Shown here: piece after piece, positions 1 through 42,143 of the stretch
Position numbering within the stretch: the stretch's first letter is position 1
Layout: every line of letters begins with the position of its first letter
From: an uncultured Spirochaetaceae bacterium
GTDB lineage: Bacteria; Spirochaetota; Spirochaetia; Sphaerochaetales; Sphaerochaetaceae
Assembly: GCA_944389085.1 (NCBI GenBank)
Contig: CALXLB010000100.1
Coordinates: 1-42,143 of the forward strand
Length of the DNA: 42,143 nucleotides
Direction: 5' to 3'
Position numbers and translations under genes: made by a program
The notes under the pieces: model-generated
The model's database searches: none
The model's input: the letters and a program-made list of their open reading frames with translations, nothing else
Told to the model about the DNA's origin: nothing

Positions 1-161
1 GCGTAAGCCTTCTTTCCTCCATGATCACCTCTCAGACCAATTCTAGCCGCAGGACAGGATGTTGGCAACAATTGCCACAAAATGGATCATCGGGCAATCA
101 TACACAATACCATTGCAAATAATGAACTGCTGGTTTATTACTAAAACAGAAAAAGACTACC

Positions 162-338
162 ATGCAAATCCTTCAAAAACAAGGAAATGATCCGAGGATT
201 CCGCCCATCAGCCATCTTGAGCAGCTAAAAGGAGATAGAGAAGGACAGTTTTCGATAAGAGTAAATGACAGATACAGAATATGCTTCATCTGGAAAGATG
301 GCGATGCATATGATGTGGAATTCGTGGACTATCATTGA
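162..338 (+). pseudogene. HigB/RelE-family toxin, 3' fragment
   Basis: A 58-codon frame whose last ~40 residues match the C-terminal half of HigB-type (RelE/ParE superfamily) mRNA-interferase toxins: HLEQLKGDREGQFSIR, then NDRYRICFIWKDGDAYDVE and the terminal VDYH. Family members are about 92 residues, so roughly the first 45 residues are missing. The upstream in-frame codons stay open for only 13 codons before a TGA and do not resemble a HigB N terminus. The HigA antitoxin that normally follows is also absent: the next gene is a TnpB-like protein. I read it as a toxin remnant left by rearrangement near a mobile element. A functional short toxin is unlikely, because the N-terminal helices of the fold are gone. 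Confidence 0.6.
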
Positions 339-405
339 TCAATAAGCTCATCCGCGCATACTCCATCTTCCATAAGATTGTGATAGCGGATATAGCCAAA
401 TGCTA

Positions 406-414
406 TGGTATAAT
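406..414 (+). promoter_or_regulatory. Extended -10 promoter element upstream of the tnpB-like gene
   Basis: TGGTATAAT is a perfect extended -10 (TGN-TATAAT), ending 26 bp before the ATG at 441. No good -35 lies at 16-18 bp, which is tolerated in extended -10 promoters. The placement would give a leader of about 20 nt. No convincing Shine-Dalgarno sequence precedes the ATG. Confidence 0.4.
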
Positions 415-440
415 ACTATTCAACATGGTAGAATAATATT

Positions 441-1757
441 ATGAGAACGATGGTATCAAGAGAAGCTAGGATCATAGATGAATACAGGCCTTTTCTCGAT
501 ACCATCGGCATATATCAGGAAGCTCTCTCTTTCCTTATCGATGTGGCTGACGAGCATTATGGTGAAATCCGAAATCTTGCCTCGCAGAAGGCGATGACTG
601 CTGTTGAGCGGATGGTCCATTCGACATCATCGAGGAAGGCCATCTATCCGTCATTCGACATCAGATTCCCGAAGTTACCCTCATATCTCCGCAGGGCTGC
701 CATATTCGAAGCTATCGCTGCTGTGATGCTATACAGGAAGAATCTCGCTGGCTGGGAGTCATCTGACAGGAAGAGGAAGAAGCCAAGGCTGAACAGGCGA
801 AGGAATGCCATGCCTGCATTCTACCGCGGCAATATGCTCTCCCTCAACGGGAAGGATGGAGCATATACGGCACGGCTGAAGCTCTGGAAGGATAATGACT
901 GGAAGTGGCATGAGTTCAGGCTGTCCGGAGCAGATGCAAGGAACATAGAGAAGGAATTCAGCCTCAGTGAAGCGAGATGCCCTGTGCTGAAGAAGCATGG
1001 CTGCAGGTTCAGCCTCTCATTCGCATTCGAGAGCAAGGCAGAGCTTCCTGATAAGAAGAAAGCAGATACGATATGCGCGGTGGATATCGGCGTGAGCAAT
1101 GCCGCGGTCTGCTCGATCATCCGATCCGACGGTACTGTCACCGGAAGGAAGCTCATATCCTTCCCGGGAGAAGAAGACCGGCTGATGAGGATAATGAACG
1201 AGCGGAGAGCCGCGCATTCGAGATCAGCGTGCAGGACGCATAGATTGGACCGGTTCCTTAAAAACCATAATGAGAACCTTGCGAGGATGACGGCTGCCGC
1301 GATTGCTGAGCATGCCGCATCAGAAGGAGCATCTGTGATCGTGATGGAGCATCTCAATCCGGGAGGCAAGGCAGGAGGCTCGAAGAAGGAGCGGCTGCAC
1401 CTCTGGAGAAAGAGGGACATCCTGAAGCGCACGGAAGCCATTGCCCACAGGAAGGGCATAAGGTTCTCGACTGTGTATGCAGGAGGGACATCGAAGTATG
1501 CATTCGATGGATCCGGTGCAGTCATAAGGGACAAGGACAACCATTCGCTCTGCACGTTCAAGACGGGCAAGAGGTATAATACCAATCTCTCGGCGTCGTA
1601 CAACATAGGCGGGAGATACCTTATAAGCGAGCTCCTGAAAGCGTGTCCGGAGACGGAGGCGTCGGAGGCCAAGGCTAAAGTTCCTGGCTTATCCGCACGG
1701 GCCACATGCACCCTGTCCGCCTATATCAGTCTTCTTGCGGTGATGGCTTCGGCCTGA
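441..1757 (+). CDS. IS200/IS605-type TnpB-like RNA-guided nuclease homologue, RuvC-III Asp replaced by Asn
   Basis: A 438-residue TnpB-family protein (ancestor group of Cas12). RuvC-I is ICAVDIGVSNAAV with D215. RuvC-II is VIVMEHLNP with E303. A basic bridge-like stretch (LWRKRDILKRTEA) follows. RuvC-III reads YNTNLSASYNIGGRY: the third catalytic acid expected at residue 382 is Asn (codon AAT at 1584-1586). From memory, homologues have YNCDLSASYNIG, so the adjacent zinc-ribbon cysteine is also Thr here. The N-terminal part is rich in Lys and Arg, as expected for a nucleic-acid-binding lobe. No TnpA (Y1 transposase) gene lies nearby, so this is a solo, IS1341-like element. G+C is higher than in the neighbours, consistent with transfer. 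It may be an inactive copy, or a nuclease-dead repressor of the TldR kind; sequence alone cannot decide. Confidence 0.85.
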   Translation: MRTMVSREARIIDEYRPFLDTIGIYQEALSFLIDVADEHYGEIRNLASQKAMTAVERMVHSTSSRKAIYPSFDIRFPKLPSYLRRAAIFEAIAAVMLYRKNLAGWESSDRKRKKPRLNRRRNAMPAFYRGNMLSLNGKDGAYTARLKLWKDNDWKWHEFRLSGADARNIEKEFSLSEARCPVLKKHGCRFSLSFAFESKAELPDKKKADTICAVDIGVSNAAVCSIIRSDGTVTGRKLISFPGEEDRLMRIMNERRAAHSRSACRTHRLDRFLKNHNENLARMTAAAIAEHAASEGASVIVMEHLNPGGKAGGSKKERLHLWRKRDILKRTEAIAHRKGIRFSTVYAGGTSKYAFDGSGAVIRDKDNHSLCTFKTGKRYNTNLSASYNIGGRYLISELLKACPETEASEAKAKVPGLSARATCTLSAYISLLAVMASA

Positions 1758-1880
1758 GCTGAGGGGAGACCGGGCGGTGGAAGGGAAGTCCCCGCCCCCT
1801 AAAGGGGCAAGCGCGGGAGACCGCGTAGAGGGAAGCACCCGCTTCTACAAGCGGGCGAGGTGCACAAGATGATCTTCTGA
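1690..1880 (+). ncRNA. Putative omega-RNA / right end of the TnpB element
   Basis: The 3' end of the tnpB-like gene and the next ~110 bases are very G+C rich and fold into successive hairpins: GCCCC/GGGGC with an A-rich loop (1794-1808), GCGCGG-GAGA-CCGCGT (1811-1826), and CCCGCTT-CTAC-AAGCGGG (1838-1855) inside an outer GCAC/GTGC pair (1835-1863). This matches the known layout of TnpB-associated omega-RNAs, which overlap the tnpB 3' end and finish at the right-end hairpin. The element's right end would be near 1863-1865, and the ~16 following bases would be the guide. The 5' limit is approximate. Confidence 0.6.
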
Positions 1881-2089
1881 TTCATAGACAAATGAAAAAG
1901 AGACATATCCACCTGAAAACAGAAAGAGTTCTCTAGAATCCATCTTTTCCGGCTTTTCAGGAGGCATAATCTTTTCCAGTGAATCGCAAAGCAATAACTA
2001 TCTCCTCTTTTTCCAGCATACCATAAGAAAATATTTGAGTTGCTATCAGACAATTCGGAGGATACTCTGAAATAATAAGGAGCTGAGAA
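1881..2089. other. Gene-free spacer before the phosphohexomutase
   Basis: A+T-rich sequence without a coding frame I can support. A possible promoter for the next gene is TTGCTA-17-TACTCT just upstream of its ribosome-binding site (AAGGAG, 2077-2082). This is weak evidence. No HigA remnant is visible here. Confidence 0.3.
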
Positions 2090-3874
2090 ATGAGATTTCA
2101 TGACAGAAATACAGGTCTTTTCATTGATGACAGCAGTATAAAGATAACCACTGGCACAGCAACTGACGAAAGCTTGAGAGCAACACTCTCGAAATGCATC
2201 CTGTCCGCTTCCGGCTGGAGAGGCGTTATGGCAGCCTCAGGGGATGAGGAAGACAGCAAGGCAGATGTAATTGAAGAACATCTCCTTATTGCAGCAGCCG
2301 CAGCAGTTGCTTTCATCGATTATCTTGGCAAGGAAAATCCAAGATTGATTATCGGATGCGATGCAAGACCTACGGGAAGGCTTCTCAGTGCCGCAGTCAG
2401 AAGAGCAATGATTGCAAAAGGAGCCATCATTGACGATATCTTCATCTCGTCAGCACCTGAGATAATGGCAGCCTCGCATCATTACGATGGATTTTTCTAC
2501 ATCTCTGCTTCTCACAATCCAGTAGGACATAATGGCTACAAGTTCGGTACAGACGGAGGAGTCTATCCCAAAGAAGTAATGGATAAGATCATTCCTCCAT
2601 TCCGGTCCAGTGTTGAGAAAGATGGAGCTGCTGCCGAATTGAGAGCACTGATAGACAGTACCAGTGAAGACGAACTCAAAGCTGTTCTCAGGCACCATAA
2701 TTTTGCAAAGTTCATCTCCCTGCTGCGTTATAAGTCATTTGTAATGAAGACAGCCAGAGCTGACTCCGCATTCACACTGCCTTTCGGCATTGCCATAGAT
2801 TTCAATGGCTCTGCAAGAGCTGCTTCAATTGATAAGACATTTCTCCGCTCTCATGGCGCTTCCATCTGGACGCTAGGGGCGGAACCGGGGCAGATTGAAC
2901 ATGCAATCGTTCCCGAAGGGGAGAACCTTGAACATGTAAGGAAAGCACTGGAGACCATCCATGCAAAAAATCCGGATTTTATCCTTGGTTACATGCCTGA
3001 CAACGATGGAGACAGGGGCAACTTCGTCTATACAGGAAAGAATGGCAAAGCTCACCTGATGAGTGCACAGACTGTATTTGCACTTGTCACTCTCATTGAG
3101 CTTTCACACGATGCTTTCAGAGGCAAGAAGAAGATTGCCATTGCAGTAAATGGCCCGACATCGCTTCTTATTGATGAGATAGCAGAAAAGCTCGGAGCAG
3201 AAGTCTTCCGTTCTGATATAGGAGAAGCGAATGTCGTTTCCCTTGCTGACAAGCTCAGAGCGGAAGGATACACATGCAGAGTCTGCGGAGAAGGAAGCAA
3301 CGGCGGAAACATCACATATCCTGCAAGAGTGCGTGATCCGATGAATTCTCTCATGACTTTTGCCAAGATCTGGTCCATAGATGGGCTTTATCAGTTCATC
3401 ATGGAAAAACTTGGCAAGAAAGCTGATGAAAAGCCTTCAATCTATTCCATCGTATCTGCCCTTCCGAAATACATCACAACCTCTGCATTCTCTTCAGATG
3501 CTGTGATGCATATCAAGAGTACGGACTACAATAAGCTCAAAGCGGAATATGAAGATATACTGCAGTACGAAGGAAACGGAAGAATGCCAGAAGCCTTCTC
3601 AAGATGGGAAGTAAGACAGTATGAAGGATCCGAAGAGGATATCGGAATCGGAACAGAACATAGAGCGCCTGATTCAACAGGAGGACTCAAAGTACAGTTC
3701 TACGACAGCAATAACAAAGCTGCAGGCTATCTCTGGCTTTCGAAATCCCGAACAGAACCAGTCATCAGAACGATGGTTGATATCAGAGGAAATGATAAAA
3801 AGCTCCATGATGCCCTCCTCTCCTGGCAACGGGAAATGGTAAAGAGAGCTGATGACAGAGTCCTCAATAGTTAA
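2090..3874 (+). CDS. Alpha-D-phosphohexomutase (phosphoglucomutase/phosphomannomutase)
   Basis: A 594-residue enzyme interconverting hexose 1- and 6-phosphates in the cytoplasm, at the junction of glycolysis and nucleotide-sugar synthesis. The active-site serine loop is SASHNPVGHNGYKFG with S141. The Mg2+ loop is DNDGDRG with D304, D306 and D308. A sugar-binding loop GEGSNGGNI replaces the usual GEESGH-type motif. The phosphate-binding loop near the C terminus is SRTEPVIR. It is longer than typical ~460-residue PMM/PGM proteins and closer to the ~550-600-residue PGM class. The start has an AAGGAG site 7 bases upstream, and an intrinsic terminator follows directly. Glucose versus mannose specificity, and whether the product is ribose- or hexose-directed, cannot be read from the sequence. 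Confidence 0.85.
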   Translation: MRFHDRNTGLFIDDSSIKITTGTATDESLRATLSKCILSASGWRGVMAASGDEEDSKADVIEEHLLIAAAAAVAFIDYLGKENPRLIIGCDARPTGRLLSAAVRRAMIAKGAIIDDIFISSAPEIMAASHHYDGFFYISASHNPVGHNGYKFGTDGGVYPKEVMDKIIPPFRSSVEKDGAAAELRALIDSTSEDELKAVLRHHNFAKFISLLRYKSFVMKTARADSAFTLPFGIAIDFNGSARAASIDKTFLRSHGASIWTLGAEPGQIEHAIVPEGENLEHVRKALETIHAKNPDFILGYMPDNDGDRGNFVYTGKNGKAHLMSAQTVFALVTLIELSHDAFRGKKKIAIAVNGPTSLLIDEIAEKLGAEVFRSDIGEANVVSLADKLRAEGYTCRVCGEGSNGGNITYPARVRDPMNSLMTFAKIWSIDGLYQFIMEKLGKKADEKPSIYSIVSALPKYITTSAFSSDAVMHIKSTDYNKLKAEYEDILQYEGNGRMPEAFSRWEVRQYEGSEEDIGIGTEHRAPDSTGGLKVQFYDSNNKAAGYLWLSKSRTEPVIRTMVDIRGNDKKLHDALLSWQREMVKRADDRVLNS

Positions 3875-3890
3875 AACAAAGCCAGACTGG

Positions 3891-3920
3891 CCCCCGCTTA
3901 AATTCAAGTGGGGGATTTTT
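3891..3920 (+). terminator. Rho-independent terminator after the phosphohexomutase
   Basis: CCCCCGCTT pairs with AAGTGGGGG (one G-U) around a 6-base loop and is followed by ATTTTT. It lies 17 bases after the stop codon. Confidence 0.85.
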
Positions 3921-3988
3921 CATCACAACATATCCTACAAATATCTGACTTCTTTTATGCGAAAAACATATTTCTTTATAATTAAACA

Positions 3989-4009
3989 GTTTACTAAAAT
4001 TAGGTAAAC
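3989..4009. promoter_or_regulatory. Inverted-repeat operator candidate upstream of the esterase gene
   Basis: GTTTAC-N9-GTAAAC forms a 21-bp dyad in an A+T-rich leader 115 bp before the esterase start. The left arm with its flank (TTTACTAAAAT) recurs exactly, inverted, at 25667-25677 beside the LacI-family gene. LacI-type regulators bind dyads of this size. Two copies of a TTTTCCATTTT direct repeat lie just downstream (near 4036 and 4057). Confidence 0.35.
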
Positions 4010-4124
4010 AAAATTATTCAAGAAAATCAAATAATTTTTCCATTTTAAATCCAGATTTTCCATTTTTAGAATTCGAGTAGATGCTTAAGTTAACCGATTT
4101 AGGCATCAACAAAAGGAGGTCAGG

Positions 4125-5423
4125 ATGCTTAAAAAATCAGCAATCCTATTGATGGTGTTATCGCTCGTAATAGCTACACTGAGTGCGGGTGTTGTGACCG
4201 TAGAAGACCCAAATTCTCCAACTGGTTTTACAACAACTTTCACCTACACAGATGCAGAGGCAACGAATGTCAGGCTGGTAGGATCATTCAATTTCTACAA
4301 AAACAATGATATGCATGTTTTTGCAAGAGGTGCTGCAGTATCTAGTATAAATGATAACCCTGATAATTACACATTCGGACCTGAAGGCTGGGCAAAAGGT
4401 CAAGATATGAGACATATTGCCGATGAAAGCTCTTCATTCAACATGATTAAAGATGGCGACACATGGACATACACCCTCCAACTGCCATGTGCCTCATATC
4501 TCTATACTTATCGTGTTTCATATGACAATGGTGCAACAGAAGTTATCGTGACAGATCCTGAGAATATTCCACCTCAGAATTCGTGGTCAATGAATCCTCA
4601 GCAGAGATCACAGTTCTTCGTACCATTCGATGCAGAGAAACAAAATCCATGGGATGATTGGACATTCCTCTTCCCTATCGAAGACGAATCCAAGAAAGGT
4701 GAAATAGTATATGTTGAATATGAAAGAGCAGACGGAAGCATGGGACCAGCTCAGGTTTATCTGCCAGCTGGATACGATGCAGCAAGATCTGAAGCTTACA
4801 AGACTCTTTACCTTTCTCATGGTGGCGGCGGTTTTGAAGGAGACTGGTTCCATCAGGGCAATGCAAATAATATTGCTGACAGGCTTATTGCAGAAGGAAA
4901 AGTCGAACCATTTATCATCGTTGCTGTAGAGAATGCTTCTTTCTCATCATCAACAGGCGGAACTGGATTCAAGGCAATTGCAACAGATATGGAAGATTAC
5001 CTCATTCCATATATTGAAGAAAACTTCAATGTTGTAAAAGATGCTTCTGGCAGAGCTATGTGCGGGCTCTCAAGAGGTTCCCAGGTTACTTCCTATCTCT
5101 TCCTAAGAGAAACCCAGCTCTTTGATTATTACGCTCCACTTTCTGGTGGTTCCTGCAATCTATATTCACTCGATACAGATCCTGCTGTCCTTCAGTCTGT
5201 TAATCTTTACCTCGGCGCAGGGTTCTCAGATCAGGCGCTTCTCAGACCAGGAGAGTTTGATATCATGTCTCAATCCTCAACGATGGGCTTCTCCTGGCTG
5301 ATGGATGATCTTGGCGTAGAATATAATGGTGGTGGTTCTATCAATATTGTCCCAGGAGCTCACGATTGGTTCGTATGGCCACAACTGATTAATGACTACT
5401 TTGCCAACTATCTGTGGAAATAA
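4125..5423 (+). CDS. Secreted CE1-like esterase (feruloyl/acetyl-xylan esterase type) with N-terminal CBM48-like domain
   Basis: 432 residues. Residues 1-22 form a signal peptide (MLKK, hydrophobic core, LSAG), so the product is exported. Residues ~25-150 resemble an E-set/CBM48-like domain (FTYTDAEATNVRLVGSFNF, then DTWTYTLQL). The rest is an alpha/beta-hydrolase of the esterase-D/CE1 type: an oxyanion segment YLSHGGGGFEGDWF, nucleophile elbow GLSRG with S316, an acid in GAGFSDQ, and H413 in GAHDWFVW. Such enzymes remove ferulate or acetate from plant cell-wall xylan. This fits the pectinase-like gene at 39.2 kb. A strong AAAGGAGG site lies 7 bases before the ATG. It is monocistronic, with a hairpin following. 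The exact acyl substrate is unknown. Confidence 0.75.
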   Translation: MLKKSAILLMVLSLVIATLSAGVVTVEDPNSPTGFTTTFTYTDAEATNVRLVGSFNFYKNNDMHVFARGAAVSSINDNPDNYTFGPEGWAKGQDMRHIADESSSFNMIKDGDTWTYTLQLPCASYLYTYRVSYDNGATEVIVTDPENIPPQNSWSMNPQQRSQFFVPFDAEKQNPWDDWTFLFPIEDESKKGEIVYVEYERADGSMGPAQVYLPAGYDAARSEAYKTLYLSHGGGGFEGDWFHQGNANNIADRLIAEGKVEPFIIVAVENASFSSSTGGTGFKAIATDMEDYLIPYIEENFNVVKDASGRAMCGLSRGSQVTSYLFLRETQLFDYYAPLSGGSCNLYSLDTDPAVLQSVNLYLGAGFSDQALLRPGEFDIMSQSSTMGFSWLMDDLGVEYNGGGSINIVPGAHDWFVWPQLINDYFANYLWK

Positions 5424-5432
5424 TGATATCTC

Positions 5433-5460
5433 TGGCCGCATCGCAATGATGCGGCCATTA
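5433..5460 (+). terminator. Hairpin terminator after the esterase gene
   Basis: TGGCCGCATC pairs perfectly with GATGCGGCCA around a 5-base loop, 9 bases after the stop codon. The following tract (TTATTA) is only moderately U-rich, so termination may be inefficient. Confidence 0.65.
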
Positions 5461-5685
5461 TTACCAATCCAAACCAATTGCATCCACTGGCACTTCAAGT
5501 CGGGAAACATCCTCCGAACGATAAACTGATTGCACGATGCAAACAAACTCCAAGCGTGTTAATTACACTTAAATCATCTTGGATAATTTATCTATCAACA
5601 GAATAATATCAAATTATTAACAATATATTTCTTTTAATTTTTACATATTTCTTTATTTATGATAACATATTTCTCGGAGAGAGAT

Positions 5686-7548
5686 ATGGATAAGATGGTG
5701 TCAGTCAAAGACATTGCAAAAATGTGGAATGTTACAGAAAGAAGAGTTACAGCACTTTGCAAGAATGGAAAAATTGGAGGAGCCATAAAGAATGGTAATG
5801 TCTGGCAGATACCATTCGATTCAGAAAAACCACAAGATAAGCGCGTCAAATCAGGACAATATTCCCGCAATAACCATTCTTTTGAATTGAGATTACCAGT
5901 CGGTATTGTGGATTACAAAGAAACAATCAGAAACAATTACTACTACGTCGATAAAACAATGCTCATAAAAGAGTTCCTCGATGAACTTCCGAAAATCGTC
6001 CTCTTCACTCGCCCGCGTCGATTCGGAAAGACGTTCACAATGAGCATGCTCAGGACTTTCTTCGAGAAAACAGATGAAGACACATCGATATATTTCAAAA
6101 AACAGAAAATCTGGGCATGTGGGAAGATGTACAGAGAGTTCCAAGGTAAATTCCCTGTAATCTTCCTTACATTCAAAGACATCAAAAAGGGGACCTGGGA
6201 AGAAACATATGAAGGACTTGCGAATCTTATAAGACTGGAATATATCAGGCACAAAGAACTCAAGGAAAGTACTAAAATTTCATATCCAGAATTTTACTGG
6301 AATATGATAGACAACAAAGCAAGCCGCGATGATTATGAAATGTCATTGAAGATGCTTTCCCAAATGCTGAAGGAACACTATGGAACCGCTCCTATCATAA
6401 TAATTGATGAATATGATATTCCAATCCAGCAAGGTTATATAAAAGGATTCTATGATAACATCATACTGTTCATGAGAAACCTTTTTTCCGGAGCTTTTAA
6501 AGACAACGAAAACCTCTCATATGGCTTCATGACAGGAATCCTCAGAGTTGCAAAAGAAAGTATATTCAGCGGGTTGAACAATCTTGTCGTCTCTTCCGTT
6601 CTGGATGAGCGTTATAGCCAGTATTTCGGATTCACAAAAGATGAAGTCGAGAAAATGGCTGTATATTATAATGCCACTGAAAAACTCGATGAAATCTGCC
6701 AGTGGTATGACGGATACCGTTTCGGTTCAACAGATATCTTCAATCCTTGGTCGGTAATCAATTACTTCTTCTTCCGGTGCAAATGCCAAGCATATTGGCA
6801 ATCAACAGGAAGCAATGAAATCATAGGAGAAATACTACAGCAAGCTAATACCGATGTTTTTGATGATCTCACAACACTTGTAAAAGGCAAAACCCTAACC
6901 ACATATATCGATACCGGTGTTATATATCCTCAAATCAAGACAAATCAATCAACCATTTACAGCTTCCTGCTGATGACAGGATATCTGAAAGCCACAAGCA
7001 TACAAATAGCCCCTACCGGTGACTACATTACAGAAATTGCGCTGCCAAACAAAGAAATCAGATATGTATATAACAAAGAGATTCTTCAGGAACTGGATCA
7101 ATTTGTTCCCTCTGGACTTTCCTCTTCATTACAAGCAGCTTTAGCCTCTGGGAACAACACAGAACTCAAGATACTACTAGAAAAACTTCTTATTCAGTCA
7201 GTCAGCTTCTATGATACAGCAAAAGAAAACTTCTACCACGGTTTCATCCTCGGACTTTGCTGTCTACTCAATGATTTCTTTACAACTTCAAACAAAGAAT
7301 CTGGCCTCGGCCGTTTTGATATCCAGCTACTTCCGAAAAGGAAAGATCTTCCCGGAATAATCATTGAGCTGAAAGCCATACAGGATGCTGATAAGACAAA
7401 GCTACAAAGCATTGCATGCGAAGCTGTAAAGCAAATCAAGGAAAAAGAATATTACTCCGGATTAATCGCTGAAGGCATAGAAAACATAATTGTTTACGGA
7501 GTAGCCTTCAGCGGAAAATCAGTGGAAATAGAACAGGCCATTGGATAA
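5686..7548 (+). CDS. AAA-ATPase-like / PD-(D/E)XK nuclease-like protein (PF09820 + PF08011 type) with N-terminal HTH
   Basis: 620 residues from the chosen ATG, which has a GGAGA site. An in-frame ATG at 5659 lacks one. Residues ~1-50 form a MerR-like helix-turn-helix (VSVKDIAKMWNVTERRVTAL, then GNVWQIP). The ATPase part carries Walker A (FTRPRRFGKT, ~108-116) and Walker B (IIIIDEYD, D241/E242). The C terminus carries a restriction-like nuclease motif (GRFDI, then IIIELKA: D545, E561, K563). This is the large AAA-ATPase_like family found in many copies in Bacteroidota, Clostridia and some spirochaetes. Its function is not established; defence or mobile-element roles are suspected. The N-terminal HTH, which I do not recall in most members, suggests DNA recognition or self-regulation. 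A bidirectional terminator separates it from the convergent next gene. Confidence 0.8.
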   Translation: MDKMVSVKDIAKMWNVTERRVTALCKNGKIGGAIKNGNVWQIPFDSEKPQDKRVKSGQYSRNNHSFELRLPVGIVDYKETIRNNYYYVDKTMLIKEFLDELPKIVLFTRPRRFGKTFTMSMLRTFFEKTDEDTSIYFKKQKIWACGKMYREFQGKFPVIFLTFKDIKKGTWEETYEGLANLIRLEYIRHKELKESTKISYPEFYWNMIDNKASRDDYEMSLKMLSQMLKEHYGTAPIIIIDEYDIPIQQGYIKGFYDNIILFMRNLFSGAFKDNENLSYGFMTGILRVAKESIFSGLNNLVVSSVLDERYSQYFGFTKDEVEKMAVYYNATEKLDEICQWYDGYRFGSTDIFNPWSVINYFFFRCKCQAYWQSTGSNEIIGEILQQANTDVFDDLTTLVKGKTLTTYIDTGVIYPQIKTNQSTIYSFLLMTGYLKATSIQIAPTGDYITEIALPNKEIRYVYNKEILQELDQFVPSGLSSSLQAALASGNNTELKILLEKLLIQSVSFYDTAKENFYHGFILGLCCLLNDFFTTSNKESGLGRFDIQLLPKRKDLPGIIIELKAIQDADKTKLQSIACEAVKQIKEKEYYSGLIAEGIENIIVYGVAFSGKSVEIEQAIG

Positions 7549-7561
7549 CATGAAAATACAA

Positions 7562-7595
7562 AAATCCCTTCTTGCAGCCCTATCGGAAGGGATTT
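7562..7595. terminator. Bidirectional terminator between the two convergent ATPase genes
   Basis: AAATCCCTTC and GAAGGGATTT form a 10-bp perfect stem around a 14-base loop, with A/T-rich flanks on both sides. It lies 13 bases after one stop codon and 20 before the other. Confidence 0.7.
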
Positions 7596-7615
7596 CTCTC
7601 TCTGAAACCTGTCCA

Positions 7616-8806
7616 TCATACATTCAGATATTCATCAATATTTTCCAGAAACTCTTCGGCCTTTATGCCTTCTGCACCAGACTCGGAAATAACAAAGGAT
7701 ACAGCATCCGGATATGCTTTCCGGAAAGCAGCAAGTCCTGATGTTCTGTCAGAATGACCACTTTTCACTTCAATACCAACAGTCCTGTCGCCTGTATCAA
7801 CAACAAAATCAACTTCTTTTCCACAATCTCTCCAGTACAGCAGCTTCATTTCATTGGATTTTGCATAGCTTATGAGCGCAGAACCAATACATGATTCAAA
7901 AAAACGCCCCCAGATAACACTATCTGTACGTATAGACTGGAATGTTCTGTTCATCCGTGCGGAAAGCAATGAATTGGTATAGACCTGCAATTTCGGAATT
8001 GATGTTCTTTCCGATAGCCTACCATGAGAGTAATTGTTGAGTCCGGCAGAAAAACAAGCTTCATCCAGCAATCCAAGATAATTAGCAATGGTACTCAGAT
8101 TCCCTGCCTCCTGAAGCTGTCCTTGCATCTTATTAAAGGATAGGATCTGACCACTATATAACGAGGAGAGATCAGCAACTTGTCTCAACAGAGCTGGTTT
8201 ATCAACAGGAGTCAGCAACAGTATATCCTGTGAAAGAATAGGTTCTATTATCGAAGAATTGATATACCTTCTCCACTCACGTTCATCATCAATCAGATCC
8301 ACCGCGCCAGGGTATCCACCGAAAAATACATATTTCTCAAAAGAAAAACCAAATGCAGCATGCATTTCCGGATAAGACCAATGAGGTACAAATATAGTCT
8401 GATATCTTCCCAAAAGAGATTCTCCCATCTTCCTTTGGAGCATCAATCGCGACGAACCAGTGATAATGACCTTTATATCATATCCTTCTCTTGTATCCCT
8501 ATCCCAATTACGTTTTACAGCCTCACTCCATCCATTTATCTTCTGCAGCTCATCAAATATGATTGTCTGCCCTTTTCCTGACATTCTGAGCCGTACTCGT
8601 ACTGTCTCCCATGAATCATCAATAACCTGTATGCTGCGTATAGGAAAATCATCCACAGAGAAATAGTTTGTCGTATCCTCATGCGCTCTAGCATAGTCAA
8701 GCACAATTGTGGTTTTTCCCGTCTGGCGAGGGCCTGTCAGCAACTGGATAAACTTGCGTGGCCGTTCCATATGCCTAGAAAGAACTGCATACATTGATCT
8801 TTTCAT
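7616..8806 (-). CDS. AAA_14 / DUF4143 ATPase with C-terminal PD-(D/E)XK-like domain
   Basis: 396 residues from the ATG reading MKRSMYAVL, which fits the family's usual start. A GTG eight codons upstream (8830) is possible. Neither has a clear ribosome-binding site. Walker A is LTGPRQTGKTT near the N terminus, and Walker B is IIFDELQKI. The DUF4143 part ends with a nuclease-like core KEVDFVVD, then VGIEVKSGH. The family is widespread in gut bacteria, with function unproven. It differs from the neighbouring ATPase in both ATPase and nuclease subfamily, so the pair is not a duplication. Two 20-bp direct repeats sit 30-70 bp upstream (8837-8878) and may be its operator. Confidence 0.8.
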   Translation of the reverse strand: MKRSMYAVLSRHMERPRKFIQLLTGPRQTGKTTIVLDYARAHEDTTNYFSVDDFPIRSIQVIDDSWETVRVRLRMSGKGQTIIFDELQKINGWSEAVKRNWDRDTREGYDIKVIITGSSRLMLQRKMGESLLGRYQTIFVPHWSYPEMHAAFGFSFEKYVFFGGYPGAVDLIDDEREWRRYINSSIIEPILSQDILLLTPVDKPALLRQVADLSSLYSGQILSFNKMQGQLQEAGNLSTIANYLGLLDEACFSAGLNNYSHGRLSERTSIPKLQVYTNSLLSARMNRTFQSIRTDSVIWGRFFESCIGSALISYAKSNEMKLLYWRDCGKEVDFVVDTGDRTVGIEVKSGHSDRTSGLAAFRKAYPDAVSFVISESGAEGIKAEEFLENIDEYLNV

Positions 8807-8836
8807 ACCAGCATGATAAATCAAAATCACAAATTT

Positions 8837-8878
8837 TCAATATACTGAATAAAAATTATCAATATACTGAACAAAAAT
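8837..8878. repeat. Two 20-bp direct repeats, 22-bp period, upstream of the DUF4143 ATPase
   Basis: TCAATATACTGAAYAAAAAT occurs at 8837-8856 and 8859-8878 with a single mismatch (Y = T then C). The 22-bp period is about two helical turns, so a protein could bind both copies on the same face. Position just upstream of the gene suggests an operator or promoter element. The remaining sequence to 9000 shows no gene I can support. Confidence 0.7.
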
Positions 8879-9000
8879 CGAAAAATTTGAATTGAGGAGC
8901 AATGAACATAGCTTCAGTCATGTGGCACTTATCTTTCATAAGTATCCAACAAAGTTCACTGTATACACATCGAAATGGCCAGAAGCAGGAACACCAGCTG

Positions 9001-9036
9001 ATAAAAAAACTGCCTAAGGATAATCCAAGGCAGTTT
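9001..9036 (-). terminator. Rho-independent terminator of the ankyrin gene
   Basis: On the minus strand AAACTGCCT pairs with AGGCAGTTT (9 bp) and is followed by a run of seven T. It lies about 30 bases beyond the ankyrin stop codon. Confidence 0.85.
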
Positions 9037-9064
9037 CCAAGGTTGTCTCTCCATTATCTGGAGG

Positions 9065-9577
9065 TCATACAGCTCCCTTCTCCTTGAGAAGATTGACGAT
9101 GTATGTCTTCTTTGCGTTCTTTGCATAATCAAGAACAGAATGTCCCTGATAATCGCGTGCATTGATGTCTGCACCAGACTTGATAAGCTGTGTTGTGATC
9201 TTTGTCTCATCGTTGCTGTTTACTGCCATGATAAGAGCTGTCTCACCAAGATAGTTTCTGGCATCGATATTTGCACCAGCTTCAAGAAGAGCCTCGATAA
9301 CCTTAGGATTCTTTGAGCTGTTTGCTGCAAGATGAAGTGCATTTGATCTGTACTTCGGCTCAGCCTCATGGATGTCTGCGCCAGCCTCGATAAGAGCCTT
9401 GAGAACAGCTACGCTGTGGTTGTACTGTGCAGCGAGCATTACAGGTGTAAGGCCCCATTCGTTATGAGCGTTGATATCAGCACCCTTGTCGAGAAGATCC
9501 TTGATATCCCTTGCTTTTGTTGCGCTGATTGCTGCAGCAAGAAGCTTCTTGTTGATAGTTTCAGATGTCTTTGCCAT
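9065..9577 (-). CDS. Small ankyrin-repeat protein
   Basis: 170 residues made almost wholly of ankyrin repeats: LLDKGADINAHNEWGLTPVM, ALIEAGADIHEAEPKYRSNA, LLEAGANIDARNYLGETALI and LIKSGADINARDYQGHSVLD, plus a helical N-terminal cap. There is no signal peptide, so it is predicted cytosolic. Repeats of this kind mediate protein-protein contacts; the partner is unknown. The start has a GGAGG site 8 bases upstream, and the gene ends in its own terminator, so it is monocistronic. Confidence 0.85.
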   Translation of the reverse strand: MAKTSETINKKLLAAAISATKARDIKDLLDKGADINAHNEWGLTPVMLAAQYNHSVAVLKALIEAGADIHEAEPKYRSNALHLAANSSKNPKVIEALLEAGANIDARNYLGETALIMAVNSNDETKITTQLIKSGADINARDYQGHSVLDYAKNAKKTYIVNLLKEKGAV

Positions 9578-9610
9578 TTTTCAATATTCCTCCAAGCAAT
9601 GGTAATTAGA

Positions 9611-9639
9611 ATTGTGTCGAGAAAAAACAGGCTTGTAAA
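9611..9639 (-). promoter_or_regulatory. Sigma-70-type promoter for the ankyrin gene
   Basis: On the minus strand TTTACA-17-CACAAT lies 34-62 bp upstream of the ATG, with correct spacing to the GGAGG site. The -35 is good and the -10 is weaker. Confidence 0.4.
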
Positions 9640-9782
9640 GAGGAATTCTTTCATTTTGATGAAGATAACTTTCTTAAATCCAAAAAATTAGCCATATAAT
9701 TCTTAAAATATATACTTTCGCTGTTTTTTATATATGCCAAAAGCATTATGCAGATTGGCCGGAGAAAGTGTACAATCATGAT

Positions 9783-10862
9783 ATGTTAACAGCGGAAGTG
9801 ATAAAGAAAGCACCTAAAGTCGAGCTCCATGAGCATCTTGATGGATCGCTAAGGCCAGAGACCATTCTGAGTCTGGCTGAGAAAAAAGGCATAAAACTGC
9901 CAGCAGACACTCCTCAGGAGCTGGCGCAATGGTTTTCAAAAGGTTCAGAAGAACGTTCTCTGACTCTCTATCTCAAAGCCTTTGATATCACTACAGCACT
10001 GATGCAGGACAGGGAAAGCCTCAAGCGCATCGCAAAAGAGGAAATCGAGGATCTCGCTGCAGATGGAGTTGTATATGCTGAAATACGTTTTGCTCCTGTG
10101 CTTCACACACGAGAGGGAATGACAATGGAACAGGTTGTCGCTGCTGTCCTTGATGGTCTTAATGAGGGAAGGATGGAAACAGGAATGGAATTCGGCCTGA
10201 TTCTCTCTGCCATGAGGGATCAGTCCCCTGATGTATCGCTGAGGACAGCTGAGCTTGCTGTCGCCTTCTCCGACAGAGGCGTAGTCGGCTTCGATCTGGC
10301 AGGGGATGAATCTGGAAACCCGGCCAAGAGACATCTCAAAGCATTCGAGTTCATCAGAGCCCAGAACTTCAGCATCACCATACATGCAGGTGAGGCATTC
10401 GGGCTGGAATCGATCTGGCAGGCAATCCAGATCTGCGGTGCTCACAGAATCGGACATGGAACAAGACTTACTGATGATATGAGTGTGGAAAATGGCAGGA
10501 TTGTAAGAATGGGAAGCCTTGCAGGTTTTGTCAAAGACAAGAGAATTCCATTGGAAATGTGCATAACCAGCAATATCGGGACTGGAGCTGCAGATAATTA
10601 CAATACCCATCCTTTCCCAATATTCTTCCGGAATGGATTCAGAGTCTTTCTCTGTACAGACAACAGACTCATGAGCAATACAACACTCACCAATGAAATG
10701 GCAATCGCTGCCAGGGAATACGGCCTTAATCTGAATGATCTGGAGAAAATCACGCTCAATGCCGCAAAGAGCGCCTTCATTCATTATGACAAGAGACTCC
10801 GGATCATTTACGATATCATCAAGCCGGGATATAAAGCACTGCGAGAGGAGCTGGGGTTATAA
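9783..10862 (+). CDS. add: Adenosine deaminase
   Basis: 359 residues. It converts (deoxy)adenosine to (deoxy)inosine and ammonia in purine salvage. Zn2+ ligands and the catalytic set are visible: HEHLDGSLRP near the N terminus (HxH), ITIHAGE (His and catalytic Glu), RIGHGTRL, and CTDNRLMSNTTLTNE with the metal-binding Asp. The length matches the family. The ATG at 9783 is preferred because GGAGAAAG lies at 9761-9768; the GTG at 9768 would sit inside that site. A TATAAT at 9695-9700 may be its -10. Its 3' end overlaps the convergent rhomboid gene by 6 bases. It links with the nucleoside transporter and phosphorylase at 30-36 kb, which would consume the inosine. Confidence 0.92.
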   Translation: MLTAEVIKKAPKVELHEHLDGSLRPETILSLAEKKGIKLPADTPQELAQWFSKGSEERSLTLYLKAFDITTALMQDRESLKRIAKEEIEDLAADGVVYAEIRFAPVLHTREGMTMEQVVAAVLDGLNEGRMETGMEFGLILSAMRDQSPDVSLRTAELAVAFSDRGVVGFDLAGDESGNPAKRHLKAFEFIRAQNFSITIHAGEAFGLESIWQAIQICGAHRIGHGTRLTDDMSVENGRIVRMGSLAGFVKDKRIPLEMCITSNIGTGAADNYNTHPFPIFFRNGFRVFLCTDNRLMSNTTLTNEMAIAAREYGLNLNDLEKITLNAAKSAFIHYDKRLRIIYDIIKPGYKALREELGL

Positions 10863-11480
10863 TCCCCACTCCCTCCATGGTCTGATCCTCATTCTGATCA
10901 AGCAGTACAGGAATGCAAAAAGCAATCCAAAAAGATGTGTCATATGGGCTATTGAACCACCATATGCACCAAGCTGGCTGAACAGTTCGATGAAGAAATA
11001 GACAAGAACAAGAACAGGTGCCCGCACAGGCAGAATACCGAAGACAAGGATTACTGCTCTTGGATAAAGAACGGAGAAAAGCAGCATTACAGCATATAAG
11101 GCTCCTGAGGCTCCGACAAGAATAGCAAACGTACCTGTCAGCAGATACGAGAAGAAACTTGCAATCCCGGAAAGAGTACCTGTCAGAAAGTAAAACAGAA
11201 GGAACTCCCGCGTTCCGATACTTCTTTCTACAGGTGGCCCGAAGATGAACAATCCAAGCATATTGGAAAACAGATGCCAGATTCCACCATGTACAAACAT
11301 GTAAGTCACAAACTGCCAGTAAGCATGTCCATAGATAACTGAAAACGGATTAAGTGCAAGATAACCAAATAAGCGCGGAAATAAATATGTTAAAGCAAAG
11401 ACAATACAGTTGAGTATGACCAGTGCTGTCGCAGCATTTGAATATGTATAACGGAATTCCCTGTTCAATATACTGTTCAT
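10857..11480 (-). CDS. Rhomboid-family intramembrane serine protease
   Basis: 207 residues with about six membrane segments. Diagnostic motifs are the L1 region and HGGIWHLFSNM segment, the nucleophile GASGA (GxSG), and the catalytic His in HMTHLFG. It cleaves membrane proteins within or near their transmembrane helices. The ATG at 11480 places the first helix (ATALVILNCIVFALTYL) where it belongs; a TTG 12 codons upstream is less likely. It is transcribed away from the sigma-54/sRNA region, and the palindrome at 11549 lies 69 bp before its start. Confidence 0.85.
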   Translation of the reverse strand: MNSILNREFRYTYSNAATALVILNCIVFALTYLFPRLFGYLALNPFSVIYGHAYWQFVTYMFVHGGIWHLFSNMLGLFIFGPPVERSIGTREFLLFYFLTGTLSGIASFFSYLLTGTFAILVGASGALYAVMLLFSVLYPRAVILVFGILPVRAPVLVLVYFFIELFSQLGAYGGSIAHMTHLFGLLFAFLYCLIRMRIRPWREWGL

Positions 11481-11548
11481 CCACAAAAAAATAAGCAGAG
11501 AGAAAAACAACGTCAATATCAGGCAGAATACATGGAAGATTCTGCACA

Positions 11549-11567
11549 GTGTGAAAAATTTTCACAC
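11549..11567. promoter_or_regulatory. Perfect 19-bp palindrome, candidate enhancer (UAS) for sigma-54 promoters
   Basis: GTGTGAAAAATTTTCACAC is a perfect palindrome around a central A. Its centre is about 89 bp upstream of the first sigma-54 start site, a usual distance for enhancer-binding protein sites. A half-site-like GTGTGAAAAA recurs at 11794-11803 inside the second unit. It could also serve the divergent rhomboid gene. Confidence 0.55.
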
Positions 11568-11619
11568 AGATTCCACCTGATAATGAATAAATCACATCAA
11601 TTAAAACAAATTAACAAAG

Positions 11620-11637
11620 TTGGCACGGTACTTGCAT
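11620..11637 (+). promoter_or_regulatory. Sigma-54 (-24/-12) promoter 1
   Basis: TTGGCACGGTACTTGCAT matches the RpoN consensus TTGGCACG-N4-TTGCA almost base for base. GG (11622-11623) and GC (11634-11635) are exactly 10 bp apart. The predicted start is near 11647. Confidence 0.85.
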
Positions 11638-11646
11638 AGAAAGTTT

Positions 11647-11721
11647 AGAGCAAACAGTTTTTTCAACAAACCTCCTTTTTTAGTGTATTCAAAGACGCCA
11701 AGCACAGGCGTCTTTGTTTTT
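11647..11721 (+). ncRNA. Putative sigma-54-dependent small RNA 1
   Basis: About 75 nt between the sigma-54 promoter and an intrinsic terminator (AAAGACGCC/GGCGTCTTT at 11691-11715, then GTTTTTC). There is no ribosome-binding site or coding frame. It begins AGAGCAAACAGTTTTTTCAA and carries an apparently unpaired AACCTCCTTTTTT, complementary to Shine-Dalgarno sequences (AAGGAGG). The same blocks recur in the second unit. I infer a trans-acting RNA that occludes ribosome-binding sites. Confidence 0.65.
11691..11721 (+). terminator. Terminator of small RNA 1
   Basis: AAAGACGCC and GGCGTCTTT form a 9-bp perfect stem with a 7-base loop, followed by GTTTTTC. Confidence 0.85.
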
Positions 11722-11729
11722 CTCCCACT

Positions 11730-11747
11730 TTGGCATGGAATATGCAA
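11730..11747 (+). promoter_or_regulatory. Sigma-54 (-24/-12) promoter 2
   Basis: TTGGCATGGAATATGCAA has GG (11732-11733) and GC (11744-11745) exactly 10 bp apart and the same frame as promoter 1. The -12 box is ATGCA rather than TTGCA, so it may be weaker. The predicted start is near 11757. It begins directly after the first terminator. Confidence 0.7.
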
Positions 11748-11756
11748 AAAGAATTA

Positions 11757-11857
11757 ATAACAGAGCAACAGTTTTTCATACCTCCTTTGCAACGTGTGAA
11801 AAAACTGCGCCGGGCAGTACTCTCCCACCCCATTATTACTGTCCGGCGTTTTCTTTA
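11757..11857 (+). ncRNA. Putative sigma-54-dependent small RNA 2
   Basis: About 100 nt with AGAGCAACAGTTTTTCATA followed by ACCTCCTTT, homologous to unit 1. Here CAGTTTTTCA pairs with TGAAAAAACTG and displays the anti-Shine-Dalgarno ACCTCCTTT in a 17-18-base loop. The terminator stem is 12 bp (CGCCGGGCAGTA/TACTGTCCGGCG, one G-U), and its 17-base loop is again C-rich (CTCTCCCACCCC). A TTTTCTTT tract follows. rlmE starts 27 bases later; read-through could feed it. Confidence 0.65.
11808..11857 (+). terminator. Terminator of small RNA 2
   Basis: A 12-bp stem at 11808-11819 and 11837-11848 with a C-rich 17-base loop, then TTTTCTTTA. Confidence 0.8.
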
Positions 11858-11883
11858 TCCCGAATTGCATGTAAACTCAAGCC

Positions 11884-12483
11884 ATGGCGAATTCAAGAAG
11901 AGATAAAGCAGACTCATATACACAGAAAGCCCACAAAGAGGGATATCCCGCCCGTTCGGTCTACAAGCTCGAGGAAATCAACGCATCCCATCGTCTGATA
12001 AAACCAGGAGATTCTGTACTCGATGTCGGGGCCGCCCCTGGTTCATGGACACTGTACACACACAGGGAACTCATCAAAGGAAATGGCAAGATAGTCTCTG
12101 TCGATCTCAATCCGCTCTCACTTGATCCGATACCGCCAACAGTTACCGAATTTACCGGCGATGCCTTCTCCAGGGAAATAAGGGCAAAGCTCGTAGAGGA
12201 AGGACCATACGACGCCATCATTTCCGATGCAGCCCCAATGACAACAGGCAACAGGATTGTCGACACATCCCGGTCAGAGTATCTTGCAGAGCAAGTCGTC
12301 CTCCTTGCCGAAGAGCAGCTGAAGCAGCATGGGAACATGGTAATAAAGATTTTTCAGGGCGGTGGAGAGCAGGAGATACTGAAAAAAATGAGAACCATCT
12401 TCCAGAAGGCTAAGGCTTTCAAGCCAAAAGCTTCCAGAGATGATTCATTCGAGATATTCCTGATCGGACTGGATAGAAAATAA
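11884..12483 (+). CDS. rlmE: 23S rRNA (uridine-2'-O)-methyltransferase RlmE/FtsJ
   Basis: 199 residues, the usual RlmE length (~209). It methylates the 2'-OH of U2552 in the A-loop of 23S rRNA late in 50S assembly, using SAM. The SAM-binding motif is VLDVGAAPGSW (residues 46-55). The catalytic K-D-K-E tetrad is visible as K28 (SVYKLEEI), D115 (ISDAAPM), K155 (MVIKIFQG) and E190 (FEIFLIG). No clear ribosome-binding site precedes the ATG. The gene sits directly behind the tandem small-RNA units and converges on the MscS gene. Confidence 0.92.
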   Translation: MANSRRDKADSYTQKAHKEGYPARSVYKLEEINASHRLIKPGDSVLDVGAAPGSWTLYTHRELIKGNGKIVSVDLNPLSLDPIPPTVTEFTGDAFSREIRAKLVEEGPYDAIISDAAPMTTGNRIVDTSRSEYLAEQVVLLAEEQLKQHGNMVIKIFQGGGEQEILKKMRTIFQKAKAFKPKASRDDSFEIFLIGLDRK

Positions 12484-12499
12484 GAGGAATGTTCTTATT
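12479..12499. terminator. Weak bidirectional terminator between rlmE and the MscS gene
   Basis: AATAAGA and TCTTATT form a 7-bp A/T-rich stem with a 7-base loop that includes the rlmE stop codon. The T-rich flank is better on the minus strand. Confidence 0.35.
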
Positions 12500-12504
12500 C
12501 TGAA

Positions 12505-13359
12505 TCAGTCATTTGAGATATGCACATCAAGCTGATTGAATGGCATATCCAATCCATTAGCTCTCAGCGTTGAAAGTACTTCAGCATTGAAGTGCCAATA
12601 GACATTCCAGTAATCAGCAGGTTTCACCCAAGGTCTGACATAAAGCGTGATGGCGCTGTCACCATATGTTCCGATCTCAACAAGAGGAGCCGGTTCAGGA
12701 AGTACTTCAGGATAAGAGACAATCAATTCCTTCAAGACACTCTTAGCCTTCTCAGTATCATCCGTATAGCGCACAGATACTGTCATGTCGAGTCTTCTTC
12801 TTTCGATGAATGAATAATTGACGATTGTATTACCCCAGACATTCTTGTTGTTCATCGTGATCTTCTTGTTATCACCAGAGGACAGGGTGACACACATCAG
12901 ATCCATTGACATTACAGTACCGGAAACATCACCGATATCAACCCAGTCGCCTACGCGGAATGGATTGTTGATGGCAATCATGATTCCACTGAAAAAAGAA
13001 CTGATTGATTCCTGAAGCGCAAAGCCTAAAACAACACCTGTAATTCCTAAGCCTGCAAGTATAGGGGTCAGGTCTATTCCGAAAACCCCGAGAATTGCGA
13101 CTATCGCTATCACCCAGATAATCACAGCAATGATTTTCCAGGACAGCGACGCCATCATCGGTGTGAATTTACGGCTGCGGGTTGCAAATTTCTTCAGCGA
13201 GCGCCTGATAACCTGAACAAGAATCTTTGCGACAATGAAAATAACAACTGCGACAATAACCGAGACTGCAATCTGCGGGAGATGGAAACTTGTAGATATT
13301 TCTTCCACAACACCATCAAGCGTCACAACCTCATCGGGGGCAGCTTCTAACAAAAACAT
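12505..13359 (-). CDS. MscS-family small-conductance mechanosensitive channel
   Basis: 284 residues. Three membrane segments come first: AVSVIVAVVIFIVAKILVQV, IIAVIIWVIAIVAILGV, then the pore helix ILAGLGITGVVLGFALQES with the Gly/Ala packing of TM3. A cytosolic beta domain (NPFRVGDWVDIGDVSGTV, then TMNNKNVWGNTIVNYS) follows. It opens under membrane tension to release solutes on hypo-osmotic shock. The ATG at 13359 has a GGAGG site 5 bases upstream; a TTG four codons earlier would overlap that site. The htpG terminator lies just upstream, so it is transcribed separately. Confidence 0.9.
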   Translation of the reverse strand: MFLLEAAPDEVVTLDGVVEEISTSFHLPQIAVSVIVAVVIFIVAKILVQVIRRSLKKFATRSRKFTPMMASLSWKIIAVIIWVIAIVAILGVFGIDLTPILAGLGITGVVLGFALQESISSFFSGIMIAINNPFRVGDWVDIGDVSGTVMSMDLMCVTLSSGDNKKITMNNKNVWGNTIVNYSFIERRRLDMTVSVRYTDDTEKAKSVLKELIVSYPEVLPEPAPLVEIGTYGDSAITLYVRPWVKPADYWNVYWHFNAEVLSTLRANGLDMPFNQLDVHISND

Positions 13360-13375
13360 AAGATCCTCCAAACTG

Positions 13376-13405
13376 ATAAAAAGACGGGCGGGATGTCCGT
13401 CCGTC
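13376..13405 (-). terminator. Rho-independent terminator of htpG
   Basis: On the minus strand GACGGACGG pairs with CCGCCCGTC (one G-U) and is followed by TTTTT. It separates htpG from the downstream MscS gene. Confidence 0.8.
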
Positions 13406-13430
13406 CATGACTTTATCAGAAGTCAGTATT

Positions 13431-15305
13431 TCAGGAAAGAAGCTTTGTAAGATTTGCAGCAAATTCTGCAGGATCCGAAGGCATTACCCCCTCCTGGATC
13501 AATGCCTGATCGAGAATCACACTGCTAAGTGCTTTGATGAAATCATCATCACTGCTATTTTCAATCTTCTCGATCACAGGAGAATCCGGATTGATTTCCA
13601 GCATCGGCTTGACTTCCGGCATCTCACCGCCCATCTGCTTCATGAGGCGCTGCATCTGCATCGAAGGATCATCATCACTGAAGATAACAGCTGCGGGAGT
13701 ATCGTTCAAACGGGAAGAGATGACCACATCCTTGACTTTATTCCCCAGGGCCATCTTGATCTTCTCTGCAACAGGCTTCTTTGCTTCCTCTTTTGCTTTA
13801 TCTTCATCGCTCTTGAGATCATCGAGAGCTCCTGATTTATTGATTGCCTTGAGCGGAGTCTTGTCATATTCACCGATCTGGCTGATGACAATATCATCGA
13901 TATCATCGCCCATGATGAGTACTTCATAGCCTTTCTCACGGTATGCAGCCACAAGCGGAGATGTCCTGAGCACATCCTCCTTACCACCTGAGATATAGTA
14001 GATAGCACTCTGCCCCTCTTTCATTCTGGACTTATACTCTTTCAGGGAAACATAACCATCTTCAGAACTGCTCTTGAAACGGACAAGTTCCAGAAGAGAA
14101 TCCCTGTTTGCATAGTCGGAGTAAAGACCTTCCTTGAGAGGTCTGTTATATTCAGCAATGAACTTACTGTAAAGCTCCGGATTGTTCTCCGCGATCTTCT
14201 TGAATTCACCAAGAAGCTTTTTCACGGAAGCATTCCTGATGGAGACCATCACTCTGTTTTCCTGCAGAATCTCACGGGATACATTGAGAGGCAGATCCTC
14301 GCTGTCAATTATGCCGCGTACAAAGCGCAGATAGACAGGAAGAAGATCCTTATCATCATCTGTGATGTAGACCCTCTTCACATAGAGTTTCACTCCCGGC
14401 CGATAGTCAGCATAGTACATATCGAAAGGAGCTTTTGCAGGTATATAGAAAAGCGTTGTGTACTCATTCGTACCTTCAGCCTGTGTATGGATATAGAAGA
14501 GAGGATCCTCAGAATCATAGAAGCTGTTCTTATAGAATTCCTTGTACTCCTCGTCCTTTATCGATGATTTAGGTCTCTTCCATAGAGCTGATGCTGAGTT
14601 GATCTGCTCCACTTTATGCTCTGTGGTCTTGACAGCATTGCCATTCTCATCCTTCTTGTCATTGTCATAATGAACCTGGTCATAAGACAGATAGATAGGA
14701 TAAGCAATATTATCAGAATACTTCTTGATCAGAGTCTCAAGCTGCCAGCGATTGGCAAACTCCTCACCTTCATCATTGAGCGTCAGTATGATGGTAGAAC
14801 CCTGTTCATCACGCTCAGCTTCTTCGATTGAGTAGGAAGACTCTCCATCTGATTCCCATTTCCAGGCTTGCTCTTCACCCGCTTTTCTGGAAATGACTGC
14901 AATTCTCTTTGCTACCATGAAAGCAGAGTAGAATCCTACGCCGAACTGACCTATAAGATTAGAATCCTTCTTCTGCTCATCTGTAAGAGAAGCGAGAAAC
15001 TTCTTTGTTCCTGATGAAGCGATAGTACCAAGGTTGTCATTAAGATCAGCTTCATTCATTCCGATACCATTATCGGAAATAGTGAGTGTCCTCTCGCCCT
15101 CTTCTGTGAAACTTATATCAATACGCGGATTGAAAGAAAATCCTTTGAGCTTCTCATCAGTAAGCGAAAGGTAGCGGAGCTTATCAATAGCGTCCGATGC
15201 ATTTGAGATAAGCTCACGGAGAAAGATTTCCTTATTTGAATAAAGGGAATGTATGATGAGGTGCAGAAGATCAGCCACCTCGGTTTTGAATTTTCTATTG
15301 GCCAT
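13431..15305 (-). CDS. htpG: Chaperone protein HtpG (Hsp90)
   Basis: 624 residues, the normal HtpG length. The N-terminal GHKL ATPase carries FLRELISNASDAIDKLRYL, the DNGIGM nucleotide-binding loop and GQFGVGFYSAFMVA. The middle domain includes YVKRVYITDDDKDLLP and GIIDSEDLPLNVSREILQ. The C-terminal dimerisation domain completes the protein. It is a cytosolic ATP-dependent dimeric chaperone. The start ATG (MANRKFKTEVADLLH) has a GGGAGG site. No CIRCE (HrcA) element is visible upstream. It is divergent from the ROK gene with a 91-bp shared spacer and is terminated by its own hairpin. Confidence 0.97.
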   Translation of the reverse strand: MANRKFKTEVADLLHLIIHSLYSNKEIFLRELISNASDAIDKLRYLSLTDEKLKGFSFNPRIDISFTEEGERTLTISDNGIGMNEADLNDNLGTIASSGTKKFLASLTDEQKKDSNLIGQFGVGFYSAFMVAKRIAVISRKAGEEQAWKWESDGESSYSIEEAERDEQGSTIILTLNDEGEEFANRWQLETLIKKYSDNIAYPIYLSYDQVHYDNDKKDENGNAVKTTEHKVEQINSASALWKRPKSSIKDEEYKEFYKNSFYDSEDPLFYIHTQAEGTNEYTTLFYIPAKAPFDMYYADYRPGVKLYVKRVYITDDDKDLLPVYLRFVRGIIDSEDLPLNVSREILQENRVMVSIRNASVKKLLGEFKKIAENNPELYSKFIAEYNRPLKEGLYSDYANRDSLLELVRFKSSSEDGYVSLKEYKSRMKEGQSAIYYISGGKEDVLRTSPLVAAYREKGYEVLIMGDDIDDIVISQIGEYDKTPLKAINKSGALDDLKSDEDKAKEEAKKPVAEKIKMALGNKVKDVVISSRLNDTPAAVIFSDDDPSMQMQRLMKQMGGEMPEVKPMLEINPDSPVIEKIENSSDDDFIKALSSVILDQALIQEGVMPSDPAEFAANLTKLLS

Positions 15306-15396
15306 TTTTCCTCCCGAAGGTTTCCAAATCGGAAGATACTAACAGTAAGGCCAACCGGCAATAGCAAAACTCTCCCTGACCGATTACAATTATCTC

Positions 15397-16446
15397 ATGG
15401 ATTTCTCAAAACCAGACAACGCAAGAGTAATAAACAAACTGAAAGTTCTCTCCGAGCTCAGAAGCGGTGAATATTCACGTGCAGAGCTTTCAAGAAGAGT
15501 CGGTATAAATAAAGTCTCCATCGGAGATATGATTCAGGATCTCATAAAAGAAGGTCTGGTGACAGAAGGGAAAAAGGACAGCACATCTTCAGGCCGTCCG
15601 GGAACACTTGTTTCCATCAACCGAAATGCCTGCCGTGCCTTTGCCTTCGATATCCGGTCCCGTTCTGTCTCCGTCTCAGCATCCGATGCGATGGGAAAGG
15701 TTCTGAGATTTGAGCGATTCCCGAGAAACGAAGAGACAGAGGGCCTTGTAAAGCGAGCGATTGAGAGAATGAGCGCTGGTGAGAATATCAGGATATGCGG
15801 CAGTGCTGTAACTGGTTATGACTCAGCCATATCCGATTCACTTTTTCCTCAGCCTGTTGCATATATTCCCAGAGTTATAGCTGAAGCCTCCGCAGAACTT
15901 GCTTCCAGCAGGACGCTTGAGAACTGTCTTTTCCTCTCATGGTCCGATTCATTCGATGCCGCTGTCATCAAAGAAAATCTTATCCATCTTCCTACCCTAC
16001 CTCATATGAAAGCCCAGAAAGATGGACAATGCGAATGCGGCGGAAGAGGATGTCTGGAAGTTGCAGCCTCCGGAAAAGCATTACTGGAAAGAACCGGAGC
16101 AGCCTCTGTGAGAGACCTTGTCAGGAATACAGGTTATGCTTCTGCAATAAAGGAAGTATTACGTCCTATTGCCATGGCACTTTCCGAAGCGGTTCAGGCA
16201 ACAGCAGTCTCTTCAGTAATCATAACAGGTGAATTATCACAGATTCCTGACTCAGCTTATGCATATCTGGAAGGATTGTTGAATTCACTGCTTCCGCCTG
16301 CAAGGAAGATGACAGTCTCAAGAGCCCTCTCTGGAGAGAAAGGAACCAGAGAAGGAGCTGCAGTAGCCGCATTGAATCTTTTCTTCTATAGAACTGATTT
16401 GCTGAAGCGACTTGAAACTATCGAGAATCCCGGGTACGTCCTTTAG
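15397..16446 (+). CDS. ROK-family transcriptional regulator (NagC/XylR type)
   Basis: 349 residues. Residues ~5-65 form a winged HTH (NARVINKLKVLSEL, then SRRVGINKVSIGDMIQDLIKEGLV). The ROK part carries the zinc-binding signature CECGGRGCLEVAASG. The N-terminal DxGGT phosphate-binding motif of sugar kinases is not evident (AFDIRSRSVSVS), so it should be a sugar-sensing repressor and not a kinase. The likely ligand is a sugar or sugar phosphate; targets could include the nearby epimerase and permease genes, but that is inference. The 3' end overlaps the convergent lipoprotein gene by 29 bases. Confidence 0.85.
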   Translation: MDFSKPDNARVINKLKVLSELRSGEYSRAELSRRVGINKVSIGDMIQDLIKEGLVTEGKKDSTSSGRPGTLVSINRNACRAFAFDIRSRSVSVSASDAMGKVLRFERFPRNEETEGLVKRAIERMSAGENIRICGSAVTGYDSAISDSLFPQPVAYIPRVIAEASAELASSRTLENCLFLSWSDSFDAAVIKENLIHLPTLPHMKAQKDGQCECGGRGCLEVAASGKALLERTGAASVRDLVRNTGYASAIKEVLRPIAMALSEAVQATAVSSVIITGELSQIPDSAYAYLEGLLNSLLPPARKMTVSRALSGEKGTREGAAVAALNLFFYRTDLLKRLETIENPGYVL

Positions 16447-17194
16447 AACGCAGCATGAAATAGGTGAAAAGAAGCGTAAGATATACAAGATAAAGCAGAG
16501 AAGGTCCCGCGATTATATAGGAAAGCACCCAGGCAAGTGCTGTCAGGAGCAATGCAATAGAGATTGAAACAACCTTTGAGAGAGGGGCTTTATATGCGCT
16601 TCTTATTGCTGATGTAGCAGTGAACAGAATGATGACAACAACCAGAATTGCCATCAGCTGCCCCATCCAGGGAGCCATCGGTTCAGCCATATGCTGTGCT
16701 TCAATATATGGCGGATATATCATGGGTTCTGTGTTCTCGACGCTGCCGGAAACAGGTACAACCATACCTTCAGCTTCTGCTTCAGGCACAGAAGACACAA
16801 AAGGAATCACCAGTTCATCGAACTCAATCACTGTCGTGTCAGAAGGAGCAATCTCAGCCACAGCCTCATCTATTACAGGAGCATCTTTTCCTTCATCCCC
16901 AGTCCCGTTCTCTATCAGGGACACGCTTTCTTCTCCCGCTGCTGTTTCTTCCGCTTCTGCAGGACGAGCAATGCTATCATCAGCCTTTACCTGTCTATCC
17001 CTTACAGTTTCCGGTGTCGGCAAAACAACATCCGCTTTTACTTCTTCTGTCTTTCCTGTCGGGTTCTCTGCCAGAGCTTCCAGAAGCGACTGAGTACGAT
17101 CCCGAGGCTCTATGATACTTCCGCTCTGTGTTACACAGGCGGTAGAGAAGATGAATATGAAGATAAACAGCAGCGGCAGAAGCTTCTTTCCCAT
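16418..17194 (-). CDS. Hypothetical lipoprotein with C-terminal membrane segments
   Basis: 258 residues of unknown function. The ATG chosen gives a lipoprotein signal (GKKLLPLLFIFIFIFSTAC) with Cys20 in a plausible spirochaetal lipobox; a TTG seven codons upstream is possible. Residues ~25-165 are acidic, low-complexity and rich in Glu, Ala, Val and Pro, probably disordered. Two or three C-terminal hydrophobic helices follow (QLMAILVVVIILFTATSAI, ISIALLLTALAWVLSYIIA, LLYLVYLTLLFTYFML), then a basic tail. A lipid anchor plus membrane helices is unusual. It lies downstream of the epimerase gene on the same strand and may be co-transcribed. Confidence 0.6.
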   Translation of the reverse strand: MGKKLLPLLFIFIFIFSTACVTQSGSIIEPRDRTQSLLEALAENPTGKTEEVKADVVLPTPETVRDRQVKADDSIARPAEAEETAAGEESVSLIENGTGDEGKDAPVIDEAVAEIAPSDTTVIEFDELVIPFVSSVPEAEAEGMVVPVSGSVENTEPMIYPPYIEAQHMAEPMAPWMGQLMAILVVVIILFTATSAIRSAYKAPLSKVVSISIALLLTALAWVLSYIIAGPSLLYLVYLTLLFTYFMLRSKGRTRDSR

Positions 17195-17264
17195 GACAGT
17201 GATTTCTATCAGCAAAGAAGAGAGGTTGCAATATGTGCAGTCACTCTTCTTGCAAATTACATAA

Positions 17265-18218
17265 TCATTTCCTTATCAATCTGAACTGCGTCCATGTGGA
17301 GAACGGCTTTCCAGCTTCAGTATAACAGCCTGGATAATCAACATGATTAGGGAAATCCGGGAAGAATTCCGTCTCCAGTGCAAAGCCATCAAAAGCACCA
17401 AGCCTCCGGCCGCCTTTTCCAGGAACAAGCGACGTGAGCGAAGAAGCAGTATAGAAATGCACGGCAGGCAGATCTGTAGTCACTTCAAGGCTGTAATCAT
17501 CACCTTCAACTACAGCCCTGTTCTTGCCTGAGAAGATGAAGCAAGTATCGTAGTCACCATTATGACGTGTTCCGATTGCAACAGGAGAACGGAAATCATA
17601 ATCAGTATTCTCTACACTGCATCTCTGGACAGGAATGAGGGAGGAATCCGTCTTCAGATATTCTGAAGCATTGATCATAGCAAGATGATTCCTGATATCC
17701 CCTTTCCCATTAAGATTGAAATATGCATGATTAGTGACATTCACAGGGCATTTATGCTCACTTGAGATTGTATATTCAAGCCTGAGCGCTCCATCAGCAG
17801 AAAGACTGTATCTGACGACAGCATGGTGAGAACCAGGGAAACCTCCAGATTCTGGAGATTCAAGAGAGAGAGTCACGCTATTATCATCCCAGCTATCTAT
17901 CTTCCAGAATTTCTGTCCGAAGTTCTTGGATCCGGAATGAAGATTATTCTCTCCATTATTCTTCTCCAGTTCATAACGCTTGCCATCCATGACAAAGGAA
18001 GCTCCTGCAATCCTGTTGGCAAAAGGTCCTACGACCTCTCCAAGATGCCCGGGAGCTGTCAGATAATCTTTATAATCATCATAACCAAGGACGATATCAT
18101 GATCGCAATGCGAAAAAGAATGGAGCACTGCCCCATATGTATAAACTGATGCCCTGTAATCGGAAGCTGTAATGATGACTTCCGAAACCTTATCATCAAT
18201 CTTTTTTATCTCTGTCAT
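17265..18218 (-). CDS. galM: Aldose 1-epimerase (galactose mutarotase)
   Basis: 317 residues. It interconverts the alpha and beta anomers of aldoses such as galactose and glucose. Landmarks are GPFANRIAG, LHSGSKNFGQKFW, NVTNHAYFNLNG (catalytic His) and the C-terminal ALETEFFPDFPNH carrying the catalytic Glu. There is no signal peptide, so it is cytosolic. The ATG at 18218 has a GGAGG site 4 bases upstream; the TTG five codons earlier would overlap that site. A TATAAT on the minus strand at 18235-18240 is a likely -10, placed just after an upstream terminator. Confidence 0.9.
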   Translation of the reverse strand: MTEIKKIDDKVSEVIITASDYRASVYTYGAVLHSFSHCDHDIVLGYDDYKDYLTAPGHLGEVVGPFANRIAGASFVMDGKRYELEKNNGENNLHSGSKNFGQKFWKIDSWDDNSVTLSLESPESGGFPGSHHAVVRYSLSADGALRLEYTISSEHKCPVNVTNHAYFNLNGKGDIRNHLAMINASEYLKTDSSLIPVQRCSVENTDYDFRSPVAIGTRHNGDYDTCFIFSGKNRAVVEGDDYSLEVTTDLPAVHFYTASSLTSLVPGKGGRRLGAFDGFALETEFFPDFPNHVDYPGCYTEAGKPFSTWTQFRLIRK

Positions 18219-18234
18219 AATTCCTCCACGCAAG

Positions 18235-18240
18235 ATTATA
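18235..18240 (-). promoter_or_regulatory. Probable -10 element of galM
   Basis: On the minus strand a perfect TATAAT lies 17 bases before the ATG, giving a leader of about 10 nt. The -35 is poor (TTGCCC at 19 bp). Confidence 0.4.
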
Positions 18241-18261
18241 CATCCAAGGCAGGATAAAAGG

Positions 18262-18292
18262 GCAAAAAATCACCGCTGGAGCAAACCAGCGG
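18262..18292 (-). terminator. Orphan minus-strand terminator upstream of galM
   Basis: On the minus strand CCGCTGG-TTTGCT-CCAGCGG is followed by TGATTTTTTG. It is a textbook intrinsic terminator, but no recognised gene reads into it: the next gene upstream is divergent. Either a short unannotated transcript ends here or it is a leader attenuator for galM. Confidence 0.75.
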
Positions 18293-18634
18293 CAAACCTC
18301 CTTGTTCCCATTTTTTCAGTTATGAGAGCCATCCGGGAATCTGCTGGGTCTATCAGGATTCCCTTCATTAGAAATATTGTTGCATGGATTCAGCTGGAAA
18401 TCAAACAGTTTTTCACTATTAATCGAAAAAATTTTTACGGGAAATTAACTTTGAGTCTCCTGGTAGTTCTTCCTCCCCTCTCGAAGGCTCTGACACATAG
18501 GCCAGAGTACAGTTGACCAACATCGTCTGATTTAAGATAATCGCACTGTCGGAAGCCTTCGCCATATTGAAAAGGGTATTGCGATGTCCTGCTATCCGAG
18601 AATAATCGAACATTCATATCGGAGAGTAAGGATT
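18293..18634. other. Gene-poor 340-bp spacer with possible small minus-strand transcript
   Basis: No recognised gene. On the minus strand a 32-codon frame (18270-18368, beginning MKGILIDPADSR and ending AAGLLQR) runs into the terminator, but it lacks a ribosome-binding site. Longer minus-strand frames at 18419-18617 match nothing I know. On the plus strand TCAAACAGTTTTTCA (18401-18415) resembles the block shared by the two small RNAs at 11.65-11.86 kb, preceded by TTAG-N12-GCAT, which is a degenerate sigma-54-like site lacking the essential GG. Confidence 0.35.
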
Positions 18635-19660
18635 ATGCCTGATAACACAAAAAAAGGCATCGGGGATTATATTGTCTCGGTGCTGAACGGCATGGCACAG
18701 GGATTATTCTCTTCCCTCATCATCGGCCTCATCATCAAGCAGATCGGTACATATACAGGTCTGGAATGGCTTGCTTCTTTCGGGCAGGTGGCACAATGTC
18801 TCACATGCCCTGCAATCGGAATCGGAGTTGCATACAGCATAGGAGCTAAAGGATTGGCACTCTTCGCTGCGGCGACAGCCGGAACCATCGGAGGTGGTGC
18901 TATCACAATTGCAGAATCAGGAGCGATTGCAATAGCTTCTGGAGAACCATTAGGGGCCTGTATAGCCGCTCTTGCCGGAGCCATATGCGGAAAACTAATA
19001 ACAGGGAAAACCAAAGCTGACATCATAGTCGTGCCACTGCTGACTATTTTTACAGGAGGACTTACAGGGCTCTTCATATCTCCAGTTGTAGCTGCACTCA
19101 TGACTGCACTCGGTGCTTTGATAAACCGCCTGACGACACTTTACCCGCTACCTATGGGCATACTCGTATCAGCAATTGTAGGCATGGTGCTTACGCTTCC
19201 TATAAGTTCTGCAGCCATATGCATCTCCCTAGGGCTGTCCGGTCTTGCAGCAGGAGCAGCATGTGCAGGATGCTCGGCGCAGATGATCGGCTTTGCCTTT
19301 ATGAGTTTCCGTGAAAACGGAGTAGGAGGTCTCATTAGCCAGGGGCTTGGAACCTCAATGCTTCAGATACCGAATATCTGGAAGAACTGGAGAATATGGA
19401 TACCGCCGACAGCTGCATCAATGATTACAGGGCCGGTCTCCACTTGTATTTTCAAGATGACAAACAACGCAGCCGGAGCTGGCATGGGGACAAGCGGTCT
19501 TGTCGGCCAGTTCAATGCCGTTGCAGAAATGGGAGCCGGAGCACTTCCTGAAATCGCAATCGTCCATTTCATTCTTCCTGCAATCCTGACTGTATTGATA
19601 GCACTTCCAATGCGACGCAAAGGATGGATAAAAGAGGGAGATCTGAAGCTTCCAGAATGA
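18635..19660 (+). CDS. PTS-type membrane permease, EIIC_2-like, without EIIA/EIIB
   Basis: 341 residues, almost entirely hydrophobic with Gly/Ala-rich helices (about 8-10 membrane segments), consistent with the PTS_EIIC_2 family: VVPLLTIFTGGLTGLFISPV, then PMGILVSAIVGMVLTLPISSAAICISLGLSG and GPVSTCIFKMTNNAAGAGMGTSGLVGQ. There is no IIA or IIB domain in the protein or its neighbours, so the phosphorylation partner is unknown, or it works as a plain transporter. The start (MPDNTKKG) has GGAG and AAGGA upstream. The substrate cannot be read from the sequence. Confidence 0.75.
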   Translation: MPDNTKKGIGDYIVSVLNGMAQGLFSSLIIGLIIKQIGTYTGLEWLASFGQVAQCLTCPAIGIGVAYSIGAKGLALFAAATAGTIGGGAITIAESGAIAIASGEPLGACIAALAGAICGKLITGKTKADIIVVPLLTIFTGGLTGLFISPVVAALMTALGALINRLTTLYPLPMGILVSAIVGMVLTLPISSAAICISLGLSGLAAGAACAGCSAQMIGFAFMSFRENGVGGLISQGLGTSMLQIPNIWKNWRIWIPPTAASMITGPVSTCIFKMTNNAAGAGMGTSGLVGQFNAVAEMGAGALPEIAIVHFILPAILTVLIALPMRRKGWIKEGDLKLPE

Positions 19661-19675
19661 GAACAGAGAGTAAAG

Positions 19676-19696
19676 CAGGCAGGGAAAACCTGCCTG
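19676..19696. terminator. Hairpin between the permease and 5'-nucleotidase genes
   Basis: CAGGCAGG-GAAAA-CCTGCCTG is an 8-bp perfect stem between two convergent stop codons (19660 and 19700). U-tracts are weak on both sides. Confidence 0.6.
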
Positions 19697-19699
19697 TAC

Positions 19700-21184
19700 T
19701 TATCTGATAAGCAGAAAATCTGTCTTTTCAGGAATTGCGATATCCTGTCCTGAAGAGAAACGTTCTATCAGGAGATCCTGTACATCCTGACTGTACCGCT
19801 CAATGACCTCCGCCGCACGGTAGATTCCATACCCACCGGTGCCAGTTGCCCGGTAACTATTGAGTACCATCGTCAGTTCAGTATCAGGAGCAGAGAGCAG
19901 ATCGATACCATTCCATACCAGTCTCACAACACGTTCTCCCAGTGGCTTGCTGATATCATAAGAATAGGAAACTCCCCTGTAGAAATCATAATTATAATGT
20001 TCCTCTTTCGGGATTGTGAAACGATCGCTTATCCTGACACGCCCTGATTCGATATCGAAATAACCTGCACTGCGTTCCATAGCCTGACGCAGCATGCGTC
20101 CCGTCAGACGGATTTTCAGAAGAGTATTGGCAAACGGGTATGAAGACAGGATATCTCCGAGCGTCACAACAGGCCCAAGGGATACCGGATCATTGAAAAG
20201 AGAGACTGCTGAGACATCAGCCCCTGTGAATTCAAGCTGTACATCATTGAAGAAATCAGCCAGAGAAGAACCATGGATAGCACTCTCCAGTTTTGACAGG
20301 TCAACGAGGCAGCCATCAACACGTCCGACAGGAACAGAGAGAGACTCCAGAACATCTTCCTCTTCCTTAGCAGGAATTTCTGCCATCTCCTTTTTCAGGG
20401 GAAGAGAAGAATCTGTCTTCACGAGACAGGCATCGATACTTCCATCTTTCCCGAGAATGACATGAGCCCCCATCATTGCCTTGGCCCCAGCCTGAAGTGT
20501 CAAAGTCCGCCCGATATGCTTTGGTTCGATAATAGCATGCTGATGGCCAGTAAGAAGTATATCAAAACCTAAAGATGCAAGTTCAGAGCCTCTGTTTTCC
20601 TTTATCTTCCCCTCTTCGTCTCCGAATCCTCCATGATAGATGCAGACTGTATAATCAGGATGCAAGACAAGGCCATCATGCAAAGCTGTTTCGGCAGCTT
20701 CTACACAATCTGTAATCTTCAATCCTTCCAGGTTCTTCTCATCTTCCCAGACATTCACATAATCTGTGACTACACCAACGAAAAGAACCCTTATACCATC
20801 TTCTGCTTCTATCAGCGTATATCGTCTTATACCAAGTTCTCCCCTTTCATCTATGACATTGGCTGCGAGTTTCTCCGCGTTGAGAGAAGAGAAAAAGGAA
20901 CGGAGTGTCTCATATCCGAAATTGAAATCATGATTGCCTGGTACGTAAATATCAAGGCCAGTTCTATTGAAGACTTCCGCAGCCAGAAATGGTCTGATTC
21001 CATTCTTCATCTCATAGCGGATAAGAGGAGACCCCTGCAGGACATCTCCTCCATCCACAACAATTGAACCAGGAGTGAATGAAGAGGAAAGAGCAATATA
21101 GCCCATATCCTTCTTTTCTTCAGAGATATAATCCGTCGGGTAGAGATAGGAATGAGTATCACTTGTAAACCAGATTTCAGCCAT
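19700..21184 (-). CDS. UshA-type metallophosphatase / 5'-nucleotidase, apparently cytoplasmic
   Basis: 494 residues. The N-terminal calcineurin-like domain holds WFTSDTHSYLYP (DxH), VVDGGDVLQGS (GD), YVPGNHDFNFGYE (GNHD) and LLTGHQHA (GHxH). The C-terminal 5'-nucleotidase domain holds SLFNDPVSLG, SSYPFANTLLKIRLTG and the substrate-clamp region ELTMVLNSYRATGTGGYG. The family hydrolyses nucleotides, 2',3'-cyclic nucleotides or UDP-sugars and is usually periplasmic; this one starts directly at MAEIWFTSD with no signal peptide. Its ATG lies 1 base beyond the stop of the second PhnE permease, so it is the last gene of the phn-like operon. It probably dephosphorylates an imported compound. Confidence 0.85.
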   Translation of the reverse strand: MAEIWFTSDTHSYLYPTDYISEEKKDMGYIALSSSFTPGSIVVDGGDVLQGSPLIRYEMKNGIRPFLAAEVFNRTGLDIYVPGNHDFNFGYETLRSFFSSLNAEKLAANVIDERGELGIRRYTLIEAEDGIRVLFVGVVTDYVNVWEDEKNLEGLKITDCVEAAETALHDGLVLHPDYTVCIYHGGFGDEEGKIKENRGSELASLGFDILLTGHQHAIIEPKHIGRTLTLQAGAKAMMGAHVILGKDGSIDACLVKTDSSLPLKKEMAEIPAKEEEDVLESLSVPVGRVDGCLVDLSKLESAIHGSSLADFFNDVQLEFTGADVSAVSLFNDPVSLGPVVTLGDILSSYPFANTLLKIRLTGRMLRQAMERSAGYFDIESGRVRISDRFTIPKEEHYNYDFYRGVSYSYDISKPLGERVVRLVWNGIDLLSAPDTELTMVLNSYRATGTGGYGIYRAAEVIERYSQDVQDLLIERFSSGQDIAIPEKTDFLLIR

Positions 21185-21185
21185 A

Positions 21186-22004
21186 TCATCCCTTCATCAG
21201 AGCAGTCCGGAGCTTCGATGAAATCCATTCTACTATGAGAACAAGAATCACCAGCCCCAGAAGGATTGCACCAACATCATTCCATCTGTAAGAGTTCATC
21301 GCAAAGATGAGCGGAGCACCGATTCCTCCAGCACCGACAATACCAAGGACTGTCGCATCGCGGAGATTCATATCAAATCGATAAATCAGAGTCGAAGCAA
21401 AGGATGGCATCAGCTGGGGAATGATTCCATACCGGATTTTATCGAAAACCGTGCAGCCAGCAGCTGAAAGAGACTCAAGAATTCCTCTGTCCAGGTCCTC
21501 AATCGTCTCGATGAACATCTTCGACAGCATGCCTATAGAGCAGACAGACATTGTCAGAAGTCCCGCAAAGGCTCCTGGTCCTGTGACCATGATGAACATA
21601 AGGCCATAAACAAAGGAAGGGATTGTACGGATTGCCATGACAATCACACGGCAGACAATGGCAATCGGCTTCGGCACTATATTCCCAGCTCCCAAGAATG
21701 CCAGCGGAATTGATATCACAGCACCTACAAGAGTTCCTAAAAATGCAATACACATCGTCTCAAGAAGAAGATATGGAACACCATTAGTGCCTAACGTGAA
21801 AAGCATGGAAGCTGTAGGATGGAGGATTCCCAGAAAGATACCTTTCGCAACAGAAAGACCAGAACCTCCTGTTGAATTAGATTCCAGTGCGCTTCCTGAC
21901 CAGGCAAGAATCATTACTGTAACCAGAACTGCCAGAAGCGTCGTGATCCACTTTCTGGGTTCCTTTGAAAGCATCTCAGCAGGTGTAAGTTTTATATCAT
22001 TCAT
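21186..22004 (-). CDS. phnE: Phosphonate-type ABC transporter permease 2 (PhnE)
   Basis: 272 residues with about six membrane helices and the PhnE/BPD_transp_1 coupling region ESLSAAGCTVFDKIRYGIIPQLMPSF. The ending GIVGAGGIGAPLIF is typical of phosphonate permeases. The ATG (MNDIKLTPAEML) has a GAGGGGG site; longer frames upstream run into the preceding gene. It lies 10 bp after the first permease and couples directly to the 5'-nucleotidase. With the first permease it would form a heterodimeric pore energised by PhnC. Confidence 0.88.
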   Translation of the reverse strand: MNDIKLTPAEMLSKEPRKWITTLLAVLVTVMILAWSGSALESNSTGGSGLSVAKGIFLGILHPTASMLFTLGTNGVPYLLLETMCIAFLGTLVGAVISIPLAFLGAGNIVPKPIAIVCRVIVMAIRTIPSFVYGLMFIMVTGPGAFAGLLTMSVCSIGMLSKMFIETIEDLDRGILESLSAAGCTVFDKIRYGIIPQLMPSFASTLIYRFDMNLRDATVLGIVGAGGIGAPLIFAMNSYRWNDVGAILLGLVILVLIVEWISSKLRTALMKG

Positions 22005-22014
22005 ACAATCCCCC

Positions 22015-22854
22015 TCACGTAAGCTTGCTTCTGAGCCAGGAACTGAGAGATTCGATAGCAACAACAGCTACGAAAAGGGCGATAAGGATCATACCGACCC
22101 TTGGATACTCTCTCCAGCCGATTTTCTCATTGAGGATCAGACCCAATCCACCAGCACCTACATAACCAAGAATCGAGGCATAACGGACATTTCCTTCAAA
22201 GCAGAAAAGCACAGTTGAGAGAAAAGAAGGCAGTACCTGCGGCCAGACAGAGTAGCGGATTGCGGAAAGCTTGCCAATACCAAGTGCCTCCAGAGCTTCA
22301 TGTGCACCCATATCTACAGTCTCGATCTGCTCATAGAGAATCTTACCGCAATATGCGAATGTGAAGACCGCAATAGCGACTGTACCTGCAAATGTTCCCA
22401 AGCCGAAGATATAGGTCGCAATCAGAGCGACAACCAGTGTAGGAAGAGTTCTGACAACAGAGAAGAAGAATTTGAAGAATGCGGTCACTGCTCTATTTCT
22501 GATCAGATTACTGCTGGAAAGCACAGCAGCTGGAATACAAAGAAGCGCACCGATAACAGAACCAAGAAGACTCATCTTGATTGTATCCCAAAGTGGAGAC
22601 CAGACATCTTTCATATACGCCCAATCAGGAGGGAACATATCAAAGAGCATCACAAAGAAATAATTCAATCGTCCCAGAAGAGTTGTAATACTGAAGCCTG
22701 TGACCTCCCCTGAGACAATAACTGCTGCCAGCAGCAGAATAAGAACAAGAGGAAGCCTGGAATGGCGCTCATTGACAGTCTTACCATTTTCAAGTGTGTA
22801 TTTCCTAGGCTTGAAAATCCTGTCATAAAGTTTTGGAGTATCAGATTGCTTCAT
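22015..22854 (-). CDS. phnE: Phosphonate-type ABC transporter permease 1 (PhnE)
   Basis: 279 residues with about six membrane helices and the coupling segment HEALEALGIGKLSAIRYSVWPQVLPSF, followed by ILGYVGAGGLGLIL. The chosen ATG (MKQSDTPKLYD) overlaps the end of phnC by 14 bases with GGTGAG upstream, a layout that suggests translational coupling; MVRKT five codons earlier is possible. The two PhnE copies are diverged, so they are probably a functional heterodimer and not a recent duplication. Confidence 0.88.
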   Translation of the reverse strand: MKQSDTPKLYDRIFKPRKYTLENGKTVNERHSRLPLVLILLLAAVIVSGEVTGFSITTLLGRLNYFFVMLFDMFPPDWAYMKDVWSPLWDTIKMSLLGSVIGALLCIPAAVLSSSNLIRNRAVTAFFKFFFSVVRTLPTLVVALIATYIFGLGTFAGTVAIAVFTFAYCGKILYEQIETVDMGAHEALEALGIGKLSAIRYSVWPQVLPSFLSTVLFCFEGNVRYASILGYVGAGGLGLILNEKIGWREYPRVGMILIALFVAVVAIESLSSWLRSKLT

Positions 22855-23593
22855 CGTTTTTCTCACCATAAATTGATGCAAGAACAGTCTTATCGACAGC
22901 TGATGACGGACCATCAAACACCACCTGTCCCGCCCTTATACCGACAACTCTGTCGCAGTATTCCAGAGCCAGTTCGACGTGATGAATATTTATCAGAACA
23001 GTTATACCCATGTTCTTGTTAATATTCCTGAAGTCATCCATAACAACCTTAGCAGTGACAGGATCCAGTGCAGCTACCGGTTCATCTGCCAGTATTATCG
23101 ATGGGTTCTGTGCCAGAGTACGGGCAAGCGCAACTCTCTGCTGCTGTCCGCCTGAAAGCTGATCGACTCTGGTATATGCCTTTTCCAGGATACCGACTTT
23201 ATCAAGCGCCTCAAGTGCCTCAAGCCTCATCTTCTTCGGGAATATTCCCAGAACACGTCTCCAGAGAGGAAGATCAGGTACAAAAGCTGTAAGAACATTT
23301 CTTATTACAGTAGTACGTGTGACGAGATTGAAAGACTGGAAGATCATCCCTATCTTTCTTCTCAGTTTTCTAAGGCTTTTCCCAGTAAGCTTGCTGACAT
23401 CAGTACCATCCACTGTAAGCGTACCTGTTGAAATCGGATGCATCTTGTTGATTGCTCTGATCAGAGTCGACTTACCAGCACCAGAAAGCCCGATTACAGC
23501 CACAAACTCACCATCTTCTATTGTGAGATTCACATCCTTAAGCCCGACTGTTCCATTCGGGTATACCTTCGTCACATCTTTGAAAATTATCAT
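22841..23593 (-). CDS. phnC: Phosphonate-type ABC transporter ATP-binding protein (PhnC)
   Basis: 250 residues. Walker A is GLSGAGKST (~36-44), the Q-loop is IGMIFQSFNLV, the signature is QLSGGQQQRVALART, and Walker B is IILADEPVAALDP, with the H-loop in INIHHVELA. The NLVTRTTVIRNVL stretch after the Q-loop is characteristic of PhnC. It powers the two PhnE permeases. A strong hairpin lies between phnD and phnC, which would reduce expression of phnC and later genes relative to the binding protein. Confidence 0.92.
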   Translation of the reverse strand: MIIFKDVTKVYPNGTVGLKDVNLTIEDGEFVAVIGLSGAGKSTLIRAINKMHPISTGTLTVDGTDVSKLTGKSLRKLRRKIGMIFQSFNLVTRTTVIRNVLTAFVPDLPLWRRVLGIFPKKMRLEALEALDKVGILEKAYTRVDQLSGGQQQRVALARTLAQNPSIILADEPVAALDPVTAKVVMDDFRNINKNMGITVLINIHHVELALEYCDRVVGIRAGQVVFDGPSSAVDKTVLASIYGEKNDEAI

Positions 23594-23609
23594 CTTCCAC
23601 CATCCGGAA

Positions 23610-23634
23610 AAGGAGAGGGAAAAACCCTCTCCTT
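23610..23634 (-). terminator. Intra-operon attenuating hairpin between phnD and phnC
   Basis: On the minus strand AAGGAGAGGG-TTTTT-CCCTCTCCTT is a 10-bp perfect stem followed by TTCC. It starts 7 bases after the phnD stop. The U-tract is short, so it probably attenuates or stabilises the phnD mRNA rather than stopping all transcription. Confidence 0.65.
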
Positions 23635-23641
23635 CGAACCT

Positions 23642-24685
23642 TTATACTCCTGTATTCCTCATAATCTCCTGAGCGACTCTCTCATTGTCATAATCAGAAG
23701 AGACTGCCGGGAGATAGCCTGTATGGCTGTAGATCGCAATAACAGCCTTTCCTTCCTCTGTCTTATTCAGATTCATGAATGCTGTCTGCAGAGCTTCTAC
23801 AAACTCCGGTGTAATAGTCTTGCTTGTCTTGGAAACACAGACCGTATCATTGTAAATCATCGGAGTAACGCCAATCAGGTCCGTCTCACTCCAGATATCT
23901 GCAGTGCGTCCGAATGTAGATGTCCAATCATCCTCATAGTCTCTTCTTGCATCTGCGAAAGTACAGAGTACATCAACCTGTCCGGAAGCAAGACGAGCAA
24001 ATGCTGATGGATATGAATCAACCTGGACAGTATGCTGCAGATCTCCAATAGTCTTTCCATCATAATTATTCATGAGCCAGATTGTCGGATAGACATAACC
24101 AGCAGAGCTTGTCGAGCTCATGACAGCCCAGTTAGCGCTGTTGAGATCATCCCATGTAAGAGCCTCGCCTGCATTGACTTTTGCTGTCAGCTCCTGTCCC
24201 TTTGCAGAAGGACCTGCAATGATAAGAGCACGGTATCCTACAGCCTGATCCTGGCTTGCTGTAATAGGCTCATTGTTATTCCAGTCTCTTGGATCATCGC
24301 TATCGACTGAAAGTCCATCACGCGTTGCTGTAAGAATGACATCGCAGCCATCTTCATAGAGAATGTATGTATTAGCAGGCATACCCACTGCAATATCAGC
24401 AGTTCCAGCGGAAAGTGCGATTCCAACAGCCTCATAGTTCGTTCCGACTGAAATGGTGACCTTCTCAACATCATATCCAAGTGTTGCAAGTTCCTCTGTC
24501 AGCAGGTTCTTCAGTGGCTCTGTGACCATAATGATCTCGCTTGGCTCGCGGGAAGGAACATACATGATTCTGAGCTCAGGAATGATTGTGTTTCCTGATT
24601 CCGACACAGCAGCCTCCTGACTGCCCTGTGCAAACAGGCTGAGCGACATAAGCGCAACAGCAACGACCAGTAAAGCCTTCTTCAT
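23642..24685 (-). CDS. phnD: PhnD-like periplasmic binding protein
   Basis: 347 residues. The signal peptide is MKKALLVVAVALMSLSLFAQG, ending in the spirochaetal GSQEA style with no lipobox Cys, so the mature protein may be free in the periplasm. The mature part belongs to the phosphonate/phosphite (PhnD/PtxB) binding family: IMYVPSREPSEI, LSAGTADIAVGMPANTYILY, SSTSSAGYVYPTIWLM and SGQVDVLCTFADARRDYEDD. Homologues bind phosphonates, phosphite, hypophosphite or related oxyanions; which one here is unknown. An AAGGAG site precedes the ATG. It lies 31 bp after the LacI-family gene. Confidence 0.85.
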   Translation of the reverse strand: MKKALLVVAVALMSLSLFAQGSQEAAVSESGNTIIPELRIMYVPSREPSEIIMVTEPLKNLLTEELATLGYDVEKVTISVGTNYEAVGIALSAGTADIAVGMPANTYILYEDGCDVILTATRDGLSVDSDDPRDWNNNEPITASQDQAVGYRALIIAGPSAKGQELTAKVNAGEALTWDDLNSANWAVMSSTSSAGYVYPTIWLMNNYDGKTIGDLQHTVQVDSYPSAFARLASGQVDVLCTFADARRDYEDDWTSTFGRTADIWSETDLIGVTPMIYNDTVCVSKTSKTITPEFVEALQTAFMNLNKTEEGKAVIAIYSHTGYLPAVSSDYDNERVAQEIMRNTGV

Positions 24686-24716
24686 TTGGATCTCCTTGCT
24701 TCCATGAAGCTGTTAT

Positions 24717-25619
24717 TTAGTAAAGGCAAGCCGGACAGAATACCCTGAAGCTCTGTTCTCTTTCACCTTTTACTTTCTCTGTCAGAAGTCTGAACGCGGT
24801 ACGCCAGACATCAAGCGTGAATATCCTCAGCTCTGTTCCATGGGATACAGCAGATGGGAAGAAATTATTATATGTGACCGTCTCCACAGCCACGCCTCTC
24901 TCTTCCAGAGCTCTGAACACACCTTCTGCTGTATCTGGATCAGAGATGAATATACCATCTGGCAATGTAGCCATATCCATTACCATACGATAACCTGATT
25001 CGCTACTCATCTGCCCAATACTGAACCATTTTTCATTAAACAAGCTGTTATCTGAAAGAAGTTTCCTGAATTCTTCCATACGGCGCACACCTATGACAGA
25101 AGCTGTGCGATGGAATACGCCCCCGACATATCCTATATTCCTTATACCCTTGGAAAGAAAATAGTCGAGGACCTGTTTCTCTGCATTGCTGTAATCAATC
25201 ATGATGGAGTCATAGGAGTATTCAAGGCCGAGGTTATTGATGAACAAAAGCTCTTTTGCGATGTTTTTGAAATAAGAAATCTCCTCTGCTGTGAATTCTC
25301 CAAGAGCTATCAGCGCATCTGTGCATTTTCCTCCGGCAGAAAGCGAAAGAGCAATCCCTGCTTCTGCCGCAATCGGCTGCAAATACTCCAGAAGCCTTTC
25401 TTCAAAACCAGGTTTATCAACAGGAGCAAGCACAAGCGAGACCTGCAAGGGATGAGCTTTCCTCTGTCTGGGGGTCTTATACCCGATTCTTGCTGCTTCT
25501 GCCTCCACACTTCTGCGTACAGCCATCGTTACAGAAAGAGATGGGTCGCAATTGAGAATCCTAGAAACTGCAGCTTCGCTGACACCGCACTTTTCAGCGA
25601 TATCTCTGATTCCAGCCAT
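24717..25619 (-). CDS. LacI-family transcriptional regulator, first gene of the phn-like operon
   Basis: 300 residues. The HTH is MAGIRDIAEKCGVSEAAVSRIL, followed by a hinge helix region (VRRSVEAEAARIGYKTP) and a periplasmic-binding-protein-like effector domain (GIRNIGYVGG, SESGYRMVMDM, PDGIFISDPDTAEGVFRAL). The ATG has a GGGAGG site 4 bases upstream; the ATG four codons earlier overlaps it. LacI regulators usually sense sugars, so control of a PhnD-type operon hints at a sugar-phosphate-like substrate rather than simple phosphonate. It probably autoregulates through the repeats upstream of its -35. Confidence 0.85.
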   Translation of the reverse strand: MAGIRDIAEKCGVSEAAVSRILNCDPSLSVTMAVRRSVEAEAARIGYKTPRQRKAHPLQVSLVLAPVDKPGFEERLLEYLQPIAAEAGIALSLSAGGKCTDALIALGEFTAEEISYFKNIAKELLFINNLGLEYSYDSIMIDYSNAEKQVLDYFLSKGIRNIGYVGGVFHRTASVIGVRRMEEFRKLLSDNSLFNEKWFSIGQMSSESGYRMVMDMATLPDGIFISDPDTAEGVFRALEERGVAVETVTYNNFFPSAVSHGTELRIFTLDVWRTAFRLLTEKVKGEREQSFRVFCPACLY

Positions 25620-25634
25620 TCTGCCTCCCATCTC

Positions 25635-25664
25635 ATTAGACTATGGATAAAATATGAGAGTCAA
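25635..25664 (-). promoter_or_regulatory. Promoter of the LacI/phn operon
   Basis: On the minus strand TTGACT-18-TCTAAT ends 15 bp before the LacI-family ATG. Confidence 0.5.
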
Positions 25665-25666
25665 CC

Positions 25667-25689
25667 ATTTTAGTAAATTTCAGTAAATT
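25667..25689. promoter_or_regulatory. Tandem AGTAAATT elements, operator candidate
   Basis: ATTTTAGTAAATTTCAGTAAA contains two AGTAAATT copies 11 bp apart (one helical turn), directly upstream of the operon's -35 and between two divergent genes. The 11-mer ATTTTAGTAAA is the exact inverse of a stretch in the dyad at 3989-4009. Confidence 0.35.
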
Positions 25690-25701
25690 ATTAACAAGGC
25701 A

Positions 25702-25730
25702 TTAACACTTTTTTTACAGAGAAGTAGAAC
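25702..25730 (+). promoter_or_regulatory. Promoter of the orphan ABC ATPase gene
   Basis: TTAACA-17-TAGAAC lies 30-58 bp upstream of the ATG at 25760, in the shared divergent spacer. Confidence 0.4.
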
Positions 25731-25759
25731 TACACCTGTGATTGGATTATCATCGAAGC

Positions 25760-26536
25760 ATGGAAGCTTTCAGCATCGAGCATGCAGATGTCAGACGGGA
25801 CGGTAAATATATACTCTCCGACGTCTCTGTAAAAGCAGAAATCGGAGAGCGTCTTGCTATTATCGGACCGAACGGAGCAGGAAAATCCACGCTTGTCGAT
25901 GTCATCGACCGGCGTATTCATCCGCTGGCAACTGACCGGTATAAATCATCTCTTTTCGGAGAGGAAAGATGGATTATCTCTGAGTTGAGGAAAAAAATCG
26001 GGCATGTCTCTCCTGGACAGGATGATTTCTTCCGTACGACTTATACAGCCCGTGAGATTGTAGCCTCCGGTTTGCATGCTTCTCTTGGTTTTGACTTCCA
26101 TCATGAAATAGATCCGATGGATTGGGAAAAAGCCGACAGAGAGCTGGAAAAGGTTTCTATGCTGGACAAGAAAGACAGGACGATGAATACGCTTTCTACT
26201 GGGGAGATGCGAAGAGTCCTTCTTGCGAGAGCTGCAATCACAGAACCATCCATATTGCTTCTTGATGAAGCTGCATCAGGCTTGGATTTCCCGTCGCGGG
26301 CTGATCTGAGGACAACCATTTCAAACTACGCGACAACCAACAGGACTATCGTAATGGTGACTCATGAACTTTCCGAAATCATCCAGACAATAGACAGAAT
26401 CATACTGATGAAAGACGGTAAGATCGTAATGGAAGGAAGCAAGGAAGAGACCCTGAAAGAAGATATACTCTCTGATCTTTATTCAAGAAAAGTACATATT
26501 GCGGAAGCAGATGGTATTTATACGGCATTCTGCTGA
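25760..26536 (+). CDS. Orphan ABC-type ATP-binding protein (YlmA/ModF-like)
   Basis: 258 residues with one nucleotide-binding domain: Walker A GPNGAGKST, signature NTLSTGEMRRVLLARA, Walker B ILLLDEAASGLDF, H-loop MVTHELSEI. The signature begins LSTGE rather than LSGGQ, as in YlmA/PhrA-type and siderophore-related ATPases. No permease or binding protein is next to it, so it either serves a transporter elsewhere or has a non-transport role. The ATG at 25760 lacks a good ribosome-binding site; a TTG six codons upstream is less likely. The following oxidoreductase begins 12 bp after its stop, implying an operon. Confidence 0.75.
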   Translation: MEAFSIEHADVRRDGKYILSDVSVKAEIGERLAIIGPNGAGKSTLVDVIDRRIHPLATDRYKSSLFGEERWIISELRKKIGHVSPGQDDFFRTTYTAREIVASGLHASLGFDFHHEIDPMDWEKADRELEKVSMLDKKDRTMNTLSTGEMRRVLLARAAITEPSILLLDEAASGLDFPSRADLRTTISNYATTNRTIVMVTHELSEIIQTIDRIILMKDGKIVMEGSKEETLKEDILSDLYSRKVHIAEADGIYTAFC

Positions 26537-26548
26537 TGGAGGAGAAAA

Positions 26549-27712
26549 ATGCACAATATAGCAATCATAGGAACTGGCGGAATCGGAAAAACACATCTGA
26601 GTGCCTTTCTCAATGATGACCGCTGCCGGATTAAGGCACTTTGTTCTCGTACATTGTCAAAATGTACATCTCTTGCCTCTTCTCTGGGAGAAAAAGGGAA
26701 GGATATCACCATTACGGATGACTGGCATACTCTTCTTGACAGAGATGATATCGATATCGTCTCAATTGCTCTTCCTCCCGCCCTGCATGAAGAAGTCACA
26801 TCAGCATTCCTCAGAAGCGGAAAACATGTGCTTCTCGAAAAGCCGATGGCACTAACACTCGAAGAAGAAGACAGAATGATCAAAGCAAGGGATGAAAGCG
26901 GAAAGAAACTCGGGATTATCTTCCAGAATAGATACTATACTGCTATCCAGAGAGCAAAAAAGATGCTTCTTGATGGCTGTTTCGGCAGGATTCTCTCCGT
27001 TGATGTCACATCACATTGGTTCCGGGGCGCTAATTACCATAATCTGTATTGGAGGGGAACATGGAGAAGCGAAGGCGGTGGTTGCCTGACAAGCCAGGGA
27101 GTGCATCAGGTTGATATGCTTCTTTGGTTCATGGGCACCCTTCCCTCATCTATCTATGCCATCATGGACAACAGAAAGCACACAAACAGCGAAACGGAAG
27201 ATATGGGAATGGCTGTAATGCGTTTTCCATCTGCATTAGGCTCCTTCACATCCTCTCTTTGTGACATGGATGAATTCCAGGGCTTCAGATTCCAGTGCGA
27301 GAAAGCAGCTTTCACGCTTCCTCAATGGAGTGTCAGTGTCAAAAAACCACAGCCAAATGGATATCCAGAGGAGGATAAGGAAGCAGAAGAAGAGCTGATG
27401 CGGATCTTCTCTTCCATACCGGCAGAAGACAAAGAAGGCCATGATGCGGCTGTATCGCTCTTCATCGATGCCGTAGAGAATGGAACAGAGCCAGATGCGA
27501 CAGCAGAAGACGGCAGAAGGGCAACAGAATTCATCGATGCCTTCTATCTTTCTGCAGCAACAGGAAGAGAAGTAAAACTACCCCTGACGGCAAAGGATGA
27601 AGTGTATACGACAGATGGCCTTGTCAGTACTATGCCGAAATTCTTCAGCAAAAGCATAAGCACTGAAAGCCAGGAAGGCACTATGACACTTGGCAGTGCA
27701 AGCAGAAAATAA
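26549..27712 (+). CDS. Gfo/Idh/MocA-family NAD(P)-dependent oxidoreductase
   Basis: 387 residues. The N-terminal Rossmann fold starts NIAIIGTGGIGKTHLSAF, followed by the family hallmark VLLEKPMALT (the EKP lysine is catalytic). The C-terminal beta-sheet domain has GGGCLTSQGVHQVDMLLWFMG, the segment carrying the conserved DxxxH-like pair. Members oxidise or reduce sugars, inositols and related polyols. A GGAGGAG site is 5 bases before the ATG. It is coupled to the ABC ATPase gene; the substrate is unknown. Confidence 0.85.
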   Translation: MHNIAIIGTGGIGKTHLSAFLNDDRCRIKALCSRTLSKCTSLASSLGEKGKDITITDDWHTLLDRDDIDIVSIALPPALHEEVTSAFLRSGKHVLLEKPMALTLEEEDRMIKARDESGKKLGIIFQNRYYTAIQRAKKMLLDGCFGRILSVDVTSHWFRGANYHNLYWRGTWRSEGGGCLTSQGVHQVDMLLWFMGTLPSSIYAIMDNRKHTNSETEDMGMAVMRFPSALGSFTSSLCDMDEFQGFRFQCEKAAFTLPQWSVSVKKPQPNGYPEEDKEAEEELMRIFSSIPAEDKEGHDAAVSLFIDAVENGTEPDATAEDGRRATEFIDAFYLSAATGREVKLPLTAKDEVYTTDGLVSTMPKFFSKSISTESQEGTMTLGSASRK

Positions 27713-27764
27713 GCATTTCCCCGTTTGTTCTCAGTTTGAGATATAATCAAAGGAGGAGGACACT

Positions 27765-28316
27765 ATGCGTGCCAATATCATAATCCACTCCATTTCAGGG
27801 AACCTTTATCTGATAGCAGACACTTTTGCTGAAAAACTGAAAGCCCGGGGTATGGATGCGCGGATTTACTGCGTATCCGATCCCGACCTGCATCTTGCGG
27901 CAAATGAAAGAACAGAAGTGATTGAATACTATGAGGAAATAACCGCATTGCCGGAAGCAACTCCTGAGAAACTCAGTTCTGCGGATCTGATTATTATCGG
28001 AACACCATCACGGTTCGGCATGCCAACAGCTGAAATGAAGGCTTTTCTGGATTCCACATGGAATCAGTTCCTCAGATCCTCGCTTGAAGGGAAGAAATTC
28101 TATGCTTACGCTTCTACGACAATCGACGAAAACGATGGCCTGAGAGCTGTCTCCGGCCTCTACAGATGGGCAGAGATGATGAAGCTCTCCCCTGTTCCAT
28201 TTGAACCGTATATCCATCTCGAAAATGAGATGATGCCGCAACGGCCATCCGACAGCATAGATATAATCGCTGAAAAGCTTGCAGAAATGGCTTCGCTGCC
28301 GGACTTAGGACTTTGA
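27765..28316 (+). CDS. Flavodoxin-fold protein, WrbA-like
   Basis: 183 residues. The FMN phosphate loop is IHSISGNLYLIA (S-x-S-G-N), and the WrbA-like segment IIIGTPSRFGMPTAEMKAFLDSTW is diagnostic of the NAD(P)H:quinone oxidoreductase WrbA group. The later LEGKKFYAYASTTIDENDG corresponds to the second flavin loop. It is probably a cytosolic FMN protein involved in two-electron quinone reduction. A very strong AAAGGAGGAGG site precedes the ATG, and TATAAT lies at 27743-27748. Its 3' end overlaps the convergent ParB-like gene by 12 bases. Confidence 0.75.
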   Translation: MRANIIIHSISGNLYLIADTFAEKLKARGMDARIYCVSDPDLHLAANERTEVIEYYEEITALPEATPEKLSSADLIIIGTPSRFGMPTAEMKAFLDSTWNQFLRSSLEGKKFYAYASTTIDENDGLRAVSGLYRWAEMMKLSPVPFEPYIHLENEMMPQRPSDSIDIIAEKLAEMASLPDLGL

Positions 28317-29216
28317 CAGCTTCTTCAGATAATAAGACATATAGCGTTCAAGGCGGTGGAAGACATCCTTCCCCCGCTCTTTTCCTGCTTTACGGACAGC
28401 TTCCGCTGCACTCATGTTATTATTGCCCTGCTCTTTCTTATACTCATCCCAGCGTCTGACAATCCACATATACATGTCACCTTCAGACTGGCCGGGAAAA
28501 GCAGCAAGCAGATGCTCTGCCCTGATTTCCTGGACTATCGGGGAATAAACATTCTCATACCAGCTTCTTGCGGCTTCCTCGAAAGAGATCTCATGGTCGA
28601 CATCCTGATTTATATAATACTTATGAACAAGAATATGATTCACCATCTCCGGATATGACCCAGGAGTCGTGAATACGATATCGCCCATTGGAAGATATGA
28701 TGGCTTATACTGAGCGATAAACATATTTCTTTCATAGTCGACGACCTTATCCTTCAATTCCTTCATCGACATGCCAGGGTGAATAGGAATCTCCGTATCA
28801 AGCTCAACAACCTCCGCATCGATGAATTCAACACCCTGGGATTTTGCAACGGAAACCCTGTGATTACCATCCCGTACAAAATAATACCCCCCAAGACTGT
28901 ACACGGAAATCGGCGGAAGGATCACATCATTCATCAAAGCAGAATCTATACTGCACCATCTGTTCCGCAACATCTCTCTCTTCGGGAAAAAGGCAGAAGA
29001 GAAATCATGGTAGCGGCCTTCCGATCCGATGATTTTCTTCACAGGAATAGTACGCATACCAAGATATGTCTCAGATTTCGGCTTGATGATGGATGTTACT
29101 TCATACAGTGACATCAGCTCATTGTTCTTCCATGTTAAAGCCGAAAGAAGGCCCTGAAACTTAGCTTTACGCTTAGCCCGCGAAAAATCTTCCAAAGCGG
29201 TTGAATCAATTGCCAT
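28305..29216 (-). CDS. ParB-like (ParB N-terminal/sulfiredoxin-fold) protein of unknown role
   Basis: 303 residues. The recognisable core is LPPISVYSLGGYYFVRDGNHRVSVAKSQGVEFIDAEVVEL, which matches the ParB/Srx nucleotide-binding fold (xDGNHRxxxA). There is no classical ParB HTH and no ParA gene next to it, so chromosome partitioning is not supported. The remainder is helical and charged and I do not recognise it. The ATG overlaps the end of the upstream metallophosphoesterase gene by 11 bases with AGGAAAGAG in front, so the two are translationally coupled. Confidence 0.6.
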   Translation of the reverse strand: MAIDSTALEDFSRAKRKAKFQGLLSALTWKNNELMSLYEVTSIIKPKSETYLGMRTIPVKKIIGSEGRYHDFSSAFFPKREMLRNRWCSIDSALMNDVILPPISVYSLGGYYFVRDGNHRVSVAKSQGVEFIDAEVVELDTEIPIHPGMSMKELKDKVVDYERNMFIAQYKPSYLPMGDIVFTTPGSYPEMVNHILVHKYYINQDVDHEISFEEAARSWYENVYSPIVQEIRAEHLLAAFPGQSEGDMYMWIVRRWDEYKKEQGNNNMSAAEAVRKAGKERGKDVFHRLERYMSYYLKKLSKS

Positions 29217-29901
29217 AGCTCTTTCCTAAAGTATCATCCTCAAGGATGTAATTCTTGTAGATATTGATTACTTTCGTATCGCAGTACTCAGAAAGGCGCG
29301 GTGCGTTGATATCATCAAGATGCACGTGCCCATGCAGAAGATACTTCGGCCTGTATTTTTCCATGAACTGCAGAAAGCATTCAAACCCTTTATGACAGAG
29401 ATCCACACCATCGCCCATACCACGAGGAGGTGCATGAGTAATGAGGATATCAACAGCTCGTCCATATCGCTTTTTGTTATACATAAGACGAGGAACAAGC
29501 TTATTGATTCTCCTTTGCATCTGTTTTTCCGTATACTGGCTATCGCCATAGTTATAAAGCATGGAACCGCCAAGTCCCATGATGATGAGATCATGCTGCT
29601 TATCGTAGACACACTTGCCATCCACAAAGCAACCTCCGAAAAGAGGCATCGAACCATGTGGCGAAGATGGCAAATACACATCTAATCCAGAAGACCGGCG
29701 CATCATACGGCCGAATTCCTCAAGATTATGATTACCATAGACATACCAGACATCCTTACGGAGCATCGTCTGGATATAATCATAATACCTGAGCGGAAGA
29801 TCCCCTGCAGAGATGACGAAATCCACATCCCTGTAAAGATCAGGGGCAACAGATGAATAAATCAAAGTATCTGTTGTATCCGATACGCAGAGAATCTTCA
29901 T
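29206..29901 (-). CDS. Metallophosphoesterase with altered first motif
   Basis: 231 residues of the calcineurin-like phosphoesterase fold. Motifs: CVSDTTD at the N terminus (the usual DxH reads D-T-T), SAGDLP (GD), YVYGNHNLEE (GNH), ILITHAPP and LLHGHVHLDD (GHxH). Loss of the first-motif His alters one metal ligand, yet the rest is intact, so activity or metal preference may differ. Substrate unknown; cytosolic. A possible promoter TTCACA-16-TAATAA lies just upstream. It is operonic with the ParB-like gene. Confidence 0.75.
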   Translation of the reverse strand: MKILCVSDTTDTLIYSSVAPDLYRDVDFVISAGDLPLRYYDYIQTMLRKDVWYVYGNHNLEEFGRMMRRSSGLDVYLPSSPHGSMPLFGGCFVDGKCVYDKQHDLIIMGLGGSMLYNYGDSQYTEKQMQRRINKLVPRLMYNKKRYGRAVDILITHAPPRGMGDGVDLCHKGFECFLQFMEKYRPKYLLHGHVHLDDINAPRLSEYCDTKVINIYKNYILEDDTLGKSYGN

Positions 29902-30045
29902 AATCAGCTACATTATTATGAAGTATTCCCCTTTTGTGAAGCAGGAATCAATTTTTCTCCATGACTAATGAGAGCCGCATCCATGTCCAGAAGTACCTTG
30001 CCTCTTCCTTCTTCAGGACTTTAGATTTCAGCGCCATTAAAAGCG

Positions 30046-30474
30046 TCAAACCGGATTCTGAACAGAAGATTCTCCAAACGCTTTCAGCACATCACTATCA
30101 GGAGCATGATAAATCTCATCACGATAAGCCGGACTCATCACTGTAGAGAAGAGCGCATACTCACCACTGACAAGCTTAGTCTCCTGCCAGAAGCCTCCAG
30201 GAACAAGTGAAAAACGAGATGATGGCGAAAGGACTCTTCTCTCCTTCTTCTCACCGTCAAAGATTATCTGTTCGGCTTCTCCGCCTTCAAGAAAGAACCA
30301 GATCTCATCATCATCCAGAAGATGAAGAGAAGAGAAAGAATCCTCCGTAATCAGATAATAAATAGAACCAGCGCCATCACCGAACTTGCTGAGAAAGCGG
30401 AAATATCCGCCTTCTCCTTCAAGTGGTTCAAGACCAAGACGTTCAATGATTCTCAGAGCTTCTCCTCTGGCCAT
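30046..30474 (-). CDS. Cupin_5 (DUF985) family protein
   Basis: 142 residues with a cupin beta-barrel: LEPLEGEGGYFRFL, SIYYLITEDSFSSLHLLDDDEIWFFLEGG and SLVPGGFWQETKL, plus the C-terminal SPAYRDEIYHAPD. DUF985 proteins bind metal or sugar-nucleotide-like ligands; function is not established. Its ATG lies inside the last codons of the purine nucleoside phosphorylase gene (22-base overlap) with AAGGAG upstream, so it is the last gene of the nucleoside operon. A role in handling the released pentose phosphate is possible but unproven. Confidence 0.75.
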   Translation of the reverse strand: MARGEALRIIERLGLEPLEGEGGYFRFLSKFGDGAGSIYYLITEDSFSSLHLLDDDEIWFFLEGGEAEQIIFDGEKKERRVLSPSSRFSLVPGGFWQETKLVSGEYALFSTVMSPAYRDEIYHAPDSDVLKAFGESSVQNPV

Positions 30475-31289
30475 CTCTTCACAATCTCCTTTACCAAAGC
30501 TGTAAATGTCTTTTTGACTCTCTCCCCGGTTTCGAGAACTTCCTCATGATTAAGAGGCTGATCAAGAATTCCGGCCGCCATATTCGTAAGACAGCTGATA
30601 CCGATTGTATGCATTCTCATATGGGAAGCTGCGATAGCCTCGGGAACTGTCGACATACCGACAGCATCTGCACCAGCAAGACGGGCAAATCTCACTTCTG
30701 CAGGAGTTTCAAAGGATGGACCTGTGAACAGCATGTAAACACCTTTCCTGACAGCAATACCGATGTCGTCAGCGGCTTTCTCTGCCATTGTAAGGAGATC
30801 CTTGTCATATGCCTGAGTCATATCAAAGAAGCGGAGGCCAAGCTCATCTGGGTTCTTGCCACGAAGCGGATTGTCAGCAATAAGCTTTATCTGATCCTCG
30901 ATCAGCATCAGATCTCCTGTATTCCAGTCCTTATTCACACATCCGGCAGCATTTGTGAGAAATAACGCATTTATTCCCAGCATCTTCATGGTTCTTACCG
31001 GATATACAACTTCATCCATCGAATAGCCTTCGTAATAATGGAAACGTCCCTGCATGCAAAGTACTGTCTTTCCTTCCAGCTCTCCGATAACAAGCCTGCC
31101 CTTATGTCCTTCAACAGTTGAGACAGGGAAATAAGGAATCTCATGATAATCAATGATGACTGCATTCTGCAGAGTATCTGCCAGATCTCCCAATCCAGAA
31201 CCAAGAATCAAGCCGATGGCAGGCTTTCTGCCTTCAAGTTTCGATGCGATATAATCGCTTGATGCGTGAAGTTTTTCCATTAAATCCAT
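30453..31289 (-). CDS. punA: Purine nucleoside phosphorylase
   Basis: 278 residues of the trimeric (PNP/MTAP) class. Phosphate loop: ILGSGLGDLAD. Other landmarks: STVEGHKGRLVIGEL, QGRFHYYEGY, FLTNAAGCVNKDW, GPSFETPAEVRFARLAGADAVGMSTVPE and the ISCLTNMAAG segment with the base-binding Asn. It cleaves inosine and guanosine with phosphate to the base and ribose 1-phosphate. The ATG has an AGGAG site 6 bases upstream. It follows the transporter genes by 9 bp, so imported purine nucleosides are phosphorolysed at once. Confidence 0.93.
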   Translation of the reverse strand: MDLMEKLHASSDYIASKLEGRKPAIGLILGSGLGDLADTLQNAVIIDYHEIPYFPVSTVEGHKGRLVIGELEGKTVLCMQGRFHYYEGYSMDEVVYPVRTMKMLGINALFLTNAAGCVNKDWNTGDLMLIEDQIKLIADNPLRGKNPDELGLRFFDMTQAYDKDLLTMAEKAADDIGIAVRKGVYMLFTGPSFETPAEVRFARLAGADAVGMSTVPEAIAASHMRMHTIGISCLTNMAAGILDQPLNHEEVLETGERVKKTFTALVKEIVKRWPEEKL

Positions 31290-31298
31290 ATAAATCTC

Positions 31299-32252
31299 CT
31301 AAAATGGCTCTCCAGAGGCCAGAGGGGCTGCGCTCTTCCGGCTGGAGAAAATAAGTGCGATAAGTGTAGCAACATAGGGGAACATCCCCAGATAACCTGT
31401 TGGAATATTCTGGAAGACCGGGAAGACTTTTCCCATATTGGCAATAGTCATACAGAGCCCGAAGAAGAATGTGGATCCCAGAATCCCCAGAGGTTTCCAC
31501 TGTCCGAAGATCAAAGCTGCAATTGCCAGGAATCCCAAGCCATTGATACCGCTTCCTGCATTATATTCACCTGCGTATGTGACAAGTATGCATGCTCCTC
31601 CCAATCCAGAAAGGAAACCGGACAGCATAACACCGATGTATCTCATCCTATGAACATTCACACCTGCAGAAGCTACAGCGGATGGATGCTCACCACAGGC
31701 GCGCAGTCTCAACCCGAATGATGTCTTATAAAGCAGGAACCAGGATAATGCCCAGATGAAAAGACATACCCAGGTAGTCCAATAGGTACTGGTGAAAAAC
31801 AACGGTCCCAATAGAGGGATTTTCGAAAGGACAGGCACATTCTGACGTACGATTGCACGTACGATAGTGATGTTTCCGCTTCCCGTGATTGTCTGAGCCA
31901 GAAATAACGAAACAGCTGTGGAAAGCATGTTTATAGCAGTTCCTGATATAACCTGATTAGCTTTCAGGTTGATGGCAGCAAAAGCATGCAGAAGCGAGAG
32001 AAGCGTAGATGCAATCATCGCGACAGCAATACCGATTACAATAGCCAATGTGAAACTGAAACCAGGGATTGCCTGCAATTTGACAATAGTCGCAGCTGCC
32101 GAGAAAACCCCGAAAAGCATCAAGCCCTCAATACATAGGTTCGTCACGCCGGAACGTTCCGAATACAATCCCCCGAGAGCTCCCATCAGAATAGGGATAG
32201 TGTATGCAATAGCCGATGGTATTATGCTTGTAAGAACACTCCAGAAACCCAT
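31299..32252 (-). CDS. Nucleoside ABC transporter permease 2 (NupQ/YufQ type)
   Basis: 317 residues with about eight membrane helices of the BPD_transp_2 (branched-chain/sugar) superfamily: ALGGLYSERSGVTNLCIEGLML, then LRACGEHPSAVASAGVNVHRMRY and FGQWKPLGILGSTFFFGLC. These are hallmarks of BMP-associated purine nucleoside permeases. The ATG overlaps the previous stop as TGATG, with AAGGAGG upstream. It would pair with permease 1 to form the channel. Confidence 0.88.
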   Translation of the reverse strand: MGFWSVLTSIIPSAIAYTIPILMGALGGLYSERSGVTNLCIEGLMLFGVFSAAATIVKLQAIPGFSFTLAIVIGIAVAMIASTLLSLLHAFAAINLKANQVISGTAINMLSTAVSLFLAQTITGSGNITIVRAIVRQNVPVLSKIPLLGPLFFTSTYWTTWVCLFIWALSWFLLYKTSFGLRLRACGEHPSAVASAGVNVHRMRYIGVMLSGFLSGLGGACILVTYAGEYNAGSGINGLGFLAIAALIFGQWKPLGILGSTFFFGLCMTIANMGKVFPVFQNIPTGYLGMFPYVATLIALIFSSRKSAAPLASGEPF

Positions 32253-33469
32253 CACTTCCCCTCCTTCTCCGCTTTTGCAAGTGCCTTGCCTTCTTTGGCA
32301 TATAATCTGAATTCTTCTTTCGTCAGCTTTTCTACTGGCGTATTATCGTTCCGGGATTTCATATATGCCAATACCGCGTCCTCCTTCCTCGAAAAACTAC
32401 GATGGAAGATTCCGTTCCAGAAAGAAGCAAGAATCACATTAGTTGCCGTAAAATAAATGATTGTGGCAATGATTGTATCAGCAATCTCTGTCGGGATACC
32501 GGTTGCAGCCAGCGATCCTCTCCCCATTTTCAGAATACCGAAGAAAATCGCAGAAAAGAAAATCCCGACAGGAGAACAGTTACCCAGAAGAGCAACGGCG
32601 ATACCGTCAAAACCTTCATTCGGCATCTTTCCCATCTCCATGATATTCGAGTATCCGCAATAATAAGTAAGTCCGCCAAGACTGGCCAGAGCTCCCGCAA
32701 TCGCCATGGATACCATAATCGACCTGTTAACCTTTATACCTGCATATTCGGCACAGAATCTGTTTGATCCGACAGCTTTGAGATTAAAGCCAAGTGTTGT
32801 CTTCTGCAGTATGAACCAGACTATCACACACATGATGATGGAAAGGAGAAAGCCATAATTCAAAGTTGAAAAACCCGTAAGTTCAGTCAGCCAGTCTGCC
32901 CGGAGCGTATGCACAGTCTCAATCGGTTTTGATTTTACGGAAATCGTAGGATCTATGATAAACCGTGGTATGAAATCATAGCAGATCCAATAGGCAATCC
33001 AGTTGAGCATGATTGTCGATACAACTTCATGAACATTGAATTTCGCTTTCAGAAATCCTGAGATAAATCCCCAGAAGGCACCGGCAAGCATGGCTGCAAT
33101 GATTATTATCGGAAGATAGATGAACCTTGGCATATCCATCGGCAGATAATAAGCCAGGATTGATCCTGTTATACCACCCATGAGCATCTGCCCGGATGCC
33201 CCGATATTGAAGAGCCCCGTCTTGAAAGCAAAAGCCACAGAAAGCCCGATCAGAATAAGCTGAGTGGACATTCCCAGCGTATTTCCTATACGCCTGGTAT
33301 TTGAAAGCGCACCGAAAAGAATTCTCTCAAAACCAGCGAAAGGGTTCTTCCCGATACATAAGATAAAAACGCAGCCGGCTACAATTCCAAGGAAGACTGC
33401 AGAAAGCGATACCACCAGCGGAGAGGCTTTCCTTGCTTCAAGAGGTTTCCCATTGTTTTTTCCCTTCAT
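32252..33469 (-). CDS. Nucleoside ABC transporter permease 1 (NupP/YufP type)
   Basis: 405 residues with about nine membrane helices. Typical features are KTGLFNIGASGQMLMGG, KAKFNVHEVVSTIMLNWIA and GFNLKAVGSNRFCAEYAGIKVNRS, then NEGFDGIAVALLGNCSPVG. A basic C-terminal tail of ~50 residues follows the last helix. The ATG has a GGAGGGG site and lies 1 base from the stop of the ATPase gene. Confidence 0.9.
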   Translation of the reverse strand: MKGKNNGKPLEARKASPLVVSLSAVFLGIVAGCVFILCIGKNPFAGFERILFGALSNTRRIGNTLGMSTQLILIGLSVAFAFKTGLFNIGASGQMLMGGITGSILAYYLPMDMPRFIYLPIIIIAAMLAGAFWGFISGFLKAKFNVHEVVSTIMLNWIAYWICYDFIPRFIIDPTISVKSKPIETVHTLRADWLTELTGFSTLNYGFLLSIIMCVIVWFILQKTTLGFNLKAVGSNRFCAEYAGIKVNRSIMVSMAIAGALASLGGLTYYCGYSNIMEMGKMPNEGFDGIAVALLGNCSPVGIFFSAIFFGILKMGRGSLAATGIPTEIADTIIATIIYFTATNVILASFWNGIFHRSFSRKEDAVLAYMKSRNDNTPVEKLTKEEFRLYAKEGKALAKAEKEGK

Positions 33470-33470
33470 C

Positions 33471-34979
33471 TCATCCCCTCCTGATACCAGCCATCATCAG
33501 ACCGATTTCATGTTCATCGGTTGAAGATGTCTCTACGATATCGATAAGCTCTCCTCCGGAAATTACCGCAATCCTGTCTGACAGATTGAAAATCTCATCA
33601 AGCTCAAACGAAACAAGCAGCACGGCTTTGCCCCTGTCACGTTCATCGACAAGCTGCTTGTGTATAAACTCAATTGCACCGACATCGAGACCACGGGTCG
33701 GCTGCACTGCGATAAGCAGGTCTGGATCTGCTGTGATTTCCCTGCCGATGATTGCTTTCTGCTGATTTCCTCCAGAGAGCTTTCCTGCCAGTGAATCCAC
33801 ACCTTCTCCGCTTCTGACATCGAATTTATCAATGATGGAAGCTGAATATTTCCTGATCTCCTGATAATCAAGGATCCCATGATGGGAGAACGGAGATTCT
33901 GTAAATTTCTTTATTACCATATTTGCCGTCAGCGGCTCATTGAGAATCAGGCCTCGTTTCTGCCGATCTTCCGGAATATGTCCAAGTCCCATGGCATTAC
34001 GCTCTGCAATATCAGCATCCGTTATGTCACGGCCATTGAAGATTATGCTTCCGCTCTCACATTTTCTCAGTCCTGCAATAGCTTCCACCAATTCCGTCTG
34101 GCCATTGCCATCAACACCGGCAATACCTACAATCTCTCCTGATCTGACAGTAAGAGAGAAATCCTTTACACCAAGGACCTTCTTACTATTCATAACTGAA
34201 AGATTCCTAACCTCAAGTACAGGCTTTCCTGGCTTTGCAATATCTTTGTCCACTTTAAAGGACACTGGACGTCCGACCATGGCAGCTGCCATTTCTTCAA
34301 CGGATGTAGTCGCAACATCTACCGCACCAATCAGCTTTCCTCTGCGGATGATAGTACAGCGATCAGCTACTGCTTTAATCTCATCAAGCTTATGAGTGAT
34401 GAGTATGATAGATTTTCCCTCTGCTGCGAGATTACGCATGATCTGCATCAATTCATCGATTTCCTGAGGTGTCAGCACAGCAGTCGGTTCATCGAATATG
34501 AGGATATCAGCATCGCGGTAAAGCATCTTGAGAATCTCAACGCGCTGCTGCATTCCCACTGTTATATCCTCAATCACCATATCCGGCTCAATTGAAAGCC
34601 CATAGCGCTCAGATATCTCTTTTATTCTTCTGGAGGCTTTCTTTATATCATAAACAAAGCCACCCTCTTTTCCCATGATGATATTTTCAGCAACAGTAAA
34701 ATTATGTACGAGCTGAAAGTGCTGATGAACCATTCCGATTCCCAGGTCAAATGCATCATTAGGGCTCTTTATATTAACTTCCCTGCCCCTGACTTTGATA
34801 ATGCCCTTATCAGCATGATAAAGACCGAAAAGGATACTCATCAGTGTTGATTTACCAGCACCGTTTTCTCCGAGAACTGCATGAATCTCACCTTCTTCAA
34901 CCTGCAGTGTAATATCGTCGTTTGCCACGATTCCGGGAAATTCCTTACGGATTCCAAGCATTTCAATTACATAGCTCAA
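33471..34979 (-). CDS. Nucleoside ABC transporter double ATPase (NupO/YufO type)
   Basis: 502 residues with two ABC domains. Domain 1 has Walker A GENGAGKST, GMVHQHFQLV and LIFDEPTAVLTP. Domain 2 has the degenerate Walker A GVDGNGQTE and a normal signature LSGGNQQKAIIGRE, followed by LLIAVQPTRGLDV. This asymmetric arrangement is the rule for BMP and CUT2 sugar ATPases. The start appears to be TTG (TTG-AGC-TAT), because GGGAG lies 6 bases upstream and the first beta-strand (SYVIEMLGIRKEFPG) requires it; the first ATG is six codons later. Confidence 0.9.
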   Translation of the reverse strand: MSYVIEMLGIRKEFPGIVANDDITLQVEEGEIHAVLGENGAGKSTLMSILFGLYHADKGIIKVRGREVNIKSPNDAFDLGIGMVHQHFQLVHNFTVAENIIMGKEGGFVYDIKKASRRIKEISERYGLSIEPDMVIEDITVGMQQRVEILKMLYRDADILIFDEPTAVLTPQEIDELMQIMRNLAAEGKSIILITHKLDEIKAVADRCTIIRRGKLIGAVDVATTSVEEMAAAMVGRPVSFKVDKDIAKPGKPVLEVRNLSVMNSKKVLGVKDFSLTVRSGEIVGIAGVDGNGQTELVEAIAGLRKCESGSIIFNGRDITDADIAERNAMGLGHIPEDRQKRGLILNEPLTANMVIKKFTESPFSHHGILDYQEIRKYSASIIDKFDVRSGEGVDSLAGKLSGGNQQKAIIGREITADPDLLIAVQPTRGLDVGAIEFIHKQLVDERDRGKAVLLVSFELDEIFNLSDRIAVISGGELIDIVETSSTDEHEIGLMMAGIRRG

Positions 34980-35003
34980 TGCGATCTCCCTTCTGTCTAA
35001 TAA

Positions 35004-35027
35004 GGCCGCCCACTATCCCAGGCGGCC
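35004..35027 (-). terminator. Intra-operon hairpin between the binding protein and ATPase genes
   Basis: GGCCGCC/GGCGGCC form a 7-bp perfect stem around a 10-base loop, followed on the minus strand by TTATTAG. It sits 24 bases after the binding-protein stop and probably attenuates expression of the membrane components. Confidence 0.6.
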
Positions 35028-35050
35028 CCATAAAAGAGTCTTTTTAAGCG

Positions 35051-36109
35051 TCAGGGGATAAGACCATCGGCTGTATCCTGAACAACAAGGGATCCGTCCT
35101 TGATCAAAGCAGCAACGGAAGCAACCTCTTCTTCGATTTCAGGTGTCAGATTAGGATTTGTAGCAGGAATACCTGCTCTGTCATCTGCAACACCAAGGAT
35201 AAGATGCTGTCCACCCTTGAATGTACCTGTAGCAGCAGCCACTGCCTGATCATATGCAACTCCTGTTACATCCTTCATAGCAGATGTGAGAATACAGGAT
35301 TCACCATTGCCCATATCACCGACAGAATACTGGTCTACGTCAACGCCAACAGCCCACACATCCTCTCCAGCGAGACGGCGGTTCTTAGCTTCATTGATAA
35401 CACCGACACCTGTTCCGCCAGCTGCTGCGAAAATAGCATCTACGCCTTTGTCATACATAGCAACAGCAAGCTGCTGACCACCGGCAAGATCTGCAAAGGA
35501 TCCCTGATAGACAAAGTTGGATGGATCCATGTTCACAGTTGTTCCATAGTTCTCGTTTGCATATGTGACACCCTGCTGAAAACCCCAGTTGAACTTCTGT
35601 ACAGCTGGAATCTCAAGACCGCCGACAAAGCCTACATCACCTGTCTGGAGCTTAAGTGCTGTAGCAAGACCTGCCATGAAACCGGACTCCTGCTCCTTGA
35701 ATGTGATAGCAACTGTATTCGGACCGATACCTGCAGCAAGTGCGTCATCGATGATGATGAGCATGAGATCCGGATACATCTCCTGTGCCTGAGCAACAGC
35801 TTCAGCGAAAAGATATCCCGGGCATGCGATGAATCTGTAGCCATTGTCATAGAGATCGGAAATAGCTGTCAGATAATCCGTTGTTGTCGTTCCGGAAGGT
35901 CTGAGGTAAACACACTGGAGACCAAGCTCATCAGCGGCTTTCTTCACGCCTTCATATGTTCCCTGGTTGAATGAGCGGTCATCTATGGTTCCTGAATCGG
36001 TGACCATTCCGAGCATAAGCTGGCCTTCAGCTGCAGTTTCTTCCGCACCGGATGCAAAAACTGACAAAGCAAGTACTGCCATCAGCAGAACAGCAAGAGT
36101 TTTCTTCAT
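35051..36109 (-). CDS. BMP/PnrA-family purine nucleoside binding protein
   Basis: 352 residues. The signal peptide is MKKTLAVLLMAVLALSVFASG, followed by AEETAAEG; there is no lipobox Cys, unlike PnrA (TmpC) of Treponema pallidum. The mature protein has GMVTDSGTIDDRSFNQGTYEG (the conserved DxxFNQ ligand loop), FMAGLATAL, VGFVGGLEIPAVQKFNWGFQQG and AAAGGTGVGVI, all typical of BMP-family nucleoside binding proteins. An AAAGGAG site is 9 bases before the ATG. It is the first gene of the nucleoside uptake/phosphorolysis operon. Confidence 0.92.
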   Translation of the reverse strand: MKKTLAVLLMAVLALSVFASGAEETAAEGQLMLGMVTDSGTIDDRSFNQGTYEGVKKAADELGLQCVYLRPSGTTTTDYLTAISDLYDNGYRFIACPGYLFAEAVAQAQEMYPDLMLIIIDDALAAGIGPNTVAITFKEQESGFMAGLATALKLQTGDVGFVGGLEIPAVQKFNWGFQQGVTYANENYGTTVNMDPSNFVYQGSFADLAGGQQLAVAMYDKGVDAIFAAAGGTGVGVINEAKNRRLAGEDVWAVGVDVDQYSVGDMGNGESCILTSAMKDVTGVAYDQAVAAATGTFKGGQHLILGVADDRAGIPATNPNLTPEIEEEVASVAALIKDGSLVVQDTADGLIP

Positions 36110-36139
36110 CTGAGATTCTCCTTTAAGAGTTATAGCGTC

Positions 36140-36168
36140 ATTCTAACTGCACTATAAGGAGCTGTCAA
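36140..36168 (-). promoter_or_regulatory. Sigma-70 promoter of the nucleoside operon
   Basis: On the minus strand TTGACA-17-TAGAAT gives a start near 36133 and a leader of about 24 nt. The leader is too short for a purine riboswitch. Confidence 0.8.
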
Positions 36169-36286
36169 ACAAAGATTGGAGATGGCAATTTATACTTAAA
36201 CCTTACAATTAATTATTGTAAAAAGAATTATAAAAATAAATTCCAGCAGTTATATAAAATAAGCAATAATTTTTCAGCTTACAGTA

Positions 36287-36315
36287 AAGGACCAGAACAT
36301 CTGTCCCGGCCCTGA
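36287..36315 (-). terminator. Possible terminator after the diaminopentanoate-dehydrogenase-like gene
   Basis: On the minus strand GGGCC and GGTCC bracket an imperfect GGACA/TGTTC stem, followed by TTTACTG. The stem is interrupted, so the call is tentative. Confidence 0.35.
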
Positions 36316-36330
36316 ATAAGCTTTCTGCAA

Positions 36331-37356
36331 TCAGCAATAGTATTCCATCGGATATGTCAGATACTGGATCTCCTCAAGCTTTTCGCTGGTAACATAACCA
36401 GCTGGTGCCATCAGAAGAGAAGGAATACGATTGACAATAGTCGCACATGTATGCTCCACGGTGGCAGGCTTGATGACATGGAATTCTGTATCAGGCTCAC
36501 CTGTAATCCACCAGTCACACATATCACCATCGTCGGGTCCATAGACTTTTCCTATAGTCTCCTCCTCAATCGTGATTCCCTGCAGTGTCTCAATGGTCAC
36601 AACAGCCGACATACCGATACAGCGGCCGGCTTTGATTGTTCTGCTCAGAGTCTCACTATAGACATCATGATCGACAATATATGGAACATGTTTCTGTTCT
36701 ATTGATTTGATTGTAAGACCAAGCTTGCTGCAGATTGCCTCGCTTGCATTCCATGCATAAGAAGGTTCGAATTCTGCAGGATGGGCAATCTTCTCCTCGA
36801 ATTCCTCCGGAGAGAGATCACAGCCATGGGCATTAGCAAGAGCAAGTCCATAATCTTCTACATTATATGAATAAGCTCCCTTGATCTTCTGGATTCTATT
36901 GCATGATCCTGCAACAAGACCGACCATATTGATCCAGAATGTATCCTGCATGCCTGAGCCTGTAATCGTGCATCCTGTTTCCTTTGCAAACGCATCAAGC
37001 TTATTGATTGCAGCAGCTGCTGTGGTCCAGGGATATATAGCCTCTTCACAGGTTGTGATGACATTGATTCCCCTTCTCACACATTTCTCCACGTGATCAT
37101 AGATATCAGAGATGAAAGAGAAAAGCGTCACGACAGCAACATCAGCATCGCACTCATCCAGTACTTTATCCGCATCATCGGAAATAAGAACACCGGTTTT
37201 TACGCCAAGGCCTGCATAATCGCCAACATCCTGTCCTATGATTGCGGGATTGCAATCTATAGCTCCGACAATCTGAGCACCATGCTCATGAAGATATCGG
37301 AGGATATATCTGCTCATCTTACCACAGCCATACTGAACTACTTTGATTTTTTCCAT
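36331..37356 (-). CDS. 2,4-diaminopentanoate dehydrogenase-like oxidoreductase (DapB-related)
   Basis: 341 residues, matching the ~340 of 2,4-diaminopentanoate dehydrogenase (Ord) of ornithine fermentation. The Rossmann start is [18 protein letters not shown], followed by [31 protein letters not shown] and [15 protein letters not shown]; the C-terminal part is the DapB-like substrate domain. The natural substrate may be another amino acid derivative, since other ornithine-pathway genes are not in the window. The ATG has an AAGGAGA site. It lies 47 bp after the MerR gene, so the regulator probably controls it. Confidence 0.65.
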
Positions 37357-37403
37357 TGAGAGTCTCCTTTTAGTCCAGCATAAAGTCTGCTGTTGCATTA
37401 GAG

Positions 37404-38261
37404 TCAAACTAATTTTGAGGAGAAATCCAGAGGTACCTGCAGACGCAGGAACATTCCTCTCTGAGTGTCATCGAAAACAGTGAATTCAGTAAGAATCTCG
37501 CAGATATAATCTCCCGCCATCACGTAATTATGTTCGTGGCAGAACTCAAGCAATCTGTGAGCATACTCAATCTCATTATCATAGCTATCGGTATATATAC
37601 AGGCATACATCCCGCTTTCCACGACCTTCATTTCAAAGCCCAGAGAAGATAAAAGATGATCTGCGAAAATGAAAATATCCTTGGCAATCAACTTGCCAGC
37701 AGAGAAATCATTTCTCTTGATACTTGTACCAATATTGTATGTATGGAACTGTGGAACCTCATCCTCAATCAAACCATGACGAAAATCGATCAGCACCTTC
37801 TCAAATGACGATATATCACCTTCATAAAAGTTCTGATAACATGGTTTTGAGTAAATATATCGCCTATCTATATACTCTAAGGCTATCGTTCCTGTCACCG
37901 GAGATTTCCTGTATCTTTCTATGCTTGCAATCGTCCGTTCAACAGCGTCATGGCGTAGCTTGAGTTCACGGATCTGAGAGTGAATCTGCTCATTCTTCTT
38001 TGCTAGCATCGTTTCTATCAGCGTGATATCTCCAGATTCCAGTATGGAGGTAATTTCCTTCAAGCTCATTCCAAGCTCTTTCATGTACTCAATCATATCC
38101 AGCCTGGCATTCTGCTGAATGCTGTAATATCTGTATCCGGTTGCCTCATCAACATACTGCGGCTTCAGCAGTCCAAGCCTGTCATAATGGCGCAGTGTTA
38201 CGACTGTCGTTCCGTTGAGTTTTGCCATCGTCCCTATTGGAATATAATCTTGCTGCACCAT
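37404..38261 (-). CDS. MerR-family regulator with effector-binding C-terminal domain
   Basis: 285 residues. The N-terminal winged HTH is [41 protein letters not shown], followed by the dimerisation coiled coil ([37 protein letters not shown]). The C-terminal ~150 residues form a GyrI/BmrR-like effector domain ([15 protein letters not shown]). Ligands of this class are usually small organic molecules. The ATG has GGAGAGA upstream. A 25-bp dyad lies directly upstream and overlaps the expected transcription start. Confidence 0.85.
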
Positions 38262-38273
38262 ATTCTCTCCATA

Positions 38274-38298
38274 AAACTCTGACCTTGCAACAGAGTTT
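38274..38298. promoter_or_regulatory. Dyad operator upstream of the MerR gene
   Basis: AAACTCTG-N9-CAGAGTTT is a perfect 8-bp inverted repeat. On the minus strand TATATT sits just 5' of it, so the dyad lies downstream of this -10 candidate, which suggests autorepression. A second dyad, AATAAC-N4-GTTATT, lies at 38307-38322. Confidence 0.6.
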
Positions 38299-38341
38299 AA
38301 TATAGAATAACAGAAGTTATTGATTAGCGGTATGCGATAAG

Positions 38342-38836
38342 TCAATACCCACTACGAGGCGTATATCCTTCACAATCAAGCCAATCATCAAAAGTACTGG
38401 CAAAATGCTTAAGAATTTCCGCGAAGGCATCAAGATATCCGGCAATTTCCTCTTCTGCTCCGGTCAGCCCCATGAGTGCAACGAAACCTGGGCATCCGTT
38501 CTCATCCTCGAAGGGAATCAGAAATTGTTGAAAGGCAGAGTCAACATCCATATCATCAAACCATTGATGCACTAAAGAGATGAACTTTTTCTTTCCAAAT
38601 CCATATTCTCTCTTGATTTCAGCAAATGTGTAAGTCTCAAACATCAACAATGATTCACCATTATCAAATAAGGCAAATGAAATACCACCCTCATCCATAC
38701 CCAGATGATGATAAACCAGAAAATCACCATTCTCTTCTATCTTCATCTCGGCAAGTGCTTTGAATGAAGCTAAAACACGTTCCTTTGGTACAGCTACAGG
38801 ATTAATACAAAGTTCTATTTCACGACACTCCGCCAT
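38342..38836 (-). CDS. Hypothetical protein
   Basis: 164 residues, acidic, with no signal peptide or membrane segment, so probably cytosolic. I do not recognise the family. Alternating hydrophobic strands and helices (GGISFALFDNGESLLMFETYTF, then HQWFDDMDVDSAFQQFLIPFEDENGCPGF) suggest a compact alpha/beta fold. It starts with an excellent AAAGGAGG site 7 bases before the ATG. It lies 80 bp upstream of the MerR gene on the same strand, with the MerR operator in between; a link to that regulator is possible only by position. Confidence 0.6.
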   Translation of the reverse strand: MAECREIELCINPVAVPKERVLASFKALAEMKIEENGDFLVYHHLGMDEGGISFALFDNGESLLMFETYTFAEIKREYGFGKKKFISLVHQWFDDMDVDSAFQQFLIPFEDENGCPGFVALMGLTGAEEEIAGYLDAFAEILKHFASTFDDWLDCEGYTPRSGY

Positions 38837-39121
38837 ACGACCTCCTTTAGTTTTCTCTCATACTCATATACGGAAAAAAACAAGCATTGTGTCAGAACTT
38901 CTAGATGGCAATTACGGCCATTTCCTCAACATCAGGACTGCTTTGATAATAAAAGTTTTTAAAATTTCTGAGAGAATATGACACGCAACTTGTGGATAGG
39001 GACCAAGTCTGTGCACGAAGAATTGGCAAGAACTATATCACAGAAAGATTCGCCAGAATAAATACTGTCCCATATTCACTGTCGTTATGCTGCTGTTTCG
39101 TTTTTAAGATCAAAACCTTAA
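38837..39121. other. Gene-free spacer
   Basis: A+T-rich sequence with no supportable gene. It contains a short dyad ATGGC-N7-GCCAT (near 38904-38921) and one DnaA-box-like TGTGGATAG (38991-38999). Promoter elements for the minus-strand hypothetical gene are probably in the first 100 bp but none is convincing. Confidence 0.3.
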
Positions 39122-39156
39122 AACAAAAAGCCCTGAATGCCGAAGCATCCAAGGCT
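39122..39156 (-). terminator. Rho-independent terminator with UUCG loop, after the pectinase-like gene
   Basis: On the minus strand AGCCTTGGATGC-TTCG-GCATTCAGGGCT is a 12-bp stem (two G-U pairs) with a stable TTCG tetraloop, followed by TTTTTG. A smaller GCGGCT/AGCCGC hairpin lies between it and the stop codon (39165-39186). Confidence 0.92.
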
Positions 39157-39198
39157 GAGAGAGTGCGGCTACTTCTCAGCAGCCGCAGCGATTATGAA

Positions 39199-42018
39199 TC
39201 ACTCAACAGTGACTGTAACTGTCTTATCGACAGTGCTCAGACCATCAGAGAGTGTGAATACTGCACTGTAGACACCCTGTGCATCTGCTGGCACGTTCCA
39301 TGTGAAGACACCATCCGCGAATGTAGCACCTTCAGGAAGCGCTGTTGCTGTAAGCTCTACAGGATATGTTGTTCCAGTAGCATCTGCCGGATTGTAGTAA
39401 CCGACTGTGAAGCTTACTGTCTCTCCAGCTGCAGCTGTCTTGTCCTTGAGAGGAGCAAAGAATGGTCTCCATACAGTTCTTGGGACTTCGCGTCCTTCAG
39501 CAAGGAATGCTTCAACGAATGCTTCATCTGCCAGAGGATCTGTCGGATAGCTGTAAAGACTATCAGCAGGAGTTCCTGGCTCTGGTGCATTGACAGTAAC
39601 TGTCTCTACATCATGGTTATCAGCAATTGAAGCACCTGTGACGGTTGTTGTCATATATGGCTCGTTTGGAACGAACTCATAATTTGTCCTTCTCTTGAAG
39701 TTATTTGTGACAAGCACAACATCAGCGCTCTCTTCTGTCATGAATTCAGAAGCTGCATCGATGGAGACATTGGCAACATCATCGAGAACTACTGCAGGTC
39801 TCTCATCCGGATAGCTGTATCCAAGATTTACGTTAATCAGATTAAGACCATCAACGTGGCGTGCATACAGACCATAAGCAGGAAGAATTCCATAGTGTGC
39901 TGGCTCTGGATAATCTCTTACAAGCTCTGGAACGTTGTATGGGCTCTCTACCCATGATCCAGTCTCTGCATCCCATGTCATTCTTGGCAGGAGTCCAGCC
40001 TGTGCTGCAAGCCAGCCAAACTGCTGTGAGTAGACAGGAGAATGATCTTCTGTGAATGTCCATGTGCTTCTCATCTGTCTCTGCTCTGCAGCATCTTCCA
40101 TTGTAAGACCGCCACGATATGTAACAGTGACATTCTCGAATGTAACATTCTGTACCTTGCTGCTTACAAGACCTGCGACCTCAATCGGATAGCGTGGGTT
40201 GACATCATCTGCAGTGAGATTTCCGATATAGACATCTTCGACTACTGCATAGTCTCCACCAAGAGCATTGCCATAACCATACATTTCCTGATCTGTAAGC
40301 TGGTTGCCCCAGTTGACTGTATATTCATTTCTGGAAGCATCCCATTTATAGCTATAATGCTTTCCTGTATCAGGATTAGTATAGATATTTGTCATGTTGA
40401 TATAGATAGGATCATCTGCAACAGGTCTCTTGTACTCGCTTCCGTCAGCAAGAGTGAACCATTCGTAGTTTGTAGCTGGCTCATAGCGATATGCAGGGAA
40501 TGTATGATACTTACCAGGAATATTAGGAAGAACATATTCAGAATTGTCCTTTCTCACACTATTCTCAGGATAGACTTCCTCTGTTGTATGCTGTCCTGTG
40601 ACAGGATATCTGCCTCTATCTCCGATCTGGATATAAACAGGAGAATCAACAACATCTGTCATATAAACATCTGTTGCTATGATATTTGTCAGGCTTGAGC
40701 AGTCTACACACTCAAGGTTGATACCTTCGCTGTGTGAGAAAACAACATTAGCGATTGTGACCCTGTCAAAACCACCTGTTGCCTCTGTACCAAGCTTAAG
40801 TCTTCCGTTTGTTCCTCTGATATCATCAGCTGCAGACTCAAGTCTGTTCTCTGAGAATGTTGCTTCAAGGACAGAACCTGCATCATAACCGCTGATTACA
40901 CAGTTATGGATGAGTACGTTCTGTGTGATATCAAGTCTGCCAGAGCCGAAGGAAGCCTTCAGACAGATGGCATCATCGAGCGGAGCGTTGACCCAGCAGT
41001 TGCGTACTGTGACATTGCTTGTTCCATCGATATCCATACCATCTCTGTTTGTATCGATGACCATGTTCTCGAAAAGAACATTGCTGCACCCTGTCGTGAT
41101 GATAGCAAAATGTCCAGCCTCTCTCATATCGAAATCGGAGAAGACGATGTTCTTGCTATCGAGGAGAGCAATACCCTTGCTGGCGTTGTTCCAGATTGGC
41201 TGCTCATAAAGGAAGAAGTGCCATCCCTGGTCATCAAGGCTGTCGATATCATCCGGATTATACCAGTTGCCTACATAACCTGGTTCTGTTCTCATTTCAG
41301 GGCTAGCAGGATCTCTTCTCGAAACAGTGAAATATGTATAACCTCTCTGGTCTACATAGCTGCCTGAAATCATGCCATCACCGTAAATCATGACATTCTC
41401 GACTTCCTTTCCATAGACCATGCTATTGCGGAGGAATGAGTGGCCATGATCCTGCAGGCCAAAGTAAATATTGACTTCTGGCTCAAGGTAGTTGCCGCCA
41501 TCAATACCAGGACGTGCACCAACAATGATTGCCTCTGGTTCAAGATAGATGTTCACATTGCTCTGGAGAACAATTGTATACATCTTCCAGATTCCGTCAG
41601 GAACAACTACTGTACCACCGCCAGCAGCTGAAAGATCAGCAATTGCCTTATTGATGGCATCCGTGTTCTTCACGGCATCTGAATCATAGCCTTCTTCAGC
41701 ACCATACTCGGTGATGCTAACCATGACATCTTCCTTGAGAAGATCCTCTTTTGTCACGGATGCACCTGTTGCAACATTGATTCCCTTATAAACACTTTCT
41801 CCGAGAATTGCAGGTTCTTCAGTGAATACTGGAATATTGTTGAACTCCACTGCGCTTTCAGGATGCTGAACACCATCGCGCGGTACATATGCGAAAACCC
41901 CAGTTCCTTCCGGACGAGGTTCTGTTGCTGGATTGTATGCAGGATCTCCAGATGCGGCTGCACTGAGAGTTACTGCGCATACACTCAGCAAGACAAAGAA
42001 AAGCTTGAACTTTTTCAT
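39199..42018 (-). CDS. Large secreted GH28-like (polygalacturonase-type) beta-helix protein with C-terminal Ig-like domain
   Basis: 939 residues. The signal peptide is MKKFKLFFVLLSVCAVTLSAAASG. The pectate-lyase-3/GH28 start is KNTDAINKAIADLSAAGGGTVVVP. Beta-helix repeats follow, with candidate catalytic motifs NRDGMDID (NxD-like), APLDDAICLKAS (DD) and GRLKLGTEATGG (RxK). The third GH28 motif (GHG) is not evident: the matching region reads GYDAGSVL. Residues ~845-939 form a He_PIG/cadherin-like domain (LPEGATFADGVFTWNVPA). It should act on pectin-type polysaccharide outside the cytoplasm. The ATG has a TAGGAG site 5 bases away; the frame extends 17 codons further without support. Confidence 0.75.
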   Translation of the reverse strand: MKKFKLFFVLLSVCAVTLSAAASGDPAYNPATEPRPEGTGVFAYVPRDGVQHPESAVEFNNIPVFTEEPAILGESVYKGINVATGASVTKEDLLKEDVMVSITEYGAEEGYDSDAVKNTDAINKAIADLSAAGGGTVVVPDGIWKMYTIVLQSNVNIYLEPEAIIVGARPGIDGGNYLEPEVNIYFGLQDHGHSFLRNSMVYGKEVENVMIYGDGMISGSYVDQRGYTYFTVSRRDPASPEMRTEPGYVGNWYNPDDIDSLDDQGWHFFLYEQPIWNNASKGIALLDSKNIVFSDFDMREAGHFAIITTGCSNVLFENMVIDTNRDGMDIDGTSNVTVRNCWVNAPLDDAICLKASFGSGRLDITQNVLIHNCVISGYDAGSVLEATFSENRLESAADDIRGTNGRLKLGTEATGGFDRVTIANVVFSHSEGINLECVDCSSLTNIIATDVYMTDVVDSPVYIQIGDRGRYPVTGQHTTEEVYPENSVRKDNSEYVLPNIPGKYHTFPAYRYEPATNYEWFTLADGSEYKRPVADDPIYINMTNIYTNPDTGKHYSYKWDASRNEYTVNWGNQLTDQEMYGYGNALGGDYAVVEDVYIGNLTADDVNPRYPIEVAGLVSSKVQNVTFENVTVTYRGGLTMEDAAEQRQMRSTWTFTEDHSPVYSQQFGWLAAQAGLLPRMTWDAETGSWVESPYNVPELVRDYPEPAHYGILPAYGLYARHVDGLNLINVNLGYSYPDERPAVVLDDVANVSIDAASEFMTEESADVVLVTNNFKRRTNYEFVPNEPYMTTTVTGASIADNHDVETVTVNAPEPGTPADSLYSYPTDPLADEAFVEAFLAEGREVPRTVWRPFFAPLKDKTAAAGETVSFTVGYYNPADATGTTYPVELTATALPEGATFADGVFTWNVPADAQGVYSAVFTLSDGLSTVDKTVTVTVE

Positions 42019-42143
42019 AAAAACTCCTATCTGCACAGCGTTGCTAAAAGCAGGATGACGATATAGCATTGAGGCTGTTCTGTTATCATCAGAGCAGAGT
42101 TCGGTGTGGAAGCCTCTTTGCCTGATGATGGCAGGGCAACAAA
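42019..42143. other. Window-end spacer upstream of the pectinase-like gene
   Basis: No gene or clear promoter identified in these 125 bases. On the minus strand this is the presumed promoter and leader region of the GH28-like gene. Confidence 0.3.

Follow-up and report, generated by a model that had tools for sequence, protein, structure and literature searches.

Tandem small RNA genes of Sphaerochaetaceae with predicted sigma-54 control and a core complementary to the start regions of exported-protein genes

Introduction

A 42,143-nucleotide contig (CALXLB010000100.1, assembly GCA_944389085.1) of an uncultured member of the Sphaerochaetaceae, the whole of which was analysed and is hereafter called the window, carries two short non-coding units between a rhomboid protease gene and rlmE. 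The question raised by this locus is whether the units are genes for small RNAs (sRNAs) and, if they are, which mRNAs such RNAs would act on. An initial annotation, made from the sequence alone, proposed a tandem pair of sigma-54-driven sRNAs that pair with the Shine-Dalgarno (SD) sequence of many mRNAs. Here, we examine the architecture and conservation of the units, their complementarity to translation start regions and their relation to known RNAs.

Architecture of the locus

Direct reading of the sequence bore out the proposed arrangement of tandem units at 11620-11857, in each of which a -24/-12 promoter leads into a short RNA closed by an intrinsic terminator. The GG-N10-GC spacing is present in both (GG 11622/GC 11634 in unit A, GG 11732/GC 11744 in unit B), as are the common blocks AGAGCAA(A)CAGTTTTT(T)CA and ACCTCCTTT, the latter at 11670-11678 and 11780-11788, and the terminators, formed by a stem at 11690-11716 in unit A and by arms at 11808-11819/11837-11848 in unit B, each with a T-run. 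Two elements had been overlooked, namely a palindrome at 11547-11569 and a second conserved C-rich loop within the terminator hairpin of unit B. The features of the locus are the following:

10857..11516, - strand: rhomboid protease gene (Pfam Rhomboid, 5e-29), conserved divergent neighbour
11547..11569, no strand assigned: palindrome CAGTGTGAAAAATTTTCACACAG, candidate binding site for an enhancer-binding protein (EBP), ~70 nt ahead of the unit A -24 element
11620..11636, + strand: sigma-54 (-24/-12) promoter of sRNA A, TTGGCACGGTACTTGCA; its TTGGCA and GC do not vary among the 43 units aligned
11647..11721, + strand: putative sRNA A, ~75 nt; start inferred 12 nt past the GC, end in the T-run, no transcript data
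11655..11678, + strand: predicted pairing core of A, CAGTTTTTTCAACAAACCTCCTTT, complementary to an SD followed by start and Lys codons; anti-SD at 11670-11678
11690..11721, + strand: intrinsic terminator of A; 10-bp stem with compensatory double changes in 4 pairs
11730..11746, + strand: sigma-54 (-24/-12) promoter of sRNA B, TTGGCATGGAATATGCA, assigned from its sequence and the aligned units
11757..11856, + strand: putative sRNA B, ~100 nt; start inferred, end in the T-run, fold z -5.8, no transcript data
11769..11807, + strand: predicted hairpin of B, loop presenting the anti-SD ACCTCCTTT (11780-11788); stem largely invariant and unproven by covariation
11808..11856, + strand: intrinsic terminator of B, with a C-rich loop, CTCTCCCACCCCA (11820-11832), that is nearly invariant, and a stem in which 5 pairs covary
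11884..12483, + strand: rlmE/ftsJ, 23S rRNA methyltransferase gene (Pfam FtsJ, 1.5e-42), conserved neighbour outside the sRNA unit

Two copies of the combined block CAG-T5-CA-n-ACCTCCTTT are present in the window, whereas 100 dinucleotide shuffles yielded no copy. Only 12 matches to TTGGCAYNNNNNNTGC were found in the 2.27-Mb genome, two of them being units A and B, compared with three for the reversed pattern. The genome also encodes rpoN.

Structure prediction supported only part of the initial claim that both RNAs carry an anti-SD loop, the anti-SD being placed in a hairpin loop in RNA B but predicted to be single-stranded in RNA A. The 5' part of RNA A is unstructured, and its terminator stem has compensatory changes in 4 of 10 pairs. 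RNA B is predicted to fold into a hairpin with ACCUCCUUU in the loop, followed by a terminator hairpin with loop CUCUCCCACCCCA, whose stem covaries while the loop stays nearly unchanged. Covariation neither proves nor disproves the anti-SD hairpin of B, because its stem hardly varies. The covariation in B was obtained from a narrow alignment (RNAalifold), the terminators being too divergent across the wide alignment.

The reverse complement of the region reads AAAGGAGGT..TGAAAAAACTG and could be taken for the start of a minus-strand coding sequence (SD-ATG/TTG-AAAAAACTG), or the resemblance could be due to chance. We find this explanation scarcely credible. The T-run varies in length from 4 to 7 among units, which excludes a continuous minus-strand frame, unit B would have an SD-ATG spacing of 1 nt, and it is the plus-strand promoter and terminator that are conserved; chance is further countered by the absence of the block from the 100 shuffles. 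The minus-strand ORF was rejected, as the frame and conservation patterns refute it.

Conservation and distribution

A DNA search of relatives recovered the region in 31 of the 35 other same-genus genomes drawn, often as two units. Across 43 aligned units, TTGGCA and the -12 GC are invariant or nearly so, as is much of GAGC..AACAG..TTTTT..CCTCCTT. The spacer between the -12 element and +1 varies freely, and the conserved block starts ~12-15 nt past the GC, at the predicted +1; this is where a sigma-54 transcript is expected to begin. Lack of conservation of the promoter and the CCTCC block in related genomes had been named at the outset as a finding that would refute the sRNA proposal, a test that was run here and passed.

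A promoter-plus-core sequence model, run over 395 genomes of the class, matched 81 of the 92 genomes of the window's family (Sphaerochaetaceae), with one to four copies each, and ten genomes outside it. The homologues examined outside the family come from three other families, designated f17 (four genomes), f4 (two tandem units) and f3, a set that leaves out model matches in genomes G218 and G065. The TTGGCA..GC promoter, TTTTTCATACCTCC and a region resembling a terminator are retained in all three, and the loops are C-rich in f17 and f4. Model matches in G290 and G067 were rejected as sRNA copies, being antisense to MKK-type genes. Named records matching the core are titled Spirochaetales, Spirochaetaceae or Sphaerochaetaceae, and several originate from rumen or gut. 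The sRNA is not universal, since 11 family genomes with rpoN gave no match to the model; rpoN itself does not discriminate between family genomes with and without the sRNA, because it was present in every family genome tested. In a genus with chromosomes of 3.2-3.6 Mb, tandem copy number rises to 3-4 (four units at L238 in genome G282, three at L239), and each copy carries its own enhancer-like element.

The ancestral site of the units lies between the divergent rhomboid gene and rlmE, and the locus is upstream of rlmE in most genera examined, as would be expected of a cis-acting leader or attenuator of this next gene downstream. We consider such a role very unlikely, given that units also occur away from rlmE (L067, L077 and L172, plus extra copies), that each unit is closed by its own terminator, and that up to four units stand in tandem with a promoter each. 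Moreover, relatives have a -35/-10-like pair between the B terminator and the rlmE ATG, directly before the latter, so that rlmE seems to use a promoter of its own and to lack all but a minimal leader. Neither A nor B serves as a leader for rlmE. As a separate observation, rlmE seems nearly leaderless in the genus, with a TTTGACC-N16/17-TATAGACT-like promoter ending 6-9 nt before the ATG and no SD; this element is less clear in the window itself (11860-11890) than in relatives.

Because of the comparative evidence as a whole, comprising the conservation, the block beginning at the predicted +1, the freely varying spacer, the covarying terminators and the upstream dyad described below, we have little doubt, judging from sequence alone, that units A and B are real sRNA genes under sigma-54 control, and by the same measure they qualify as trans-acting base-pairing sRNAs in that each is independent of the adjacent gene and has a promoter and a Rho-independent terminator of its own.

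Upstream dyad and sigma-54 regulon

A dyad, TGTGAAAA(A/T)TTTTCACA, found upstream of the units is a candidate enhancer. In the window it takes the form of a 17-bp element, TGTGAAAAATTTTCACA, ~70 nt ahead of the unit A -24; nowhere else in the genome is there a perfect copy of TGTGAAAANTTTTCACA. Using a consensus derived from the window itself, a match of at least 14 of 17 positions was found no more than 160 nt upstream in 51 of 87 homologous units, where shuffles would lead one to expect 0.35, and in G282 a related dyad element is present at each of the four tandem units. Imperfect copies of the palindrome elsewhere in the window's genome (contigs C32, C51 and C53) are neither beside an sRNA-type sigma-54 promoter nor on contigs with EBP genes.

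Four clear EBPs are encoded in the window's genome, including two with receiver, AAA+ and HTH domains, a third that is PspF-like and flanked by two pspA genes, and a fourth without an HTH. By elimination among these, the likeliest activator of the sRNA units is one of the two NtrC-type response regulators, an inference only, as the activator has not been identified. At the PspF-like gene (L044, G000 contig C97), each of the flanking pspA genes has its own -24/-12 site. The EBP-like protein at L045 (G000 contig C25) is 338 aa long with an AAA+ domain, and Pfam finds no DNA-binding HTH in it.

Further sigma-54-like promoters in the genome are found in front of each pspA gene, of an hsp20 pair and of the gene for a sigma-70-family factor. 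Those of the hsp20 pair and the sigma factor have a different common palindrome, GGGTCA..TGACCC. The upstream palindromes that these two promoters have in common (L048 and L050, G000 contigs C2 and C32), GGGTCATAATGACCC and GGGTCATTTTGACCC, suggest a second EBP regulon and a cascade from sigma-54 to another sigma factor.

Pairing core and predicted targets

Reversed and complemented, the core of the RNAs, UUUUUCA..ACCUCCU, becomes AGGAGGU..(A)UGAAAAA, which corresponds to an SD followed by a start codon and Lys codons. The capacity to pair with the SD, as initially proposed, is thus present, but the notion of many mRNAs as targets has to be narrowed, since the core also covers the start and Lys codons beyond the SD, and the predicted targets are therefore exported-protein mRNAs and not mRNAs generally. 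When 84,980 genomes were scanned for the core pattern, 102 of the matches listed had no sigma-54 promoter and are regarded as chance occurrences in other bacteria; 58 of these were antisense to an SD and ORF start, mostly at MKKL-type signal-peptide genes. The pattern GGAGG-n-ATGAAAAA occurs at 19 genes of the window's genome, most of them with a hydrophobic N-terminus, versus none for the reversed pattern.

Duplex energies at start regions were calculated for a sample of ~0.43 Mb not chosen for pairing, with 360 ORFs, in which 49 heuristically exported genes were compared with 231 cytosolic genes. Predicted pairing was far stronger in the exported class, the values for exported and cytosolic genes being -19.5 and -13.9 kcal/mol for RNA A (p 1e-9), and -19.8 and -14.5 kcal/mol for RNA B (p 1e-7). 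The two classes were separated with AUCs of 0.77, 0.73 and 0.79 in two genomes, the last value being that of G282, which belongs to a different genus and was analysed with its own RNA (p 1.4e-7). Among SD-matched genes of the window's genome (SD at least 5), the AUC was 0.80 and 0.79, falling to 0.65 for the 16S tail and to 0.63 for RNA A with the U-run replaced. Shuffles retaining ACCTCCTTT reached the natural value in 0 of 60 cases for A, 0 of 60 for B and 0 of 50 for G282, where the 16S tail gave 0.58. As the natural sequence flanking the anti-SD outperforms both the shuffles and the 16S tail, it contributes a preference for genes of exported proteins.

These estimates carry several caveats. 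Signal-peptide calls and start-site choice were heuristic, the latter favouring SDs; contigs of the pairing sample were picked partly because earlier matches had named them; and the energies were calculated without regard to the folding of B itself, in which the U-run forms part of the stem. The exported-gene preference also follows in part from the A-rich codons and stronger SDs of exported genes. The two core elements are spaced by 2 nt in B, which fits a typical start region less well than the 5 nt in A.

The same data bear on a simpler function, in which the RNAs would be general SD decoys that mimic the 16S rRNA 3' end (ACCUCCUUU) and damp all strong-SD mRNAs without preference for exported proteins, the U-run serving stability or chaperone binding. 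The identity of ACCTCCTTT to the textbook anti-SD tail, the invariant CCTCCTT, the second C-rich loop and the fact that SD-rich genes of every class pair to some degree are all compatible with this. Such a decoy is nevertheless unlikely, in that TTTTTCA is conserved along with CCTCC across families, the discrimination is lost in the shuffles that retain ACCTCCTTT, and the 16S tail alone achieves an AUC of only 0.58-0.65. A marginally weaker candidate is an sRNA with one or a few specific targets per species, for example one outer-membrane protein or lipoprotein, the wider complementarity being a by-product. Some start regions do pair far better than the rest (MKKLVVV.., -31 kcal/mol; MRKMSIAF.., -34 kcal/mol) and one dominant target is common among known sRNAs, but the whole exported class is shifted, in two genera, and the core is retained across families. 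We return to class-wide pairing: it is quite probable that the RNAs act by covering start regions and, with less assurance, we take exported-protein mRNAs to be the main target class, repression being inferred in both cases.

Proposed mechanism and significance

Architecture, conservation and preferential complementarity are demonstrated. Beyond these, we favour with moderate confidence the reading of an enhancer-gated sRNA family that acts as a preferential brake on exported-protein synthesis, in which transcription, activator, repression and stress signal are all inferred. The units would be genes for homologous trans-acting sRNAs of an unnamed family of Sphaerochaetaceae and some relatives. 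An EBP bound to the TGTGAAAA(A/T)TTTTCACA dyad would open sigma-54 RNA polymerase, yielding RNAs of ~75 and ~100 nt. Their core, UUUUUCA-n-ACCUCCU(UU), is predicted to pair with the SD and then, on the far side of a small loop, with the start and Lys codons (AUGAAAAA), forming a duplex that would block 30S binding; in B, the C-rich loop of the terminator hairpin may provide a second contact. The RNAs would preferentially hit mRNAs of exported and outer-membrane proteins because an SD with AUG-AAA-AAA is typical of signal-peptide (MKK..) genes. A likely role would be to reduce the burden of exported proteins when the envelope or protein folding is under stress, since the other recognised sigma-54 promoters serve pspA, hsp20 and a stress-type sigma factor.

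A search for canonical Hfq (PF17209) recovered it from E. coli, B. subtilis and further controls but from none of 42 genomes belonging to the window's family and to related ones. A divergent Hfq, as reportedly present in Borrelia, could escape detection by this search. The sRNAs probably act independently of Hfq.

The strongest form of the reading, a class-wide secretome brake exerted by a sigma-54/EBP-gated, Hfq-independent sRNA family whose core is antisense to SD, AUG and Lys-Lys, remains tentative, its case falling just short of even. If true, one RNA would recognise all signal-peptide mRNAs and not individual genes. If the target class is right, an sRNA would be recognising a feature common to mRNAs of one functional class, namely the SD-AUG-Lys start of exported proteins, and would offer a simple relief of the export machinery under stress. 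A near-universal multicopy sigma-54 sRNA also gives a handle on RpoN function and riboregulation in Sphaerochaetaceae, and as close relatives are culturable, the reading is testable.

Comparison with known small RNAs

The initial statement that no described family matches the units stands: no Rfam family reached its gathering threshold in the window, permissive settings gave chance matches only, and a literature search found no sRNA of Sphaerochaetaceae. The best chance match was to the LhrC model (RF00616; 18.6 bits against a cut-off of 110, E 1.7), and the Qrr covariance model had no match up to E 10 in 11600-11880; membership was thus met for neither.

The Qrr sRNAs of Vibrio, to which the units had been likened, are multiple homologues that are transcribed from sigma-54 promoters via the NtrC-type EBP LuxO, repress at ribosome-binding sites, depend on Hfq and serve quorum sensing. 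The analogy is met, as far as sequence can tell, in the sigma-54 promoter on each of several homologous copies. Sequence and structure differ, however, and Hfq-dependence is not met as long as canonical Hfq remains undetected, although a divergent Hfq could have been missed. In mechanism, a closer analogue is provided by LhrC1-5 of Listeria monocytogenes, which are multicopy, carry CU-rich motifs in a loop, a single strand and the terminator loop, pair with the SD region of a surface-protein mRNA, are induced by envelope stress via a two-component system, and do not require Hfq for lapB regulation (PMC4132741). We regard LhrC as closer than Qrr because of its multiple copies, its CU-rich loops including the terminator loop, and its independence of Hfq. 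Multiple copies and C-rich SD-binding motifs in loops, including the terminator loop, are met here, except that A lacks a terminator-loop motif. LhrC differs in being a Firmicute RNA under LisR control with a UCCC motif, whereas the spirochaete sRNAs have UUUUUCA-n-ACCUCCU, and there is no homology.

Cuckoo/CcsR/SmelA075-type RNAs of Alphaproteobacteria are stress-related, often tandem hairpins with repeated anti-SD loops (CCUCCUCCC), of which CcsR1-4 are driven by RpoHI/RpoHII, transcribed together with a DUF1127 gene and subject to processing by RNase E (PMC3927594, PMC10253847). Anti-SD loops and tandem repeats are shared, but each spirochaete unit has its own sigma-54 promoter and terminator, and CCUCCUCCC loops are absent, the motif in B being ACCUCCUUU in the loop of its anti-SD hairpin and CUCUCCCACCCC in that of the terminator. 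Regarding DUF1127, considering neighbours only, those immediately adjacent to the sRNA units are the rhomboid (-) and rlmE (+) genes. Enterobacterial GlmY is expressed in a sigma-54-dependent manner and, with GlmZ, is linked to envelope precursors (cited in PMC3162934). Sigma-54 dependence and the envelope link are the likenesses here. GlmY works via GlmZ/RapZ and glmS and is not known to act through an anti-SD motif. VrrA, like the sigma-E sRNAs RybB and MicA, represses translation of exported proteins at the mRNA 5' end under envelope stress (PMC2628432). These three differ from the spirochaete RNAs in having sigma-E promoters and in belonging to Gammaproteobacteria. Their seeds are not known to be built on a general SD, AUG and Lys signature.

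The kind of regulator, a trans-acting SD-blocking sRNA, is known; the family, its spirochaete sigma-54/dyad control and its class-directed core are new. By analogy, and with their action inferred, the best reading is that the spirochaete sRNAs work like LhrC or Qrr and are related to neither.
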